Both the position numbers and the translations under genes were made by a program. This document shows positions 1 through 64,000 of a stretch of 64,000 nucleotides of DNA, piece by piece. The notes below the pieces were generated by a model. That model was not told where the DNA came from. It did not search any database and saw only the letters and a list, made by a program, of their open reading frames with translations. The DNA comes from Spirochaetaceae bacterium (GTDB lineage: Bacteria > Spirochaetota > Spirochaetia > CADAEX01), in the NCBI GenBank assembly GCA_009780675.1, contig WQZP01000010.1, positions 1-64,000 of the forward strand, in the 5' to 3' direction. Within the stretch, counting starts at the first letter, position 1. Each line of letters opens with the position of its first letter.

Positions 1-760
1 GGTGAGTTGATTTTCCGCAAATGCAACCTCCCCGATAGTAGTTACTCTATTGGGAATAGTTATGTTGGAGAGTTGATTTTCCATAAATGCCCCATTCCCG
101 ATAGTAGTTACTCTATTGCCAATTATTACATTGGTAAGCTGATTTTGTCGAAATGCTGCTACACCGATAGTAGTAACACTATTAGGAATAACTATGCTGG
201 CAAGTTGATTTCTCGCAAATGCCCCATTCCCGATAGTAGTTACTCTATTGCCAATTATTACGCTGGTGAGTTGATTTTCCGCAAATGCAACCTCCCCGAT
301 AGTAGTTACTCTATTGGGAATAGTTATGCTGGAGAGTTGATTCTGTCTAAATGCCCCATTCCCGATAGTGGTTACTCTATTGCCAATTATTACTCTGGTG
401 AGCTGGTTTTCCGCAAATGCCCTTTCTCCGATAGTAGTAACACTATTTGGAATGACTATGTTAGTGAGTTGATTATCATAAAATGCACCAAAATCGATAG
501 TAGTAACACTATTTGGAATGACTACGCTGGTGAGTTGATTTCTCGCAAATGTTGCTACCATGATAGTAGTAACACTATTGGGAATGGTTACGCTGGCAAG
601 TTGATTAATTGCAAATGCTCCTTCTCCGATAGCAGTAACACTGTTGGGAATGGTTACGCTGGTGAGTTGATTTTCCATAAATGCTGTTGCAGCGATAGTA
701 ATAACACTATCGGGAATAAGCACGCTGGTGAGTTGTTTTTCCGCAAATGCCTTATTACCA
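1..760 (-). repeat. Tandem 66-bp repeats encoding 22-residue LRRs
   Basis: The plus-strand landmark ATAGT recurs at 35, 101, 167, 233, 299, 365, 431, 497, 563, 629 and 695, exactly 66 bp apart, giving 11 near-identical units and a diverged one near 761. All units are in frame with the minus-strand BspA-like gene. The array continues off the left edge. Confidence 0.9.
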
Positions 761-951
761 ATTCCAATAACAGGCATTCCGTGTATTTGCGGAGGAATCC
801 GTACATCCGTATTTTTCCCAATATATTCGGTAATTACTGCGCCATGGCCAAATTTGACCCACCTGAAATCCTGCTCTTGGTCATATTGCTGCCCATACGC
901 CGTAAGAGCTGTTATAATCAGCACAACTAAAAATACTATTTTTTTGCTCAT
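1..951 (-). CDS. BspA-like leucine-rich-repeat surface protein (C-terminus beyond window)
   Basis: Read on the minus strand, one open frame runs from an ATG at 951 to the window edge (317 codons, no stop). AGGAAG lies about 8 nt before the ATG. Residues 1-20 are a signal peptide (basic MSKK, hydrophobic core, ending AYG). From about residue 50 the protein is a run of 22-residue leucine-rich repeats of the BspA/LRR_5 type, with pattern I-P-N-S-V-T-T-I-G-x-x-A-F-x-x-N-Q-L-T. In oral and gut treponemes and Bacteroidetes, such secreted proteins bind host matrix or other bacteria; that role is inferred here. The opposite strand is also open through the repeats, but its translation has no signal peptide and a composition expected of an antisense shadow. 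The attachment or anchor domain, if any, lies outside the window. Confidence 0.88.
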   Translation of the reverse strand, partial: MSKKIVFLVVLIITALTAYGQQYDQEQDFRWVKFGHGAVITEYIGKNTDVRIPPQIHGMPVIGIGNKAFAEKQLTSVLIPDSVITIAATAFMENQLTSVTIPNSVTAIGEGAFAINQLASVTIPNSVTTIMVATFARNQLTSVVIPNSVTTIDFGAFYDNQLTNIVIPNSVTTIGERAFAENQLTRVIIGNRVTTIGNGAFRQNQLSSITIPNRVTTIGEVAFAENQLTSVIIGNRVTTIGNGAFARNQLASIVIPNSVTTIGVAAFRQNQLTNVIIGNRVTTIGNGAFMENQLSNITIPNRVTTIGEVAFAENQLT

Positions 952-1242
952 AATTTGCTTCCTGATAAATGTTTTGCTGATATTAAATCATTCTGAGAAT
1001 ATTTTAGCCCTTCAATGTACCAGATTAATGTCACTCATACAAGACCACCCCATCACTTGCTATTTTGTGCTCTATATTCTCCCTATTTTCTGGATTATAT
1101 AGCCTTGACAACATTATGGTTACAAGAACAATGATATAATACTTTCATATTGAGTTATCCACAGAATTTTCAGCTAAGTAATGTTCACAAAAGCAAAAAA
1201 ATGTATAATCATGGAATATAATAGAAATATGGCAGGGAATAA
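952..1242. other. Intergenic region between bspA-like gene and pcnB
   Basis: This 291-bp AT-rich gap separates two divergent genes. I find no convincing reading frame in it. It holds a weak possible minus-strand promoter (TTGTAA at 1120-1125, 18-nt spacer, TATATA at 1096-1101) for the LRR gene. On the plus strand, TATAAT at 1217-1222 lies ahead of pcnB without a good -35 box. A perfect DnaA-box match (TTATCCACA, 1155-1163) stands alone. Confidence 0.5.
1096..1125 (-). promoter_or_regulatory. Possible promoter of the bspA-like gene
   Basis: On the minus strand TTGTAA (1125-1120), an 18-nt spacer and TATATA (1101-1096) would start a transcript near 1088, leaving a leader of about 135 nt before the ATG at 951. 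The boxes are imperfect and such matches are common in AT-rich DNA, so support is weak. Confidence 0.25.
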
Positions 1243-2406
1243 TTGATTGTCCGTTACGCAACCAATGACAAAGGCAAAACAGAAAAAATAGCTGAAATTT
1301 ATACAAAAGATGAGCATAAAATCGAGCCAGGAGATATAGATTCCCAGGCGCTTTTTATTTGCAATAAATTACGGCGAGCAGGTTATAAAGCTTATATTAT
1401 TGGCGGAGCTGTCCGCGATCTGCTTTTAAAAAAACAACCAAAAGATTTTGATATTGTAACTGATGCATATCCAACAGGTATTAGAAAACTATTCAGAGGC
1501 TCAAGAATCATAGGCAAACGATTCAAGCTTGTTCATGTCTGTTTTAGTAAAAATATTTATGAAGTTTCCACATTCAGGTCCAGCCGCAAGGAAAGCCATG
1601 GCAACAATAATTTTGGAACTATGGCAGAAGATGCGTGGAGAAGGGATTTTACAATAAATACCCTTTACTACTGCCCCAAAGAAGAACAAATAATAGATTT
1701 TACTGGTGGTTACAAAGATATAAAGAAAAAAGTTGTAAAACCTGTTATCCCCCTTAAAATGATTTTTATTGAAGACCCTGTAAGAATCATACGGGCAATA
1801 AAATATTCTGTAGTAGTTAATGGGAAACTCCCTTTTTTTCTAAAGCTAAGAATAAAAATGCATGCAAAAGAACTTACTTATTGTTCTTCATCAAGGCTTA
1901 CCGAAGAAGCTATTAAAATAATGAAAACAGGATGCGCTTCCATTATTTTTAAGAAGCTTTCATCTTTTGGTATTCTAAAACTAATTTTTCCAAGTATTTA
2001 CAATATCCAAAAAAATAGCTGGTTCTATGAAGTCCTAAATAATTTTGATAATGAAATAAAAAATGGCACATTATCCAGGGGAGAAATATCTGTTCTTCTT
2101 TGCCCTTTGATTGAAAATTTTATACTTACCAACCTTAATCCAAATAATGACCCTGTAAAAACAATGAAAGAAGTTATGGAAGAAGTAAAGTCTTTTCTAA
2201 AGCCCCTAACTCCTCCAAATGATGATATTGCCGAAGCTATAAAAAATATATTTAAAAGAAATAATATTAAACTGAAGAATATTTATAGCGCAAGACCCAA
2301 AGGTGAAAACATAAGACACAAGGGCGAAAGCGTAAGATCCAGGAGCGGAAGGGCTAACGCAGAAAAAGCTAAACCCGAAAGAGCCAGGCCTGTCAAACAA
2401 AAATAA
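1243..2406 (+). CDS. pcnB: Poly(A) polymerase / CCA-adding-type nucleotidyltransferase
   Basis: This 387-residue class II nucleotidyltransferase adds nucleotides to RNA 3' ends. The head-domain signature GGAVRD is at residues 54-59 and the metal-binding DFDIVT at 68-73. The region IIGKRFKLVHV that follows resembles the PcnB subgroup, as do RRDFTINTLYY and IEDPVRIIRAI. The C-terminal 35 or so residues are strongly basic (repeated K/R-rich segments), as in poly(A) polymerases that bind RNA through their tail. The start is a TTG preceded by AGGG; no in-frame ATG lies upstream before a stop. Sequence alone cannot separate poly(A) polymerase from a CCA- or A-adding enzyme; the IIGKRFKL motif favours the former. 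Confidence 0.85.
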   Translation: MIVRYATNDKGKTEKIAEIYTKDEHKIEPGDIDSQALFICNKLRRAGYKAYIIGGAVRDLLLKKQPKDFDIVTDAYPTGIRKLFRGSRIIGKRFKLVHVCFSKNIYEVSTFRSSRKESHGNNNFGTMAEDAWRRDFTINTLYYCPKEEQIIDFTGGYKDIKKKVVKPVIPLKMIFIEDPVRIIRAIKYSVVVNGKLPFFLKLRIKMHAKELTYCSSSRLTEEAIKIMKTGCASIIFKKLSSFGILKLIFPSIYNIQKNSWFYEVLNNFDNEIKNGTLSRGEISVLLCPLIENFILTNLNPNNDPVKTMKEVMEEVKSFLKPLTPPNDDIAEAIKNIFKRNNIKLKNIYSARPKGENIRHKGESVRSRSGRANAEKAKPERARPVKQK

Positions 2407-2431
2407 TTGAAAAAATAAGTTAGATCATATT

Positions 2432-3292
2432 TTACGTTTTGATAAAGTTTTCGATTTTAAGATTTATTTCCTTAACGATTATGCCCGCGTGTCTTTCCAT
2501 GCTGCTTATAAGATACTGCTGAAACCCATGCACTTTGCCCGATATCTGCATCATATAAGGGAGTTTCAAATATAATTTTAGCGTATAACCATCTGCATTA
2601 AATTTTACTTTTACTTTATATATTCTGATTAACGGGTCATACTCATTCGCGCAATGGCTTAACATCTGGTAAAGCGCTGTTTCCGACATAGTTACAACAC
2701 CTTTCTTTTCAGCAAAGCTGGGCTGAACAACTGTTTTTTCAAACCCTTTTGGCTTGGTGGAGAAAAAGGTTTTTTTCATAAAAACTTTTATTGAGTTGGA
2801 AAAAATATTTGAATAGTCTTTCTGTATTACAACAGAAGGGACAGGAATTATATGCTTACCTTCGGTGTTTCTGGAATGTATTGCCCTGCTTATTTCTTCT
2901 TTAGTTGCAATATCTTCTATCCTGATAATTTTTGAAGGTTGGGGCAGTTTCAGTTTTTTTGCAATCTTGCCTACCATTTTATCTGATGTCCCTATTATGA
3001 GTATACTTCCGAATTTTGTTTTCTTTAAAGCTTTTAGCACTTCGTTTCTGTGGTCAGGGTCATCAAAAAGAGCAGTTTTTACTGCTGTAAGAAAAGCATC
3101 TTCTTTTTTTGCTGATTTGCCTGCAATAATATTATCTTCTTTTATAAGAAGTCCATCATCTATAATAAGGTCAATATCATATTTTTCAGCAATAAGTTTC
3201 GCCCTAAAGCTTTTTCCTGTTCCGCTTCTTCCAACAAGGGCAAAAACCTTTACTCCTAAAAAAAACCATTTGAGGTAGCGAAAGATGTTCAT
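2432..3292 (-). CDS. P-loop nucleotide-binding protein with Asp23-like C-terminal domain
   Basis: The 286-residue protein has a Walker A motif GRSGTGKS at residues 21-28 directly after a hydrophobic N-terminus, then a region predicted to detect and bind a nucleotide. Its last 90 or so residues alternate beta strands and helices like the Asp23/DUF322 fold (V-K-V-K-F pattern, G-K-V-H-G-F-Q-Q-Y, ending V-K-E-I-N-L-K-I-E). Asp23-family proteins in Gram-positives are membrane-associated cell-envelope stress proteins. The combination with a P-loop is unusual; its function is unknown. No Shine-Dalgarno precedes the ATG. Instead TATATT (minus strand, 3305-3300) lies 7 nt upstream, suggesting a leaderless transcript. 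Converges with pcnB, with only 25 bp between stops. Confidence 0.7.
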   Translation of the reverse strand: MNIFRYLKWFFLGVKVFALVGRSGTGKSFRAKLIAEKYDIDLIIDDGLLIKEDNIIAGKSAKKEDAFLTAVKTALFDDPDHRNEVLKALKKTKFGSILIIGTSDKMVGKIAKKLKLPQPSKIIRIEDIATKEEISRAIHSRNTEGKHIIPVPSVVIQKDYSNIFSNSIKVFMKKTFFSTKPKGFEKTVVQPSFAEKKGVVTMSETALYQMLSHCANEYDPLIRIYKVKVKFNADGYTLKLYLKLPYMMQISGKVHGFQQYLISSMERHAGIIVKEINLKIENFIKT

Positions 3293-3329
3293 ATTATAAA
3301 ATATATAACATAAAATTCAAAAAAAACAG

Positions 3330-4340
3330 CTAAATAAAGATAAATAATTTTTTAATATTAGCCTTTGTAAATAGGGTGTTTATTTTATTCATAAATAAGT
3401 GGGGCAGCGGCGCTGTTATTGTATCAAACCCAAGTTCTTTGCTTTCTTCTTTATCTTTTATCTCTATTTTCCAGCAATGAAGCAGAAAGCCGCAATGTTT
3501 TCCCAAATCTAAAGCAGCTCCCCCATACTTTTTATCTCCAGAGAGCGGAAACCCATGCATGGAACACTGCTTTCTTATCTGCCGGTACCTGCCTGTTTCA
3601 ATTTCTACCAGCGCAAGAGTATGTCCTGATGAATATAATAAAGGCTCTATATGGGTTATTGCTTCTTTAGATTTGTTATCATGAGCCTCTTTGTCTGTTT
3701 CTTCGCGCGCCAGAAAATCTTTCCATGTGCAATTTTTTGACAAATGGCCATCAAGAAGAGCAATATACTTTTTAATAAACTTTTTTTTCCTTAAAAAAAG
3801 GGTAAATATCCTTGCCCCCTCTATTGATTTACTAAAAAAAACAATTCCCGAAGTTTCCTTATCCAGCCTGTGAAGTGGAGCAGGTGAAAATGCAAGTGAC
3901 TGTTGCGTTTTTTCAATAAGCAGATCTTTTACTGCATCATCCAGTGTTGCGCCTGTGGCGCCAGCATGGATCAAAATTCCCGAAGGTTTATTGACTGCAA
4001 TAAATAAACTATTTTCAAACAATATTTCAATTTTTAACTTGCTAAAATCAGAATTAATGCCCTTTTTCTCTTTTTTTAAACTGATTTTTTCAATATCTGT
4101 TTTAACAATTTCTGCAAGTGATTTATGTATATCAATAGAATCGCCTGTATTAATACGGTTTCCAGAAGCTGTTTTTTTTCCATTTATCCTTATCCTGGCC
4201 AAACGTATCTCTTTATAAATCGATCCAAGAGAAAGTGATGGAATAATTGTTCTTATTATTCTATCTACTCTTTTATTATTGTCGTCATTGCCTGCTGTTC
4301 CAATTTTTATAAAACTACTTAACTTATTACTACTTGACAT
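3330..4340 (-). CDS. RluA-family 23S rRNA pseudouridine synthase
   Basis: This 336-residue protein isomerises uridine to pseudouridine in rRNA. An N-terminal S4-type RNA-binding domain (about residues 20-75, with I-R-L-A-R-I-R-I-N-G-K) is followed by the catalytic domain, with V-N-K-P-S-G at 116-121 and the active-site motif HRLDKETSG at 157-165 (catalytic Asp160). A Y-R-Q-I-R-K-Q motif follows near residue 255. Length and domain order match RluC/RluD enzymes. GGGAAAGA before the ATG serves as ribosome-binding site. The specific uridine target cannot be told from sequence. Its 5' end faces the DUF212 gene, with a short shared divergent region. Confidence 0.88.
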   Translation of the reverse strand: MSSSNKLSSFIKIGTAGNDDNNKRVDRIIRTIIPSLSLGSIYKEIRLARIRINGKKTASGNRINTGDSIDIHKSLAEIVKTDIEKISLKKEKKGINSDFSKLKIEILFENSLFIAVNKPSGILIHAGATGATLDDAVKDLLIEKTQQSLAFSPAPLHRLDKETSGIVFFSKSIEGARIFTLFLRKKKFIKKYIALLDGHLSKNCTWKDFLAREETDKEAHDNKSKEAITHIEPLLYSSGHTLALVEIETGRYRQIRKQCSMHGFPLSGDKKYGGAALDLGKHCGFLLHCWKIEIKDKEESKELGFDTITAPLPHLFMNKINTLFTKANIKKLFIFI

Positions 4341-4372
4341 TCATCTCTTTCCCGTTGGACTATTTGTATATT

Positions 4373-4849
4373 ATGCAGGAATATCAATATTCCAACAATA
4401 TTTTTTATAATCCTATTTTTCTTGCCACAGTTTTTAGCTGGTTTTTTACCCAGTTTGTAAAAACTATAATTATCATTATATTACAACCAGGTCAAATGCC
4501 AATAAGGTATTATCTTGGTATACTTTTATGGAAAACAGGGGGAATGCCTTCAAGCCATTCTGCGGTTGCCACAGCGCTTGCAACATCAATTGGGTTCAGC
4601 GAAGGGTTTAATTCTACTGTTTTTATTGCTTGTTCTGCGTATGGTCTTCTTGTGTTAAGAGATGCTGTTGGTGTAAGGCGCTCTGCAGGAATTCAGGCAA
4701 GAACTCTAAATAAGCTTGGTTTAGATCTTCATGATAAATTAGATATAGACTATAAGCCAGTAAAGGAAATAAGTGGCCATTCAGTTTCTGAAGTTTTGAT
4801 AGGCATTGTACTTGGTTTTTTTATAGCTGTTGCTTTTAGTGTTCTCTAG
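4373..4849 (+). CDS. DUF212 / divergent PAP2-family membrane protein
   Basis: A 158-residue membrane protein of the DUF212 (YuiD-like, divergent PAP2) family. It carries the hallmark KTGGMPSSHSA segment plus a late G-H-S-V-S-E-V motif, resembling acid-phosphatase/phosphatidic-acid-phosphatase active sites. Substrate is unknown. Hydrophobic segments lie near the N-terminus, around V-F-I-A-C-S-A-Y-G and at the C-terminus. I place the start at the ATG at 4373. The frame remains open to a TTG at 4334, but that TTG is the first half of a TTGACA hexamer and lies inside the divergent rlu-type gene. Lies 13 bp before the next gene, so probably co-transcribed with the Rnf operon. Confidence 0.75.
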   Translation: MQEYQYSNNIFYNPIFLATVFSWFFTQFVKTIIIIILQPGQMPIRYYLGILLWKTGGMPSSHSAVATALATSIGFSEGFNSTVFIACSAYGLLVLRDAVGVRRSAGIQARTLNKLGLDLHDKLDIDYKPVKEISGHSVSEVLIGIVLGFFIAVAFSVL

Positions 4850-4862
4850 GCTTTAGGGCATT

Positions 4863-6458
4863 ATGAAAAAACTTGAAAATCAATCTAAAAAAATAGCTTA
4901 TTTTACCCTTTTATTAGCAATCCTTTTTTCATATCTTGCAATTTCAAATGTCAGGAATGTTAATATAAATATAATAGGGTGGGAAGGTTTTCATATTCTG
5001 CTTGTGGAAAATAGTGTAGATGACACAATATATACAAAGCTTCAGGCAAGCGGTTTTTTTGATGAAATCATTTCAAAATATAACACAAAAGTTGCATATA
5101 GTGATTATAACACTTTATCTTATACTACCGTTGATAAAATCGAACAGCGATTTAATCCTTTGGATCCCCGTTTTGATAATTTCATGAGAAATATCCCCAG
5201 GTATTTTCAAGGTTATATATATAATAAGCCAGCGTCTGTTTATTATTTAAGGACAGAAGCTGGTTATAGCCAAACATCTGCTGTTATCAATTCTATTTTA
5301 GGCAACAATTATAACTGGGTAATCCCAAAGTATGAAAACCATCAGTTAAATTATGTATTGCTTTTTTTATATATATTAATTCTTTTGGTATTCATATATA
5401 ATAGTAAAAAACAGTGGTTTTTATATCTATTGTATGCAATTCCATGGGCTTTTCTTGTCCATTTGAATGGAAAAATCTATTTTTTCCCTGCCATAGTTAT
5501 GCTTTTTATATTAATGCTCTTTTTATTTATTGAAAAGGAAGTTGTAAAGGAGTATATCAATAATAAAGCTGTTTCTTTAAAAAAATATCTTCATATAAAA
5601 GCTGTTTTAATAGCTGTTATTACTATTTTTTCTTTTATATTACCTAAAATAATTTTCTGGGGCAGTCCTGATTCTTATATAGCGCCAATATTTATACTAT
5701 TATATGGGCTTTGTTTTATTACATCGCGGCTTTTTTTTACATATCACAGGGTTACAGGGTATTCTCACAAGATATTCTATGCCACTCAAATAAGAAAAGA
5801 AGAAAAACTTACTATTTTATCTTTAAATGTAAAATCTTTTATTTTGATATATTTTTTACTTGCAGCAGCTTTACCTTTTTACCTTTTTAATACAGGAAGT
5901 AAAAACCTAAAATACCCTGTTCCTGTTGCAACACATAAATACCCGGAATCAGGATTAACTCTGGAATTTCTTGGGAAAGTATCAGCAAAAAACGCAAAAA
6001 ACAACTATTTACCTGGTTATTGTGAATATATAAAACATTTGGCATATCAAATAAGACTTCCTTTCAGGATAGATTTCTCAATGCCTTTCAATAATGAAGA
6101 GATAACAATATCGCACTATTATTTTGAAAAAAATAACTATAATAGAGAAAAAATAGTAGTTAACCGGTTTACAGATGTGTGGTTAAATGATAATTTAAGA
6201 ACCAGTATAGGTGGTGGAATTACTCGTCTGATGGTGTCTGGTAGTGGATTGATTCAGGCAGAATCTGGCACAGTGGTGCTGGATGTTCCTCTCTTTATAA
6301 TTCCTTTAATTTTTGTTATTTTATATCCAATATTATTTTATTATCTATTTTTTAAAGAATTATATAATGTAATAAAGGGTCTAAAAAAATCACAAATTTA
6401 TGGAACTAAAAAAAAGATTATACCTTTAATTAAAAGGAGAAAACAGCAAGCGGCATGA
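4863..6458 (+). CDS. Conserved membrane protein upstream of rnfC
   Basis: I do not recognise a named family. The 531-residue protein has an N-terminal membrane anchor (residues about 10-28), an extracytoplasmic domain of roughly 130 residues, then several membrane spans (about 165-330). A second extracytoplasmic domain follows (about 345-465) and a final span near 480-500 with a basic tail (K-K-K-I-I-P-L-I-K-R-R-K). The stop overlaps the rnfC start by 4 bp (ATGA), so it is translationally coupled to the Rnf complex. An accessory or assembly role for Rnf is an inference from position only. Confidence 0.7.
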   Translation: MKKLENQSKKIAYFTLLLAILFSYLAISNVRNVNINIIGWEGFHILLVENSVDDTIYTKLQASGFFDEIISKYNTKVAYSDYNTLSYTTVDKIEQRFNPLDPRFDNFMRNIPRYFQGYIYNKPASVYYLRTEAGYSQTSAVINSILGNNYNWVIPKYENHQLNYVLLFLYILILLVFIYNSKKQWFLYLLYAIPWAFLVHLNGKIYFFPAIVMLFILMLFLFIEKEVVKEYINNKAVSLKKYLHIKAVLIAVITIFSFILPKIIFWGSPDSYIAPIFILLYGLCFITSRLFFTYHRVTGYSHKIFYATQIRKEEKLTILSLNVKSFILIYFLLAAALPFYLFNTGSKNLKYPVPVATHKYPESGLTLEFLGKVSAKNAKNNYLPGYCEYIKHLAYQIRLPFRIDFSMPFNNEEITISHYYFEKNNYNREKIVVNRFTDVWLNDNLRTSIGGGITRLMVSGSGLIQAESGTVVLDVPLFIIPLIFVILYPILFYYLFFKELYNVIKGLKKSQIYGTKKKIIPLIKRRKQQAA

Positions 6459-7786
6459 AATCATTAAAAACTTTTTCAAAAGGTGGTATTCATCCCGGAG
6501 ATTGTAAAGAGCTGACAAATAAGGAAGCAGTAAAAAATGCGGCAATTAAAAGCACTCTTATTGTTCCAATGTCTCAGCATATAGGCGCTCCGTCAGAATG
6601 CCTGGTCAATCCTGGCGACGAGGTAAAGGAAGGTATGCTGATTGGAAAAGCTGCGGGCTTTATATCAGCCAATATTCATTCACCTGCACCAGGTGTTGTA
6701 AAAGAAGTTACAGATATTTTTTTGGCAAGTGGAGCGAAATCCAAAGCAGTTGTTATTGAGCCTTCCGGCGAATTTGACCAGCTTGGGAAAATAGTAACAC
6801 CAATTGACTGGACAGGGATGAGCATAAAAGAGCTTCAGGATAAAATTCTTGAATCTGGAATTGTTGGTCTTGGTGGCGCAGCATTCCCTTCAAATGTAAA
6901 GTTTACAATTCCCTCAGATGCAAAGATAGAATCTCTTGTAATAAATGGAGTTGAGTGCGAACCATACCTTACTGCAGATCACAGGCTTATGCTTGAAAAA
7001 ACCGAAGAAATTTTTAAAGGCCTTGAGATATTGTCAAAAATATTAAGTCCGGAAAAAATCTATATTGGGATAGAAGCAAACAAGCCAGATGCAATTGAAA
7101 AAATGGAAAAACTTGCTCTTGAAAAAGGGACAGGGATCGAGATTGTTCCGCTTAAATTAAAATATCCCCAAGGGGACGAAAAGCAGCTTTTAAAAGCTGT
7201 TATAGATAAAGAAGTTCCATCCGGAAAGCTTCCGCTACATATTGGAGCTGTAGTTACAAACGTAGGTACTGTGTTTGCAATTTACGAAGCTATTGTATTT
7301 GGCAAACCTCTTATTGAAAGAATTGTGACTGTAAGTGGTAAAGGCATTAAAAAACCTTCTAATCTAAAAGTAAGGATCGGTACAAAAGTTGGAGACCTTA
7401 TTGAGGATTGCGGTGGTTTGACAGACGATGCTGTAAGTATTGTAATGGGTGGTCCAATGATGGGTTTTTCAATGGTAAGCCTTGACACCCCTGTAACAAA
7501 AGGGACATCTGGTATTCTTGCATTGACCCAAAAAGAGATTTGCAAAGGAAAAGAAACAGCTTGTCTTATGTGCGGCAGATGCGTAAAAGCTTGTCCTATA
7601 GGGCTTATGCCTACAAGATTATATAAAAAAATTGCATACAGGATGTATGAAGAAGCAATGCGTATGAACTTAATGGATTGCAAAGAGTGCGGCTGTTGTG
7701 GTTATGTGTGTCCTGCAAATGTTCCACTTGTGCAGGGATTCAGGCTTGGGAAAAAAATGGCTAATAAACAGAAGGTGAAATCATGA
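6455..7786 (+). CDS. rnfC: Rnf electron transport complex subunit C
   Basis: RnfC is the peripheral NADH-binding, iron-sulfur subunit of the Rnf complex, which couples ferredoxin:NAD+ electron transfer to Na+ or H+ pumping. The N-terminus has the typical F-S-K-G-G-I-H-P-G opening. A glycine-rich nucleotide/FMN-binding region (G-L-G-G-A-A-F-P-S and N-G-V-E-C-E-P) lies around residues 135-175. Two [4Fe-4S] cysteine motifs stand at the C-terminus, CLMCGRCVKACP from 370 and CKECGCCGYVCP from 409. Length (443 aa) is normal for anaerobe-type RnfC. Start overlaps the upstream stop by 4 bp, and its own stop overlaps rnfD likewise. Confidence 0.96.
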   Translation: MKSLKTFSKGGIHPGDCKELTNKEAVKNAAIKSTLIVPMSQHIGAPSECLVNPGDEVKEGMLIGKAAGFISANIHSPAPGVVKEVTDIFLASGAKSKAVVIEPSGEFDQLGKIVTPIDWTGMSIKELQDKILESGIVGLGGAAFPSNVKFTIPSDAKIESLVINGVECEPYLTADHRLMLEKTEEIFKGLEILSKILSPEKIYIGIEANKPDAIEKMEKLALEKGTGIEIVPLKLKYPQGDEKQLLKAVIDKEVPSGKLPLHIGAVVTNVGTVFAIYEAIVFGKPLIERIVTVSGKGIKKPSNLKVRIGTKVGDLIEDCGGLTDDAVSIVMGGPMMGFSMVSLDTPVTKGTSGILALTQKEICKGKETACLMCGRCVKACPIGLMPTRLYKKIAYRMYEEAMRMNLMDCKECGCCGYVCPANVPLVQGFRLGKKMANKQKVKS

Positions 7787-8877
7787 GCAGTGATAATAAA
7801 TTTACTATAGCAACTTCGCCCCACATTCATCATAAAGATACAACTTCAAGGATTATGCTGGATGTTATTATTGCGCTTATTCCAGCTGGAATCTGGTCAA
7901 TCTATGTTTTTGGAATGAGATCATTTGTTGTAATTGGGGTGTCAATAATTGCTGCAGTTTTGTGTGAATATATAATGATCCGGGTAATGAAAAGAGGGTC
8001 AATATGTGATTTATCAGCAGTTTTAACAGGAATTTTGATTGGGTATAATTTGCCTACAGATGTTCCTCTTTATGTAGCTGTTGCTGCGTCTGCGTTTGCA
8101 ATACTTTTAATTAAATGGGCGTTTGGCGGACTTGGAGCGAATATAATGAACCCCGCGCTTGCAGGGAGATGTTTTGTCCTCTTCTCATGGACAGGGGCAA
8201 TGACAACATGGAAGGCTCCTTCAACAAATATAGCTATTGATACACTAGGTGGAGCATCTCCTCTTGGTTATCTTAAAACATCGCTCGCAGATCTTTCAGA
8301 AAGTGTTTCAGGGCCAATTGCTATTTTGGCTGATTATCCAAAAAGTGAAAGTTCAATTGCAATGTCTGAATGGGTCAGTTCATCGTTTGGTCCAGCTATA
8401 GATCCCCATTATTTTGACCTTTTCTTTGGCCATGTTTCAGGCTCTCTTGGAGAAGTTTCTGCTTTTCTCCTTTTGATCGGAGCAGCTTATCTTTTTGCCA
8501 GAAGAGTAATTACATGGGAAATACCCATGTCATACGTGGTTTCATTCGGGATTCTGATATGGATTTTTGATGGATTAAGATTTGGTAACGGGTTTTTTAC
8601 TGGTGATGTTGCTTTCCATGTATTGTCAGGAGGGTTGATACTTGGCGCTTTCTTCATGGCTACAGATATGGTCACATCTCCGCTTACACCAAAAGGACAA
8701 ATAATTTTTGGAATAGGTTGTGGATTTCTAACTTTTCTGATCCGGGTTTATGGCTCACTACCAGAGGGTGTTTCTCTTGCAATTATTATAATGAATCTTT
8801 TTGTAGCCCTGCTTGATAGAGCAACAGCTCCCAAGATTTTTGGATTTGTCCCTAAGGAGGGGGTAAAGAAGAAATGA
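7783..8877 (+). CDS. rnfD: Rnf electron transport complex subunit D
   Basis: A 364-residue membrane subunit with about nine to ten hydrophobic spans. RnfD normally carries FMN bound through a phosphoester to a Thr in an (S/T)GAT-like motif. Here the equivalent stretch, DTLGGASPL at 153-161, has Ser159 at the attachment position. N-P-A-L-A-G-R and the late D-M-V-T-S-P-L-T-P-K-G loop are typical of NqrB/RnfD proteins. Overlaps rnfC and rnfG by 4 bp each. Confidence 0.95.
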   Translation: MSSDNKFTIATSPHIHHKDTTSRIMLDVIIALIPAGIWSIYVFGMRSFVVIGVSIIAAVLCEYIMIRVMKRGSICDLSAVLTGILIGYNLPTDVPLYVAVAASAFAILLIKWAFGGLGANIMNPALAGRCFVLFSWTGAMTTWKAPSTNIAIDTLGGASPLGYLKTSLADLSESVSGPIAILADYPKSESSIAMSEWVSSSFGPAIDPHYFDLFFGHVSGSLGEVSAFLLLIGAAYLFARRVITWEIPMSYVVSFGILIWIFDGLRFGNGFFTGDVAFHVLSGGLILGAFFMATDMVTSPLTPKGQIIFGIGCGFLTFLIRVYGSLPEGVSLAIIIMNLFVALLDRATAPKIFGFVPKEGVKKK

Positions 8878-9428
8878 GAAAAAGTATTTTAATTGGTTTA
8901 AAACTTGCAGTAGTTTGTATGGGCGCATCTTTATTATTAGGTTTTGTAAATGTTATTACACTTCCAGCTATAGAAGAAAATAGAAGAATTGCGCTCCAAA
9001 ATGCTCTTGCTGCTGTAAATAGAGTAGGAACACCTGGAGAAATGGTTATTGTTGAAGGCAGCCGGGTTGTAAGAAATTTTTATCCTGTTTTTCTCGACGA
9101 CGGAACAATAAGCAGCTATATACTTACAGTTGTTGGTGACGGGTATGCTGGCGATTTAATAATGCTTGCCAATTATGAATTAAATGGCAACTTAATTGCA
9201 GCTGTTATGATGGAGCATACAGAGACTCCTGGTATTGGAGACGCGCCGGAAAGAGCTGTTTATTATGAAAAATTTATTGGAAGAGGGGCAGATGTTCCAA
9301 TTCCTACAAGAAGATCACAGCTCACAGTAGCACAGTCTGATTCAATAGCTGGCGCTACAATAACATTTATAGGTGTTGCAAATGCTCTTGCCTATGGTTC
9401 TAACTTTGTAAAAAATAAGGGAGAATAA
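8874..9428 (+). CDS. rnfG: Rnf electron transport complex subunit G
   Basis: A 184-residue protein with one N-terminal membrane anchor (about residues 7-30) and an extracytoplasmic FMN-binding domain. The flavinylation motif DSIAGAT is intact at 156-162, with Thr162 as the expected FMN acceptor (modified by ApbE in studied systems; no apbE lies in this window). H-T-E-T-P-G-I-G at about 115-122 is the conserved segment before it. Coupled to rnfD by a 4-bp overlap; rnfE follows after 4 bp. Confidence 0.95.
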   Translation: MRKSILIGLKLAVVCMGASLLLGFVNVITLPAIEENRRIALQNALAAVNRVGTPGEMVIVEGSRVVRNFYPVFLDDGTISSYILTVVGDGYAGDLIMLANYELNGNLIAAVMMEHTETPGIGDAPERAVYYEKFIGRGADVPIPTRRSQLTVAQSDSIAGATITFIGVANALAYGSNFVKNKGE

Positions 9429-9432
9429 AAAA

Positions 9433-10047
9433 GTGGTAAAAGATTTAACAAAAGCTATTTTTAAAGAAAATTCAATATTTATTATGGGGTTAGGGCTTTG
9501 TCCATTACTCGGTGTTTCAACAAAAGTCATAAATGCATTGGGAATGGGAGCTGGTGTTTTGTTTGTTCTTGTATGTTCAAATATTATTATATCGCTTCTT
9601 AAAGATTTTATTCCAAGTAAGATAAGAATTCCTGCTTATATTGTTACTATTGCATCTTTTGTTGCAATTGTAGAAATGGTTATGCAGGCATATACACCGG
9701 GACTTTTTAGAACTCTTGGGGTATTTGTTCCTCTTATAGTTGTTAACTGTGTAATATTTGCAAGGGTAGAATCTTTTGCGAATAAGAATACTGTAATGCC
9801 TTCTATTATGGATGCAATAGGAACAAGTATAGGTTTTGCGCTTGGTCTTGTTGTTATAGCTTTTATAAGAGAAGTATTTGGAGCAGGAACAATTACTCTT
9901 TTCCCTATTGGTAATTTTAATGGAGTTATTGAGATTCCAGGATTAATAAATGCCCCAATAAGGATATTTGGACTTGCAGCAGGAGCTCTTTTTGTAGTAG
10001 GTATTTTGCAGGCTTTCATAAACTGGTATATCGCAAAAAAGAAATAG
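9433..10047 (+). CDS. rnfE: Rnf electron transport complex subunit E
   Basis: A 204-residue integral membrane subunit with six predicted spans. I assign it to RnfE rather than its paralogue RnfA. It begins with a long polar N-terminus and F-K-E-N-S-I-F-I-M-G-L-G-L-C-P-L-L-G-V-S, and contains I-P-A-Y-I-V-T-I-A-S-F-V, the usual RnfE signatures. The start is GTG at 9433, with GGGAG of the rnfG end as ribosome-binding site. RnfA and RnfE together form the membrane core holding a [2Fe-2S] cluster in studied complexes, so the missing rnfA partner is notable. Confidence 0.94.
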   Translation: MVKDLTKAIFKENSIFIMGLGLCPLLGVSTKVINALGMGAGVLFVLVCSNIIISLLKDFIPSKIRIPAYIVTIASFVAIVEMVMQAYTPGLFRTLGVFVPLIVVNCVIFARVESFANKNTVMPSIMDAIGTSIGFALGLVVIAFIREVFGAGTITLFPIGNFNGVIEIPGLINAPIRIFGLAAGALFVVGILQAFINWYIAKKK

Positions 10048-10057
10048 GAGAAAAAGT

Positions 10058-10105
10058 ATGTCTTATGTTGCAATATTAATTACTTATATCCTTATTATAG
10101 GGTAA
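10058..10105 (+). pseudogene. rnfA: rnfA remnant: 15-codon frame in the rnfA position
   Basis: Between rnfE and rnfB, exactly where rnfA belongs, AGGAG precedes an ATG at 10058. The frame reads M-S-Y-V-A-I-L-I-T-Y-I-L-I-I-G and stops at 10103-10105. RnfA proteins are about 190 residues and begin in a very similar way (M-x-Y, then hydrophobic I/V/L/F positions, followed by V-N-N-F-V-L). So the first 12-13 codons look like a genuine rnfA start fused to a stop. A fresh ribosome-binding site (CAGGAGA) for rnfB follows at once. This could be a real internal deletion or an assembly collapse; the sequence cannot tell which. Confidence 0.7.
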
Positions 10106-10118
10106 CAGGAGAATTTAA

Positions 10119-10919
10119 ATGATAACGATTTTATATGCTTTTATTTCCATAACTCTTCTTGGTGCTTTTTTTGGAATAGGGCTTGCTATTGCAGGAAAAT
10201 ATTTAGCAGTAAAGAAAGATGAAAAACTTTACAAACTGGAAAGAGCTTTGCCTGGCGTTAACTGTGGAGCATGTGGATTCCCAGGATGTTCACAATATGC
10301 AGACGCTATATTTGAAGGGAAAGTAACTGAACTCTCTCTTTGTCCTCCAGGAGGTCCGGAGACATTGGCAAAACTTGGAGAAATAATGGGTGTAGTTGTT
10401 GACTTAACCAAGGAAAAGGAAATTGCGCAGGTGCATTGTTGCGGTGGAAAAGATTCTGCAGTGTATGCATTTAATTATGAAGGAATTCCAGATTGTAATG
10501 CAGCATACAGTATGTATCAGGGTAATAAAGTATGTAAATATGGCTGCCTTGGGTTTGGAAACTGCATAACTGTATGTCCTACAAATGCGATAGTTTCTAC
10601 TGATCAAGAACTTGTGCGTGTTATAGAGAGTAAATGTATCTCATGTGCAAAATGTGTAGTAGAATGCCCGGTTGGAGTAATAAAAATGATACCTGTTTCC
10701 GCAGATTATATTGTTTCATGTAACTCTAATGATAAAGGCGCTGCAACAAAGAAAGCTTGTAAAGTAGGCTGCATTGGATGCAAAATTTGTGATAAAAAAT
10801 CACCTGAAGGTGGATTTAAAATAGATAATTTTCTTGCTACAATTGATTATAGTATAAAAGGCGAGAGAGTTTCTGCGGTAGAAGCCTGCCCCTCAAAGTG
10901 TATTTTGCCGACTAAATAA
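10119..10919 (+). CDS. rnfB: Rnf electron transport complex subunit B (ferredoxin-like)
   Basis: A 266-residue subunit with one N-terminal membrane helix (residues 2-27). A 4Fe-4S domain follows with ligands C49, C52, C57 and C75 (N-C-G-A-C-G-F-P-G-C, then C-P-P-G-G). C-terminal ferredoxin-like motifs include C-I-S-C-A-K-C-V-V-E-C-P, C-K-V-G-C-I-G-C-K-I-C and a final E-A-C-P-S-K-C. RnfB is thought to accept electrons from reduced ferredoxin. The ribosome-binding site AGGAGA sits 8 nt before the ATG. It ends the Rnf operon; I see no terminator hairpin after it. Confidence 0.95.
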   Translation: MITILYAFISITLLGAFFGIGLAIAGKYLAVKKDEKLYKLERALPGVNCGACGFPGCSQYADAIFEGKVTELSLCPPGGPETLAKLGEIMGVVVDLTKEKEIAQVHCCGGKDSAVYAFNYEGIPDCNAAYSMYQGNKVCKYGCLGFGNCITVCPTNAIVSTDQELVRVIESKCISCAKCVVECPVGVIKMIPVSADYIVSCNSNDKGAATKKACKVGCIGCKICDKKSPEGGFKIDNFLATIDYSIKGERVSAVEACPSKCILPTK

Positions 10920-10961
10920 CATAGGCTAACTTAATTAGGTGGGTGATACTTAACCTTTAAT

Positions 10962-12725
10962 ATGGATGATTATAATCTAATAATCGGTCTTTCTTGTATG
11001 GATATTTCAAATTCAGACGAGGAGGCCGAAAATAAATATTTAAAAACATATAAGCCTTTTTTTAGAAAGCTGTATGAATTTCCAGAAATAAAAGCTGTAA
11101 TACATTTTTCAGGGATGTTGCTTGAGTGGTTTGAAGAAAAGCATCCCGAAGTAATAATGCTTATAGAAGAGCTAGTAAAAAAAAGAAAGCAGCTGGAAGT
11201 TTTAGGCGGAGGATATTACGAACCAATCCTTCCGATGCTTTCTCCTCAGGATAGAACAGGGCAACTTGAATCACTTACAACAGCATTAAGAAAAAAATTT
11301 GGAAAAAGACCACCAGGTTGCTGGATAACAAAAAGTATATGGGATAATTCACTTATACTTCCTATAAGAAACAGTGGAATGGATTATGTCTTTTTGGATT
11401 ACAGTCTTCTGGATAATATCCCTGACGAATCTTTATATACGCCGTTTATTACAGAAGATAGTGGAAAACTTATAAGTGTATTTCCGGTGCATAGTACGCT
11501 TTCTTCTTTGCATGGGCAAGAAGCAGAAAAATATATTGATATATTAAAGCAGCAAATAAAAACACCCGGACCAGACAAGGTAATATCTCTTATTTTTTCA
11601 GATAAAGATATTGAAAAAAAATCAGAAGAGTGTGTAGAACAATTTTTTAGAAAAATACAAGAAGATAAAAATATAAAAACAGTACATCCAAGTTCTCTTA
11701 TTAAATCATTAAAGCTTCAAAAAAGGTATGTAAAAAATACTGAATGTTATAAAAATATTTTAGCTGAAAATTACGAAGTAAATCTTGTTTATTCCAGAAT
11801 GATCGAATTGCAGGCATTAATAAATCAGGTAAAAGGCGATAAATATAAGAAAGAGTCTGCAACAGATTTTTTGTGGGCAGGACAAAATTATATTTCCTAT
11901 GTAAGCGATTTTTATGATAAAAACAACGATGCTCAAAAAAAGAAAAAAAGCAGATTAAAAGCATATAAAAATTTTATGGAAGCTGAGCTCGCAACAAGAC
12001 AGAAAGGTGTTTTTATTCCATCATTATTTAAAAATGATTTTGATATGGATGGGGTTGATGAATTTTTATTTCATGGAGACGAGTATAATGCATTTATACA
12101 TGTTGAGGGCGCATCTCTTTTTGAACTTGATTATTTAAAAAATAAATGGAATTATTGTTATTCAATTGACAATTCCAACGCAAACAAGCAGCTCAGAAAA
12201 AGCTTTTGTGATTATTTTGTAGATATTGATAAAGAATGTTCAAATATATCTGACTTTATAAAATACGATGAAGCAAATATAATATACGATGAATATGTTG
12301 TAAACAGTTTTGATAGAGAGCAGAAAGCTGTAACATTTTTATATAAAGCTAAAAATCAGAAGAATGGATTTGCTTTTAAAATTTTAAAACAATATAAATT
12401 TAATAAGAAAAATTTTGAAGTTTTTTATACTATAATAAATGCAGGCTCTAAAACAATAAACTATCAGTTTGGAATTGGTTTGTTTTTATCAATGATAAAT
12501 AAAGACGATACCTCGGGATCTGGCTGCACGAATAAAAACAATAAAATTTTTCTGGAAGATTCACATACAACAATTACAATAAATCTTGAAACAGCGCATA
12601 ACATTTTTCTTGAGGAACAGAAGGAAGACAATATTTATTCCTATACTTCTGTTATGCCCGTCTACAGGATAGAAAATTTGGAACCAGGTAAAACCTGGGA
12701 AGCGCGGATTGAGGTAAAACTTTAA
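10962..12725 (+). CDS. GH57-like protein, probably catalytically inactive
   Basis: The 587-residue protein follows the layout of GH57 4-alpha-glucanotransferase/amylase proteins: an N-terminal barrel and a beta-rich C-terminal half (about 330-587). The signature G-G-G-Y-Y-E-P-I-L stands at 82-90. But the first conserved GH57 motif (normally HQHQP) reads G-L-S-C-M-D, and the motif that carries the nucleophilic Glu (W-L-x-E-R-V-W-x-P) reads WITKSIWD at 121-128, with Lys124 in place of Glu. Hydrolase or transferase activity is therefore doubtful. A glycan-binding or regulatory role is possible. Upstream is rnfB (42 bp gap); a ribosome-binding site is not obvious near the ATG. Confidence 0.78.
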   Translation: MDDYNLIIGLSCMDISNSDEEAENKYLKTYKPFFRKLYEFPEIKAVIHFSGMLLEWFEEKHPEVIMLIEELVKKRKQLEVLGGGYYEPILPMLSPQDRTGQLESLTTALRKKFGKRPPGCWITKSIWDNSLILPIRNSGMDYVFLDYSLLDNIPDESLYTPFITEDSGKLISVFPVHSTLSSLHGQEAEKYIDILKQQIKTPGPDKVISLIFSDKDIEKKSEECVEQFFRKIQEDKNIKTVHPSSLIKSLKLQKRYVKNTECYKNILAENYEVNLVYSRMIELQALINQVKGDKYKKESATDFLWAGQNYISYVSDFYDKNNDAQKKKKSRLKAYKNFMEAELATRQKGVFIPSLFKNDFDMDGVDEFLFHGDEYNAFIHVEGASLFELDYLKNKWNYCYSIDNSNANKQLRKSFCDYFVDIDKECSNISDFIKYDEANIIYDEYVVNSFDREQKAVTFLYKAKNQKNGFAFKILKQYKFNKKNFEVFYTIINAGSKTINYQFGIGLFLSMINKDDTSGSGCTNKNNKIFLEDSHTTITINLETAHNIFLEEQKEDNIYSYTSVMPVYRIENLEPGKTWEARIEVKL

Positions 12726-12735
12726 GCTTTTACCA

Positions 12736-12761
12736 GATGGCGCCATCGCGGGGCTTGGCGC
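12736..12761. repeat. GC-rich palindrome after the GH57-like gene
   Basis: GATGGCGCCATC (12736-12747) is a perfect 12-bp palindrome. Its GCGCCA half can alternatively pair with TGGCGC at 12756-12761 across a 10-nt loop. The patch is much richer in G+C than its surroundings and has no T-tract, so it is not a standard intrinsic terminator. Confidence 0.5.
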
Positions 12762-12780
12762 AAGTTTCATGACCGCTGCC

Positions 12781-12808
12781 TTGACAACAGAAAAAAAATA
12801 CTTAAACT
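12781..12808 (+). promoter_or_regulatory. Promoter of the Cas2-like gene, leaderless layout
   Basis: TTGACA (12781-12786), a 16-nt spacer and TAAACT (12803-12808) place the expected transcription start about 7 nt later, at the ATG at 12816. No Shine-Dalgarno sequence exists between. Confidence 0.5.
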
Positions 12809-12815
12809 ATATAAT

Positions 12816-13085
12816 ATGTTTGTATCAGTGACTTATGAGCTTTCAAATGACAGTACTATGAAAAAAGTAAAAGATATACTTATTTTTTATAGATTCACGG
12901 AAGTTATTAAAGATGTCTTTGAATCTGAATCAATACAGGAAAACACATTAAAAAGGCTTAAAAGGGATATAGACAGAGCTACAGACCATTTCGATAAAGT
13001 AAGATTTTATCAATATCCTTATGAAGAGCTGTTTGCAATATCTTTACTTGAAAAAAAGAAATGGAAAAAAATGTTATTAAAATGA
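12816..13085 (+). CDS. Orphan Cas2/VapD-fold-like small protein
   Basis: The 89-residue protein follows the ferredoxin-like Cas2 pattern: beta-1 M-F-V-S-V-T-Y-E-L-S, a basic first helix (M-K-K-V-K-D-I-L-I-F-Y), a second strand K-D-V-F-E-S-E, a charged second helix, and a closing strand K-V-R-F-Y-Q-Y-P. Cas2 nucleases carry an Asp at the end of beta-1 (Y-D-x-S); here it is Glu (Y-E-L-S), so metal-dependent nuclease activity is uncertain. There is no cas1, no other cas gene and no repeat array in the window. The role is unknown. It lies directly ahead of prfB with 12 bp between and is likely co-transcribed with it. Confidence 0.6.
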   Translation: MFVSVTYELSNDSTMKKVKDILIFYRFTEVIKDVFESESIQENTLKRLKRDIDRATDHFDKVRFYQYPYEELFAISLLEKKKWKKMLLK

Positions 13086-13097
13086 GGTAAGTAGTAT

Positions 13098-14205
13098 ATG
13101 TTACTTGATTATAAGATCCCTTTAAACAAAGTAGTAGACAATATTATAGCTTCATGGAGGCATCTTTGACCCGGATAAGAAGAAAAAAGAGCTGGAAGAG
13201 CTTGAAAAAGAGACATACGCAGAAAATTTCTGGGAAGACAGGAAAAAAGCAGAAAGCATTTTATTAAAGTTAAAAAAACTTAAAGACTCCTTTATACCAT
13301 GGGAAACTCTTTTCACCGAAGCTCAGGATACAAAAGAGCTTTTTGAGATAGCTATTTCAGAAAAAGATGAATCTCTTGAAAAAGAGATAGGCGAAAGCAT
13401 AAATAACCTTGAAAGCAGATATTCAGATCTTAGAACACTGCAACTACTTAGTGAAGAAATGGATAATGCATCTGCTTTTTTGACTATACATTCAGGCGCA
13501 GGTGGAACAGAAGCATGCGACTGGGTTAGTATGCTTTACAGGATGTATATGAGATGGGCAGAAAAAAAAGGCTTTACTGTTGAAATTATTGATATTTTGG
13601 AAGCAGAGGGGGGCTTAAAATCTGTCACAATACAGATGGATGGAGAATATGTACATGGATATCTTAAAGGAGAGTCTGGAATTCACAGACTTGTAAGAAT
13701 TTCCCCTTTTGATTCAAATGCAAGAAGGCACACATCTTTTGCATCAGTTTATATTTACCCTGTTATTGAGGATGATATAGAGATTGATATACGACCAGAA
13801 GACCTAAGAGTAGATACTTATAGGGCTTCCGGAGCAGGTGGGCAGCATGTAAATAAAACAGATTCTGCAGTAAGATTAACACACCTTGAAACAGGAATTG
13901 TGGTACAATGTCAGACAGAGAGGAGTCAGCATAAAAACAGGGCAAATGCAATGAAAATGCTTAAGTCAAAACTTTATGAACATTATAAACAGAAACAGGA
14001 AGAAGAGAATGAAAAGTTCAGTAAGGAAAAAAAAGATATTGCCTGGGGCAGCCAAATTCGCTCCTATGTTTTTCAGCCTTATACGATGGTAAAAGACCAC
14101 AGAACAAAACACGAAATTGGAAATATACAAAGTGTTATGGATGGTAATATTGATCCATTCATAGAAGAATATTTAAAATTTGCATGGAAAAACAAAAAAG
14201 AATGA
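13098..14205 (+). CDS. prfB: Peptide chain release factor 2 with programmed +1 frameshift
   Basis: RF2 ends translation at UGA and UAA. Reading starts at the ATG at 13098 and meets an in-frame TGA at 13167-13169 after 23 codons. Shifting +1 (skipping T13167) continues with GAC-CCG-GAT through to the stop at 14205, giving join(13098..13166,13168..14205) and 368 residues. The codon-recognition motif SPF (residues 202-204 of the joined product), typical of RF2, and the catalytic GGQ (247-249) are both present. The frame after the TGA contains no other defect, so this is regulation rather than decay. Low RF2 favours the frameshift and so restores RF2, as known in E. coli. Confidence 0.96.
13155..13170 (+). 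promoter_or_regulatory. RF2 autoregulatory frameshift site
   Basis: TGGAGG (13155-13160), then CAT, then the slippery CTT-TGA-C (13164-13170). The Shine-Dalgarno-like AGG is spaced exactly as in the E. coli prfB site, where it pairs with 16S rRNA and pushes the ribosome into the +1 frame at a slowly decoded UGA. Confidence 0.94.
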
Positions 14206-14567
14206 AATCAGGTATTTTAATTGTAGATGATCTATATTTTGTAAGACTCGCAATAAGGGAAATATTGGAAAAAGAAAATATGCATATTGTTGGCGAGGCT
14301 GAAAATGGATTACATGCTCTCCAGCTTTTTGAGGAAAAAAAGCCGGATATTGTTCTTTTGGATATAACAATGCCTTTAATGGATGGGCTTACTGCGCTTA
14401 AAATGCTTAAATCAAAATATCCTGGGGCAAAAGTTGTTATGTGTTCCGCGCTTGGGCAGCAAAAGTATATTATAAAAGCAATACAACTTGGCGCTTCTGA
14501 TTTTGTGGTAAAACCATTTAAGCCGGAAAGACTTATAAATTCAATTAAAAAAGCTTTAGAGGCTTAG
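14202..14567 (+). CDS. Single-domain CheY-like response regulator
   Basis: A 121-residue receiver domain with no output domain. Acidic pocket D9-D10, phosphoacceptor D54 (V-L-L-D-I-T-M-P), a conserved S in M-C-S-A and K-P-F near residue 106 are all present. I choose the ATG at 14202 because it overlaps the prfB stop as ATGA and begins the receiver directly; an upstream ATG at 14184 would add six polar residues. No histidine kinase is nearby, so the partner is unknown. Such stand-alone receivers commonly act in chemotaxis or phosphorelays. Confidence 0.88.
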   Translation: MKSGILIVDDLYFVRLAIREILEKENMHIVGEAENGLHALQLFEEKKPDIVLLDITMPLMDGLTALKMLKSKYPGAKVVMCSALGQQKYIIKAIQLGASDFVVKPFKPERLINSIKKALEA

Positions 14568-16007
14568 ATGATTATGAAATCTTACGTTATTATTTTTATT
14601 CTTTTTTTACTTTTTACTCAAACAGTCTTTTCCCAAAGGCTTGTTATAATAGATGATAAAACAACATGGAATGTTGCGTTAGCAGAATTTCAGGTATCAA
14701 GTTCCAGGGGGGATATTTCATATCTTGGCAATATTCTTCCGGCATTCTTTTTAAACCATTTTTCCACTATCAGCCAACATACACTTTCTTCCGAAGAAAT
14801 TTTACTGCTTAGAAAAAAAATCATTTCCGACCGGATTATAGAAGAGGAAAGAAGGCTTTCAGCGCAAATAAGAGAATATGATACTGCATATTTTAGAGAT
14901 ACTACAAGAAGAAGAGATATAAGAAACAGGATCAGAGATATCAGAAGAACAATAAGACAACTCGAAGGATATAACATAGGGAGAATACCAATAACTAATG
15001 TAAAAGATATTGTCTTTACAACAAGTAATGAAAATAATCCTCTTTCGTTTGATATTATTAATATAGACAGGTTTGCAGAGGGAGGAAACTTTGATTATAT
15101 TTTTTATGGATCTGCAAGGCAAATTGAAAATATAGTGCTTCTTGACATAAGACTTTACAGCGCGCTTGAAAAGAGAGAGATATATTCAGCATCTGTATCA
15201 AGTGAGATAGAAAATCTGTTTTTATCTCTTGATAATGTGATTTCTGAAGTAACATCTATTCTCCTGGGTACTACATGGAGCAGGATTACAGTTAATACAG
15301 ATAACAGGGCTGCTGATATTTTTCTTAATGAAGAATATATAGGAACAGGCATTGCTTCAAATGTTTTGGTTTCTCCGGGCGCTCATATGCTTACAATCAG
15401 AGGGATAGGGAAGGAGGAGAAAACAGTTTCCATTGTTTTAGAGGAAAAGAGAACAACTGTTTTTGACTTTACTGTCACCTTAAGAGAGGAAAAGCTTACG
15501 GCAATAAATACGCTTCCGTCAGGTGCAAATGTTTATCTTGATTCACTTTGGGTGGGGATAACGCCGCTTATTGTAAATGGGCTGTTTGGCGAAATATTTA
15601 TCAGAAAAGATGGTTTTAGAGATACCAGACTGCTTCTTGAGGATATTCCTCAAAATTCAATAGAAATTTCGTTATCTCCTTATATTTTTAGACGGCAAGA
15701 TTTTATTACGCAAAGGCGGAACTCTTTTTATACAAATTTTTCATTTTTTATTTTATCTGTGCCGCCTACTTTTTTTCTGTTTGCTGCGGCAAGTGAGTAT
15801 ACCAGCGCATTCAATTCTGCTGTTATGTCGGGTACCAACTTTGATGAAATCCAAAGGCTTGGAAGGGTAAGAGGCTATACTTTTTATGGGTATCATGCTT
15901 CGCTGTTTTTAACCATGACTCTTTTGGTTAATACATTTTTTAAAATTAGTGACTACATAAGAGCAGGTGATGTTCTCCATAACAGAAATAGCAGGAGTTT
16001 TAATTAA
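14568..16007 (+). CDS. Secreted/membrane PEGA-domain protein
   Basis: The 479-residue protein starts with a signal peptide (residues 1-22, ending V-F-S-Q). A domain of about 200 residues follows, with an Arg-rich helix around 80-135. Two PEGA-type beta domains come next (about 243-305 and 307-370; G-A-N-V-Y-L-D-S-L-W-V-G-I-T-P-L is characteristic). C-terminal hydrophobic segments near 385-410 and 440-465 suggest it returns to the membrane. PEGA domains occur in envelope proteins and are thought to bind surface polymers. It follows the response regulator with no gap and its stop overlaps the ftsY start (TAATG). Confidence 0.78.
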   Translation: MIMKSYVIIFILFLLFTQTVFSQRLVIIDDKTTWNVALAEFQVSSSRGDISYLGNILPAFFLNHFSTISQHTLSSEEILLLRKKIISDRIIEEERRLSAQIREYDTAYFRDTTRRRDIRNRIRDIRRTIRQLEGYNIGRIPITNVKDIVFTTSNENNPLSFDIINIDRFAEGGNFDYIFYGSARQIENIVLLDIRLYSALEKREIYSASVSSEIENLFLSLDNVISEVTSILLGTTWSRITVNTDNRAADIFLNEEYIGTGIASNVLVSPGAHMLTIRGIGKEEKTVSIVLEEKRTTVFDFTVTLREEKLTAINTLPSGANVYLDSLWVGITPLIVNGLFGEIFIRKDGFRDTRLLLEDIPQNSIEISLSPYIFRRQDFITQRRNSFYTNFSFFILSVPPTFFLFAAASEYTSAFNSAVMSGTNFDEIQRLGRVRGYTFYGYHASLFLTMTLLVNTFFKISDYIRAGDVLHNRNSRSFN

Positions 16008-16879
16008 TGAAATTTGCATTGGCAGAAAAAATAAAATCTATATTTATAAAAAATAAAATAGATGATGTTTTTTATGAAGATATTGAAGATGCTCTTATTG
16101 AGTCAGATATGGGCACAGCCCTTTCTGTAGAAATGGTAAAAAAACTTAAAGCCGAAGCTGCAAAAAATAAGCTGACAGATCAGGAGGCACTCTATCCTCT
16201 TTTAAAAGAGATTATTTCAGAAAAAATATTGGAATATAATTTTTCCATTGATCTGCAAAAACTTAACCTTATTTTGTTTCTTGGAGTTAATGGTGTAGGA
16301 AAAACAACCACAATTGCAAAAATAACAAAGTTTATTCAAAATGAATATAAAGGTGAAAATGTTGTATTATCTGCTGCTGATACATTCAGAGCTGCTGCCA
16401 TAGATCAGTTGAAGATCCATGGGGAAAGGCTTGGTGTAAGAGTTATTAGTCAGGAACATGGCTCGGACCCCGGAGCTGTAATATATGACACTATTGAAAG
16501 CGCAAGAGCAAAAGGGGAAAAAGTTATTATTGCTGATACTGCCGGGAGAATGCACAACAAAACAAATCTTGTTAAAGAGCTGCAAAAAATAGATAAAGTT
16601 ATCAAGAGTAAAATCCCAACAGAAAACTATTTTAAATTTCTTGTTATTGATTCAACTACAGGGCAGAATGGTTTTAATCAGGCTGAAATATTTAATGAAG
16701 CAATAGGAGTAGATGCTATTGTCCTTACAAAATATGATTCAGCTTCAAAAGGTGGAATTGCAGTATCAATATCCGGCAAGCTTGGTATCCCTTTTGTTTT
16801 TATAGGAACAGGGGAAAAGTATGATAACCTAAAAAAATTTAATAAAAAGGAATATTTGGATAACCTTCTAGATGTATAA
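16007..16879 (+). CDS. ftsY: Signal recognition particle receptor FtsY
   Basis: The 290-residue NG-domain GTPase docks SRP-ribosome complexes to the membrane. The N domain spans about residues 1-85. The G domain has the P-loop G-V-N-G-V-G-K-T at 93-100, D-T-A-G-R near 172, the T-K-Y-D base-specificity motif and the closing G-G-I-A-V-S. The acidic A domain found in E. coli FtsY is absent, a usual state for compact bacterial FtsY proteins. One small departure is D-S-T-T-G-Q-N where many have D-A-x-x-G-Q-N. Coupled to the upstream PEGA gene. Confidence 0.95.
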   Translation: MKFALAEKIKSIFIKNKIDDVFYEDIEDALIESDMGTALSVEMVKKLKAEAAKNKLTDQEALYPLLKEIISEKILEYNFSIDLQKLNLILFLGVNGVGKTTTIAKITKFIQNEYKGENVVLSAADTFRAAAIDQLKIHGERLGVRVISQEHGSDPGAVIYDTIESARAKGEKVIIADTAGRMHNKTNLVKELQKIDKVIKSKIPTENYFKFLVIDSTTGQNGFNQAEIFNEAIGVDAIVLTKYDSASKGGIAVSISGKLGIPFVFIGTGEKYDNLKKFNKKEYLDNLLDV

Positions 16880-17924
16880 GATATTTTTATTATTACTATT
16901 TTTGACAATAACTCCGTTTGCTTTTTCTCAGCAATTTTATAGATCAAATAGTCTTGGAATGGAGCTTGCAAGAATATCCAGACACAGAACAGATGATTTT
17001 AAATATTTTATTGAAAAAACAAGGGTCGAGAACAGGACAGTAAAAATACTTTATAGAGAGCTTGTTCCCATAAGAGAAACTGAGCTTCATCATTCGAGCA
17101 GTGGTGTTGTTGAAAGAGAGATAATTACAGAAAATGGTATAAGAACAGAGCGGATATTTAATGGGCTACTTCTCATCAGAGAAACAATCACAAATATAAG
17201 CGATCAAACAGGCTATATAAGAGTTCATAATTATGATGCAAGGCGACTTCTTCAGGCAATAGATATATTTTCCCTTGATGGCAGGCTTCTAAGTTCAATA
17301 AGCTATGAAAGAGATTCAAGAGGAAGGCTTGCTTCTGTTATAAGAGCGATCTATCTGGAAGGTAGAGAGGTAAAAGAGGATCAAATATCAAAATTTAGAT
17401 TTGATGATAGAAATCTGCTGGATGAATGGCATGGAAATAGTGAATTAACAGGAACTTTTGCATATCATAGGGATGGCAGAATATCCGAAGTATTAAAAAC
17501 ATACAGAGGAGAAATAATATCCGAAAAAAGATATTTTTATGATCAATATCTTAATGTCAGAACAGAGGAATTTATTTTTGAAACAGGAAAAAGGATTGTA
17601 AGAGATACTACTTCTGATGGCCTTCTTACAGAAGAGATCATCCATATTGGTGAAAATTTTGTTTCAAGAACAAATGATTTTTATGATGACGATGACTTGC
17701 TTGTAAGAAGGGTAAGAGTTACTCCCAGAGGGGTTGAAAGATTTATATATGAATATTTAGATGGTGAATTAATTTCCGAAAGAATGTATTTTAATGGAGT
17801 AATATATAAAGAAACAGTTTTCCTTGAAGAAGATGTTCGTTATGAAGATTTTTTCAGAGATGGAGTAAGAGTCTTGAGAATTCATTATAGGGATAATGAA
17901 AGAACAGAAGTAGAAAGATGGTGA
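16872..17924 (+). CDS. Secreted repeat protein, YD/MORN-like, function unknown
   Basis: A 350-residue protein with a clear signal peptide (residues 1-19, ending F-A-F-S-Q). The rest is beta-rich with recurring short strands of the type F-x-Y-D-x-x-x-R-L and Y-x-x-G-x-x-I-x-E (for example Y-E-R-D-S-R-G-R-L, Y-H-R-D-G-R-I-S-E, F-Y-D-D-D-D-L-L-V-R). These are reminiscent of YD/RHS or YwqK-type repeats. I do not recognise a family. It overlaps ftsY by 8 bp and the exporter permease by 7 bp, so it is made together with secretion and lipoprotein-transport proteins and probably stays in the periplasm or envelope. Confidence 0.68.
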   Translation: MYKIFLLLLFLTITPFAFSQQFYRSNSLGMELARISRHRTDDFKYFIEKTRVENRTVKILYRELVPIRETELHHSSSGVVEREIITENGIRTERIFNGLLLIRETITNISDQTGYIRVHNYDARRLLQAIDIFSLDGRLLSSISYERDSRGRLASVIRAIYLEGREVKEDQISKFRFDDRNLLDEWHGNSELTGTFAYHRDGRISEVLKTYRGEIISEKRYFYDQYLNVRTEEFIFETGKRIVRDTTSDGLLTEEIIHIGENFVSRTNDFYDDDDLLVRRVRVTPRGVERFIYEYLDGELISERMYFNGVIYKETVFLEEDVRYEDFFRDGVRVLRIHYRDNERTEVERW

Positions 17925-19243
17925 GTAAGTGGTTTATGTTTCTTGCTGCCAGATATATATGGCCAAGAAAAGCAGATAAAAAAAATACTACTAAAATATT
18001 ATCAATACTTGGGCTTTCCGCAGGGGTTGTTACTCTTTTATCGGTAATGTCTGTAATGAATGGCCTCCAGTTTGGATTTATTAATGATATCCTTGAAATT
18101 GAGTCATATCACATTAGAATCCATAATTTTGATAATGAGAAAGGGCTGCTTGAGACTCTTGAAAACAATCCTGCAATTTTAAGTTTCGCAACATTTTATG
18201 ATACCCAGACACTGCTTCAGGGGAGAGCTTCGAGACATGACCCTGTTATGGTAAGGCTTATGAGTGAGGAGGATTTTAGACAAGATAAATCACTTATAAA
18301 GCATCTTGGCATTGGAGAAGGAGAAATCAATATTGATGAAGGTTATAACGCAATAGTAGGAGCAGAGCTTGCAAGAATTCTGCATATTCTCGTAGGAGAT
18401 ACAATAAGTCTTATATCGTTGTCTGGTACCAGCTTTGCTGCATTGCGCCCGGATACTATTGAGTTTGAAATAGTAGCTATATTCGAGTCTGGGTATTATA
18501 TTTTTGACAGAAACATGATTTTTATGTCAGACAGGCACATATCTCTTTTTGAGCATGGAAGGCCGCGCGTAGCGAATAGCGATGGCTATTATTCAGATAG
18601 CGGAAAAATAATAGGAATTAAATTACAAAACAGATTCAGGGATATTGAGACAATACTTGAAATAAAAGCCAGTCACCCTAATGTCGAAATAGTTTCATGG
18701 AGAGAATATAACAGATCTTTTTTTGGTGCTCTTCGGCTGGAAAAAATAATAATGCTTCTTTTAATCACTCTTATATTTATTGTTATAGGGGTAAATATTT
18801 TTAATTCCACAAAACGGACAGTTGCGGAAAAGCTTGAAGACATTGCTGTTTTGTATGCAATAGGGGCATCGGAAAAATCAGTAAGGAAGATTTTTCTTTT
18901 TGAAGGGATAATAATAGGTTTGATAAGCGGATTCACAGGTATTGTTTTTGGTCTTTTACTTATAATAAATATAAATGAAATATTTGTGGTTTTTAGCAAT
19001 GTAGTAACATATTTGTTTAAATGCGTTGAATTTATTGCATCTACTGCTGGTCTTTCGCACGGATTGGTTTTTACACTTTTTCCGCAAGATTATTTTTATC
19101 TTACGGAAATACCTGTCCAGATAGTATTCTCCGAAGTTGTTGCTATTTTTATTTTTGCTTTATTATCTGCTGTCTTGTCTTCATATTTTGCTTCTAAAAA
19201 AATAACAGTAGACAGACCAGCAGAATATCTGAGGTATGAATGA
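17918..19243 (+). CDS. LolC/E-type ABC transporter permease
   Basis: The 441-residue permease has the MacB/FtsX-like layout: one N-terminal span (about residues 25-48, after a W-P-R-K motif typical of LolC/E), a large periplasmic domain (about 50-270), then three C-terminal spans. The F-N-S-T-K-R-T-V-A-E-K-L-E-D-I-A-V-L-Y-A-I-G-A loop that contacts the ATPase is clear. Its operon with a LolD-like ATPase and a second permease indicates an exporter that releases lipoproteins from the inner membrane. That substrate is an inference from the family. Confidence 0.85.
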   Translation: MVSKWFMFLAARYIWPRKADKKNTTKILSILGLSAGVVTLLSVMSVMNGLQFGFINDILEIESYHIRIHNFDNEKGLLETLENNPAILSFATFYDTQTLLQGRASRHDPVMVRLMSEEDFRQDKSLIKHLGIGEGEINIDEGYNAIVGAELARILHILVGDTISLISLSGTSFAALRPDTIEFEIVAIFESGYYIFDRNMIFMSDRHISLFEHGRPRVANSDGYYSDSGKIIGIKLQNRFRDIETILEIKASHPNVEIVSWREYNRSFFGALRLEKIIMLLLITLIFIVIGVNIFNSTKRTVAEKLEDIAVLYAIGASEKSVRKIFLFEGIIIGLISGFTGIVFGLLLIININEIFVVFSNVVTYLFKCVEFIASTAGLSHGLVFTLFPQDYFYLTEIPVQIVFSEVVAIFIFALLSAVLSSYFASKKITVDRPAEYLRYE

Positions 19244-19917
19244 GTAAAATAATAGAAATTGATAAGCTTGTAAAAAAATATAAAAATGGAACCGAAGAAC
19301 TTGTTGTGCTTGATCAACTTGACCTTTCAATCGATAAGGGAAGTAAAATAATTATTACAGGCGAAAGCGGGCGGGGAAAAACCACGCTGCTAAATATTAT
19401 TGGGGGTCTTGATAGAGGAACAAGCGGAGCTGTAAATGTTTTGGGACAGAATATTGAAACATTGAGCGAAAATGAACTCTATAATTTTAGAAACAGGGTT
19501 ATGGGGTTTGTTTTCCAGTTTCATTATCTTATAAAAGAACTAACTGCTGTTGAGAATGTTATGATGCCATATTTCATCGCAGGTAATTCCAGAAAAAAAT
19601 CCATGGCCAAAGCAGAAGAGCTTTTGGAAAAAGTAAATTTAAAAGATAGAACTTCTTTTTATCCGTATCAACTTTCCGGCGGTGAAAGGCAGCGTGTAGC
19701 TGTTGCAAGGTCTCTAATAAATGACCCTCCAATAATCATTGCAGATGAACCTACAGGAAATCTTGATGAAAAAAATGCACGGATTGTTGAAGATATTTTA
19801 TTCGACCTTGTCCGGCAGCATGGGGTAACTCTTGTAATGGTTACGCATGAAATGGAACTTGCAAAAAGAGGAGATCTTATTATGAAGATCGAAAGAGGAA
19901 AACTCCATCCAATATGA
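19240..19917 (+). CDS. lolD: LolD-type ABC transporter ATP-binding protein
   Basis: A 225-residue ATPase of the LolD/MacB family. Walker A is G-E-S-G-R-G-K-T-T at 41-49 (Arg where Ser is usual). Also present are the Q-loop (F-V-F-Q-F-H-Y-L), signature L-S-G-G-E-R-Q-R, Walker B I-I-A-D-E-P-T-G-N-L-D and switch His (V-T-H-E). It energises the flanking permeases. Both ends overlap neighbours by 4 bp (ATGA). Confidence 0.9.
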   Translation: MSKIIEIDKLVKKYKNGTEELVVLDQLDLSIDKGSKIIITGESGRGKTTLLNIIGGLDRGTSGAVNVLGQNIETLSENELYNFRNRVMGFVFQFHYLIKELTAVENVMMPYFIAGNSRKKSMAKAEELLEKVNLKDRTSFYPYQLSGGERQRVAVARSLINDPPIIIADEPTGNLDEKNARIVEDILFDLVRQHGVTLVMVTHEMELAKRGDLIMKIERGKLHPI

Positions 19918-21212
19918 ACATAAAACAGACTCTCTTTCTTGCTTATAAATTCCTGACAAGCAGCAATACCGATAAAACTCTTTTCAGGCACATACGGGGA
20001 AGTATTATAGGTATTGCTTTAAGCCTTGTTCCTCTTATTGTAGTGCTTGAAGTTACTGATGGCATGATTTCAGGAATAACAAGAAGATATATAGAGTTAG
20101 GCAGCTTTCATTTTCAGGCAAGAACTCCGCGAGGCGGCAATATTGATTATGAACAGGTTATCAGTGATATTAAAAAAATCAATAGTGTTGTAAATGCTTT
20201 TACTTTTATTGAAGAAACATGCCTTGTGTATACAGTATCAGGGCGACTTGGTGTTTCACTAAGAGGACTGCCGGAAAATCTGTATGAAGAAGATAAAATG
20301 CTTAGGGAATTTCTTGTATTTACAGATGGGGAATTTGTTCTTGATAGTGATTCAATACTTTTAAGCGGCATAATAGCAGAAAAAATAAATGCAAAGGTAG
20401 GCGATGAAGTTAGAATTCTGACAGTCCACACCCCACCGGGAAGGCCACCAATACTCAGGCCAGCAAGATTTGTTTTAAAAGGGATATTTACTACTGGATA
20501 CAGAGAACTTGATGAAATAAGCGCTTATATACAATTTGAAAGAGCAGCCTCTATTTTTAGAGATACGATCCCTATTATAGGGATAAAAGTTGAAGACCCA
20601 TATAAAAATATTGGTGAGACGTTATCTATTATAAGAAACAAGCTTCCTCCCAATTTTTTTGTTAACTCATGGCATAGGATAAATTATACATTACACAGAA
20701 GTCTTGAGATAACGAAAAACCTTCTCTTTTTTATAATGATCCTTATTCTATGCGTTGCTTCTATTAATATTTCATCTACAATGATCATGATGGTTTTATC
20801 AATGAAAAAGGAGATTGCAATTCTAAAAAGCATAGGCTTTTCTCAAAAAAATATGGCGCTTACTTTTTTGCTTACAGGGTTTGGGATAGGGATAGTTGGT
20901 AGTTCTATAGGAATGGTCATAGGTATATTTATATCTTTGCATATAAATATCATATTCCGCTTTATTGAAAACATTATAAATATTTTTCTTTATGCAGGGT
21001 ATTATATAATGAGTATTTTCAGGCAAGCAGATTTTTCTCCATTTAATCTTATTGCTTCTGGATACTATCTTGAGGAAATACCTATAGTGCTTGATTATAC
21101 AGAGCTTGTTTTGGTTTTTTGTATATCGCTTTTGCTTTCAGTTTTAGCTTCGTTTTTGCCTGCGTATAAGGCTGGGGCTATAAGGCCTATTGAGATAATA
21201 CAAAAAAGCTAA
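19914..21212 (+). CDS. LolC/E-type ABC transporter permease, second subunit
   Basis: A 432-residue permease with the same layout as the gene at 17918: one early span (about 26-50), a periplasmic domain, and three late spans. The cytoplasmic coupling segment reads S-M-K-K-E-I-A-I-L-K-S-I-G-F-S. The two permeases differ enough to be a heteromeric LolC plus LolE pair. The last gene of the coupled run; after it comes a 104-bp gap with a small dispersed repeat. Confidence 0.85.
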   Translation: MNIKQTLFLAYKFLTSSNTDKTLFRHIRGSIIGIALSLVPLIVVLEVTDGMISGITRRYIELGSFHFQARTPRGGNIDYEQVISDIKKINSVVNAFTFIEETCLVYTVSGRLGVSLRGLPENLYEEDKMLREFLVFTDGEFVLDSDSILLSGIIAEKINAKVGDEVRILTVHTPPGRPPILRPARFVLKGIFTTGYRELDEISAYIQFERAASIFRDTIPIIGIKVEDPYKNIGETLSIIRNKLPPNFFVNSWHRINYTLHRSLEITKNLLFFIMILILCVASINISSTMIMMVLSMKKEIAILKSIGFSQKNMALTFLLTGFGIGIVGSSIGMVIGIFISLHINIIFRFIENIINIFLYAGYYIMSIFRQADFSPFNLIASGYYLEEIPIVLDYTELVLVFCISLLLSVLASFLPAYKAGAIRPIEIIQKS

Positions 21213-21218
21213 AAAAAG

Positions 21219-21260
21219 TTTGCGGAGTATTACGCAAAGCCACCAAGTCGCTAGCGCTTT
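21219..21260. repeat. Dispersed intergenic repeat copy 1
   Basis: The stretch holds the inverted repeat TTTGCG (21219-21224) / CGCAAA (21233-21238). It shares ACGCAAAGCC and a C-G-C-T-A then G-C-G-C block with 59598-59627 in the reverse orientation. Both copies lie just behind genes. Likely a degenerate intergenic repeat rather than a gene. Confidence 0.4.
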
Positions 21261-21281
21261 TGTGTGAAGTTATTACACTTA

Positions 21282-21310
21282 TAGACAACTACAATTAAAA
21301 ACAGTAGTAT
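21282..21310 (+). promoter_or_regulatory. Promoter of mcsA-mcsB-clpC, leaderless layout
   Basis: TAGACA (21282-21287), a 17-nt spacer and TAGTAT (21305-21310) are followed after 6 nt by the mcsA ATG (21317). No Shine-Dalgarno is present. No CtsR-type operator is obvious. Confidence 0.5.
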
Positions 21311-21316
21311 ATAACA

Positions 21317-21829
21317 ATGAAATGTGATATTTGTGGCAAAAATAGGGCTGTGATCCATATCCAACAGGTTGCTGGAAATGAAGAAATCAATATAAATATC
21401 TGTGGAAAATGTGCAAAAGAGAAAGGCCTTACAATAAACAACACAGAACTTAATGTAAATTTGAAAAATCTCCTTAAAAGCTTTGCAGAAATAAAAAAAG
21501 CTGTTGTAGAAAAAGATTTTGTAAAAATGTGTTATGTGTGCGGCAAAACTCTGGAAGATCTAAAAAAAACAGAAAAAGCAGGCTGCCCCGAGTGTTACAG
21601 AGAATTTAGCAAATATATAACTTCATTTTTGAAAACAAATGCAAGATCTGCCGAACATAAAGGCAAATACCCTTTTAAAATAAATATTTTAAGCCAAAGA
21701 ATGAAAAAAATAAATAATCTTCAATTATTGTTGAATCAGGCTGTAAAAAATGAGCATTTTGAAGAAGCTGCTTATTTACGGGATAAAATAAAATTAATGG
21801 AAAAACAGCTGGGAAAAGATGGTAGATAG
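21317..21829 (+). CDS. mcsA: McsA-like zinc-binding protein with UVR motif
   Basis: A 170-residue protein with two zinc modules (C-D-I-C at 3-6 with C-G-K-C; then C-Y-V-C with C-P-E-C near 75-98). The C-terminal UVR motif reads L-L-N-Q-A-V-K-N-E-H-F-E-E-A-A-Y-L-R-D-K-I. In Firmicutes McsA activates the arginine kinase McsB and works with ClpC in protein quality control. Gene order mcsA-mcsB-clpC is kept here; ctsR is missing. It overlaps mcsB by 11 bp. Confidence 0.88.
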   Translation: MKCDICGKNRAVIHIQQVAGNEEININICGKCAKEKGLTINNTELNVNLKNLLKSFAEIKKAVVEKDFVKMCYVCGKTLEDLKKTEKAGCPECYREFSKYITSFLKTNARSAEHKGKYPFKINILSQRMKKINNLQLLLNQAVKNEHFEEAAYLRDKIKLMEKQLGKDGR

Positions 21830-22862
21830 CAACTTTAAAATCAATCCAAGCGGTTGGTTTAGCAAAGAAGGCCCTGAAAACGATGTAGTTATATCAAGCT
21901 GGATAACCCTCAAACGTAACATCGAAGGGATTGTTTTTCCCGATAAAATGGATAAAAAAGATTCAGATTACCTTTTTACTGAAATTTTCAGAGTTGTAAA
22001 AAATATGTATGGCTTTCGCTACTATAACCTTAATAGCTTAAAAATAATTGAAAAACAGATACTTGCAGAACGTAATTATATAAAAACAGGCGCTTCTCCA
22101 GATAAAGAACAATCGATTTTAATTAAGGATAATGAAGAAGTTCTTGTTGTTTTTAATGAAAATGATCATATAAAAATTAAAAGCATAAAAAGCGGCCTTA
22201 ATTTGCGAAAAGCATATAACTGCTGCAATGAGCTCGATAATATTTTTGATGAAAAGTTTAAATTTGCCTTTTCTTTACAATTTGGGTATCTTACGTCTGA
22301 TATATCTTCCTCTGGAACAGGGATGAGCGCATCTGCAATGTTGTTTTTGCCAGCAATAAGACGTGCAGGCAAAATAGATAAAACACTTGCTGAAATAATG
22401 CGCGCAGGCCTTTCTGTAAGAGGTTTTACAGGAGAAAAAAACTCCTGCGAAGATTCTCTGGGGGATTTATATATTATTAATAATCAGTTTTCTATAGGAA
22501 AAAGTGAAGAGGAATTCATAGCACAACTTGAAGGTATAACAGATATTATCTCTAATTACGAACGGGAAACACGTAATATACTTATAGAAAATGATAGAGC
22601 TAATATTGAAGATGAAATTTTCAGAGCAAAGGGGATCCTTGAAAACTGCAGAAAAATCAGTTTAATGGAGGCTATAAGGCACCTTTCATCTATAAAATTA
22701 GGAAAATATTACAATTTAATAGATAAAAGTATAACATATTCTCAATTAAATTGTTTATTATTACAAATACAGAGGTCTCATATAAAAAGTATTGAGGACT
22801 ATTCTGATGAAGATATAGCAAGAGCAGAATACATTAGGAATAACTTATTAAGGACTAGATAA
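21819..22862 (+). CDS. mcsB: McsB-family protein, probable pseudokinase
   Basis: The 347-residue protein aligns over its whole length with the protein arginine kinase McsB, but most catalytic positions have changed. The ATP-binding S-S-R-x-R-L-A-R-N is SSWITLKRN at 26-34. N-E-E-D-H is N-E-N-D-H at 113-117. The stretch that reads S-C-P-T-N-x-G-T-G-L-R-A-S in active enzymes is S-D-I-S-S-S-G-T-G-M-S-A-S at 160-172, losing both the conserved Cys and Arg. V-R-G-x-x-G-E and the N-Q-x-x-x-G-K-S block remain, the latter after a small insertion. The C-terminal D-E-D-I-A-R-A keeps part of the phospho-arginine-binding R-D-x-x-R-A motif. A scaffold or adaptor for ClpC is more likely than an arginine kinase. 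Confidence 0.85.
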   Translation: MVDSNFKINPSGWFSKEGPENDVVISSWITLKRNIEGIVFPDKMDKKDSDYLFTEIFRVVKNMYGFRYYNLNSLKIIEKQILAERNYIKTGASPDKEQSILIKDNEEVLVVFNENDHIKIKSIKSGLNLRKAYNCCNELDNIFDEKFKFAFSLQFGYLTSDISSSGTGMSASAMLFLPAIRRAGKIDKTLAEIMRAGLSVRGFTGEKNSCEDSLGDLYIINNQFSIGKSEEEFIAQLEGITDIISNYERETRNILIENDRANIEDEIFRAKGILENCRKISLMEAIRHLSSIKLGKYYNLIDKSITYSQLNCLLLQIQRSHIKSIEDYSDEDIARAEYIRNNLLRTR

Positions 22863-25312
22863 TGTTTAAAGGACTAACTAAAAGAGCTCAAAAGGTGCTT
22901 GCTCTTATTGCACAGGAAGAAGCCAAAAGGTTCCATGCCGATCAACTTTTACCAGAACATATTATACTTGCGCTTATCAAAGAGGGAGAAGGGCAGGGAT
23001 TAAAAGTATTAAAAAAATTTAATATTGAACCTGCGCAATTACAGGTTGAAATTGAAAATAACATATTTAAAAACAGGGGTGGTTTTCTTCTTGGAGATGT
23101 ACCTCTTTCAAAAAGAGGGAGAAAAGTTCTTGAAAATTCTGCTGAAGAAGCTAAAAAATTCAGTCACGAATATATTGGAACAGAACACCTTCTCCTTGCA
23201 GCAGCAAATGAACCTGGAAGCATTGTTTCAATGTTTCTTACAGGCAAAGGCATTACACCTGAAATATTAAGAGACGCAATTTCAGAGATGTCTGAAATAT
23301 CAAAGTTAGATAATAAAGCAGGCAAACAAGTTCCTATTACAAAAAAAACTACTACTCCAGGTGGAAAAAATACACCGTTATTAAATGAATTTTCCAGAGA
23401 TCTTACAGAAATGGCAGCAACAGGCCGATTAGACCCTGTAATTGGGCGTGAAAGGGAAATTGGCAGAGTTATACAGATACTTGCCCGCAGAACTAAAAAT
23501 AACCCCATACTGCTTGGAGAACCAGGCGTAGGAAAAACAGCAATTGTTGAAGGGCTTGCATTAAGAATAGCTTCATCCAAAGTTCCGGATATTCTTCTCT
23601 CTAAAAGAGTAATGGTTTTAGACCTTGCTTCGGTAATTGCAGGTACCAAATATAGAGGGGAATTTGAAGAGCGGTTAAAGCGCATAATGAAGGAAATAAA
23701 ATCAGCAGCTGATATTATACTCTTTATTGATGAGATACACACTATTGTAGGCGCAGGGGGCGCAGAAGGGGCAATAGATGCTTCGAATATGTTAAAACCT
23801 GCATTATCCCGCAGCGAGATCCAGTGTATTGGCGCAACAACTTTAAACGAATATAGAAGAAATATTGAAAGAGATGCTGCTCTTGAAAGGAGATTTCAGC
23901 CTATTCTTGTTGAAGAACCAGCATTTGATGAAACAATTGAAATACTTGAAGGGATAAAAAAATACTATGAGAATTTTCATAATGTAACATATAGCGGAGA
24001 AGCTGTAAAAACTGTAGTAAAACTCGCATCAAGGTATATTACAGACAGGCTTATGCCAGATAAAGCAATAGATATACTTGATGAAGCAGGGGCGCGTAAA
24101 AGAATAGCTGTAAGGGAAAAGCCAGAAGAACTTGATAATCTCAATAAATTACTTGATGACCTTAATGCAGAAAAAAGAACTTATGTTAATAGTCAGGATT
24201 ATGAAAAAGCTGCTTCTGTGCGCGATAAAATAAATAATCTCAGGGAAGAGAAAGACCTTATTGAGTCATCATGGAAAGAAGTTGTAAAAGTAAAGCAAAA
24301 TCTTATTGATGAAACAGATATCCATAAAGTTCTTGCAGAAATAACAGGAATTCCATTATCTCATATTGCGGAAGATGAGTCAGAAAAACTTCTTAAAATC
24401 GAAGACCATCTGCATAAAACAGTAATAGGCCAGGAAGATGCAATAAAAGCAATATCTTCTTCGATAAGAAGAAGGAGAGCAGGAATTTCTTCTCATGCAA
24501 AACCACTTGGCTCTTTTATATTTCTTGGGCCAACAGGTGTTGGAAAAACACTTCTTGGAAAAACACTTGCGGAATTCCTTTTTGGGACCCAGGAGGCTCT
24601 CATAAGGATTGATATGTCTGATTATATGGAAAAACATAATTCATCCCGTCTTGTGGGTTCTCCGCCTGGTTATATTGGTTATGATCAGGGGGGCGTATTA
24701 ACAGAAAAGGTTAGAAGAAAACCATATTGCGTAGTGCTTTTTGATGAAATTGAAAAAGCGCACCCAGATGTATTTAATCTTTTACTTCAGATACTTGAAG
24801 AGGGTGAAATACAGGATAACCTTGGTCACAGAGTCTCTTTCCGGAATGCTGTAGTTATTATGACTTCGAATGCAGGAGCAAGAGATATATCTACTGGTTT
24901 TTCGCTTGGCTTTAAAAATAGTACAGAGATAACTTATGCAGAGATAAAATCATCAGCCCTTAATGAGCTTAAAAGGATATTCAGGCCGGAATTTCTTAAC
25001 AGAGTAGATGAAATAGTGGTTTTTGAAAGTCTTAGTAAAGAGCAGATGAGGATGATATGCGATAATATGATCAAAGAACTTGAAAAAAGGCTTTCCGAAA
25101 GGCACATTGGAATAAAAATTACAGAGGGTGCAAAAGATTATCTGATTGAGAAGGGATGGGATTCAAGATATGGCGCGCGTCCTTTAAGAAGAGTTATACA
25201 AAACGAAATTGAAGACCAGCTTTCAGTGATGGTTATTGCAGGAGAAATAAAGAGTCAATCTACTGCTGTTGTTGATTATGAAGATAGTAAAATTATTATA
25301 CATAAGGAATAA
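22862..25312 (+). CDS. clpC: ClpC-type AAA+ unfoldase
   Basis: The 816-residue Hsp100 ATPase feeds proteins to ClpP. It has the duplicated Clp N-domain (1-145), first AAA domain with GEPGVGKT at 219-226, a middle UVR-containing domain near 410-450 (Y-E-K-A-A-S-V-R-D-K-I), and a second AAA domain with G-P-T-G-V-G-K-T around 560 and I-R-I-D-M-S-D-Y. The middle domain marks it as ClpC rather than ClpA or ClpB. Start and mcsB stop overlap by 1 nt (TAATG). All motor residues I can check are intact, in contrast to its McsB neighbour. Confidence 0.96.
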   Translation: MFKGLTKRAQKVLALIAQEEAKRFHADQLLPEHIILALIKEGEGQGLKVLKKFNIEPAQLQVEIENNIFKNRGGFLLGDVPLSKRGRKVLENSAEEAKKFSHEYIGTEHLLLAAANEPGSIVSMFLTGKGITPEILRDAISEMSEISKLDNKAGKQVPITKKTTTPGGKNTPLLNEFSRDLTEMAATGRLDPVIGREREIGRVIQILARRTKNNPILLGEPGVGKTAIVEGLALRIASSKVPDILLSKRVMVLDLASVIAGTKYRGEFEERLKRIMKEIKSAADIILFIDEIHTIVGAGGAEGAIDASNMLKPALSRSEIQCIGATTLNEYRRNIERDAALERRFQPILVEEPAFDETIEILEGIKKYYENFHNVTYSGEAVKTVVKLASRYITDRLMPDKAIDILDEAGARKRIAVREKPEELDNLNKLLDDLNAEKRTYVNSQDYEKAASVRDKINNLREEKDLIESSWKEVVKVKQNLIDETDIHKVLAEITGIPLSHIAEDESEKLLKIEDHLHKTVIGQEDAIKAISSSIRRRRAGISSHAKPLGSFIFLGPTGVGKTLLGKTLAEFLFGTQEALIRIDMSDYMEKHNSSRLVGSPPGYIGYDQGGVLTEKVRRKPYCVVLFDEIEKAHPDVFNLLLQILEEGEIQDNLGHRVSFRNAVVIMTSNAGARDISTGFSLGFKNSTEITYAEIKSSALNELKRIFRPEFLNRVDEIVVFESLSKEQMRMICDNMIKELEKRLSERHIGIKITEGAKDYLIEKGWDSRYGARPLRRVIQNEIEDQLSVMVIAGEIKSQSTAVVDYEDSKIIIHKE

Positions 25313-25318
25313 TTTTGC

Positions 25319-25345
25319 TTGATAAAAGGAACATGAGTTTATATT
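25319..25345 (+). promoter_or_regulatory. Possible rnz promoter, near-leaderless
   Basis: TTGATA (25319-25324), a short 15-nt spacer and TATATT (25340-25345) lie 9 nt before the rnz ATG at 25355. There is no purine-rich ribosome-binding site in front of that ATG. Confidence 0.35.
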
Positions 25346-25354
25346 CTTAGTGAA

Positions 25355-26290
25355 ATGAATGTAGAACTTTTTGTGCTGGGATGTAGTGGTATGATGCCTT
25401 TGCCGGGTCGTTACCTTACATCTGTTCTTTTAAGAAGAGATGGAGAGTTGTTTCTCTTTGATTGTGGTGAAGCAACACAAATTTCCCTTAAAAAATTGAA
25501 TTTAAAGTGGAAAAAAATATCGGTTATATTGATATCACATATGCATGCAGATCATGTGACAGGCTTGCCTGGTATGTTGATGCTTTCGTCACAAGTTGAG
25601 CGAGATGATCCTTTGTATATTATTGGCCCACCGAAATTGAGTGAATATATCGAAGCAAACAGGCGAATTCTTGATATGTATATTAATTATAAAATTGAAG
25701 TGATAGAAGTCCCACAGGGTCAGGCTGGTACTGTTTTTAAAGGTGATGGGTATTATATAAATGCATTTCCTCTTAACCATACTAAACCATGTCTTGGTTA
25801 TTCGTTTATAGAAGAAGAAAGGCCAGGGATTTTTTATCCTGAAAAAGCTTTGGAATTGAATATTCCCAAGGGGAATCTTTGGTCTAAGCTTCAAAAAGGG
25901 GATTCTGTTGAACTTGAAGGGGGAAGAGTAATTACCTCTAATATGGTTACCGGTGAAAAGCGGAGTGGAAGGAAATTTTCTTTTGTTACTGATACAACTT
26001 TTTCTCCTAATATAATGCCAAATGTTAAAGATTCTGATATATTTATTTGTGAGGGAATGTTTACAGAAGAACTTGTTGAAAGCGCTGCTGAAAAAAAGCA
26101 TCTTACAGCAAAGCAGGCAGCAGAAATTGCTCTTAATGCTGGTGGAATTGGTAATCTTGGGCTTATCCATTATAGTCCAAGGTATAATGATAAGGAACTG
26201 GTTAAGCTTCTGGAAGAAGCAAAAGCTGTTTTTCCCAATACATTTCTTACAAGAGACAGACAGATAATAAATATGAAAAATAAAGATTAA
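25355..26290 (+). CDS. rnz: Ribonuclease Z (tRNA 3' processing)
   Basis: A 311-residue metallo-beta-lactamase-fold nuclease that trims tRNA 3' trailers. The zinc motif S-H-M-H-A-D-H at 61-67 follows F-D-C-G-E-A-T-Q-I, a stretch specific to the RNase Z/ElaC group. Later metal ligands are in N-H-T-K-P-C-L-G-Y, T-D-T-T-F and I-H-Y-S-P-R-Y near the C-terminus. Length and motif order are those of the short bacterial enzyme. Confidence 0.93.
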   Translation: MNVELFVLGCSGMMPLPGRYLTSVLLRRDGELFLFDCGEATQISLKKLNLKWKKISVILISHMHADHVTGLPGMLMLSSQVERDDPLYIIGPPKLSEYIEANRRILDMYINYKIEVIEVPQGQAGTVFKGDGYYINAFPLNHTKPCLGYSFIEEERPGIFYPEKALELNIPKGNLWSKLQKGDSVELEGGRVITSNMVTGEKRSGRKFSFVTDTTFSPNIMPNVKDSDIFICEGMFTEELVESAAEKKHLTAKQAAEIALNAGGIGNLGLIHYSPRYNDKELVKLLEEAKAVFPNTFLTRDRQIINMKNKD

Positions 26291-26354
26291 TATATAAGCC
26301 TGTCTATAATGTAGACCGGACAATATCAAATTTTGTTGGAGGTATCAATAAAAA

Positions 26355-27302
26355 ATGATACAAGCAGAAAATATTGAAAAAAAATATGGTTTTTTTACTG
26401 CTGTTGAGGATATTTCCTTATCTATAGGACGCGGTGAAATTGTTGGATTGTTAGGTCCTAATGGAGCAGGCAAGACAACTATAATGAAAATTTTTACTGG
26501 ATATCATTATCCTACAAATGGAAGGGCATCGATAAACAATTATGATGTTTATTCAGATTCTTTAAAACTTAAAAAATCTATTGGCTATCTTCCGGAAATG
26601 GCGCCGCTTTATAAAGACCTTACAGTTCTTGAATATTTGCTTTTTATTTGCGATGTAAGAAAAATTGCAAAGGAAAAGAGAAAAACAGAGATAGACAGGG
26701 TTGTGGCAGAATGTAGCCTTGAGCAGGTAATAAACAGACCTATTGATAAAATATCAAAAGGCTACAGGCAGCGAACAGGCCTTGCTCAGGCTATTATCCA
26801 TTCTCCTGAAATATTGATACTTGATGAACCTACAACAGGGCTTGATCCCAATCAGATTATTGAAATAAGAAAGCTTATAAAAAAGCTTGGAGAACAAAAA
26901 ACAGTAATTCTTTCGACCCATATATTGCAGGAAGTAGATGCTGTATGCAACAAGGTTCTTATCTTAAATCGAGGAAAAATAGTTGCAAGAGGTACTGCCG
27001 AAGAAATAAGAAGAGAGATGCAGGGCGACTTTAGATATTCTGTTACCATAAAAGCGTCTGATAATAGCGGGATAAGATCTTCTCTTGAGAAAATCGATAC
27101 AGTTAATGAAATATTATTATTTGAAACAAAAGATAACGGATTGTTTGATATCAAGCTTTCTGTAAAAAATGATATTTCAGGTGGTGAGGAGTTGTTTGAC
27201 TGGGCAGTTTCAAATAACTTTAAAATATTGTCTATGGTTCCGGAAAAAGTAAGCCTAGAAGATATATTTACGAAACTTACCAGAGAGGGAGATGAAAAAT
27301 GA
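26355..27302 (+). CDS. ABC transporter ATP-binding protein, GldA-like
   Basis: The 315-residue ATPase has Walker A G-P-N-G-A-G-K-T-T at 34-42, signature-like S-K-G-Y-R-Q-R-T-G, Walker B I-L-I-L-D-E-P-T-T-G-L-D-P, a switch His (S-T-H-I) and a C-terminal regulatory extension. The next three genes complete a GldA-GldF-GldG-type transporter with a DUF4340 protein. Such sets occur widely outside gliding bacteria and their substrate is unsettled. GGAGG before the ATG is a strong ribosome-binding site. Confidence 0.88.
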   Translation: MIQAENIEKKYGFFTAVEDISLSIGRGEIVGLLGPNGAGKTTIMKIFTGYHYPTNGRASINNYDVYSDSLKLKKSIGYLPEMAPLYKDLTVLEYLLFICDVRKIAKEKRKTEIDRVVAECSLEQVINRPIDKISKGYRQRTGLAQAIIHSPEILILDEPTTGLDPNQIIEIRKLIKKLGEQKTVILSTHILQEVDAVCNKVLILNRGKIVARGTAEEIRREMQGDFRYSVTIKASDNSGIRSSLEKIDTVNEILLFETKDNGLFDIKLSVKNDISGGEELFDWAVSNNFKILSMVPEKVSLEDIFTKLTREGDEK

Positions 27303-28012
27303 ATATAATTGGGTTATATAAAAAGGAAATTAAATCTTATTTTAATTCTCCTATAGCATATCTTGTTGTGCTTTTTTTTGTGCTTTTTTCAAATATATAT
27401 TTTTTATTTTTTAATCAGTTTATTGCGAGAAATGTTGCAGATCTCAGAGGCTTTTTTGCTTTAATGCCATTGGTTTTTATTATTTTGATACCATCGATAA
27501 CCATGAGGTCCTGGGCAGAGGAAAGGAAATCAGGTACAGAAGAATTGCTTTTAACTCTGCCGTTAACAAATTGGGAGCTTGTGCTTGCGAAATATTTTAG
27601 TTCTCTTACGTTACTTTTAATAATGCTTGGTATGACGCTGTTTGTTCCGCTTACACTTAGCGCGCTTGGGGATTTTGAAAGAGGCCAGGTATTTGGTGAG
27701 TACTTTGGGACATTTCTTCTTGGTGCAGCGGGTTTGGCAATCGGTCAATTTGTTTCTTCAGTTACTTCTAACCAAATAAGCGCTTATATTTTTAGCGTTG
27801 TCGCAATACTTTTTATTACATTGGTTGGGGATATTTCATTATTTCTTAATCCAGCCGCAGCAATAAGCAGGTTATTTAGTTATTTGTCTTTTACTTTTCA
27901 TTACGAATCATTTAGAAAAGGGCTTATCGACACAAGAGGCCTGTTATATTTTTTATTAATTATTTTTTATTTCCTTTACCTGAATGTTAAGGTCATAAAT
28001 TTAAGAAAGTAA
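27299..28012 (+). CDS. ABC-2 type permease, GldF-like
   Basis: A 237-residue membrane protein with six hydrophobic spans and the typical W-A-E-E-R-K-S-G-T-E-E-L-L-L-T-L-P cytoplasmic loop of ABC-2/GldF permeases. It is coupled to the ATPase by a 4-bp overlap and followed after 12 bp by the GldG-like gene. Confidence 0.88.
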   Translation: MNIIGLYKKEIKSYFNSPIAYLVVLFFVLFSNIYFLFFNQFIARNVADLRGFFALMPLVFIILIPSITMRSWAEERKSGTEELLLTLPLTNWELVLAKYFSSLTLLLIMLGMTLFVPLTLSALGDFERGQVFGEYFGTFLLGAAGLAIGQFVSSVTSNQISAYIFSVVAILFITLVGDISLFLNPAAAISRLFSYLSFTFHYESFRKGLIDTRGLLYFLLIIFYFLYLNVKVINLRK

Positions 28013-28024
28013 CGGAGATATAAA

Positions 28025-29533
28025 ATGCAAAAAAATAAAAAAAAGGAAATGATCCTTATAATACTTACAACAATAATTTTTATACTGGTCGCAATGAACA
28101 GTATGACATATTTTAGACGTATTGATTTAACTGAAAACAAGGTTTTTACAATATCCAGTGCAACAAAGCAAATTATTTCTTCCATGCCTGAGAGGATGCA
28201 TATTACCTATTTTATATCTGATAGGATAAAGGCAATTACTCCTGTTGCATCAGCAGTAGAGGATCTGCTTTTTGAGTATGCAGCCCATTCAAGGGGTCGT
28301 ATTACTGTAACATCTGTTGACCCAGCAAGGGCAGGAATGGTTCGCATGGCAGAAAGTTTTGGTGTAGAGCCGCAGCAGATTGAAGTATTTGAACAAAATG
28401 AAAGAGCCATTGCAACAGTTTATTCGGGAATTGTAATACAATATTTGGATAGGATTGAAACAATCCCTTTTACTCTTAGTCTTGCAACACTGGAGTTTGA
28501 TCTTACATACAGGATTAGAAAACTTGTTTATGATATTGAGGTTTCTTTAGGTCTTTTAATAGGAGATAATAGAAGAAGTGTCGAAGAGCATTATTCATTT
28601 CTTTATGAAAGAATAAGAAGAGTTGGATATAATATCGAAGTTGTAAATCCTGGTCATGAAATTCCATCTTCGATTTCTGTATTGGCTGTTGTTGGGAATA
28701 GGGATTTGACAGATGGTGATATGCTTTATGTTGATGAGTTTATAATGAATGGCGGAAGGGTTTTATTTGCTTTAGATGGCGTTGATGTTGATCCGCGTGA
28801 TCTTGCTACACTGGAGCTTGTAAATTCTCCTGCTATTGAAATGCTCAGAAAATACGGAGTAACAATAAATAATGATTTTGTGCTTGATAAATCTGTAAGG
28901 AGAATACCATTGAGAGGAATGTTTCCAATGCCTTATCCGCAATGGATAGCTATCCTTGGGCAGAATGTATCAAGGGATAATCCAATAACCAACAGATTTA
29001 GCGGGCTTGATCTATTATGGGCAAGTTCTATCACTATAGAAGAGAAAGAAGGGCTAACATATGAACCCCTTGTTTCCACAACAGATCAGGCATGGATACT
29101 TGATACTGTGACTACAGATCCAAATGTAATACTTCCCTTGATGTCATATACCAGTGATGCTCAACGTCAATTTAATTTGGGATATGTAGTATCAGGAACA
29201 TTTAGAAGCGCTTTCACAGATAAAACAAGCAGAGATACAAGGATTATTGTTATTAGCGACTCGGATTTTGTTTCAAATATTATTGAATTTTCTGACAGCC
29301 CTCATAATATAATCTTTTTTGAAAATGCTGTTGAATGGCTTTCAAGTGATGAGTCACTCTTGCAGATCAAAACCAGAGCTACGAGAGATCCAAGGCTTAA
29401 TAAAATAGAAGATCCAGAAAAGAGAGTTACTGCTATTATTATCGTATATCTTGTAAATATTGTTATAATACCTCTTTTAATAATAATTTTTGCAATTTTT
29501 CATTTTGTAAGAAGAAAAAAAAGAGAAGCTTAA
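28025..29533 (+). CDS. GldG-like auxiliary component of ABC transporter
   Basis: The 502-residue protein is anchored by an N-terminal span (about 10-28) and a C-terminal span (about 470-495, followed by R-R-K-K-R). Its large extracytoplasmic domain is of the ABC-transporter-auxiliary type: R-R-I-D-L-T-E-N-K-V-F-T-I-S at the start, and a Rossmann-like G-G-R-V-L-F-A-L-D-G stretch. In this family the protein partners the GldF permease. Spacing and order support one operon with 26355-30511. Confidence 0.85.
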   Translation: MQKNKKKEMILIILTTIIFILVAMNSMTYFRRIDLTENKVFTISSATKQIISSMPERMHITYFISDRIKAITPVASAVEDLLFEYAAHSRGRITVTSVDPARAGMVRMAESFGVEPQQIEVFEQNERAIATVYSGIVIQYLDRIETIPFTLSLATLEFDLTYRIRKLVYDIEVSLGLLIGDNRRSVEEHYSFLYERIRRVGYNIEVVNPGHEIPSSISVLAVVGNRDLTDGDMLYVDEFIMNGGRVLFALDGVDVDPRDLATLELVNSPAIEMLRKYGVTINNDFVLDKSVRRIPLRGMFPMPYPQWIAILGQNVSRDNPITNRFSGLDLLWASSITIEEKEGLTYEPLVSTTDQAWILDTVTTDPNVILPLMSYTSDAQRQFNLGYVVSGTFRSAFTDKTSRDTRIIVISDSDFVSNIIEFSDSPHNIIFFENAVEWLSSDESLLQIKTRATRDPRLNKIEDPEKRVTAIIIVYLVNIVIIPLLIIIFAIFHFVRRKKREA

Positions 29534-29548
29534 TTAGGGGACTTTAAT

Positions 29549-30511
29549 ATGGAATATGGAAAAAAAATAAAACTGCTATCAGGAGTTATCATTCTTCTTT
29601 TGGCAATATATATTATTGGAACAGTTTTTTCAGCAGGAAATATTAATAGAAGGAGAGCTGCGCAGCTAATATTTGATAGACCAACTATTAATAGAATATC
29701 TGCAATAAGAGTTGATCTGGACGCGGGCGCAGGAGCCCTTCTTATGCAAAAAGAAAATGGAAGATGGTTTTATACTCATAACGGCATAAAATATCCAGCA
29801 GCTGAAGCCAGAATTGAAAACTTTATTGATACTATTTCCAGACTTGCAAAAAATCAAATAGTAGGTACAAATCCAAGAAGTTGGGAAAGGTTTGATCTTG
29901 CTGAGGGGGAAAGCAGAGATGCTTTTTTTTATGATTCTTCCAATAACAAATTATTTAGTCTTCATGTTGGCAGAAGAGGGCCCGAAGGGCGGGGCGAATA
30001 TATAAGAACATCGTTATCCGATGAAGTTTATCTTATTGATTCTCCAATATTGAGGTTTTTTATAGCAGACATGGATTTCTGGAGTAATCTTAGAGTATTG
30101 CCGGAAAATATTGATAACACCACCATAACTGCAGTAAGGATCAGGACAGATAATGAATTTGAAGAAAGGTTGGCAATGTTAAATTTTTCAATGAGAGAAG
30201 GAGACGCAAATAACAATTTTGATTGGCAAGATGCTTCTGGTAGAACTATTAACAGAAATACCTCAAATATGCTTTTAAATAATATTGCTTCATTGGTCGG
30301 AGAGAGTTTTTCAGAAGATTTTATAATCGATCGAAATGGTGAAATAGAAATTGAAACAGTTTATGGCAGGTTTATAATTGATATAAAACTTCTTGAAGAA
30401 CGGAATGTTTTATTTGGTATCAGGGGCGGGGGTTTTAGATATAATGCTTCATTCTTCAGGATTGGAAGAATTCTTAATCCAGTCAGGGAAATTATTGAAG
30501 AATTAAATTGA
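29549..30511 (+). CDS. DUF4340-type membrane-anchored protein
   Basis: A 320-residue protein with one N-terminal span (about 7-27) and a beta-rich extracytoplasmic part. The pattern matches DUF4340 proteins that regularly follow gldG-type genes (V-D-L-D-A-G-A-G... W-F-Y-T, then A-E-A-R-I-E-N-F-I-D-T). Function unknown; presumably an outside-facing partner of the transporter. It ends tail-to-tail with the next gene, the two stop regions overlapping by 9 bp on opposite strands. Confidence 0.75.
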   Translation: MEYGKKIKLLSGVIILLLAIYIIGTVFSAGNINRRRAAQLIFDRPTINRISAIRVDLDAGAGALLMQKENGRWFYTHNGIKYPAAEARIENFIDTISRLAKNQIVGTNPRSWERFDLAEGESRDAFFYDSSNNKLFSLHVGRRGPEGRGEYIRTSLSDEVYLIDSPILRFFIADMDFWSNLRVLPENIDNTTITAVRIRTDNEFEERLAMLNFSMREGDANNNFDWQDASGRTINRNTSNMLLNNIASLVGESFSEDFIIDRNGEIEIETVYGRFIIDIKLLEERNVLFGIRGGGFRYNASFFRIGRILNPVREIIEELN

Positions 30512-31927
30512 ATTTTGCTTTAAAAGCATTTCTCTAAATTTTTCAGGATCTGACTTAAAAGCAATAATTTGGTCAGGTCCTGAAATTGCTTTTGAAACAG
30601 CGCCTTCTGCTTCTTTTATAAGCCGTTCTGCTGAAATGATTCTGCTGTTTCTGGAACTTATTCCAGCGTAAATATTTTCAATCGCAGAAATATTTTTAAG
30701 CCTGCCGATAAATTCATCTGCTTTTTTTATACTTTCTTCTATGGTTTTATCTGGTATTATAACCGCAAGTTTGCTTTGAGATATCTTGAAAGATGTTTGA
30801 GGCATGAAAAAATTGCGTAATACCAATGAAAGATTATTATAAAACACTGTTATTCTATTATTATCTTCTGATACAAATGACAATATTAAAAGAGACAAAT
30901 CTGTATCATTAGCTGCTGCTCTATCAAGCTCATAATCAAGTTTTGGGCTAAAATCTTCAATACTTGCAAGACCTGTGTTTTCATCAACTCTAATTGACTT
31001 ATCAGCAGCTTTTATTGATTTACTGGCAATTTTATCATGCTCTTTTGAAATATTGGTATGGCTGGAATTGTTTTTGGAACTTTCAGCAGCACTATTTAAT
31101 GTATTAATAGATTTATTGATTTCGTTTATCAAAGGAGTGTATTTTATTGCTGTGTTGTTACTGTCAACTGCCTGTTGTTGTGTTTCAGGTTTAAGTGTCT
31201 GCACTTCATGTGGTTGCACTTCTTCAAGCGTTTGCACTTCAGGTGTTTGTGTTTCAGGTTCAGGCGTTTGCACTTTGGTTGTCTGCGATTCGGATTTTAT
31301 GGCTGGCTCTTTTTTTTCTTTTAAATTTATATTCTCTGACTTCAAAATCGTTTTTTTGTATGGAACAAAAAGGAGAAAAGATGTAGTCAAAATAATATAT
31401 ATCAACAGACAAGTCATTAGTATTTTAATAAGATTTGATATTTCACTATAAGTTATTATATTATAAACAACTTCAATATTTAGGTTATTTGCGCCTCCCC
31501 CGACTGGGACAATTATGGAACTCGTGTAGAGATTAAAGAAGAATTTATTGAATTTGTATTTAGGTTTTGTTGCAAAATCATTTGTTAATATGGGGCTTTC
31601 TGCAAAGATCCTGGGATTTCTTATATAAAGATACTCCACTTGTCCGTTATGATCATATATAACGAGGGATTGAAAAAACCTGTTGGAATCAAAAAAATTG
31701 CTTATGCTTCTTCTAAAAGCAGGAGAAGAAAAATCATTATTTGAAAGATATAATGTGGTAATGCTATTTTTTATTCTGTTAAAGTACGCGAGCCCTTTTT
31801 CTACGCCATTTTTATGTTTCTGACTTAAATTATACGCTGAAAAAGAAAAAAGAAATAAAAAGAAAACAATACTAAATATTATATAACTTTTATAATGCTG
31901 ATTTTTCATATCGATATTATTACTCAT
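30503..31927 (-). CDS. Membrane protein with degenerate GGDEF-like domain
   Basis: The 474-residue protein has an N-terminal span (about 14-33), an extracytoplasmic sensor-like domain (about 35-165), a second span (about 168-190) and a linker of repeated P-E-x-Q-T units. The C-terminal domain follows the GGDEF fold (D-E-N-T-G-L-A-S-I-E-D-F, then E-L-D-R-A). The catalytic GG(D/E)EF segment is replaced by I-S-Q-S-K ahead of L-A-V-I-I-P, so diguanylate cyclase activity is unlikely; it may sense nucleotides or act as a scaffold. No clear ribosome-binding site precedes the ATG. Confidence 0.72.
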   Translation of the reverse strand: MSNNIDMKNQHYKSYIIFSIVFFLFLFSFSAYNLSQKHKNGVEKGLAYFNRIKNSITTLYLSNNDFSSPAFRRSISNFFDSNRFFQSLVIYDHNGQVEYLYIRNPRIFAESPILTNDFATKPKYKFNKFFFNLYTSSIIVPVGGGANNLNIEVVYNIITYSEISNLIKILMTCLLIYIILTTSFLLFVPYKKTILKSENINLKEKKEPAIKSESQTTKVQTPEPETQTPEVQTLEEVQPHEVQTLKPETQQQAVDSNNTAIKYTPLINEINKSINTLNSAAESSKNNSSHTNISKEHDKIASKSIKAADKSIRVDENTGLASIEDFSPKLDYELDRAAANDTDLSLLILSFVSEDNNRITVFYNNLSLVLRNFFMPQTSFKISQSKLAVIIPDKTIEESIKKADEFIGRLKNISAIENIYAGISSRNSRIISAERLIKEAEGAVSKAISGPDQIIAFKSDPEKFREMLLKQNSI

Positions 31928-31963
31928 ATTCTGTATAATGTGAATACATTTTTTTTATAATCA

Positions 31964-31972
31964 TGGTATAAT
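31964..31972 (+). promoter_or_regulatory. Extended -10 promoter of the Memo-family gene, leaderless layout
   Basis: TGGTATAAT (31964-31972) is a full extended -10 element, 6 nt before the ATG at 31979. The -35 region is poor, as usual for extended -10 promoters. There is no Shine-Dalgarno. Confidence 0.55.
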
Positions 31973-31978
31973 TGGTTT

Positions 31979-32812
31979 ATGAGTAGTGAAGTAAGAAAAA
32001 GGATTTTGCCTGCAGGCTGGTACCCGGGCAGCAAAGAAGAGGTTCTAAAATTATTTTCCAAATGGGACAAAAAAGAGCAAAAAAATAATAAAATCAAGGC
32101 AATCATGGCGCCTCATGCAGGGTGGTATTATTCAGGCGAGATTTCATTTCATGCTTTTTCATTTCTTGATACAAAAATAGATACAGTAGTTGTTGCAGGG
32201 GGGCATCTTGGCGCCAGGGACCACCCCCTGATTGCAAAAAATAAACAATTTGATGCAACAATTGGTAACATTGATAATGACATGGAGTTTGTAAAATATT
32301 TATCTGAAAAACTTGAATTTTATGAAGATACTTATCCGGATAATACAGTTGAAATTCAACTCCCAATAATAAAATATTTTTTGCCTGAATGTAAAATTGT
32401 CTGGCTTAGAATTCCCCCTGATTACAATGTTGTTTCCAAAATCGCAGAGGCTACCAATAATTATGCAGTAACCAATAGCAAAAAAGTTGCAGTTGCAGGG
32501 TCTGTAGATTTGACCCATTATGGTTTAAATTATGGGTTTCAGCCGCATGGCAGCGGAGCAAAAGGGCTTCAGTGGGTCAAAAATATAAATGACAAAGAAT
32601 TTATTGATTATATATCCAATTTTAAGATTGCCGAGGCAATAGAGCATAGTAAAAATAATTTTTCATCATGCTCTGGCGGTGCAGCAGCTTTTGCTGCGCA
32701 ATATTCTGCTTTAAACAATGCTAAAGAAGGTAAACTTTTAACTTACAAGACAAGTTATGATATTTCCCCTGCAGACTCATTTGTAGGATATGCAAGCATG
32801 GTTTTCTATTAG
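31979..32812 (+). CDS. AmmeMemoRadiSam system protein B (Memo family)
   Basis: A 277-residue Memo-fold protein. Family motifs include A-P-H-A-G-W-Y-Y-S-G near residues 43-52, V-E-I-Q-L-P-I-I near 122, S-V-D-L-T-H-Y-G and a late C-S-G-G-A-A-A. The fold is shared with class III extradiol dioxygenases, and the His and Cys positions are those thought to bind metal. The partners usually found with it (AMMECR1-like protein and a radical SAM enzyme) are not adjacent. Biochemical role unknown. Confidence 0.86.
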   Translation: MSSEVRKRILPAGWYPGSKEEVLKLFSKWDKKEQKNNKIKAIMAPHAGWYYSGEISFHAFSFLDTKIDTVVVAGGHLGARDHPLIAKNKQFDATIGNIDNDMEFVKYLSEKLEFYEDTYPDNTVEIQLPIIKYFLPECKIVWLRIPPDYNVVSKIAEATNNYAVTNSKKVAVAGSVDLTHYGLNYGFQPHGSGAKGLQWVKNINDKEFIDYISNFKIAEAIEHSKNNFSSCSGGAAAFAAQYSALNNAKEGKLLTYKTSYDISPADSFVGYASMVFY

Positions 32813-32842
32813 GAAGTATGGAACAATTCAAAAAATATTTGA

Positions 32843-32848
32843 TATAAT
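32843..32848 (+). promoter_or_regulatory. Possible -10 box of glnA
   Basis: TATAAT at 32843-32848 lies about 50 nt ahead of the glnA start, with no convincing -35 box. The leader then ends in a strong GGAGGAG ribosome-binding site. Confidence 0.35.
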
Positions 32849-32899
32849 AAATTTCAATCGAAATAAAACGCAACGCAATGGAATCTCTGGAGGAGAATG

Positions 32900-34330
32900 A
32901 TGGCAGTAACATTTAATGATATTAAGAAACTCTGCGAAAGACACAATGTAAAAATGGCAGATTTTATGATGACAGATTTAACTGGCCGCTGGCGGCATCT
33001 TACCATGCCAATTGGCAGATTAACAGAAGATACGCTAAAAAATGGTGTTGGATTCGATGGCAGCAATTATGGTTTTGCGCCAGTTGAAAAAAGCGACATG
33101 GTTTTTATTCCAGATCTGGAAAGCGCCAATATTGACCCCTTTGCAGAGATTCCCACACTTTCAATGATTGGCGATGTTTATGTTATAGATTTGCCGGAAA
33201 ACAGACGTTTTGACCAGGACCCGCGCAATGTTGCTTTTCACGCAGAAGAATACTTACGCTCCTCTGGCATTGCCGACGAGATGAGGATCGGGCCGGAATT
33301 TGAGTTTTATGTGTTTGATCATGTTAGCTACTCTGTTCAGGGGCATGCATCTGGTTTTAAAATCAACGCTGATCAAGCAGAATGGAACAGTGGATCAGAG
33401 GGCGCAAATTTGGGCTATAAAATACCGCGCAAGGGTGGTTATCACATAGCTCCTCCAATGGACAAGCTTGGCGGATTCAGAAGCAGAGTAACCATGTTAA
33501 TGGAAAGTCAGGGGATACTTGTAAAGTACCATCATCATGAAGTAGGGGGGCCTGGCCAGTCAGAGATTGAAGTTGAATTTGGCGGACTCCTGGAAATGGC
33601 AGATAAGACCATGTTGACAAAATATTTATTAAAAAACGCGGCGATTGCCGAAGGGAAGACCGTTACCTTTATGCCAAAGCCAATTTTCGGCGAAGCAGGA
33701 AATGGTATGCATGTACATATGCACTTGTTCAAGAACAACAAGCCATTATTTTACGATGAAAATGGGTATTCACAGCTTAGTGAAACCGCGCTATTTTTCA
33801 TGGGCGGCATCCTTAAACATGTGCGCGCTCTGTGTGGATTTACCAATCCCAGTACCAACTCCTACAAAAGACTTATTCCCGGATTTGAGGCTCCTGTTAC
33901 CATTGGCTTTGCCACTTCAAACCGGAGCGCTGTTATTCGCATACCAGCGTACGCTAAAGACCCGGATAAAAAACGTTATGAGCTAAGAAGCCCCGATGGC
34001 ACATGCAATCCATATTACGCATATGCAGCGATTTTGATGGCAGGCATTGATGGCATCAAAAACAAAATTGATCCTAAAAAAGCAGGATATGGTCCATACG
34101 ACTTTAACCTTTACAATCTTTCAAAAAAAGAACAGGCAAAGCTCAAATTTTTACCGCAAAGCCTTGATGAAGCGCTTGACGCGCTGGAGAAAGATCACGA
34201 CTTCCTGATACAGGGTAAAGTATTCCCAAAGCGTTTGATCGAAATTTGGATCGAGAACAAAAGAAAGGAAGCCTTACGTTACAGACAATTGCCTCATCCT
34301 GTTGAGTTTGAAACTTCTTTTGACTTGTAA
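32900..34330 (+). CDS. glnA: Glutamine synthetase type I
   Basis: This 476-residue enzyme makes glutamine from glutamate, ammonia and ATP. F-D-G-S-N-Y-G-F at about 53-60, G-P-E-F-E-F-Y-V-F, the ATP-binding K-P-I-F-G-E-A-G-N-G-M-H-V-H and N-R-S-A-V-I-R-I-P are all intact. The Tyr modified by adenylylation in proteobacterial enzymes has a counterpart in F-N-L-Y-N-L, but no adenylyltransferase is seen nearby. Of two adjacent ATGs I take the second, 6 nt after GGAGG; the first (32897) would add one Met. The gene is visibly richer in G+C and in GC-ending codons than its neighbours, consistent with strong expression or transfer. Confidence 0.95.
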   Translation: MAVTFNDIKKLCERHNVKMADFMMTDLTGRWRHLTMPIGRLTEDTLKNGVGFDGSNYGFAPVEKSDMVFIPDLESANIDPFAEIPTLSMIGDVYVIDLPENRRFDQDPRNVAFHAEEYLRSSGIADEMRIGPEFEFYVFDHVSYSVQGHASGFKINADQAEWNSGSEGANLGYKIPRKGGYHIAPPMDKLGGFRSRVTMLMESQGILVKYHHHEVGGPGQSEIEVEFGGLLEMADKTMLTKYLLKNAAIAEGKTVTFMPKPIFGEAGNGMHVHMHLFKNNKPLFYDENGYSQLSETALFFMGGILKHVRALCGFTNPSTNSYKRLIPGFEAPVTIGFATSNRSAVIRIPAYAKDPDKKRYELRSPDGTCNPYYAYAAILMAGIDGIKNKIDPKKAGYGPYDFNLYNLSKKEQAKLKFLPQSLDEALDALEKDHDFLIQGKVFPKRLIEIWIENKRKEALRYRQLPHPVEFETSFDL

Positions 34331-34352
34331 TTCTGTGCAATAAATGGGCAGG

Positions 34353-35999
34353 TTATTTAATTACCTTTTCAACTTCGTTTATGCACCATTCTTTTGTTAT
34401 ACGCAATATCTGCGGAGTTGAAAAGTTCTCTTCTCTTAGCTCTTTTCTGAAAGTAGCGCATACTGGATAAATCGTTGTCCATATTTCCCTTTCTTTTTTT
34501 GAAAGAGAATTAAAGTTTTTGTTATATTGATTTTTAAAATCAGGCAAAGCCATAAGTGCTTCTTTATACCCCTCAAGAAAAATATTCCATGCCATTTTTG
34601 GCGAACCCGAAGAAAATAACTTATGTTCCCTGTCAATGTTTTTTTTATTTTTATGAAATATTTTTCTTGGGGAAAACGGGGCGCTTTTTACATTAACATC
34701 TTCTTTTTTGATATACGAGATAAGAGATTTATAATAAAAATCCATTCTTTTATTGCTGTAAATATTTTTCTTTGAACATTCATATAAATCGCTGTCAGAT
34801 GAAAATGAATAAATTGCATTTTCAAGAGAATTTGTTTTTATGCTTTCTCTATTAAAATATTTATATATAAATGTATCTCTTGCATAAGGCTTGTGTTTTA
34901 TATATGAGTAATCTACCCCATACAAAGTAACTTCATCAATGCCTATCGAAGAAGCTATTGAAAGTCCCGAGTAACTTACATTTCCGCCAGCAGTATCAAC
35001 ATATTGAAAGTGGCGCCACACAGATGCAATCAAACATGATAATGGGTTGCCGGATGTAACGTAAATTCTGTTTTTAAAATATCTGGAAAGAAAGAGTGGA
35101 GACCCAAGTTCAATAATTATGGGAATATCTTTAAGATCATAACCTGTTAAATGATTATAGGTTATGTGCTGGCAATCAATGGATATAATATAATCAGGAA
35201 TTATATTATTTGATAATAGATAACCTGCCGCAGTGTCTGATGCAAATATAAGAGTATCGTTAATACTTTCTTTAAGATGATCTAGCTGAAGCTCCAGAGA
35301 AGGGCCTGCTCCAACTATGGCAGCTTTTGGTTTTGTTTTAGGAATAAGCTGCTGTGCTTCCGCATATTTAAGATTATTTATAATATTTTTAAACCATCTT
35401 TTTCCAAAAAAAGCCTGACTTGCAAAATCAGTTAAGACTTTATCAAGAATAAGATTGATATTATCTGTTGTTTTTTCAAAAAAAAGAGACTCAGATTGCA
35501 CACGGTTTTTTAGATGCACAATATTTAAATTCCCAAAAACTGCAGGAATGTATTTTTCGGTTATAAAGTCCGAAAGCTCTTTATAATCTGGATCAAATAA
35601 AATACTTACTTTTGGATTTGTAAAAATAGCTGTTAGGTCTATATCCTCTACTATTTTCCTTAAATATCTTTTTCCTGTATCTATAACAAGGATATTTTCA
35701 ATAAAATCATCATCTAAATAGGGGAGGATATGGTATCCGCCGCCTAATCCATAGATAACTATAAAACTGCTCCCTTTTTTTGATGTTTGATACAGTTTTT
35801 CAGCTTCTAAAATAGGATTGTACATGGAATGGAGTTGAGTTTTTGTATTATTCTTTTCTATTACCGGAATTATATTCCCATCTTTTGATGGTACTGTCGT
35901 GACACTGTTTAAAGGTTTTAGCGAAGAGATTTCAAAAGAGAGATTTGAATCATGAGACGAGAGTGCCAATATATTTTTTTTATATAACAGTTCATTCAT
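34353..35999 (-). CDS. Maf/DUF115-family protein (flagellin glycosylation type)
   Basis: The 548-residue protein contains the DUF115/MptE-like core: K-A-A-I-V-G-A-G-P-S-L near residue 225, A-S-D-T-A-A-G-Y-L-L and I-S-I-D, and later G-G-N-V-S-Y-S-G-L-S-I-A-S and V-T-L-Y-G-V-D-Y-S. In Campylobacter, Aeromonas and others, Maf proteins transfer pseudaminic- or legionaminic-type sugars to flagellin. The target here is inferred. It lies 15 bp behind a second member of the same family. Confidence 0.8.
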   Translation of the reverse strand: MNELLYKKNILALSSHDSNLSFEISSLKPLNSVTTVPSKDGNIIPVIEKNNTKTQLHSMYNPILEAEKLYQTSKKGSSFIVIYGLGGGYHILPYLDDDFIENILVIDTGKRYLRKIVEDIDLTAIFTNPKVSILFDPDYKELSDFITEKYIPAVFGNLNIVHLKNRVQSESLFFEKTTDNINLILDKVLTDFASQAFFGKRWFKNIINNLKYAEAQQLIPKTKPKAAIVGAGPSLELQLDHLKESINDTLIFASDTAAGYLLSNNIIPDYIISIDCQHITYNHLTGYDLKDIPIIIELGSPLFLSRYFKNRIYVTSGNPLSCLIASVWRHFQYVDTAGGNVSYSGLSIASSIGIDEVTLYGVDYSYIKHKPYARDTFIYKYFNRESIKTNSLENAIYSFSSDSDLYECSKKNIYSNKRMDFYYKSLISYIKKEDVNVKSAPFSPRKIFHKNKKNIDREHKLFSSGSPKMAWNIFLEGYKEALMALPDFKNQYNKNFNSLSKKEREIWTTIYPVCATFRKELREENFSTPQILRITKEWCINEVEKVIK

Positions 36000-36014
36000 T
36001 TTTTTTATTAAAAC

Positions 36015-37616
36015 TTATGTTATTTTAAATAACTCTTTTTTCATAAAACTTACACATTCTTCTGTAAGATTGCTATACTTTTTTTTCAAAATATCTTTTG
36101 AATCAGATAATAGTAGATCAATAAGATCAAGATATGCTGCTGTATTAAAATAATATAACAGATTTTTGTCATAATCCATCACAAGTTTCTCATAAAGGGA
36201 ATTTGTTGCAGACCACCCAGAACTGTGCAACTGGATAATATCTGTTTCAAGATCATGGATAAGCTGCTGTATAAGTTGTATAACATTAGCTTTATGCATA
36301 TCCTTATTAATTAAATATAATGAATAAAGATCTTCATTGCTTGAAGAACAAGATGATATAAGCTCATATACTCCATTATCATCAATTGTTTTCATTTTTT
36401 TTATTTCCATTCCCGAAGGGTTTAAGCGAAAGTAGTTTTCGCCCAAAAAGGTAGTATTAAACCAGCCGTTATATGCTTTTAACGGCAGCGAGCTTCTGCA
36501 ATGCGGATTGGCGCTGCCTATGACATTATAGTTTGTAACTGCATGATCATAATGTATATTTAATAAAGGATTGGTTTTTTCTGAATTTTTAAATAAAATA
36601 TTTTCAAAAGCATGAGGAGAGCAGTGTGTTTTTATATCGCTTGTACAGAGATCAAAGCCTGCAAATATAACAGGATTTTTTGTAATTGTGGCAGTCAGGT
36701 AATATGAGCTTCCTGCTACTGTTCCATTTGAGGGAATATTTATATAGGGTATGCCGCAGTTTTTCAAAAAATAGTTTTCCATAAATGTTCCCTGATTTAT
36801 TACAAAATATGGATTTTTATTATGCCTCCCTACGTTAGCAGTAAGAGGTGAGGAAATCAATAAGTTATCTTCTTCTAATAGATCAAGATGAACAGCAGCA
36901 TAATAACCTGGATCTGTGGAAATTATCATATCTGGTCTTATATTATTATATTTTAATATACTGTAGGATGATGACAATGCGATCAAAAAAATAGAGTTTC
37001 TTGTTTTTTTTATTAATGGTATTGCATTTTCTATTGTAGGGCCTGATGATGCAATAATTACAGGCTTTTCTATATTTTTTATTATTGCTGTTTTTTCAAC
37101 AGCAATGATATTTCTAAAAATATTTTTTATATACTTTTTGCCAAAATAATTTGTAGTTGATATATTTGAATTATATTCTGTAAGCACTTGTTCAACTATA
37201 TCTGAATATTTTTTACTTTCTGAGGGAAATGCTTTTATTACTGGTTCCCATGTAAATACAATAAGTTTTTTTACTTCTACTTCTCTGATATTATTATATA
37301 AAAATTGTTTCAAATGTAAATCTGAGCCAGGATGCCATACTTTATTGCTTTCAATATCTGCTACAGAATTGTTATACATTTCGGTATTGAGATGTACGGT
37401 AATAATATTTGTGTCTGGAAAATATTTTTTTAAAGAATTATAAAGATAATTTAGCCCTGGAAAAAGTATAAGAATTAAAGATGGATTCCCATTATTTTTT
37501 ATATTTGATGACAGGTATTTTTCTGCTTCTTTTTCCGGATCAACTCCTGAGTGAATGTGTTTGTCATTAATATTTGCAGTTAATTTACCTGTTTTTGATA
37601 AATAAAAATCAATCAT
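36015..37616 (-). CDS. Second Maf/DUF115-family protein
   Basis: The 533-residue paralogue has the same core: P-V-I-I-A-S-S-G-P-T-I near residue 185, M-I-S-T-D-P-G-Y-Y-A-A and V-A-G-S-S-Y-Y-L-T-A, ending V-I-F-A-G-F-D-L-C. The two proteins share architecture but are strongly diverged, so they may act on different sugars or sites. Its start overlaps the stop of the gene upstream by 8 bp. Members of this cluster are closely packed from 41216 down to 34353 and are probably one operon. Confidence 0.78.
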   Translation of the reverse strand: MIDFYLSKTGKLTANINDKHIHSGVDPEKEAEKYLSSNIKNNGNPSLILILFPGLNYLYNSLKKYFPDTNIITVHLNTEMYNNSVADIESNKVWHPGSDLHLKQFLYNNIREVEVKKLIVFTWEPVIKAFPSESKKYSDIVEQVLTEYNSNISTTNYFGKKYIKNIFRNIIAVEKTAIIKNIEKPVIIASSGPTIENAIPLIKKTRNSIFLIALSSSYSILKYNNIRPDMIISTDPGYYAAVHLDLLEEDNLLISSPLTANVGRHNKNPYFVINQGTFMENYFLKNCGIPYINIPSNGTVAGSSYYLTATITKNPVIFAGFDLCTSDIKTHCSPHAFENILFKNSEKTNPLLNIHYDHAVTNYNVIGSANPHCRSSLPLKAYNGWFNTTFLGENYFRLNPSGMEIKKMKTIDDNGVYELISSCSSSNEDLYSLYLINKDMHKANVIQLIQQLIHDLETDIIQLHSSGWSATNSLYEKLVMDYDKNLLYYFNTAAYLDLIDLLLSDSKDILKKKYSNLTEECVSFMKKELFKIT

Positions 37617-38703
37617 TTAAAAACTGTTTTAGAGTATCATTTTCTTCTGGCAGATGAAAAACTTTTATAAGATTTTTTATTTCCTGTTCTCCAAATGTAT
37701 TGCGTTTTTTTGTACTTGCTTGCTTGCGCCCTTCTCCGGTGGGGAAGGGTTGTGGAATAAGGTTTTTTATGAAAAAAGATATTTGATATGCAAGCATATC
37801 TTTATCGTTTAGAGCAGGAGCATCTTTTAAAATGAAAATTGTATTATTATCAATGATAAATATATTCCCGTTATTTGAAACAAATGAAGAAAGAAGGTCT
37901 ATAATGTTATTATAAAAGTTGTTTTTAAAATTTTTATCAATAATATTTGATACAGAATCCAAAAATTTATTACTGTCAAAAAATAGTATAAAAGGGTTTG
38001 AATAATTATATTTTTCTATTGATTCTTCAATTGTGGTATAAATATTACTATGCTTGATATAAATAGCAGGATTAGGATTTATTTTTATGGTGCTAAAAAA
38101 GTGGAGAAGAGCATCATTAAAAACAGGATAAAAAACATCATAACAGTTTAATATATTAGAAAAAGCTTTAACAGTGGCAGTTTGTGAAAGTAGAAGAAAT
38201 GCAAACAATTCATTATTCTCTGTAAAAAATGGTATCAAATGGACTGAGCCAAAATTGGCAAATTCTCTGGAAGAGAAGTATTTTTTTATTTTTTTCAATG
38301 AACTATCGCTTAACGATAATATTTTTTTTTCTTCACCAAATATTTCTTTTACATCCTGATCAGGAATTCTAAGTCTGTTTGCAGTAGTGTAATCATAACC
38401 TGTTAATGCCCATACAGTAAAATTTTCCGAAGCCTGGTTTAATATAAAAAGAGAGCCTTTTTTTAAGTCAAAATGTTCTGTAAATATATTTAATATATCC
38501 AGCGGTACAGAGAGATTTTTTTTGTTTTTTTTAAAATTTTTTATAAGAAAATCAAAACTAACTGTTTTTTTTTTTCTACTTTTACTATCAGAACCAGATA
38601 AAAGTTGGTTTGCTTTTTTTAAAAGACTCTGCAACTCGCTTTTCGTATATGTTTTTTTTTCTTTCTGAATTTGTTTGTTTAAAATTTTTTCAAGCAAACC
38701 CAT
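37609..38703 (-). CDS. GAF-like domain protein in the Maf cluster
   Basis: A 364-residue soluble protein. The first 60 residues are Lys/Ser-rich. A GAF-like segment follows at about 65-205 (S-L-F-I-L-N-Q-A-S-E-N-F-T-V-W-A-L-T-G-Y). I do not recognise the rest. Near its C-terminus the reading frame contains Q-P-F-P-T-G-E-G-R-K-Q, encoded by a palindrome at 37729-37749 that looks inserted. Its ATG overlaps the stop of the acidic repeat gene by 1 nt (TAATG), so the two are coupled. Confidence 0.68.
   Translation of the reverse strand: MGLLEKILNKQIQKEKKTYTKSELQSLLKKANQLLSGSDSKSRKKKTVSFDFLIKNFKKNKKNLSVPLDILNIFTEHFDLKKGSLFILNQASENFTVWALTGYDYTTANRLRIPDQDVKEIFGEEKKILSLSDSSLKKIKKYFSSREFANFGSVHLIPFFTENNELFAFLLLSQTATVKAFSNILNCYDVFYPVFNDALLHFFSTIKINPNPAIYIKHSNIYTTIEESIEKYNYSNPFILFFDSNKFLDSVSNIIDKNFKNNFYNNIIDLLSSFVSNNGNIFIIDNNTIFILKDAPALNDKDMLAYQISFFIKNLIPQPFPTGEGRKQASTKKRNTFGEQEIKNLIKVFHLPEENDTLKQFLND
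37729..37749. repeat. Intragenic palindromic element (P-F-P-T-G-E-G type)
   Basis: CCCTTCTCC-GGT-GGGGAAGGG is a near-perfect GC-rich inverted repeat in an otherwise very AT-rich gene. It is in frame and adds a short Gly/Pro-rich stretch. Similar palindromes recur in many genomes as dispersed elements. No second copy is seen in this window. Confidence 0.5.
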
Positions 38704-41216
38704 TACATTAAATCCAATTCTTCAAATAGTTTTTTATAAGTTTTAAAATGTTCTGATTTTGCAAATTCATCTATCTTATTATCAGGGAGTGCTTCAAGAA
38801 GCTGATCAAGATATACAAGCACTGATTTTATTTCTGTTTTAAGATTATCTGGAATCTCTTCAATAGCTTTGCCTTTTGGTTCTTTTTTGGCAGTTTTGTG
38901 TTTAGCATCGCTTTTTTCGTGTTTCCTTGCTGCTTTTGATGGTTCTAAAGCTATTTCTTCATCAGAAGACTCTTCTTCAAAAGTTATCCCTTTTTTAATA
39001 TCTGAGGGTTCTTCATGTGAAATACCATCAATAGTGAGTTCTTCATCAAGAGAATCTTTATCTGAATCTTCTTTTATGTCTTCATCATCAAGTCTGATCT
39101 CTTTAAAATCTTCCTCAGTTATTTCTTTATCATCATCAACTTCAGAAACATCATCTAAAATTATTTTTTCTTTTTCAGAAGTTTCATCTATTTTGCCATC
39201 AAGAAAACTAAGCTCATCTCTATTTTCTTCGTATGCAGATCCTTCTAAAGTAATTTCATCTATAGCTTCTTCAATAATTTCATCTTCTTGAGGCAGTTCA
39301 ATATCAAGTTCTGACTCCCCAATTTCCATGGTTTCATCTTCTAAAGGCGCTTCAATATCGAGTGCAGATTCTTCAATTTCAATAGTTTCATCTTCCTGAG
39401 GCAGTTCAATGTCAAGTTCCGACTCCCCAATTTCAATAGTTTCATCTTCCTGAGGCAGTTCAATGTCAAGTTCCGACTCCCCAATTTCAATAGTTTCATC
39501 TTCCTGAGGCAGTTCAATGTCAAGTGCAGATTCTTCAATTTCAATAGTTTCATCTTCCTGAGGCAGTTCAATGTCAAGTTCCGACTCCCCAATTTCAATA
39601 GTTTCATCTTCTTGAGGTGTTTCAATATCAAGATCTTGTTCTTCTATGTCAAAACTTTCATCAACTTGAGGTGCTTCAATATCAAGATCTTGTTCTTCAA
39701 TTTCAATAGTTTCATCTTCCTGAGGCAGTTCAATATCGAGTGCAGATTCTTCAATTTCAATAGTTTCATCTTCCTGAGGTAGTTCAATATCAAGTTCTGA
39801 TTCTTCAATTTCAATAGTTTCATCTTCTAAAGGCGCTTCACTATCAAATACTGGTTCTTCTATGTCAATAATTTCATCTTCCTGAGGCAGTTCAATATCG
39901 AGTGCAGATTCTTCAATTTCAATAGTTTCATCTTCCTGAGGCAGGTCAATATCAAGTTCTGGCTCTTCAATGTCAATAATTTCATCTTCCTGAGGCAGCT
40001 CAATATCAAGTTCTGACTCCCCAATTTCCATGGTTTCATCTTCTAAAGGCGCTTCACTATCAAATACTGGTTCTTCTATGTCAATAATTTCATCTTCCTG
40101 AGGCAGCTCAATATCAAGTTTCGACTCCCCAATTTCCATGGTTTCATCTTCTAAAGGCGCTTCACTATCAAATACTGGTTCTTCTATGTCAATAATTTCA
40201 TCTTCCTGAGGCAGTTCAATATCAAGTTCTGACTCCTCAATTTCCATGCTTTCATCTTCTTGAGGTGTTTCAATATCAAGCTCTGAATCTTCCATGTCAA
40301 TGTTTTCATCAATTGTAAAATCATCTTCTATATCAGGAAGATTATTTATATCAATATCATCTTCTTCAATATCAAAAGTGGTATCTATTTCAGGTTCTTC
40401 TGAAAATTCTTCAGTATCAAGCTTTTTTACCCCAATTTTTTCTTTTAAGTTTTTAGAACTCTCTGTTTTAGATTCTTCGGTTATTTCGGCAGTATTAAAA
40501 ATATTGTCAAGCTCATCGCCTGTTAAAGCTATGGTTTCATCGCCATCATCAGAAAAGAACCCTCTGGAAGCTGCTTTTTCATCATTATTTTCCGGATCTT
40601 CAACAGAATCACCTTTTTCTTTTCCTTCAGTTTTTTTATATCTTGCAAGTTCCATTTTTAATTCATGGAGCTCGTTTTTTATTGCAGAAAGGTCATTTTT
40701 CAAGTCTGCTGCTATTTGAGAGATAATATCTGCGGATTTTTCATTATTTTGGTTTTCATTGGCCGCAACTGGTTTAGCTATATTGATATCTATGAATTCT
40801 TCTTTTTCTTCTGTTTCAAAAGAGTCATCTTCTTCCAAAGAATCTTCTTCTATATTGAAAGAATTATCTGATTCTGAAGAGTCATCTGCCGGAGTATCTA
40901 AAAGAGTATCATCAAAAGAACTATCTGCGTCTATATTTTCATCCTCTTCATCATCATTAAAATCCAGGTTATTGACTTCCTGTATATTTAAAAAATCTTC
41001 ATCATCGGTTTTTACATCTTTTTCAAGTGAGTCAAGCAGGGTTTCTTCCTCTTCGGTGAGTAAGAAGTTATCAGGGTTTGATTCTAAATCAGTGAGTTCA
41101 AAGTCATTATCTGCTGGAGAATCTTTGCTATCTATATAGTTTTCCGGACCGGATTTTACCCAAACACCATAATCCTCAAGTTCATCAGTATTATTATTTT
41201 TATCAACTTCCAGCAT
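38703..41216 (-). CDS. Highly acidic repeat protein
   Basis: I do not recognise a named family. The 837-residue protein opens with L-E-D-Y-G-V-W-V-K-S-G-P-E. It then has a long Asp/Glu-rich region and a predicted coiled coil (about residues 165-195, D-L-K-N-D-L-S-A-I-K-N-E-L-H-E-L-K). Nineteen tandem copies of an 18-residue acidic unit follow, then another acidic stretch. A short basic patch (K-A-A-R-K-H-E-K-S-D-A-K-H-K-T-A-K-K) leads to a helical C-terminal segment of about 50 residues. It has no signal peptide, so it should be cytoplasmic. Ribosome-binding site AGGAGTT precedes the ATG. A scaffold role in the Maf/GAF cluster is only an inference. Confidence 0.75.
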   Translation of the reverse strand: MLEVDKNNNTDELEDYGVWVKSGPENYIDSKDSPADNDFELTDLESNPDNFLLTEEEETLLDSLEKDVKTDDEDFLNIQEVNNLDFNDDEEDENIDADSSFDDTLLDTPADDSSESDNSFNIEEDSLEEDDSFETEEKEEFIDINIAKPVAANENQNNEKSADIISQIAADLKNDLSAIKNELHELKMELARYKKTEGKEKGDSVEDPENNDEKAASRGFFSDDGDETIALTGDELDNIFNTAEITEESKTESSKNLKEKIGVKKLDTEEFSEEPEIDTTFDIEEDDIDINNLPDIEDDFTIDENIDMEDSELDIETPQEDESMEIEESELDIELPQEDEIIDIEEPVFDSEAPLEDETMEIGESKLDIELPQEDEIIDIEEPVFDSEAPLEDETMEIGESELDIELPQEDEIIDIEEPELDIDLPQEDETIEIEESALDIELPQEDEIIDIEEPVFDSEAPLEDETIEIEESELDIELPQEDETIEIEESALDIELPQEDETIEIEEQDLDIEAPQVDESFDIEEQDLDIETPQEDETIEIGESELDIELPQEDETIEIEESALDIELPQEDETIEIGESELDIELPQEDETIEIGESELDIELPQEDETIEIEESALDIEAPLEDETMEIGESELDIELPQEDEIIEEAIDEITLEGSAYEENRDELSFLDGKIDETSEKEKIILDDVSEVDDDKEITEEDFKEIRLDDEDIKEDSDKDSLDEELTIDGISHEEPSDIKKGITFEEESSDEEIALEPSKAARKHEKSDAKHKTAKKEPKGKAIEEIPDNLKTEIKSVLVYLDQLLEALPDNKIDEFAKSEHFKTYKKLFEELDLM
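39265..40290 (-). repeat. 19 tandem 54-bp repeats (18-residue acidic unit)
   Basis: In-frame units of pattern S-E-L-D-I-E-L-P-Q-E-D-E-T-I-E-I-E-E, with variants such as P-V-F-D-S-E-A-P-L-E-D-E. Some neighbouring units are almost identical at DNA level (for example around 39380-39600), while others form two- and three-unit higher-order patterns. This suggests repeated expansion by slippage or recombination. Confidence 0.92.
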
Positions 41217-41289
41217 TTATAACTCCTAACTAAGAATAGTTACAATTTAATAAAGGTACAATTTATTATCGATAGTTTAAAATAAAATA

Positions 41290-41307
41290 TTGATAAATTA
41301 TTATCAA
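41290..41307. promoter_or_regulatory. Operator-like inverted repeat upstream of the acidic repeat gene
   Basis: TTGATAA-ATTA-TTATCAA is a perfect 7-bp dyad with a 4-nt centre, about 75 bp ahead of the minus-strand start at 41216. A smaller palindrome TATCGATA lies closer to the gene. It may bind a dimeric regulator, though AT-rich dyads also arise by chance. Confidence 0.35.
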
Positions 41308-41368
41308 ATTTGGATAGTGTAACTTCAAGTATAAACTAAAAAACAACTGCTTTCAATAACACATTTCA

Positions 41369-41406
41369 TTTTTTCCGCCTTAATTTTACTTTGTAAGCGG
41401 AAAAAA
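41369..41406. other. Inverted repeat behind hydG
   Basis: TTTTTTCCGCC and GCGGAAAAAA pair around a loop of about 16 nt, 20 bp after the hydG stop. The T-run is on the 5' side of the stem in both directions, so it lacks the trailing U-tract of an intrinsic terminator. It could still protect or end the hydG mRNA. Confidence 0.4.
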
Positions 41407-41426
41407 GCATAATTTAGAGGCAACGA

Positions 41427-42851
41427 TTAAAATCTGAGGTCCCGTTCTCCGTTTCTTATCATTTCAAGGTATTTAAGGGCTTTATTTTTCTGTTTTTCGC
41501 TTGGAACATTTTGTATTTCAATATCAATCAGTTTTTCTCCCATATCTTTTAATTCATCATCTGCATAATCTTTAAGATATTCTTCAAAAGTTAAAAGGGC
41601 ATTTGGGTGGCAAAAATTAGCTATTTGCCCTGATTTCGCAAGTGGCATGAATCTGTCGCCTGTTCTCCCTTCTTTGTAGCAGGCTGTACAATAACTTGGT
41701 ATATAGCCGTCTTTAACAAGCCATTTTATTACATCAATCGGTTTTCTGTGGTCTGCAAGGTTGAATTGCGGCTTTTCTTCAACCCCATTTTTATCTACGC
41801 CTTTTCTTTGCGCATACCCGCCAACCCCTACGCATGAACCTGCGCTTATTTGGGATATTCCAACATCAAGAAGTTCTTTTCTAAAATCTATGGTTTCTCT
41901 TGTAGAAAGGATCATTCCGGTGTATGGAACAGCCAAACGTGTTACAGCTACTATTTTCTTAAAATCTTCGTCACTAACCAAATATTTGAAGCTGTTTCTG
42001 TCAACCCCTTCTGCAGATAAAAGCCTGGGGAAGGAAATTGTGTGTGGCCCTACGCCAAAAACTGCTTCCAGGTGCTCTGCATGCATAAGTGTAGCAATTG
42101 CTTCATAGCGCCATTCGTAGAGCCCGTAGAGAGGCCCTATTCCAACATCGTCGATCCCACCCTGCATTGCTCTGTCCATAGCCTCGGTATGCCATTCATA
42201 GTTTTGTTTTGGCCCATTATGAACTGATAAATATGTTGGCTTATGATAAGTTTCCTGGAACAGTAAATATGTCCCTATTTGCGCATCTCTAAGTTTTTTG
42301 TAATTTTCAACAGTTGTGGCTGCAATATCAACATTTACTCTTCTTATGGAGCCATTTTTAAATTTTTCACTATAAATAGTCTCTATGCACTTCAACATAT
42401 AATCAATAGGACATTTTTCATCATCTTCTCCTACTTCGAGAAGAAGCCTTTTGTGTCCCATTGCTTCAAGCGCCCTTACTTCCAGTTTAAGTTCTTCCTG
42501 TGTAAGCTGATGCCGCGCTATTTTATTTGAACATTTATATCCACAGTATATACAGTTATTTACACAATAGTTTGAAAGATATAATGGCGCAAAAATAACA
42601 ATACGTTTGCCATATATTTTTTCTTTAATCTTTTTTGCACTGATATATATTCTATCCAATATTTCGCTATCTGTTACCTCAAGAAGTACTGCTGCTTCCC
42701 GGTGTGTTAATCCTGTGCAAGATTCTGCTTTTTCAAGAATACGGTCTATTGTACTTTTTGATGTTGCAAGTTTTTTTGCTGCAGCTATTGTAGATAAAAT
42801 CTCTTCGTGGTCGATAAACTCATTTGAATTCATTGATTTTACATTATACAT
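41427..42851 (-). CDS. hydG: [FeFe]-hydrogenase maturase HydG
   Basis: The radical SAM enzyme HydG cleaves tyrosine to supply the CO and CN- ligands of the hydrogenase H-cluster. The SAM-cluster motif C-V-N-N-C-I-Y-C is at about 96-103. The second cluster motif at the C-terminus is C-T-A-C, then E-G-R-T-G-D-R-F-M and a later C, as in true HydG (not ThiH). I choose the ATG at 42851: it follows the upstream stop immediately, has GGAAA in front, and gives 474 residues. A GTG at 42866 would add five residues and overlap TM1266. No thiamine genes are adjacent, supporting HydG. Confidence 0.95.
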   Translation of the reverse strand: MYNVKSMNSNEFIDHEEILSTIAAAKKLATSKSTIDRILEKAESCTGLTHREAAVLLEVTDSEILDRIYISAKKIKEKIYGKRIVIFAPLYLSNYCVNNCIYCGYKCSNKIARHQLTQEELKLEVRALEAMGHKRLLLEVGEDDEKCPIDYMLKCIETIYSEKFKNGSIRRVNVDIAATTVENYKKLRDAQIGTYLLFQETYHKPTYLSVHNGPKQNYEWHTEAMDRAMQGGIDDVGIGPLYGLYEWRYEAIATLMHAEHLEAVFGVGPHTISFPRLLSAEGVDRNSFKYLVSDEDFKKIVAVTRLAVPYTGMILSTRETIDFRKELLDVGISQISAGSCVGVGGYAQRKGVDKNGVEEKPQFNLADHRKPIDVIKWLVKDGYIPSYCTACYKEGRTGDRFMPLAKSGQIANFCHPNALLTFEEYLKDYADDELKDMGEKLIDIEIQNVPSEKQKNKALKYLEMIRNGERDLRF

Positions 42852-42852
42852 A

Positions 42853-43107
42853 TTATTTTTCCACACTCTTGGTAACCATTGATTTTACAGATATGTTTGA
42901 TATTCTGCCAAGTTTTCCGGTAATAGCGCTGATTTCATCATTACTGCCATCAACAATCAATGATATTACAGATACGCCTCGCTCCCTGTATGGTATGCCC
43001 ATTCTTCCTATAATGATCTCTGAATGTTCATGCAAAATAGCATTGACTTTTTCAACACATGAAAGGGCTTCAATTACAATCCCTATAATCCCTATTCTTT
43101 TATCCAT
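42853..43107 (-). CDS. TM1266-type iron-only hydrogenase system regulator
   Basis: An 84-residue ACT-like protein of the family that habitually accompanies hydE/hydG. Typical segments are G-I-I-G-I-V-I-E, I-L-H-E-H-S-E-I-I-I-G-R-M-G-I-P-Y-R-E-R-G-V-S-V-I-S-L and a closing G-K-L-G-R-I-S-N-I-S-V-K. It has a strong ribosome-binding site, AGGAGG. Being small and ligand-binding in fold, it is presumed regulatory; its mechanism is not established. Confidence 0.88.
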   Translation of the reverse strand: MDKRIGIIGIVIEALSCVEKVNAILHEHSEIIIGRMGIPYRERGVSVISLIVDGSNDEISAITGKLGRISNISVKSMVTKSVEK

Positions 43108-43198
43108 ACCAAGCCTCCTGAACAGTTGTTATTGATAAAACTGCGCTAATATTTCACAACTCTGCTGCTGTATGGACTGTCCCTGCGAAAGCCAGGAT

Positions 43199-43233
43199 AA
43201 AAAAAAACCCTTCCAGGAAATCTCCAGAAAGGG
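43199..43233 (-). terminator. Intrinsic terminator ahead of the TM1266-hydG operon
   Basis: On the minus strand CCCTTTC-T-GGA-GATT-TCC-T-GGAAGGG forms a strong stem (with a G-U pair and one T-T mismatch) followed at once by nine T. It lies about 90 nt upstream of the TM1266 start, so read-through is required for any transcript coming from smpB or the promoter at 43448. Confidence 0.8.
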
Positions 43234-43415
43234 AACAAGCGTTAAAAAAAATACACACATTAATTGATTATTTGATTGATGAATGTGTGGCTTTCTGCTT
43301 AGAATTTCCTTGCAGTCAGTTATTTATATAACTATGCTACTCCAAGCACACGTATGTGCGAGAAGAAACATTGTTTTTAGCCTATATTAGGCAACCATTT
43401 TTATTTATTCTCTTT
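43199..43415 (-). ncRNA. Candidate small RNA or riboregulator upstream of TM1266-hydG
   Basis: Transcription from the promoter at 43448-43422 would begin near 43415 and end at the terminator near 43199, giving an RNA of about 215 nt. Along it lie five inverted repeats: GCCTA/TAGGC (43392-43380), GCACA/TGTGC with a four-base loop (43359-43346), AGTTAT/ATAACT (43333-43318), CTGC/GCAG (43315-43295) and CACACATT/AATGTGTG with a 20-nt loop (43289-43254). I could not match it to tmRNA, 6S, SRP RNA, RNase P or the riboswitch consensus sequences I know. It may be a free sRNA or a terminating leader controlling hydrogenase-maturation genes. Confidence 0.5.
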
Positions 43416-43421
43416 TTTTAA

Positions 43422-43448
43422 AATATATTAAATATTTTTTTTTGTCAA
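43422..43448 (-). promoter_or_regulatory. Promoter of the candidate small RNA
   Basis: On the minus strand, consensus TTGACA (43448-43443), a 15-nt spacer and TATATT (43427-43422); TATTTT with a 17-nt spacer is the alternative -10. It lies in the short gap behind smpB. Confidence 0.5.
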
Positions 43449-43483
43449 CTGCTATTTTGAACTATTTGTTAACATTAGTTATA

Positions 43484-43951
43484 TCAATACTTATTTCGAA
43501 TTTCTCTTAATGTTTCGCGGCCTGTGTCTCTTTCTTTTATAGTTTCTCTTTTATCAAAAACTTTTTTACCTTTGCCAATGCCGAGTTCGATCTTAACTTT
43601 CCCTTTTTTTAAGTAAACTTTTAAAGGGACAAGAGTGTACCCTTTTTCAGCTACTTTTTTCCCCAGTTTTTTTATTTCCGAAGAGTGGGCAAGAAGCCGT
43701 CTTTCCCGTAAAGGCTCATGGTTATGTATATTCCCAAAATCATAAGGCGAAATATGAAGCCCTATAAGCCATAATTCCCCATCTTTTACTTTGCAGTATG
43801 AATCAGAATATGAGAATTTGTTGGCTCTTATTGATTTAACTTCTGTCCCTTTTAGTTCAATACCGCACTCAAGATTATCTTCAATCAAATAATTGAATCT
43901 TGCTTTTTTATTGACAGAGAGAATTTTTACATTGGTGTCGGTTTTTGCCAT
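43484..43951 (-). CDS. smpB: SsrA-binding protein SmpB
   Basis: The 155-residue partner of tmRNA in rescue of stalled ribosomes. N-terminal N-K-K-A-R-F-N-Y-L-I and G-I-E-L-K-G-T-E-V-K-S-I-R, the central H-I-S-P-Y and H-E-P-L-R-E-R-R-L-L, and the basic tail (K-K-V-F-D-K-R-E-T-I-K-E-R-D, then R) are all conserved. The tmRNA gene itself is not in the adjacent gap. It follows the SUMF1/PEGA gene by 1 bp. Confidence 0.95.
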   Translation of the reverse strand: MAKTDTNVKILSVNKKARFNYLIEDNLECGIELKGTEVKSIRANKFSYSDSYCKVKDGELWLIGLHISPYDFGNIHNHEPLRERRLLAHSSEIKKLGKKVAEKGYTLVPLKVYLKKGKVKIELGIGKGKKVFDKRETIKERDTGRETLREIRNKY

Positions 43952-43952
43952 T

Positions 43953-45539
43953 TTAGTTCTGATTCTCCGGTACTAAAGCCACCCTAAATCCTGTAAAAGG
44001 GGTACACCAGTAGGGAGGCTGCGATGCTCTTGTAAATGGTGTTATCTCTCCAGTCCTGTTTGCCCAACTTCCGCCACGCACAGATTTCTCTATACCATCA
44101 AGATTATATCTGGCAGAACTGTCCGAGAGGCTGGCAAAAGTTCTTTCTGGATTTATGTAATCAGCATAGTTGAACCAGTTTGAACACCATGCCCATAAAA
44201 CATTAGTCATCATATTAAGCATATTCCCTGCATTTCTTTGCGCAACTTCCCACATATATTCATCTGGAAGCACTGCTTTTAAATTATTGATGTTTATTTT
44301 TCCCGTAAGCCACTCGCTGTAAGCTTGTGCAGCGTGCCACGAAATATTATTAACAGGGGCATTCATATCACCAGGCATTGGGTTATTGTCACCTGCCCAG
44401 TGGCTAAGGTATGAAGCTGTTACAAGATTTTTTTCAATAAGTTGCCTGATATTACTTCTGTTCCATGAAGGGTTTTCATTCACAAAATCAAGAAATTCAC
44501 GGTTAGTAACTTTATTTTCTGCTATGTAAAATCTTTCAAAACCCAGAAAGTTGCTGAATGTAGGGGCAAGATCATGACTGTTGATACTGCTTCTCGTCTG
44601 AGGGTAACTTCCAATAAAATAATGACCTTCGGGTATTACTGCAAATCTTCTCCCTGCAATTATTTCTGTACGGATGGTTGGCCGCCCGCCTCTGTTCAAT
44701 AAACTATCTTTTTCTCTGAAATCCTGCATTCTTTTATTATCGATTGCAAGTATAAAACTATCCCGGTCATCCATATTAATTAGGTTTGAACTTATTACTG
44801 TAAGCAAATGGATCATCAATGCGGGATTTTCCGAAAAACTTTCCGCAAAATATAAAAAAGAATCAATTATGTCATAAGGAAGAAGCGCGCTGTTGCCATT
44901 TCTATAAATAAAAACAGCTCTTATAAAATCTTTGAAAAGATTTTCACTTGTTATATTTTTATAACTTTTTTCGAGAAACTGCTCTGTATATTCATTTCCT
45001 CTGCCGCCATCTTTAAACTTGGAAACTGTTTTTGAAATAAGATATTCAGGCTGATACGCTTCATGAAAATCACTGGTGATTGCCCATCTTAGGAAATCAT
45101 CAAGAGCATGATTAAATATATCAGTATAATTATAGATTTCGAGAGTTTTATTAATAATTAGTTCTGGCTTTTTAAAAAGCGTTGCAAAAACATACCCTCT
45201 TATTTTTAACACTTCTCCATATTCTTTAAAACCCGGGTTTCTAAATACTACTTCATTTTCACCCTTTGGTAAAAATCCTCTGAATGGAGTTGTCCCTGCA
45301 TATTCCCCGTTTATCCAAACAGAAGATTTTACAGGAAAGGAGTTAAAATAAACTCTTGTTCCATTGCGGATGATCCCTGGGAGAAAAAAGAGCATAAAAA
45401 ATAAGAAAAGTAAAATTGTAATATATATTACAGAAAGATAAGCCCCAGGGTGAATTCCCCCAATCGGTTTCAATTCTACTTTTAAATCAATATGTTCGGC
45501 TGTTATTGGCTGCTTTTTTTTGAATAAATTTTTAAACAT
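43953..45539 (-). CDS. Membrane protein with PEGA and SUMF1-like domains
   Basis: The 528-residue protein has an N-terminal cytoplasmic stretch, one membrane span (about 35-58), a PEGA-like domain (about 65-120; S-V-W-I-N-G-E-Y-A-G-T-T-P) and a C-terminal FGE/SUMF1-type domain (about 305-520; V-I-P-E-G-H-Y-F-I-G-S, V-N-N-I-S-W-H-A-A-Q-A-Y, R-G-G-S-W). The Cys pair used by formylglycine-generating enzyme is absent after G-G-S-W, so it is likely a binding module. I start at the ATG at 45539. The frame stays open to a TTG at 45578, but that TTG is part of a perfect -35 box. Confidence 0.8.
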   Translation of the reverse strand: MFKNLFKKKQPITAEHIDLKVELKPIGGIHPGAYLSVIYITILLFLFFMLFFLPGIIRNGTRVYFNSFPVKSSVWINGEYAGTTPFRGFLPKGENEVVFRNPGFKEYGEVLKIRGYVFATLFKKPELIINKTLEIYNYTDIFNHALDDFLRWAITSDFHEAYQPEYLISKTVSKFKDGGRGNEYTEQFLEKSYKNITSENLFKDFIRAVFIYRNGNSALLPYDIIDSFLYFAESFSENPALMIHLLTVISSNLINMDDRDSFILAIDNKRMQDFREKDSLLNRGGRPTIRTEIIAGRRFAVIPEGHYFIGSYPQTRSSINSHDLAPTFSNFLGFERFYIAENKVTNREFLDFVNENPSWNRSNIRQLIEKNLVTASYLSHWAGDNNPMPGDMNAPVNNISWHAAQAYSEWLTGKININNLKAVLPDEYMWEVAQRNAGNMLNMMTNVLWAWCSNWFNYADYINPERTFASLSDSSARYNLDGIEKSVRGGSWANRTGEITPFTRASQPPYWCTPFTGFRVALVPENQN

Positions 45540-45548
45540 CTCTGCTGC

Positions 45549-45578
45549 ATTATATGGATAACTAATATTGCTTGTCAA
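45549..45578 (-). promoter_or_regulatory. Promoter of SUMF1/PEGA-smpB, near-leaderless
   Basis: On the minus strand consensus TTGACA (45578-45573), an 18-nt spacer and consensus TATAAT (45554-45549), then 9 nt to the ATG at 45539. The best-looking promoter in the window. Its -35 overlaps that of the divergent lepB promoter. Confidence 0.75.
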
Positions 45579-45599
45579 TGTAGTAAAATTTGTGATAAT
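45572..45599 (+). promoter_or_regulatory. Promoter of lepB
   Basis: TTGTCA (45572-45577), a 16-nt spacer and GATAAT (45594-45599), with TGT in front as an extended -10 element. The transcript would start near 45606, giving a leader with CAGGGGAAG before the ATG at 45629. Confidence 0.6.
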
Positions 45600-45628
45600 C
45601 TCCTTTAATCAGGGGAAGTTATCGCATA

Positions 45629-46621
45629 ATGACAGAATATTTTGATAAAATACAACGAACTACTGAATATTTTCTTACAAAACGTAAAATACGAAGGTAC
45701 AACAAATATAAAAAGCATAAAAATAAAAACCCTGTTCTGGACTGGGTAGAAGCATTTTTATGGGCAGCAATGGTTGTTTTGATTATAAATCAATATTTAT
45801 TCCAGGCATATCAGATACCTACTGGCTCAATGATCAACACTTTGTTGGTACGAGATAGAATTTTTGTTAACAAAATGATTTATGGACCAGAACTTATTCC
45901 TGGCGCGCTAAAAATTCAGGGGTTTTTTAGGCCACAGCGGGGTGAAGTGATTATTTTTGAAAGCCCCACTTATCTTTCACGAGGCCCTCTTTTTGATATA
46001 ACACAGAGAGTTGTGTATATGCTTACTCTTTCCCTTATTGATATTGATAAAGATCCAGATGGAAATCCCAGAGCCCATTTTCTTATAAAAAGAGCAATAG
46101 GGGTTGGTGGAGACAGAATAAAAGCTGTAAATGGAAATCTGTTTATAAGGCCAGCAGGGGTAGGACACTGGATCGCTGAAAAAGATTTTCAACAAAAAGG
46201 GCGGGCTATAGCTCCTGTAAGGAGATTTATAAATCCAAATGATTATGTTTTTTACATGAAAGCTGCAACTGCAATGGTTTATACTCAGCATAATATTATG
46301 CCTTCTGCATCTGATATGGAGGCTTTAAACAGATTAAATTCATTTTATCCTGATTTAAGGACACTTCCGGATTCAGCAACTTTTAATGAATACAGATTAA
46401 AAATAGAATATTCGATCCAGCCTCATAATCAATGGAGCAGGAAAAATTACAGAAAACATGAAGCAGGGTGGTTTATCCCAAAAGGGTGGATTTTTGCAGT
46501 TGGAGATAACAGAGATAACTCAAAGGATAGCAGAGAATTTGGGCCTGTAAGAGAAAACAGGGTTCTTGGAAAAGCTATGATAAAATATTGGCCTCTTGGA
46601 AGAATTGGGGTAATAAGGTAG
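45629..46621 (+). CDS. lepB: Type I signal peptidase
   Basis: The 330-residue membrane protease cleaves signal peptides outside the cytoplasmic membrane. An N-terminal basic stretch (K-R-K-I-R-R-Y-N-K-Y-K-K) and one span (about 40-58) precede box B with the nucleophile Ser67 in I-P-T-G-S-M. The general-base Lys154 lies in I-K-R-A-I-G-V-G-G-D, and box E reads G-D-N-R-D-N-S-K-D-S-R. The catalytic dyad is complete. An insert of about 90 residues separates boxes D and E. A second family member follows after 7 bp. Confidence 0.93.
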   Translation: MTEYFDKIQRTTEYFLTKRKIRRYNKYKKHKNKNPVLDWVEAFLWAAMVVLIINQYLFQAYQIPTGSMINTLLVRDRIFVNKMIYGPELIPGALKIQGFFRPQRGEVIIFESPTYLSRGPLFDITQRVVYMLTLSLIDIDKDPDGNPRAHFLIKRAIGVGGDRIKAVNGNLFIRPAGVGHWIAEKDFQQKGRAIAPVRRFINPNDYVFYMKAATAMVYTQHNIMPSASDMEALNRLNSFYPDLRTLPDSATFNEYRLKIEYSIQPHNQWSRKNYRKHEAGWFIPKGWIFAVGDNRDNSKDSREFGPVRENRVLGKAMIKYWPLGRIGVIR

Positions 46622-46628
46622 GAGATTA

Positions 46629-47378
46629 ATGTTTTTTGGCTCAAGATTTCAGTATAGTCTTTACAAATCTAACAGAAGAAAAAAATCTACTATCCTGAAA
46701 ATAGTTAAATTTTTTTTGATTGCAATAATACTGTACGAATTAATAACAGGCTTATTTATTACTACTGTAAATGTTAATAGCAATTCTATGTCGCCCCTTT
46801 TGCATAAAGACAACAGGATGCTTATTTTTAAACCAGCATACAGGCAGCACATACTCAATAATAGATTTACGCTCCCCGGCATAGGGCGGCCCAATAGAGG
46901 TGATATTGTTATCTACCATAAAAACTTTGCGCGGGATTACCCATGGTATTTGAAGCCTGTAAATTCGGTTATTAATTTTTTTACTTTGCAGAAAAGAGAG
47001 CTTGGAACAAGGCATGGTTATGGCAGCAGGGTAAATATAAGCAGAATAGTTGGTATTCCTGGAGATACAATTATAATAAGAAATAATGTAGCCCATATTA
47101 TGCCTGGGGGAAGGAATAACTTTGTAACAGAATTCGAGCTTACGCAAAATAAATATGATATCAATATTTCTTCTTTTCCTGCTAATTGGGATAGAGAGAA
47201 CAACCCTTTTTCTTTGGGTGGCGATGAAATAAAAATAGGCGATGGGTACTATTTTATTATGGGAGATAACCGGGAACTCTACTTTGATTCACGCAGCAGT
47301 GGTCTTGTTCCTGTGCAAAGTATAAAAGGAAGAGTAATTCTTAGATATTGGCCTTTAAGAATGATAAATGTTTTTTGA
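46629..47378 (+). CDS. lepB: Type I signal peptidase paralogue lacking the catalytic lysine
   Basis: The 249-residue protein has one span (about 26-46), the nucleophile Ser53 in N-S-N-S-M-S-P and box E G-D-N-R-E-L-Y-F-D-S-R. The position that carries the essential Lys (K-R-x-x-G-x-P-G-D) is Ser138 in I-S-R-I-V-G-I-P-G-D. Without Lys, the normal Ser-Lys dyad cannot form. It may be inactive, use another base, or help the intact neighbour. Ribosome-binding site TAGGAGA. Overlaps hemW by 11 bp. Confidence 0.82.
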   Translation: MFFGSRFQYSLYKSNRRKKSTILKIVKFFLIAIILYELITGLFITTVNVNSNSMSPLLHKDNRMLIFKPAYRQHILNNRFTLPGIGRPNRGDIVIYHKNFARDYPWYLKPVNSVINFFTLQKRELGTRHGYGSRVNISRIVGIPGDTIIIRNNVAHIMPGGRNNFVTEFELTQNKYDINISSFPANWDRENNPFSLGGDEIKIGDGYYFIMGDNRELYFDSRSSGLVPVQSIKGRVILRYWPLRMINVF

Positions 47379-48585
47379 CGCGATTCCCAGAGCTCTATAC
47401 ATCCATATTCCATTTTGCAAAAAGAAATGCAGTTATTGTGATTTTTTTTCAATTCCAATAACTGGGGTTTTAAAAGAATCTTCAAAAGAGCCTTTAATAA
47501 GGTCTTCATCTTCAAAAACCTCTTCAATCAATAATATTATCGACAATATTTTGGAAGAGACTATTAATCAAATAAGCTATTTTAATAATTTATTAAACAT
47601 TAACGCTTTAAAAACAATTTATATGGGCGGCGGTACCCCCTCTGCAATAGGCAGGGAAAAACTTGAAAAAATTATTCAAGCTATTGTTTCAGTGTATAAT
47701 GCTTTGCCGGAAGAATTTTCCATTGAAATAAATCCGGAAACTGTAAGTCCTGATTTGCTTAAAATGTTGAACAATCTCCCTGTTACAAGGATAAGTCTTG
47801 GCGTTCAGTCTTTTAACAGGAAAGTGAATAATATTCTTGGACGCAACTCTGCTATAGAAGCTACTTATAATGCTCTTGAAATGTTAAAGGAATATAGCGA
47901 TAAAGAAATAAGCATTGACCTTATATCTTCGATTCCTGGACAAACTATTGAAGAAGCGTTATCTGATATAACTACTGCTCTTTCTTTTAAGCCTGACCAC
48001 ATATCATTATATTATCTTACGCTGGAAGAAGGGACAAAACTGCATAAGAAATTTACAGAAAAAGATCAGGATGACAGGTGCTGGATAGAATCTTGCGAAT
48101 TACTTGAGGCATCTGGTTATGAGCATTATGAAATCTCAAATTTTTCCCAGCCGGGAAAAGAGTGCCTTCATAACATTAATTACTGGAAAATGGAGCCGTA
48201 TATAGGGTGCGGATTGTCGGCGGTTTCAACTTATTATAGTAACGGTCAATTTTACAGAATTTCTGTAACAGATGACCCTGCTGTTTTTCTGCAAGGCAAA
48301 AAATCTTTGTGGGGCATGGAAAAAGAGGCAATAAGCAATCATGATTTTTTGATTGAATTGCTTATGATGGGGTTGCGTACAAAAGAGGGAGTATGCCTGG
48401 AAAAAATAAGCAATTTTTTTAATATTGATTTGGAGAAAGTTCTGGAACCTGTTATTTTAGAATGGGATAAAAAAGGGTTTATAACGCCAAATGGCTATGG
48501 ACTTGCATTAAACAGCAAAGGGAGATATTTTCACTCATCTTTTATGATCGACATAATGAATTGTATTGAAAAAGTTTTTGGTTAG
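47368..48585 (+). CDS. hemW: HemW-like radical SAM protein
   Basis: A 405-residue radical SAM protein. The N-terminal L-Y-I-H-I-P-F-C-K-K-K-C-S-Y-C-D-F has the CxxxCxxC cluster motif in the HemW form (C-x-Y-C-D-F). It is followed by Y-M-G-G-G-T-P-S and R-I-S-L-G-V-Q-S-F. HemW proteins are heme chaperones often annotated as oxygen-independent coproporphyrinogen oxidase. No other heme genes are present here. An insertion of some 25 residues, Ser-rich, sits just behind the cluster motif (about 29-55). Confidence 0.88.
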   Translation: MFFDAIPRALYIHIPFCKKKCSYCDFFSIPITGVLKESSKEPLIRSSSSKTSSINNIIDNILEETINQISYFNNLLNINALKTIYMGGGTPSAIGREKLEKIIQAIVSVYNALPEEFSIEINPETVSPDLLKMLNNLPVTRISLGVQSFNRKVNNILGRNSAIEATYNALEMLKEYSDKEISIDLISSIPGQTIEEALSDITTALSFKPDHISLYYLTLEEGTKLHKKFTEKDQDDRCWIESCELLEASGYEHYEISNFSQPGKECLHNINYWKMEPYIGCGLSAVSTYYSNGQFYRISVTDDPAVFLQGKKSLWGMEKEAISNHDFLIELLMMGLRTKEGVCLEKISNFFNIDLEKVLEPVILEWDKKGFITPNGYGLALNSKGRYFHSSFMIDIMNCIEKVFG

Positions 48586-48656
48586 TTTATAGCCGGAACA
48601 TCAGTTATTGACTTTTCTTTTTCATATATAGTAGCTTTAATCAAGGAGATAAATAC

Positions 48657-49400
48657 ATGGCAGGGCATAGTAAATGGGCTTCCATAAAGCATAAAAAAGG
48701 TGCAAACGATGCGAAAAGGGGCCAGCTATTTACAAAACTAATAAAAGAAATAACTGTTTCTGCAAAACTTGGTGGCGGCGACGAATCTACAAATCCAAGG
48801 CTAAGGACCGCTGTTCTTAAAGCAAGAGAAGCCAATATGCCAAAAGACAACATAGACAGAGCAATAAAAAAAGGGATAGGCGGTCTTGATGGTGTAAATT
48901 ATTCAGAATTAACTTATGAAGGTTATGGACCAGGCGGAGTTGCGATCCTAATTGATACTCTTACAGACAATAAAAACAGAACAGCCGCAGAAGTAAGAAG
49001 TATGCTTACAAAATATGGTGGAAATCTCGGTGAATCAGGGTGTGTTTCATATCTTTTCAAGAAAAAAGGGTTGATTACTTTTGATTCAGCAAAATATAAA
49101 GAAGATGATATTCTTGAAACTGCTCTTGAAGCAGGAGCAGATGATATAACTACACATGGCGAAACCATTGAAGTAATGACATCTCCGGAAAATTATATGA
49201 AAGTGCTTGATGCTTTTACAAAAGCAGGTTTTGAAAAACAGATGTCAGATGTATCAAATTTACCTGATACCACTGTAACACTTGATGAGGAAAAAACAGA
49301 AAAAGCCCTGAAACTTATTGAAAAACTTGAAGAACTTGATGATGTGCAATCAGTATCTGCAAACCTTGAAATTCCCGATAATTTTGAATTAAAAGATTAG
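48657..49400 (+). CDS. yebC: YebC/TACO1-family protein
   Basis: The 247-residue protein begins M-A-G-H-S-K-W-A-S-I-K-H-K-K, the family hallmark. It continues with D-N-I-D-R-A-I-K-K-G and the E-G-Y-G-P-G-G-V-A-I block. YebC proteins have been described as transcription regulators and, more recently, as helping ribosomes through difficult sequences. Strong ribosome-binding site AAGGAGAT. It precedes ruvC by 14 bp, the common yebC-ruvC-ruvA-ruvB order. Confidence 0.95.
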   Translation: MAGHSKWASIKHKKGANDAKRGQLFTKLIKEITVSAKLGGGDESTNPRLRTAVLKAREANMPKDNIDRAIKKGIGGLDGVNYSELTYEGYGPGGVAILIDTLTDNKNRTAAEVRSMLTKYGGNLGESGCVSYLFKKKGLITFDSAKYKEDDILETALEAGADDITTHGETIEVMTSPENYMKVLDAFTKAGFEKQMSDVSNLPDTTVTLDEEKTEKALKLIEKLEELDDVQSVSANLEIPDNFELKD

Positions 49401-49414
49401 TTATAGGAGTTATT

Positions 49415-49894
49415 TTGCTTAGAGTATTGGGAGTTGATCCTGGATTGGCGAAAACAGGATTTGGAATCATAGATTATGATAAGTGCAGATATAGTTATGT
49501 GACTCATGGGGTTATAGAGACATCTGCGGGAGATGATATTTCTGTGCGTCTTCAGGAAATTTATAATAAATTAAAAAAAATAACTTCCAAATACAAGCCT
49601 CATGAAGCATCTATCGAAGGGATTTATTTCGCTAAAAATGCATTAAGCGCAATACCAGTTGCTCATGCAAAAGGGGTTATCCATCTTATTTGCGCGCAGG
49701 CCAAAATTCCTGCTGTTGAATATTCGCCGCTTAAAATCAAGCAGACAATAGTTGGAAATGGCAGAGCAGAAAAAAATCAGGTGCAGGAGCTTGTAAAACT
49801 GCTTCTTAAGCTTGAAAAAGTACCAGAGCCTGACCATGCTTCTGATGGACTTGCAGCAGCAATATGCCACTGCAATAATAGAGGTTTTAAATAA
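49415..49894 (+). CDS. ruvC: Holliday junction resolvase RuvC
   Basis: A 159-residue endonuclease that cuts Holliday junctions. Catalytic acids: Asp7 in V-D-P-G, Glu in I-E-G-I-Y-F near 68, and D-H-A-S-D-G-L-A near 141-148. The start is TTG, 8 nt after AGGAG. Overlaps ruvA by 1 nt (TAATG). Confidence 0.95.
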   Translation: MLRVLGVDPGLAKTGFGIIDYDKCRYSYVTHGVIETSAGDDISVRLQEIYNKLKKITSKYKPHEASIEGIYFAKNALSAIPVAHAKGVIHLICAQAKIPAVEYSPLKIKQTIVGNGRAEKNQVQELVKLLLKLEKVPEPDHASDGLAAAICHCNNRGFK

Positions 49895-50490
49895 TGTTTA
49901 ACAGTATCAACGGAATAATTACATATAAGGGAACTTCTATTGTTTTTCTGGAAAATAACGGAATTGAGTGGGAAATCCATGTTTCTTCAAAATCAATTTC
50001 ACTTTTGCCATCGAGCGGTAACAGCGCCAGAATAATAACGCATCTTCATGTAAGAGAAGATAATATTACGCTTTATGGTTTTTATGATGAAAAAGAGCGG
50101 ACTCTTTTTTTTGAGCTTATTAAAATTAATGGTATTGGTCCAAAGCAGGCATTAAAAATATTGTCTGGTATTTCTGCAGATGATTTTGTCTCTGCTCTTG
50201 ATAACGAAAACATTTCCCTGCTTTCAACACTTCCGGGAATAGGGCAAAAAACTGCCCAGAAAATCGTACTTGCAATGAGAGGAAAGCTTTTAAAAGATGG
50301 CGCAGCAGTTGAGGCTCTGTCTCCGCATAGCGATATTATAAAAGCTCTTACAGATATGGGATTTGATTACAAAAAAGCTTCAATAACAGTAGAGAATATT
50401 GCGAAAGAAGCTGATATCAAAAATCTTGATTTTGCTGAAAAAGAAAAAGCAATTCTAAAAAAAGCAATTATTGCTTTAAGTTCCATGTGA
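49894..50490 (+). CDS. ruvA: Holliday junction DNA helicase subunit RuvA
   Basis: The 198-residue junction-binding subunit. N-terminal OB domain (I-N-G-I-I-T-Y-K-G), then the helix-hairpin-helix pair I-N-G-I-G-P-K-Q-A and [12 protein letters not shown], and a C-terminal domain that contacts RuvB ([12 protein letters not shown]). Confidence 0.95.
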
Positions 50491-50500
50491 GCGCTGTGTT

Positions 50501-51529
50501 ATGAAAAAATCGAAAATGCTTTCTGGAGAGTTTGCAGAAGAAGATATAAATGAAAAAAAATTAAGACCCCTTTGCCTTGATGATTTTCAGGGGCAAAACG
50601 AGATAAAAGATAATCTTAAAGTTTTTTTAAAAGCTGCCAAAGAGAGGAAAGAAAGCCTTGATCATGTTTTTTTAAGCGGCCCTCCTGGACTTGGAAAAAC
50701 TACCCTTGCTTATATACTTGCAAATGAAATGGGAAGTGAGTTTAAGGTTACGTCTGCTCCTGCTCTTGATAAACCCAAAGACCTTGCAGGGCTTTTAACA
50801 TCAATCAACGAACATACAATATTTTTTATTGATGAAATCCACAGACTTAAACCTGTAATAGAAGAAATGCTCTACATTGCAATGGAAGATTTTGAACTTG
50901 ACTGGATAATAGGGCAGGGGCCTTCTGCAAGATCTGTGCGGATACCTGTACCGTCATTCACCCTTGTAGGGGCAACAACAAAATCCGGAAATGTATCAAG
51001 CCCTTTATATAGCAGATTTGGGATAAATGTAAGAATGAATCTCTATAATCAGGCAGATATAATCAATATATTAAAACGCTCATCAAAAATTCTTGATATA
51101 CCATCCGAAGAAAAAGCAATAAAAGCGCTTTCAACATGCTGCAGAGGCACACCCCGCGTTGCAAACCGCCTCTTGCGCAGAGTAAGAGATTTTGCGCAAA
51201 TCAAGGGAGATGGTGTTGTAAGCGAAGATATTGTAAAATATAGCCTTGGAAAACTAAATATAGATTTGCTTGGGCTTGAAGCGTGCGACAGAGAAATACT
51301 TGATGTAATTATAAACAAATATTCAGGCGGCCCTGTTGGAGCCGAGACAATTGCGATTTCGGTTGGAGAAACTGTTGAAACACTTGAAGACTTTTATGAA
51401 CCATATCTAATACAATTAGGGATGATAAAAAGAACTCCAAGGGGAAGAGTTGCAACCCAACTTGCATACGATCATCTTAAAATAATCAGGGAAGAAGATA
51501 ATATTGAAAACCAGCGACTTTTATTTTGA
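50501..51529 (+). CDS. ruvB: Holliday junction DNA helicase subunit RuvB
   Basis: The 342-residue AAA+ motor for branch migration. L-R-P-x-x-L-D-D-F-x-G-Q near the start, Walker [10 protein letters not shown] near residue 62-70, Walker [10 protein letters not shown], sensor [11 protein letters not shown] and the winged-helix end (I-K-R-T-P-R-G-R). It lies 10 bp after ruvA and overlaps queA by 26 bp. Confidence 0.96.
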
Positions 51530-52553
51530 CCTTCCGGAAGAACTTATTGCACAGTTTCCGCCAGAAAACAGGGGTACAAGCAGGCTTCTTGTTCTAAAGA
51601 AGAACGCAGGGTCTGGGCCTGCAACAGCAAAAGCTGGGGAAATCATCCATACATCAGTACAAAATTTTCCTGATTTTATTGATGAAAATACAGTTGTTGT
51701 TTTTAACAATACAAAAGTAAGAAAAGCAAGAATTTTCGGAGTATCAGATACAGGGGGGGAAACAGAATTTCTCCTTTTGGAAAAACTTTCGGACTATAAG
51801 TGGAAAGCAATAAGCAGCAAACTTAAAAAACAAAAGATTGGCAAAGTTTTTAGTTTTCCGGCAAATATAAAATGCACTATAATCGAAAAAGATGAGAAAG
51901 AAATCATTGTTGAGTTTAACAGCAATGTGGATGATGCTTATCTTGAAAAATTCGGGCATGTGCCGCTTCCGCCATATATTAAAAGAGATGATACAGCTTC
52001 TGATAACGAAAGGTATCAGACCATATACTGTGAAAAAGAAAAAACAGGTTCTGCGGCAGCTCCTACAGCAGGGCTCCATTTTACAGAAGAGATCCTCGAT
52101 AACTTGAAGAAAAAAGGGGTAACGATCGCGTTTATAACACTGCATGTGGGTATGGGTACATTTAAACCGATCCATTCAGATAAAGTTGAAAGCCATGTGA
52201 TGCACGAAGAGATATATGAAATAAGCGAAGAGACCGCAGAGATAATCAACACAGCAAAAAGCAATGGGAAAAAAATATTGGCTGTAGGGACAACTTCGTT
52301 AAGAACACTGGAATCTGCGGTCTGTAACGATAAAGTGGCTGCCGGGGAAGGGAAAACTTCGCTTTATATATACCCGGGTTATAAATTTAAAGTCGTTGAT
52401 TATCTTTTTACCAATTTTCATACTCCAGACTCAACTTTGATTGTACTTGTCTCTGCATTCGCAGGAGTTTCAGAAATAAAAGAAGCATACCAAGAGGCAA
52501 TTGATAAAAAATACAGATTTTTTTCTTATGGCGACGCAATGCTTATTTTGTAA
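51504..52553 (+). CDS. queA: S-adenosylmethionine:tRNA ribosyltransferase-isomerase
   Basis: A 349-residue enzyme that builds epoxyqueuosine on tRNA from SAM. Family motifs: [33 protein letters not shown] and H-V-G-M-G-T-F-K-P, ending T-N-F-H-T-P-D-S-T. The start TTG at 51504 lies inside ruvB, preceded by GAAGAAG, and restores the conserved N-terminus. Confidence 0.95.
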
Positions 52554-52568
52554 AAACGGAGAATGATT

Positions 52569-52865
52569 ATGGCAACCAGTGAGTCAAATATACACTTAAA
52601 ACAACTCTCTAAAGCATTAGCTTCAACAGAAGATGATGCTTTGATTTTAGGTTTTCTTCACAGCATTCTTACCCCTAATGAAATATCTGAAGTAGCATCA
52701 AGATGGGCTCTTGTAATGAAAATTTATGAAGGGAACAGTCAGCGTAAAATCGCAAATGAACTTGGATTAAGCTTGTGCAAAATTACAAGAGGTTCAAAAG
52801 AGCTTAAGAAAAAAGATTCCTCATTCAAAAAAATGATAGAAAAATGGAAAGAGCTGTCTGAATAA
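52569..52865 (+). CDS. trpR: Trp repressor-family protein
   Basis: A 98-residue all-helical protein of the TrpR family. The helix-turn-helix reads R-K-I-A-N-E-L-G-L-S-L-C-K-I-T-R-G-S-K-E-L, close to proteobacterial and chlamydial TrpR (I-T-R-G-S). L-T-P-N-E-I-S-E-V-A-S-R-W matches the dimer core. I choose the ATG at 52569, 6-7 nt after GGAGA; an ATG at 52563 is too close to it. No tryptophan genes and no trp-operator-like palindrome are nearby, so the regulated genes are elsewhere. It follows queA by 15 bp. Confidence 0.85.
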   Translation: MATSESNIHLKQLSKALASTEDDALILGFLHSILTPNEISEVASRWALVMKIYEGNSQRKIANELGLSLCKITRGSKELKKKDSSFKKMIEKWKELSE

Positions 52866-52965
52866 TTGCTATTAATTGCTATAAAATCACAATTTAAGCC
52901 ACTCTTATACTATTTCTGCTGCTTTTTTACTAAACTTGGACATCTTCACAAGAACTTATTTATCC

Positions 52966-53976
52966 TCACCCTGTGTTCAGTTTCATATCTCCATCTTTTA
53001 TTAACCCTTTTTTTCGCATGAATGTATATACAACAAAACTTATCACTGCTGGCAAAATAAAGTGCATAAACACTATCTTTATGATAACTTCTCCGCTGAA
53101 TCCCATAGCAGAAACCGTGCCGATTTGTCCAACAAGGCCACATGTGCCCATCCCTGCTCCTTCTGGTACATTCTGCATTGGCACAAGAGTAGTCGAAAGC
53201 ATCCCCAGTATAGCCCCTGCAACTGTTGGCGGAATAAGTATAAGAGGATTGCGCACAACATTGGGGATCTGCAACATCGAAGTCCCCAGTCCTTGCGCTG
53301 CCAACCCCGAAATGCCGTTGTCCCTGTAGCTTATAACTGCAAAACCTATCATCTGCGCAGCGCAACCCGCAGTTGCTGCTCCAGCTGCCAATCCACTTAG
53401 TCCCAGCATCATGGCTATTGCTGCGCTGGATATGGGTGAAGTAAGTGTAAGCCCCATCAAAACCGCAACTGTCAATCCCATAGGTATTGGTTGCATATTG
53501 GTTGCCATTTCTATAACAGAACCCAGCCATGTCATAAACGAACCAATGTGAGGTCCTACAAAAATCGCAACAGCCACACCAGCAAACAAGGTTGTTACAG
53601 GCGTAACTATTATATCCAGCTTTGTTTCCTTTGATACAAGTTTGCCGCACTCTGCTGCCACAACCGCTGCCAGATAGCATCCTGCTGGCCCCCCGCCTGC
53701 GCCAACTGCTGCTATTCCCACAGCAACAGAAGAAAATATAACCAGCGGCGGAGCCTGCAATCCATACGCCACTGCAATACATATTGCAGGCCCCATAGCT
53801 TTTATGGCAACTTGCCCAAAATCTACCAAAAACTGCACACCCGAGAGGTTTCCAGCAGTCTGAACAATCATTCCCACAAGCAGCGAAGAAAAAAGACCAA
53901 GAGCCATAGCTCCCATAGCATCAATAAAATAGCGACGCACAGAAATAACAACATTTTTCCGATGTAAAAAATTCAT
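52966..53976 (-). CDS. PTS EIIC-like (PF13303-type) membrane permease
   Basis: The 336-residue protein has about nine hydrophobic spans rich in Gly, Ala and Ser. It resembles the PTS_EIIC_2 family: A-V-G-A-G-G-G-P-A-G-C-Y near residue 90, L-T-L-T-S-P-I-S-S-A-A-I, and I-L-I-P-P-T-V-A-G-A-I. No EIIA or EIIB partner is nearby, so phosphotransfer is not established. I start at the ATG after GGGGA; a GTG 12 bp upstream adds four residues. G+C-rich relative to its neighbours. Divergent from tenA, which suggests a link to thiamine-precursor uptake, as inference only. Confidence 0.75.
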   Translation of the reverse strand: MNFLHRKNVVISVRRYFIDAMGAMALGLFSSLLVGMIVQTAGNLSGVQFLVDFGQVAIKAMGPAICIAVAYGLQAPPLVIFSSVAVGIAAVGAGGGPAGCYLAAVVAAECGKLVSKETKLDIIVTPVTTLFAGVAVAIFVGPHIGSFMTWLGSVIEMATNMQPIPMGLTVAVLMGLTLTSPISSAAIAMMLGLSGLAAGAATAGCAAQMIGFAVISYRDNGISGLAAQGLGTSMLQIPNVVRNPLILIPPTVAGAILGMLSTTLVPMQNVPEGAGMGTCGLVGQIGTVSAMGFSGEVIIKIVFMHFILPAVISFVVYTFMRKKGLIKDGDMKLNTG

Positions 53977-54107
53977 AAATCCCCACACATATTAAAGTAA
54001 TACAGATTAAGTAATAACGTAATTTTTATTGGACAATAAGACAATGCAAACCGTATAATATAGTTCCAGAGGCTAGGATGTCAATCCAAAATATTATTTT
54101 CGAGTAT

Positions 54108-54135
54108 TTGACAAAATTATAAAATCCTTTATACT
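54108..54135 (+). promoter_or_regulatory. Promoter of tenA
   Basis: Consensus TTGACA (54108-54113), a 16-nt spacer and TATACT (54130-54135). The transcript would begin near 54142 and carry a leader of about 50 nt with a small GGTT/AACC hairpin and AAGGAG before the ATG. The leader is too short for, and lacks, the conserved TPP-riboswitch elements. Confidence 0.65.
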
Positions 54136-54194
54136 AAGCATGGTTTTAACTTTTTGGTTGCAAACCGTTATCAGCATTAAAAAAAGGAGTTATT

Positions 54195-54863
54195 ATGTCA
54201 TTTTCCAGAGGTCTTAAAGCAAAAGCAGCAAAAGTTTGGGAGGATGGGTATAACCATCCATTCGTGCAGGAGCTCGGAAAGGGTACATTGGATAAAGAAA
54301 AATTCAAATTTTACTTATTACAAGACTACCTATACTTGTTGGAATATGCCAAGGTTTTTGCTATAGGCGCTATAAAATCTGGCACAGAAGAACTTATGAC
54401 GCGCTTTACAAAAATTCAGTATTTCATACTGGCAAACGAAATGGATCTGCATCGTGATTACATGGCGAAATTTGGCATAAAGCCAGAGGATGTGGTCAAT
54501 CTCAAATCCTCGCTCTACAACAGAACCTATACAGCTAATATGCTTGCATATGGTCAAACAGGAGGCTTGGCAGAGGTACTGGCAACAATATTCCCCTGCG
54601 CATGGACCTATTCTGATTGGGGCAAGCGCTTAAAAGAGCAATATGCTGATAAATTGGAAGGCAATTTCTACAAGACGTGGATCGAGAAGTACGCAAGCAA
54701 AGAATTTGAAAGTTCCTTTGAGTGGTTTTACGATACGCTTGATAATCTGGTTGCGAATATGTCAGAAACACAGCGCAAGAAAATCGAAGAGATTTTTATT
54801 TCCAGCGTGGAATTTGAGTATTTGTTCTGGGAAATGGCTTATAACAAACAAATGTCATATTAG
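54195..54863 (+). CDS. tenA: TenA-family thiaminase II / aminopyrimidine aminohydrolase
   Basis: The 222-residue helical enzyme salvages the pyrimidine part of degraded thiamine. The catalytic Cys135 in F-P-C-A-W-T-Y-S-D-W falls at the same position as in B. subtilis TenA. Asp44 (L-Q-D-Y-L-Y-L) and the late Glu (S-S-V-E-F-E-Y-L-F-W-E-M) are also present. AAGGAGTT is a strong ribosome-binding site. Like the divergent permease, the gene is richer in G+C than its surroundings. Confidence 0.93.
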   Translation: MSFSRGLKAKAAKVWEDGYNHPFVQELGKGTLDKEKFKFYLLQDYLYLLEYAKVFAIGAIKSGTEELMTRFTKIQYFILANEMDLHRDYMAKFGIKPEDVVNLKSSLYNRTYTANMLAYGQTGGLAEVLATIFPCAWTYSDWGKRLKEQYADKLEGNFYKTWIEKYASKEFESSFEWFYDTLDNLVANMSETQRKKIEEIFISSVEFEYLFWEMAYNKQMSY

Positions 54864-54870
54864 TATGCTT

Positions 54871-54914
54871 CATTATTCGGGTCATTACAAATAATGATCC
54901 GCAATTGAATAATG
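54871..54914. repeat. Nested inverted repeat downstream of tenA
   Basis: An outer pair CATTATTC (54871-54878) / GAATAATG (54907-54914) encloses a 9-bp stem GGGTCATTA (54879-54887) / TAATGATCC (54892-54900) with a CAAA loop and one G-T pair. It begins 8 bp after the tenA stop. No U-tract follows, so it is either an atypical mRNA end or a control element for the next gene. Confidence 0.6.
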
Positions 54915-55072
54915 CCCCGCAATTTATCTCCAGGGATTTTTGTGAATCCATAAAACACAATTTTTTGTCTCCTAAGCTTCTATAAATTCAGGGGGTGAAA
55001 AAAAATAGCTTGCAGAATACAAAAAATGACCATACTCTAATAGAGTTAAATATTCAGGGGGGGACAAGTTTT

Positions 55073-56362
55073 ATGCCAACAATTGAAACTAAGTATAAAA
55101 TTCCTGTTGATTATTACATTATATTTGGTATCTGTGTTTTTTTCATTATAAGCGCATTTTCTTTTGCCTCCCCCCGTCAAATTTTGGATGGTTATCTTAA
55201 GATACATACTTCCAGAAGCATTTTAATAACAGATTATATTGCATTGGCTGGCATTGGCGCTGCCCTTATGAATGCGGCAGTTTTAACCCTTTTTAATTTG
55301 TTTTTATTGATATTTTACAAACGTGACTCAAATGGAAAAATAATTGCTGCTCTTTTTTTAACTATCGGGTTTTCTTTGTTTGGCAAAAATATGTTTAATA
55401 CACTACCTATAATGGCAGGGGTTTATTGCTATGGTAGGATTTCCGGAAAAAAGTTTGCAGATATGATTGTTTTAGCCATGATAAGTTCAACAATTTCTCC
55501 AATAGTCAGTGAAATTGCATTTTTGAATGGAAATATTACTATTCTCAATTTTTTTCTGGCATACACTACAGGGGTGTTGGTAGGGATAATTTTTCCGGTA
55601 ATTGCAGATCATGTACAAGGTATCCATAACTTTTACTGCCTTTATAACGGCGGGATTGCCGGAGGTTTTATTGCCGCAATGTTGGCAGGGCTTCTCCGAA
55701 GCATCGGTATAGAGATCATACCTGAAAGTTTATGGGATACTGAGCACACATTTCCTCTGGCATTTATTGCTTATGGTATAGCAGTTGCGCTGATTATTTT
55801 TGCTATTGTTACGGAAAAAGGGATAAATGCATTTAAAAAATTCATAGACCTTTTAAAAGAACGTGATCCGTATGATTGCGATTATTTAACTAAATATCAA
55901 AACACCTGCTATATAAACATTGGCATTATGTGTGCTGTATCAACCAGTCTGATGCTTTTCTTGGGCAAACCAATTAACGGTCCGATTTTAGGGGGGATTC
56001 TTACAGTATCTGGTTTTGCAGCTTGTGGTAAACATCTAAGAAGCGCGCTCCCTATTATAATTGGAAGCATAATAGCAGCGCATTTTAATCATCTTGAATT
56101 TGGCGCTTCTGAAAATGTTCTCGCGATTCTTTTCTCAACAGGGTTATCGCCAATTGCTGCAAAACATGGATGGTTTTGGGGAGTTGTAGCAGGTTTTCTT
56201 CATGTTTCAATTGCCATTTTTATTGGAGATATAAATGGCGGGCTTAATTTATACAACAATGGATTTGCCGGAAGTTTTGTTACAGTACTGTTGGTTCCAA
56301 TAATTGTAACTTTTAAAGCATTATACAAAAAAATGAAAACAAAAATAAAAAGAAATGTATAA
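55073..56362 (+). CDS. DUF1576-type polytopic membrane protein
   Basis: A 429-residue membrane protein with roughly 11-12 spans, in two similar halves, consistent with DUF1576 proteins of unknown transport function. Conserved-looking segments are G-F-S-L-F-G-K-N-M-F-N-T-L-P-I near residue 100, Y-N-G-G-I-A-G-G-F and G-F-A-A-C-G-K-H-L-R-S-A-L-P, ending L-Y-N-N-G-F-A-G-S. I start at the ATG at 55073, 8 nt after a GGGGGG tract. A GTG at 54995 is in frame but sits directly against its own G-tract and would add 26 polar residues. Confidence 0.7.
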   Translation: MPTIETKYKIPVDYYIIFGICVFFIISAFSFASPRQILDGYLKIHTSRSILITDYIALAGIGAALMNAAVLTLFNLFLLIFYKRDSNGKIIAALFLTIGFSLFGKNMFNTLPIMAGVYCYGRISGKKFADMIVLAMISSTISPIVSEIAFLNGNITILNFFLAYTTGVLVGIIFPVIADHVQGIHNFYCLYNGGIAGGFIAAMLAGLLRSIGIEIIPESLWDTEHTFPLAFIAYGIAVALIIFAIVTEKGINAFKKFIDLLKERDPYDCDYLTKYQNTCYINIGIMCAVSTSLMLFLGKPINGPILGGILTVSGFAACGKHLRSALPIIIGSIIAAHFNHLEFGASENVLAILFSTGLSPIAAKHGWFWGVVAGFLHVSIAIFIGDINGGLNLYNNGFAGSFVTVLLVPIIVTFKALYKKMKTKIKRNV

Positions 56363-56389
56363 ATTTTTGCCGCAAACTTATAAATGCTG

Positions 56390-56418
56390 TTGACATAGTC
56401 TTTATTGCCTATTACTTT
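56390..56418 (+). promoter_or_regulatory. Promoter of 56425 gene, leaderless layout
   Basis: Consensus TTGACA (56390-56395), an ideal 17-nt spacer and TACTTT (56413-56418), then exactly 6 nt to the ATG at 56425. There is no Shine-Dalgarno between. Confidence 0.6.
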
Positions 56419-56424
56419 GTCTCT

Positions 56425-57228
56425 ATGGTTGTAAATAATATTATTCATGTTTTTCATATAAGAAAGCACAATGGTGGGGGAATTTATCTCCACCCATTTA
56501 AAGAGTTTGAAAAAATAATATCAAATGGAAATCCTTTTCAGATCGAAGGGCGCTACGGAGAAGAGCCTGTAATTGAAAGTATTACAGCTTTTAGAAATGA
56601 GCTTTATCTGATTGTGGAAGATTCTGTTAATACTTGGGTAACTGAATCCAAATTTATCCCAAGGTTTCTAATATCTGCTTTAGTTTTTGTTTTAGCTTAT
56701 CTTTTCTTTTCTTTTGCATTAAGGATCCCGATTCCTATTGTGGTAGATAAAATTATACTTGGAGCTATATCTGCTATAATATGTTATAGATTTTTAGGGC
56801 GTAAGTATAAAAATACAGCTACATCTTCAAAGCTTAGAGCCCACTACAGAGGAATAGTAGACCGAATTGTTTTTAGCAAAAGCAGTTTTGTGGTTGCTCT
56901 TGAATCTTTTCTTGTCCAGATAAATGGAAAAGATGTAGAAGATGTTATCCAAAACAGTTCAGATTATAATGAGTTTGCAGAACTTATGTCCGAAGAAAAC
57001 ATGGAAGAAAGAAATCAGTTCCTTTCATATATTGAAAGATTATTGAAAAAGCATCTTTCAGGGCATCAGAGAAGGCTTGTAAATAAAATAGTTATGACAA
57101 GTATTGATAAAAATGGTGCGCTTATAAAAGAGCTTGATTTAATGAATATTGCAGATGAAATAGATATAAATTTATTTATTTCCTATCTTTTATTAAAACA
57201 AAAAAATAGTAGAAAAACTATTTTTTAG
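56425..57228 (+). CDS. Membrane protein of unknown function upstream of hydE
   Basis: I do not recognise this 267-residue protein. It has a charged N-terminal domain of about 75 residues, two closely spaced membrane spans (about 80-102 and 105-122) and a C-terminal cytoplasmic helical domain (about 125-267). That domain has many charged residues and a leucine-rich end. It lies 24 bp ahead of hydE and is probably co-transcribed with hydE-hydF; a link to hydrogenase maturation is only positional. Confidence 0.65.
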   Translation: MVVNNIIHVFHIRKHNGGGIYLHPFKEFEKIISNGNPFQIEGRYGEEPVIESITAFRNELYLIVEDSVNTWVTESKFIPRFLISALVFVLAYLFFSFALRIPIPIVVDKIILGAISAIICYRFLGRKYKNTATSSKLRAHYRGIVDRIVFSKSSFVVALESFLVQINGKDVEDVIQNSSDYNEFAELMSEENMEERNQFLSYIERLLKKHLSGHQRRLVNKIVMTSIDKNGALIKELDLMNIADEIDINLFISYLLLKQKNSRKTIF

Positions 57229-57252
57229 CCCCCTTATGGGGATAAAAAGCTG

Positions 57253-58287
57253 ATGGAAAAAATAGCAGCAGCAGATAACTTAAACAATAATGGCGAAATT
57301 CAGGAAACCATAAATTATTACAAAACAGCGACAACCGAAGATCTGTGCAAAAGAGCAGCTTCTCTTTGTGAAACCATTCATGGTAAAGATATTATCTTAA
57401 GAGGGCTTATTGAGTTTACAAACTATTGTGACCAGGATTGCCTTTACTGCGGTATACGAAAAAGCAACTCTAATGCAGTAAGATACAGAATAGACGAAGA
57501 CGAGATAATAAAAACAGTTGCAACAGGATATAACGCAGGGCTTAGAACTTTTGTACTACAGGGTGGGGAAGATTCATTTTATACATCCGATAAAATTTGC
57601 AGAATTCTGGAGCAGATAAAAAAAATAACGGAATATAATGCTTCGGTTACTTTAAGTATAGGTGTCAAAAGCAGAGAAGATTACAAAAGATTTAAAGAAG
57701 CAGGCGCAGACAGATACCTCATACGGTTTGAGACATCAGACCCCAAATTATATCAAAAAATTAAAGTAAACAGTTCTTTTGAAAGAAGAATTACCGCAAT
57801 TCGTGATATCAGGGAGCTTGGCTACGAAGCAGGGTCTGGCTATATGACAGGACTTCCCGGAGAAACAGAAGAGATAAGGATCAACAATGCTCTTTTATGC
57901 AAGGAGCTTGATCTTGATATGGTAGGAGTTGGCCCTTTTATTCCAAGTAACAATACACCTCTTGCAGCAAGCCCGCAAATGCCGCTTGAACATACCATAA
58001 GGGCTACAGCTCTGCTTCGCCTGCTTTTGCCAAAAGCGCATATTCCTGCGACAACAGCTGCTGGTACTGTTGACCCGCTGGGCAGAGAAAAAATGGTAAA
58101 AGCAGGAGCAAATGTTCTTATGCCAAACATTACTCCTGTTGAACTAAAAAAGCATTATCTTATTTATTCAGGAAAAATATGTCTTGATGAGAATGGCAGC
58201 GCTATTATAAATGATCTTGCGTTGCGCATGGCATCAATAGACAGAAAAATAACTTTTTCAAGAGGTACTGCGCTCCGTTTTTTATGA
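57253..58287 (+). CDS. hydE: [FeFe]-hydrogenase maturase HydE
   Basis: A 344-residue radical SAM enzyme needed to build the di-iron subcluster of [FeFe]-hydrogenase. The cluster motif C-D-Q-D-C-L-Y-C-G is at 59-67. It is followed by V-L-Q-G-G-E-D near 98, R-F-E-T-S-D near 160 and the M-T-G-L-P-G-E-T block, as in HydE rather than BioB. The gene precedes hydF by 16 bp. Confidence 0.95.
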   Translation: MEKIAAADNLNNNGEIQETINYYKTATTEDLCKRAASLCETIHGKDIILRGLIEFTNYCDQDCLYCGIRKSNSNAVRYRIDEDEIIKTVATGYNAGLRTFVLQGGEDSFYTSDKICRILEQIKKITEYNASVTLSIGVKSREDYKRFKEAGADRYLIRFETSDPKLYQKIKVNSSFERRITAIRDIRELGYEAGSGYMTGLPGETEEIRINNALLCKELDLDMVGVGPFIPSNNTPLAASPQMPLEHTIRATALLRLLLPKAHIPATTAAGTVDPLGREKMVKAGANVLMPNITPVELKKHYLIYSGKICLDENGSAIINDLALRMASIDRKITFSRGTALRFL

Positions 58288-58303
58288 TAATAGGGGAGAG
58301 AAA

Positions 58304-59566
58304 ATGAAAACAGCTGATGCGCTTAGGACAAAAATTGTTTTACTCGGACTTAGAAATAGTGGAAAGTCTTCCCTTATGAATAATCTCTTTGAAAAAGATG
58401 TTTCTATTGTTTCTGATATACCTGGAACAACTACAGATCCTGTTGCCAGAGCAATGGAACTCGATGACCTTGGACCTGTTTCTGTGATCGATACAGCAGG
58501 GCTTGATGATGAAGGGGAGATAGGCAAAGAGAGAATAAGAAAAACAGTTGAACGGATTGAAAATGCAGATATCCATGTTCTTGTAACCAGAATAGACAAA
58601 GAGCCTGTTGAATCTGAATTATCGATAGTAGAATCTATTTTGAAAAAAAATAGTATTATAATTATTGCTCTTACATTTGCAGACAAAACCGCAAATAACT
58701 TAAAACTTGAGTGGGCAAAAAAAATCCCATATTGCAGCATAAATAACTTATCAAAAGATGGGATAGAAGGTTTTAAAAAAATACTTATTTCATTTAAAGA
58801 AAAAATCAGCTTTGAAATGCCCCCTCTGGATGGAGTTGTTAAAGAAGGGGATTTGCTTCTTATGGTAACTCCAATTGATGCTTCTGCTCCAAAAGGGCGT
58901 CTTATAATGCCGCAAGTTGAGACAATCAGAGATTGCCTTGATAAAAATTGCGGCGCTCTTGTTATCAAAGAAAACGAAGTTAAATATTTTTATGACACTT
59001 TAAAAATAAAACCAGCTCTTGTAATTACAGATAGTCAGGTTTTTCATAAAGTAGCTGCGGATATCCCACCCACGCAACCACTCACATCTTTTTCAATACT
59101 TTTTGCAAGAAAAAAAGGGGATATTTCGGAATTTGTTAAAGGCATAATAGCTTTAAAAGAGTATTCAGGCAGGAGAAAGGAGTCGCATAACGCTGCATAT
59201 CCCAAGAGCGCTCCGGCTCGAGTCCTTATTCTTGAAGCGTGTTCCCATCACAGAAAAGAAGAAGATATTGGCACTGTAAAAATACCTGCTCTTTTTCGCA
59301 AACTTATAGATGAAAATGCGGAATTTGATTTTTCAAAAGAGCTTCCAAACAAAGAAAATATCTCAAAATATTTGGCAGTTATTCACTGCGGAGCGTGCAT
59401 GATAACAAGAACAACAATGGTTTCCCGCCTTGAAAAAATAAAAGAAACAGGCCTGGCTATAACAAATTATGGTCTTTTTCTTGCATGGGCAAATAATCTC
59501 TTGCCAAGAGCTTTAGAACCTTTTGCAGAGATATATTCACAGTGGAAAGATTTTGAATTTTTGTGA
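58304..59566 (+). CDS. hydF: [FeFe]-hydrogenase maturation GTPase HydF
   Basis: HydF is the scaffold on which the di-iron subcluster is assembled before transfer to the hydrogenase. The 420-residue protein has a GTPase domain (G-L-R-N-S-G-K-S at 15-22, D-T-A-G-L near 65) and a dimerisation region. The C-terminal [4Fe-4S] domain has C313-x-H315, then 46 residues, then C362-G-A-C365, matching the HydF ligand pattern. GGGAGAG precedes the ATG. hydG lies about 15 kb away on the other strand. Confidence 0.96.
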   Translation: MKTADALRTKIVLLGLRNSGKSSLMNNLFEKDVSIVSDIPGTTTDPVARAMELDDLGPVSVIDTAGLDDEGEIGKERIRKTVERIENADIHVLVTRIDKEPVESELSIVESILKKNSIIIIALTFADKTANNLKLEWAKKIPYCSINNLSKDGIEGFKKILISFKEKISFEMPPLDGVVKEGDLLLMVTPIDASAPKGRLIMPQVETIRDCLDKNCGALVIKENEVKYFYDTLKIKPALVITDSQVFHKVAADIPPTQPLTSFSILFARKKGDISEFVKGIIALKEYSGRRKESHNAAYPKSAPARVLILEACSHHRKEEDIGTVKIPALFRKLIDENAEFDFSKELPNKENISKYLAVIHCGACMITRTTMVSRLEKIKETGLAITNYGLFLAWANNLLPRALEPFAEIYSQWKDFEFL

Positions 59567-59597
59567 AAAATCATGCGTAATTTGTGGTAATTTTCCA

Positions 59598-59627
59598 AAC
59601 TTTGCGCTTTAGCGGCTTTGCGTGAAA
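59598..59627. repeat. Dispersed intergenic repeat copy 2
   Basis: The stretch between the hydF and UPF0164 gene ends carries TTTGCG-C-T-T-T-A-G-C-G-G-C-T-T-T-G-C-G-T, the reverse-orientation relative of the element at 21219-21260. Confidence 0.4.
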
Positions 59628-59643
59628 TCTTCTGGGTCCTGTA

Positions 59644-60879
59644 CTACCTTACAACCTGCATTGCCTGCATTTCTTCAAGCATCTCTAGTGTTTTTCTTAC
59701 TGTTGTAAGGCTTGCCACTGCAGGAGAAAATCCAGGGTCAAGGGCAACTGCTCTTTCCCAGTTTCTTACTGCCCCAAAAAGATCACCATCAGCATAAGCG
59801 CGAAGCCCTGCAATATAGTATCCATCAACCCTTTTTGCAATACTTGCTCTCCCTCTATCCCCAAGATTAAGAGTAGATACAATACTAAATCTGTCAAGAC
59901 CAGCCTGGGTTGTAAGGTCCAGTGTATAATTAAAGTTAAAACTTATATTATTAAGGATAACCTTGCTTCCAACAGAAAATCTGGGGTTTGAACCTCTATA
60001 TCTAAAACCACCCTGAACAGAGAAAAAATCTGTAATTTTAACATCTGTACCTACAGCAAAACCCCATTTTTCTGCAGGTTGTTCACTTGGATTAAGTGAA
60101 ATCGGGTATGTAATATCAATAGCAAGTAATAGAGGCCTAAAAGGGGAATATGCAATTCCTGCTGCTGCTTCAAGCGGAAGAGGGTCATCCAACTGAGCAA
60201 TACCTAAATTCTTTAAAACAATACCAAAAGAAGCATTTTTTTCTCTTGCAGTATAGAATTTAAGAAAATTAAACCTTGTTAGAACCCCAATATCCAGCAT
60301 TGTTGAAAGAGCAGATTGGTTTTCATAAATTTCAGCAGGAATATGGCGGTAAGCAGCCTTTAAATTTGTGCCAACAGCAATACCCCAAAAATCGTGACTT
60401 GCCATAAATCTGTATGAGAAATTAAGTATTCCTACAGATTCAGAATAGTATCCGCGTGATGTTCGCTCGCCCCAGTGTCCATATCCTGTAAACGGAACAT
60501 AAAGAAATTTTCCACCTACCCCAAAGCCAAAATTGTTGAATCTTGTTGTAAAAATAACACTTTCTATATTTGTATCTGCTATCCAGTCATTATGGAAAAA
60601 AGCAAGTTCTGTATATCTAAGGCTGGAACTTCCTGCAGGATTCGCCTCAAGAAAGCTTGCATCATCAGCAACTGCTGTAAATGCAGTGCCCATTGCCTCA
60701 AATCTCCCTCCAGATGGTATAATGAGGGTTGGGAATGCTGTAAGGCCTACATTGGGGTCAGAAAGCCCCCCTAAAAAATTATCTGCTCTGTAGTAAAAAT
60801 CTGATATATCCCGCGCTGATATGGAATATGGGATCAATATTATAAATAAATTTAGAAAAACAAGTAGTTTTTTTGTCAT
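59644..60879 (-). CDS. UPF0164-family outer-membrane barrel protein
   Basis: The 411-residue protein has a signal peptide (about 1-22, ending S-I-S-A) and a barrel-type body. Features include R-F-E-A-M-G-T-A-F-T-A-V-A-D-D-A-S-F-L-E-A-N-P-A near residues 59-82, which is the treponemal UPF0164 signature and also resembles FadL-like proteins. Many alternating F/G strands follow. The last 60 or so residues form a TPR-like helical pair (F-G-A-V-R-N-W-E-R-A-V-A-L-D-P). Treponemal relatives are thought to be FadL-like long-chain fatty-acid channels. TAGGAAAAA is the ribosome-binding site. Divergent from the large secreted protein at 61086. Confidence 0.85.
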   Translation of the reverse strand: MTKKLLVFLNLFIILIPYSISARDISDFYYRADNFLGGLSDPNVGLTAFPTLIIPSGGRFEAMGTAFTAVADDASFLEANPAGSSSLRYTELAFFHNDWIADTNIESVIFTTRFNNFGFGVGGKFLYVPFTGYGHWGERTSRGYYSESVGILNFSYRFMASHDFWGIAVGTNLKAAYRHIPAEIYENQSALSTMLDIGVLTRFNFLKFYTAREKNASFGIVLKNLGIAQLDDPLPLEAAAGIAYSPFRPLLLAIDITYPISLNPSEQPAEKWGFAVGTDVKITDFFSVQGGFRYRGSNPRFSVGSKVILNNISFNFNYTLDLTTQAGLDRFSIVSTLNLGDRGRASIAKRVDGYYIAGLRAYADGDLFGAVRNWERAVALDPGFSPAVASLTTVRKTLEMLEEMQAMQVVR

Positions 60880-61085
60880 TTTTTCCTATATATTGTAACA
60901 AATAATTTTAAAAAAACGAATACTATTTTCATATGTCGGAAATTTTTTATTTTTAGTTTACTATTAAGAGCATCACTTAAATTTTATATGTAACAAAATT
61001 ATAGACAGCCTCTATTTAATTTAATATGTTTTTTTTTTGCCGATAATATAGTAAGATATTTATGTAATTTCAGGGAGAGGGGTGG

Positions 61086-64000
61086 ATTACAAGTATTAAA
61101 ACGCCTTTTAGCTTAAAAAACATATTATTTTTACTCTTTATTTTATGCTTGAACATTGATATCTATGCCAGGGGTCAGAGAGAAGATTTGCTGCCTACTG
61201 CAAGACAACTGGTTGAAGAAAGAAGATATAATGACGCTGTAAGAATTCTGGCTGAAATCATTGAAAGAGAACCGGAAAGACTCGATGAAGTAGAATCTCT
61301 AATGACTATTGTCAGAAGTGTTCGCGATAGACACAATAGATATTATGAAAATTTGATGGTCCTCCTAAGAAAAGAAGATTTTACAGACCAGGACATTGCA
61401 GAAGGATATAGACTGATCAGCGAGATTCGTGAAATGGATGCAAATCCGGATCAGATAGTTCTTACTTTATTGGAAGTAGCAAGACAAGTAATTGTATTTA
61501 GATATAATGACATCCAGTTCAGGGATATAATGAACAGAGCTTTGGCGCTCATCCGGCAAGAAAGATATTGGGAAGCAATGGCATTATATAAAAATGCTAT
61601 AGGGCTTCACAGGGAAATGTTTGCAGAAGAGCGTTCTGATCTTATTCTGCGTGAAGCAGATAATATGGCTCGCGGGGTAACAGAAATAATAGACACATTA
61701 TTGACATTTCAAAACTCTTATCCGCAAGCTGCACAAAGAGCTATAAGAGAATCATCAAGAGATGTTTATGCTGTGTTAAATACCGGAGAATATAATGATC
61801 TTATTAATGCTATAGAGAGAATGGCTGTAGTACGTGAGCAAATATTTACTTCAGCCCTAAGGGTTGAGGAGAGAAGAGACCAATTATTGCGGCCAGGCGA
61901 ATATGATATCCCTTTTTTCTCTACAATTGGCAGAGTAGTAAAAGGGCGGGAAGCAGCCCCAATTGATGAAGGTGTTTTGGCTGTTGTTGATTATTTATGG
62001 CGTGATGTGATTGATGCAAATTCAACCCTTCTTGCTTCGCGCGCAAGTATGTTTTTTGACAGGGGAAAAATACAGTTTGATGAAGGGCAATTTCGTGATG
62101 CGGAAACTAATTTTTACATTGCAAGAAGTTATAGCGAAGTTAAAAATAATCTTATCTCTTTAAAAGGGTATAGTGTTATCCATGCCAGAGGGTTTGATCT
62201 TTCCACAGGATTGGATAATCTCCCTGCTAATGTAGCAATGGATAAATTATTAAGTTACATACCCCAGCTTTATGAATCAGAAAACATGTTAAAAGCAAGC
62301 AATGATTATTTGTTATTATCCCAGGTTATGCAAAGGATGGCTACAGTTGAAAGTTACTATTCTCAGGAAACAGTTTTTAATAATATTCTTACCTTCAGGA
62401 ATCAGATAGTAGCAGATAATGTAATGGTTTTAAGAAGCCATAGAGCGTGGGTAGAAAATGAAGAATCCATGCTAATGTTAAGAGGCGCAAATTTTGCCGT
62501 AGATACTGCGTTAAATCTTTCTACAGAGATGAAAAACCTTTTTGGAGGATATGAAAGAAGGTTTAATATGCTTGCCGCGTCAGTTATCAGGGCAGGAGTA
62601 GATATTTCTTATTTACCAGTATCAAACAGGCTTCAGGCTCAACAGGCAGCAGCAGCATCAGGATTTGAACTGGCTGATGGTATTACAACAATAATAGGTG
62701 AAGGAGAGGCTTCTTTTACTGTTGTTGCGCGGTATCATCAAAGATCTATGGATATTTTGAGTAGAGTATTAACAGAACTTCAACCTATTGAAAATGATCT
62801 TAACAATATTGCATTAATGATTTCTGCAGAGGGCGGTGATTTTTTGGCGTATCCTGTTTTGATGGAAAGCAGCGAAAATGTTAATAATGATTTAAACGCT
62901 CTTGTATTCTTGCGTAACGAAATAACCAGATATATACAGGATTCACAGGAATTTATTACCCGCTCCGAAACTTACAGAACTCATGGTAACAGACATCTTG
63001 CAGCAGCAAGAGCCAGTCTTGACAGAGATGATTTTGATGCAGCCTGGCAGAATTTGCACATGGCAAGGGATAACTATGTTAATTCACTTAACTTAAACGA
63101 AAATCCAGAACTCAGAGCAAGCAGTGACAGGGATATATTTGCATTGTCAGATGAAATTTTAAGCAGGCAAACAACTTTTGTAATTGCAGCAGTAAGAAGG
63201 AATCTTAATGAAGCAAGAGATCTTTATACAAGAGAAAGATTTGGAGATGCTGAAGCTCTTCTTATGAATTCACAAGCATTATGGCGTACTGTAAATCCAG
63301 AAGACAATAACCCAGAACTTGATTTTTGGTTGGGGCTTGTTCAGACAGCTACATCACTATTGGCTGGCAGAGTTATTTTGGAAACTGATCCTCTTTTTAG
63401 TGAAATGACTCAAATATTAAATCTTGCCAGAGACGATTATCTTAATGCTGTTACCGCAAACCAAAGGGGAAACAGAACAGAAATGTTGAACCATCTTAAC
63501 CTGGCAGAAGAAAAAATTCTTCTTGTAAGTATACCTTTTCCTCTAAACCAGGAAGCCAGTCTCCTTACGCTAAGAATTTTGCAGCTTAAAGATCCACAGG
63601 ATTTTATTGCAATGTTCAGAGAACGGTATGATGTTGCTGTACAAATGATTCCTTCAAATCCTGCAGAAGCATATATGAGGCTTCAGGACCTTAGGATCAT
63701 AAATCCTAACTTTCCGGGGATCAATCAGGCAATTTATAATGCAGAAGTCAGGCTTGGAAGAAGAATTCCTCCACCAGATCCTGCAAGAATAAGGGAAGCG
63801 GAAACTCTGTATCAAAGAGCGCTTACAATCACTACAAGTAATATAAGAGCTAACTTTCCTACAGCGCTTGCGTATCTTAACAGGGCATTTGAGTTAAATC
63901 CGAATGATAATCGAATACCAATGCTTAGAGATAGAGTGCAGATAGAAATGGGTGGGACTGCAACTGTTGTGCTTTCAAATGAGGCTCAACAGCAGTTCAG
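61086..64000 (+). CDS. Large secreted helical-repeat (TPR-like) protein, 3' end outside window
   Basis: One uninterrupted frame of at least 971 codons runs to the window edge. The first residues after the putative start form a clear signal peptide (K-T-P-F-S-L-K-N, a hydrophobic run of about 14, then I-Y-A-R-G-Q). The remainder is almost all amphipathic helices with TPR-like spacing (for example R-Q-L-V-E-E-R-R-Y-N-D-A-V-R-I-L, R-E-R-Y-W-E-A-M-A-L-Y-K-N-A-I). The frame has no ATG or GTG before the signal peptide. The best start is ATT at 61086, behind GGGAGAGGGG. A GTG at 61082 is in another frame and stops after five codons. Periplasmic location and a scaffolding role are inferred. Confidence 0.75.
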   Translation, partial: MTSIKTPFSLKNILFLLFILCLNIDIYARGQREDLLPTARQLVEERRYNDAVRILAEIIEREPERLDEVESLMTIVRSVRDRHNRYYENLMVLLRKEDFTDQDIAEGYRLISEIREMDANPDQIVLTLLEVARQVIVFRYNDIQFRDIMNRALALIRQERYWEAMALYKNAIGLHREMFAEERSDLILREADNMARGVTEIIDTLLTFQNSYPQAAQRAIRESSRDVYAVLNTGEYNDLINAIERMAVVREQIFTSALRVEERRDQLLRPGEYDIPFFSTIGRVVKGREAAPIDEGVLAVVDYLWRDVIDANSTLLASRASMFFDRGKIQFDEGQFRDAETNFYIARSYSEVKNNLISLKGYSVIHARGFDLSTGLDNLPANVAMDKLLSYIPQLYESENMLKASNDYLLLSQVMQRMATVESYYSQETVFNNILTFRNQIVADNVMVLRSHRAWVENEESMLMLRGANFAVDTALNLSTEMKNLFGGYERRFNMLAASVIRAGVDISYLPVSNRLQAQQAAAASGFELADGITTIIGEGEASFTVVARYHQRSMDILSRVLTELQPIENDLNNIALMISAEGGDFLAYPVLMESSENVNNDLNALVFLRNEITRYIQDSQEFITRSETYRTHGNRHLAAARASLDRDDFDAAWQNLHMARDNYVNSLNLNENPELRASSDRDIFALSDEILSRQTTFVIAAVRRNLNEARDLYTRERFGDAEALLMNSQALWRTVNPEDNNPELDFWLGLVQTATSLLAGRVILETDPLFSEMTQILNLARDDYLNAVTANQRGNRTEMLNHLNLAEEKILLVSIPFPLNQEASLLTLRILQLKDPQDFIAMFRERYDVAVQMIPSNPAEAYMRLQDLRIINPNFPGINQAIYNAEVRLGRRIPPPDPARIREAETLYQRALTITTSNIRANFPTALAYLNRAFELNPNDNRIPMLRDRVQIEMGGTATVVLSNEAQQQF

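What the first reader, a model, noticed from the sequence alone, without database searches (positions are those of the whole stretch)
10058..10105. rnfA collapsed to 15 codons inside an otherwise intact Rnf operon
The rnfC, D, G, E and B frames are full length and tightly coupled, but the rnfA slot holds only M-S-Y-V-A-I-L-I-T-Y-I-L-I-I-G and a stop, with its own ribosome-binding site. The start resembles RnfA N-termini, as if the middle and end had been deleted. RnfA and RnfE form the membrane core in known complexes, so a five-subunit Rnf, a relocated rnfA, or a homo-RnfE core would each be new.
Basis: partly seen in the sequence, partly recalled or inferred. Interest (0 to 1): 0.7.

Follow-up and report, generated by a model that had tools for sequence, protein, structure and literature searches.

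The report
Rnf pump subunit moved under sodium riboswitch
In this spirochaete the gene for one core part of the Rnf ion pump was deleted from the pump's operon, leaving a 15-codon scar, and a full-length copy sits elsewhere in the genome behind an RNA switch predicted to sense sodium, so the cell may build the pump only when internal sodium rises.

Summary
rnfC, D, G, E and B are intact, and the rnfA slot (10058-10105) encodes only MSYVAILITYILIIG-stop. Both ends match the in-place rnfA of sister genomes: 28/30 nt at the start and 16/18 nt across the stop. It is therefore the scar of a 543-nt in-frame internal deletion.

The complex has not lost RnfA. The genome's only other PF02508 gene is a full-length rnfA (196 aa, above the TIGR01943 cut-off, both metal-ligand cysteines present, dN/dS 0.11-0.24) on contig C45. 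It lies between hydA and a DUF2400 gene, which are neighbours in sister G001.

That copy has its own promoter and leader, with a Na+-I riboswitch (RF03071, 45.9 bits, cut-off 40.5) whose second stem overlaps an intrinsic terminator, the published Na+ ON-switch layout. In two sisters the related leader drives a Na+-pumping oxaloacetate decarboxylase. In 78 of the 80 nearest rnfA loci rnfE directly precedes rnfA, and none of the other riboswitch sites examined has an rnf gene nearby.

Best reading: rnfA was copied into a Na+-riboswitch unit, the operon copy was then deleted, and pump assembly may now be gated by intracellular Na+ through one subunit. Relocation is well supported. The switch's function is predicted, not shown, and everything rests on one draft genome.

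The parts
6455..7786 (+). rnfC, full length, 443 aa
   Evidence: TIGR01945 548 bits
7783..8877 (+). rnfD, full length, 364 aa, overlaps rnfC by 4 nt
   Evidence: TIGR01946 295 bits
8874..9428 (+). rnfG, full length, 184 aa, overlaps rnfD by 4 nt
   Evidence: TIGR01947 71.6 bits, E 8.5e-20, below its curated cut-off of 102; FMN_bind domain
9433..10047 (+). rnfE, full length, 204 aa, GTG start, cysteines 23 and 106 that correspond to the inter-subunit metal ligands
   Evidence: TIGR01948 209.8 bits (cut-off 213.4) and NF009070 217.2 bits (cut-off 184); cysteines
10058..10105 (+). rnfA remnant: first ~13 codons fused in frame to the last ~3 codons and stop of rnfA, own Shine-Dalgarno retained
10119..10919 (+). 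rnfB, full length, 266 aa; its Shine-Dalgarno (CAGGAG) directly follows the remnant's stop codon
   Evidence: TIGR01944 101 bits (cut-off 68.7)

Best explanation
The 15-codon ORF is what is left of the operon's rnfA after an in-frame internal deletion of 543 nt. The deletion was tolerable because a functional rnfA copy had been placed elsewhere: on contig C45 (L003 10042-10629, minus strand), between a Na+-I riboswitch leader and the start of a Na+/phosphate cotransporter gene. The six-subunit Rnf complex is therefore probably still made, from five genes in the operon plus a relocated rnfA. The relocated gene has its own promoter, a Na+ aptamer, and a terminator that shares a strand with the aptamer's second stem. 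Low Na+ should let the terminator form and stop transcription; high intracellular Na+ should stabilise the aptamer and let rnfA be made. RnfA supplies two of the four cysteines that hold the metal centre between RnfA and RnfE, so the Na+ signal would gate completion of the whole pump. Shown by sequence: the remnant, the full-length copy, its purifying selection, the riboswitch match and the terminator overlap. Inferred: order of events, Na+ response in vivo, gating of assembly, and that Rnf pumps Na+ here.
For: The own genome holds exactly two PF02508 genes: rnfE in the window and a full rnfA on C45. That protein passes TIGR01943 (249.5 vs 229.3 bits), has Cys25 and Cys113 (ligand positions from PMC9588780), and shows dN/dS 0.24 (NG86) and 0.11 (YN00) against G002 rnfA. 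It groups with same-genus rnfA in a supported clade, at 84% identity to G002, within the range of the operon subunits (61-86%). The remnant matches both ends of sister rnfA. Same-genus genomes keep rnfE and rnfA together where both are on the contig. RF03071 lies 94 nt upstream of the relocated ATG, over its gathering score, with the conserved segments intact. A sigma-70-like promoter (TTGACT-16-CATAAT) and a 16-bp terminator overlapping the aptamer's 3' stem strand are present, the layout published for Na+ ON switches (PMC9337991). Related leaders in sisters G002 and G003 drive oxaloacetate decarboxylase genes. C45 belongs to this lineage: hydA-DUF2400-rubredoxin are neighbours in sister G001, and composition matches the window (tetranucleotide correlation 0.94).
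Against: The genome is a draft of 82 contigs, so C10 and C45 are linked by binning and composition, not by a read or shared contig. Only one genome of this species was available. The riboswitch has not been shown to work, and its match (45.9 bits) is moderate. The duplicated leader in front of the cotransporter has lost the aptamer, which shows these leaders can decay. The promoter and terminator are consensus matches.
Confidence: 0.82

Rival explanations
1. Binning or assembly artefact: C45 is from another organism, and the window's genome lost rnfA or lost it in assembly.
For: Draft genome of 82 contigs; the two loci are on different contigs.
Against: The C45 backbone (hydA-DUF2400-rubredoxin) is syntenic with same-genus G001 and DUF2400 is single copy in this genome. 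Composition matches. Contamination is estimated at 1%. The remnant is not identical to the C45 copy, so collapse of a repeat would not produce it. Even if C45 were foreign, some close relative would carry a solitary riboswitch-linked rnfA, and the window genome would have none.
Confidence: 0.08
2. rnfA relocated, but the riboswitch is a passenger: the leader only provides a promoter and ribosome-binding site and expression does not respond to Na+.
For: The twin leader before the cotransporter has lost the aptamer's P2 strand, so decay in this leader family happens.
Against: The rnfA leader keeps all conserved aptamer segments and a mutually exclusive terminator, and it is related to the sisters' Na+-pump leaders.
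Confidence: 0.25
3. Rnf works here without RnfA, as five subunits or with an RnfE homodimer.
For: The operon has no full rnfA.
Against: A full, selectively constrained rnfA exists in the same genome.
Confidence: 0.02
4. The 15-codon ORF is kept for a function of its own, such as translational coupling from rnfE to rnfB or a small membrane peptide.
For: Shine-Dalgarno, start, frame and stop are retained, and the stop sits against the rnfB Shine-Dalgarno.
Against: An in-frame outcome is expected one time in three by chance, the spacing to rnfB resembles the ancestral layout, and no second genome exists to test conservation.
Confidence: 0.2

Closest known systems
Rnf complex (ferredoxin:NAD+ oxidoreductase), e.g. 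Clostridium tetanomorphum and Acetobacterium woodii
   Same: All six subunit genes are present once, with the RnfA and RnfE cysteines
   Different: rnfA is outside the operon, as its own transcription unit
Na+-I riboswitch (DUF1646 motif, RF03071; PMC9337991)
   Same: Aptamer consensus over the gathering score; terminator overlapping P2 as in the validated kefB example
   Different: Would control a single subunit of a multi-subunit redox pump; Rnf and Nqr are not mentioned in the main text of that paper
Na+ riboswitch with oxaloacetate decarboxylase in sister genomes G002 and G003
   Same: Related leader sequence and promoter in the same genus, controlling a Na+ pump
   Different: The regulated pump is a decarboxylase, which G000 and G001 lack

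Membership tests
RnfA (TIGR01943) | Score over the curated cut-off for the C45 protein | tested here: met
   249.5 vs 229.3 bits
RnfA (TIGR01943) | Two conserved metal-ligand cysteines (25, 113) | tested here: met
   Cys25 and Cys113; reference positions PMC9588780
RnfA (TIGR01943) | Gene adjacent to rnfE in an rnf operon (usual context, not a defining property of the protein) | tested here: not met
   Solitary on C45; 78 of 80 nearest rnfA loci have rnfE directly before rnfA
Rnf complex | All six subunits encoded in the genome | tested here: met
   C, D, G, E, B in the window and A on C45
Rnf complex | Na+-coupled ferredoxin:NAD+ activity | not testable with these tools
   Needs biochemistry
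Na+-I riboswitch (RF03071) | Covariance-model score over the gathering threshold | tested here: met
   45.9 vs 40.5 bits, full model 1-55
Na+-I riboswitch (RF03071) | Expression platform mutually exclusive with P2 | tested here: met
   16-bp terminator beginning in the P2 region AGGGTGGAGAGCT, followed by a U-run
Na+-I riboswitch (RF03071) | Selective Na+ binding and Na+-dependent read-through | not testable with these tools
   Needs in-line probing or transcription assay

The most novel reading that the evidence does not exclude
A whole Na+-pumping respiratory complex is gated by intracellular Na+ through one core subunit: the other five are made from the operon, while RnfA, needed for the transmembrane metal centre, is made only when a Na+ riboswitch permits. 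This arose by capture of rnfA in a riboswitch unit and deletion of the original.
Probability: 0.5. Interest if true: 0.78.

Novelty: new variant of a known kind. Interest (0 to 1): 0.63.

Why it matters
If right, it is a natural case of rewiring a conserved multi-subunit pump by moving one limiting subunit under an ion-sensing RNA. It would link Rnf to the Na+ riboswitch regulon, which I did not find reported in the literature searched, and would give a testable negative-feedback loop in which internal Na+ calls for its own export. It also shows how a solitary gene and a scar in an operon can be complementary halves of one event, so a gene missing from an operon need not mean a reduced complex.

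Tried and rejected
Five-subunit or homo-RnfE core: rejected, since a full rnfA exists in the genome. Collapsed assembly: judged unlikely, because the remnant's sequence differs from the full copy. Foreign origin of the relocated rnfA: the tree and identities place it within the genus. A second riboswitch upstream of the cotransporter: no RF03071 match even at E <= 1, with the P2 strand missing. Other rnf genes behind Na+ riboswitches: none within about 1.5 kb of the 27 sites from 391 genomes of another bacterial class, nor at the sister and G021 sites; no strict aptamer motif in the 80 nearest rnfA loci. Regex and the stricter filters used on large genome sets can miss weak aptamers, and an Rfam scan of those 80 loci was not run. 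One protein alignment call failed on coordinates and was replaced by a script. ATP synthase c subunits were looked at for Na+ coupling but not interpreted.

Full report
Observation. The window carries an rnf operon in the order C-D-G-E-(remnant)-B. The five full-length frames match their families; RnfG and RnfE score below the TIGR cut-offs, but RnfE passes NF009070 and RnfG has a significant TIGR01947 match and an FMN-binding domain. Between rnfE and rnfB lies the 48-nt ORF 10058-10105, MSYVAILITYILIIG-stop, with AGGAGA upstream.

Nature of the remnant. Three same-genus genomes (G001-G003) have full-length rnfA; G001 and G002 show the order E-A-B, and in G003, whose contig is cut just upstream, rnfA is followed by rnfB. 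The sister proteins start MSY[VI][AG]IIITY and end LIG or LLG. The remnant's first 30 nt match G002 at 28/30 (next best place in the window 21/30). Its end, TATAGGGTAACAGG.., matches the sister rnfA 3' end and following bases at 16/18, the unique best place. The remnant is therefore an rnfA that lost 543 nt in frame (591 to 48 nt). Similar short T/A-rich sequences (CTTATA-like) occur at both breakpoints, consistent with a short-homology deletion; this last step is inference.

Where RnfA is now. The whole genome (2.40 Mb, 82 contigs, 99% complete, 1% contamination) has exactly two PF02508 genes: rnfE in the window and one on contig C45. The latter, L003 10042-10629 minus, encodes 196 aa and passes the curated RnfA cut-off. 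It has Cys25 and Cys113, the positions that hold the metal between RnfA and RnfE in the C. tetanomorphum structure (PMC9588780). It is 84% identical to G002 RnfA, groups with the genus in a supported clade, and evolves under constraint (dN 0.097, dS 0.397 by NG86; 0.091 and 0.860 by YN00).

Does C45 belong here? C45 carries rex, hydrogenase genes, DUF2400, rubredoxin, cysE and a membrane pyrophosphatase. In sister G001, hydA (85%), DUF2400 (82%) and rubredoxin lie side by side. In G000 a block with an unnamed ORF, the Na+/Pi cotransporter and rnfA lies between hydA and DUF2400. DUF2400 is single copy in G000. Tetranucleotide usage of C45 correlates 0.94 with the window, against 0.91 and 0.92 for the G001 and G002 rnf contigs and 0.76 for a same-family genome. 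Physical linkage to C10 is not shown.

Its new control region. Upstream of the relocated ATG are a TTGACT-16-CATAAT promoter, a full-length match to the Na+-I riboswitch RF03071 (10771-10723 minus; 45.9 bits, gathering 40.5), and a 16-bp stem with a U-run starting at AGGGTGGAGAGCT, the 3' half of the aptamer's second stem. White et al. describe this overlap as the basis of a Na+-triggered ON switch (PMC9337991). Downstream of rnfA comes a ~125-nt piece of the cotransporter's 5' end carrying a one-base shift, then a second promoter-leader, then the intact 547-aa cotransporter. The second leader has lost one strand of the second aptamer stem and gives no RF03071 match, but keeps its terminator. 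The rnfA 3' end (TAACAG) joins the cotransporter's AGAAGAATATTTGTG, close to the Shine-Dalgarno that also follows rnfA in the operon (CAGGAGAAT), suggesting capture by short homology at ribosome-binding sites; this is inference.

Context among relatives. RF03071 is rare in spirochaetes: 2 of 345 genomes sampled from the phylum gave a match at E <= 0.001, only G000 over the cut-off, plus same-genus G002 over the cut-off and G003 just below it. In both sisters the leader precedes oxaloacetate decarboxylase genes, which G000 and G001 lack. Among 27 further sites from 391 genomes of another bacterial class none has an rnf gene within about 1.5 kb. Among the 80 nearest rnfA loci in public genomes, rnfE is directly before rnfA in 78, and the other two still have rnf genes adjacent.

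Mechanism proposed. Five subunits are made from the operon. RnfA is made from C45 when Na+ rises. Without RnfA the transmembrane metal centre cannot form, so the pump is not completed. If this Rnf exports Na+, this is negative feedback. Shown by sequence: the scar, the relocated gene, the constraint, the aptamer match and the overlapping terminator. Not shown: Na+ response, expression, ion specificity, assembly dependence.

Verdict. The new element is the predicted Na+ riboswitch control of a single subunit. The main weakness is reliance on one draft genome.

Noticed in passing
L003 9701-9917 and 10668-10878: The promoter-riboswitch leader is duplicated around rnfA. The copy in front of the Na+/Pi cotransporter lost the left strand of aptamer stem P2 yet keeps a strong 16-bp terminator, so how that gene is expressed is unclear.
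   Followed up: partly
L121 1-603 (G002) and L122 1501-1808 (G003): Sister genomes carry a Na+ riboswitch in front of oxaloacetate decarboxylase genes, with a longer P1 arm than in G000.
   Followed up: partly
L003 10771-10660 (minus): CCGGUUGG at the aptamer's 5' end can pair with CCAAACCGG after the terminator; both are kept in the two G000 leaders, possibly a closing helix or extra regulatory layer.
   Followed up: no
L169 (G000:C4:12000-24000): Three further Na+/Pi cotransporter paralogues in tandem (about 45-62% identical to the C45 one).
   Followed up: no
L207, L208: The genome appears to encode two V-type ATPases with different membrane rotor subunits.
   Followed up: no
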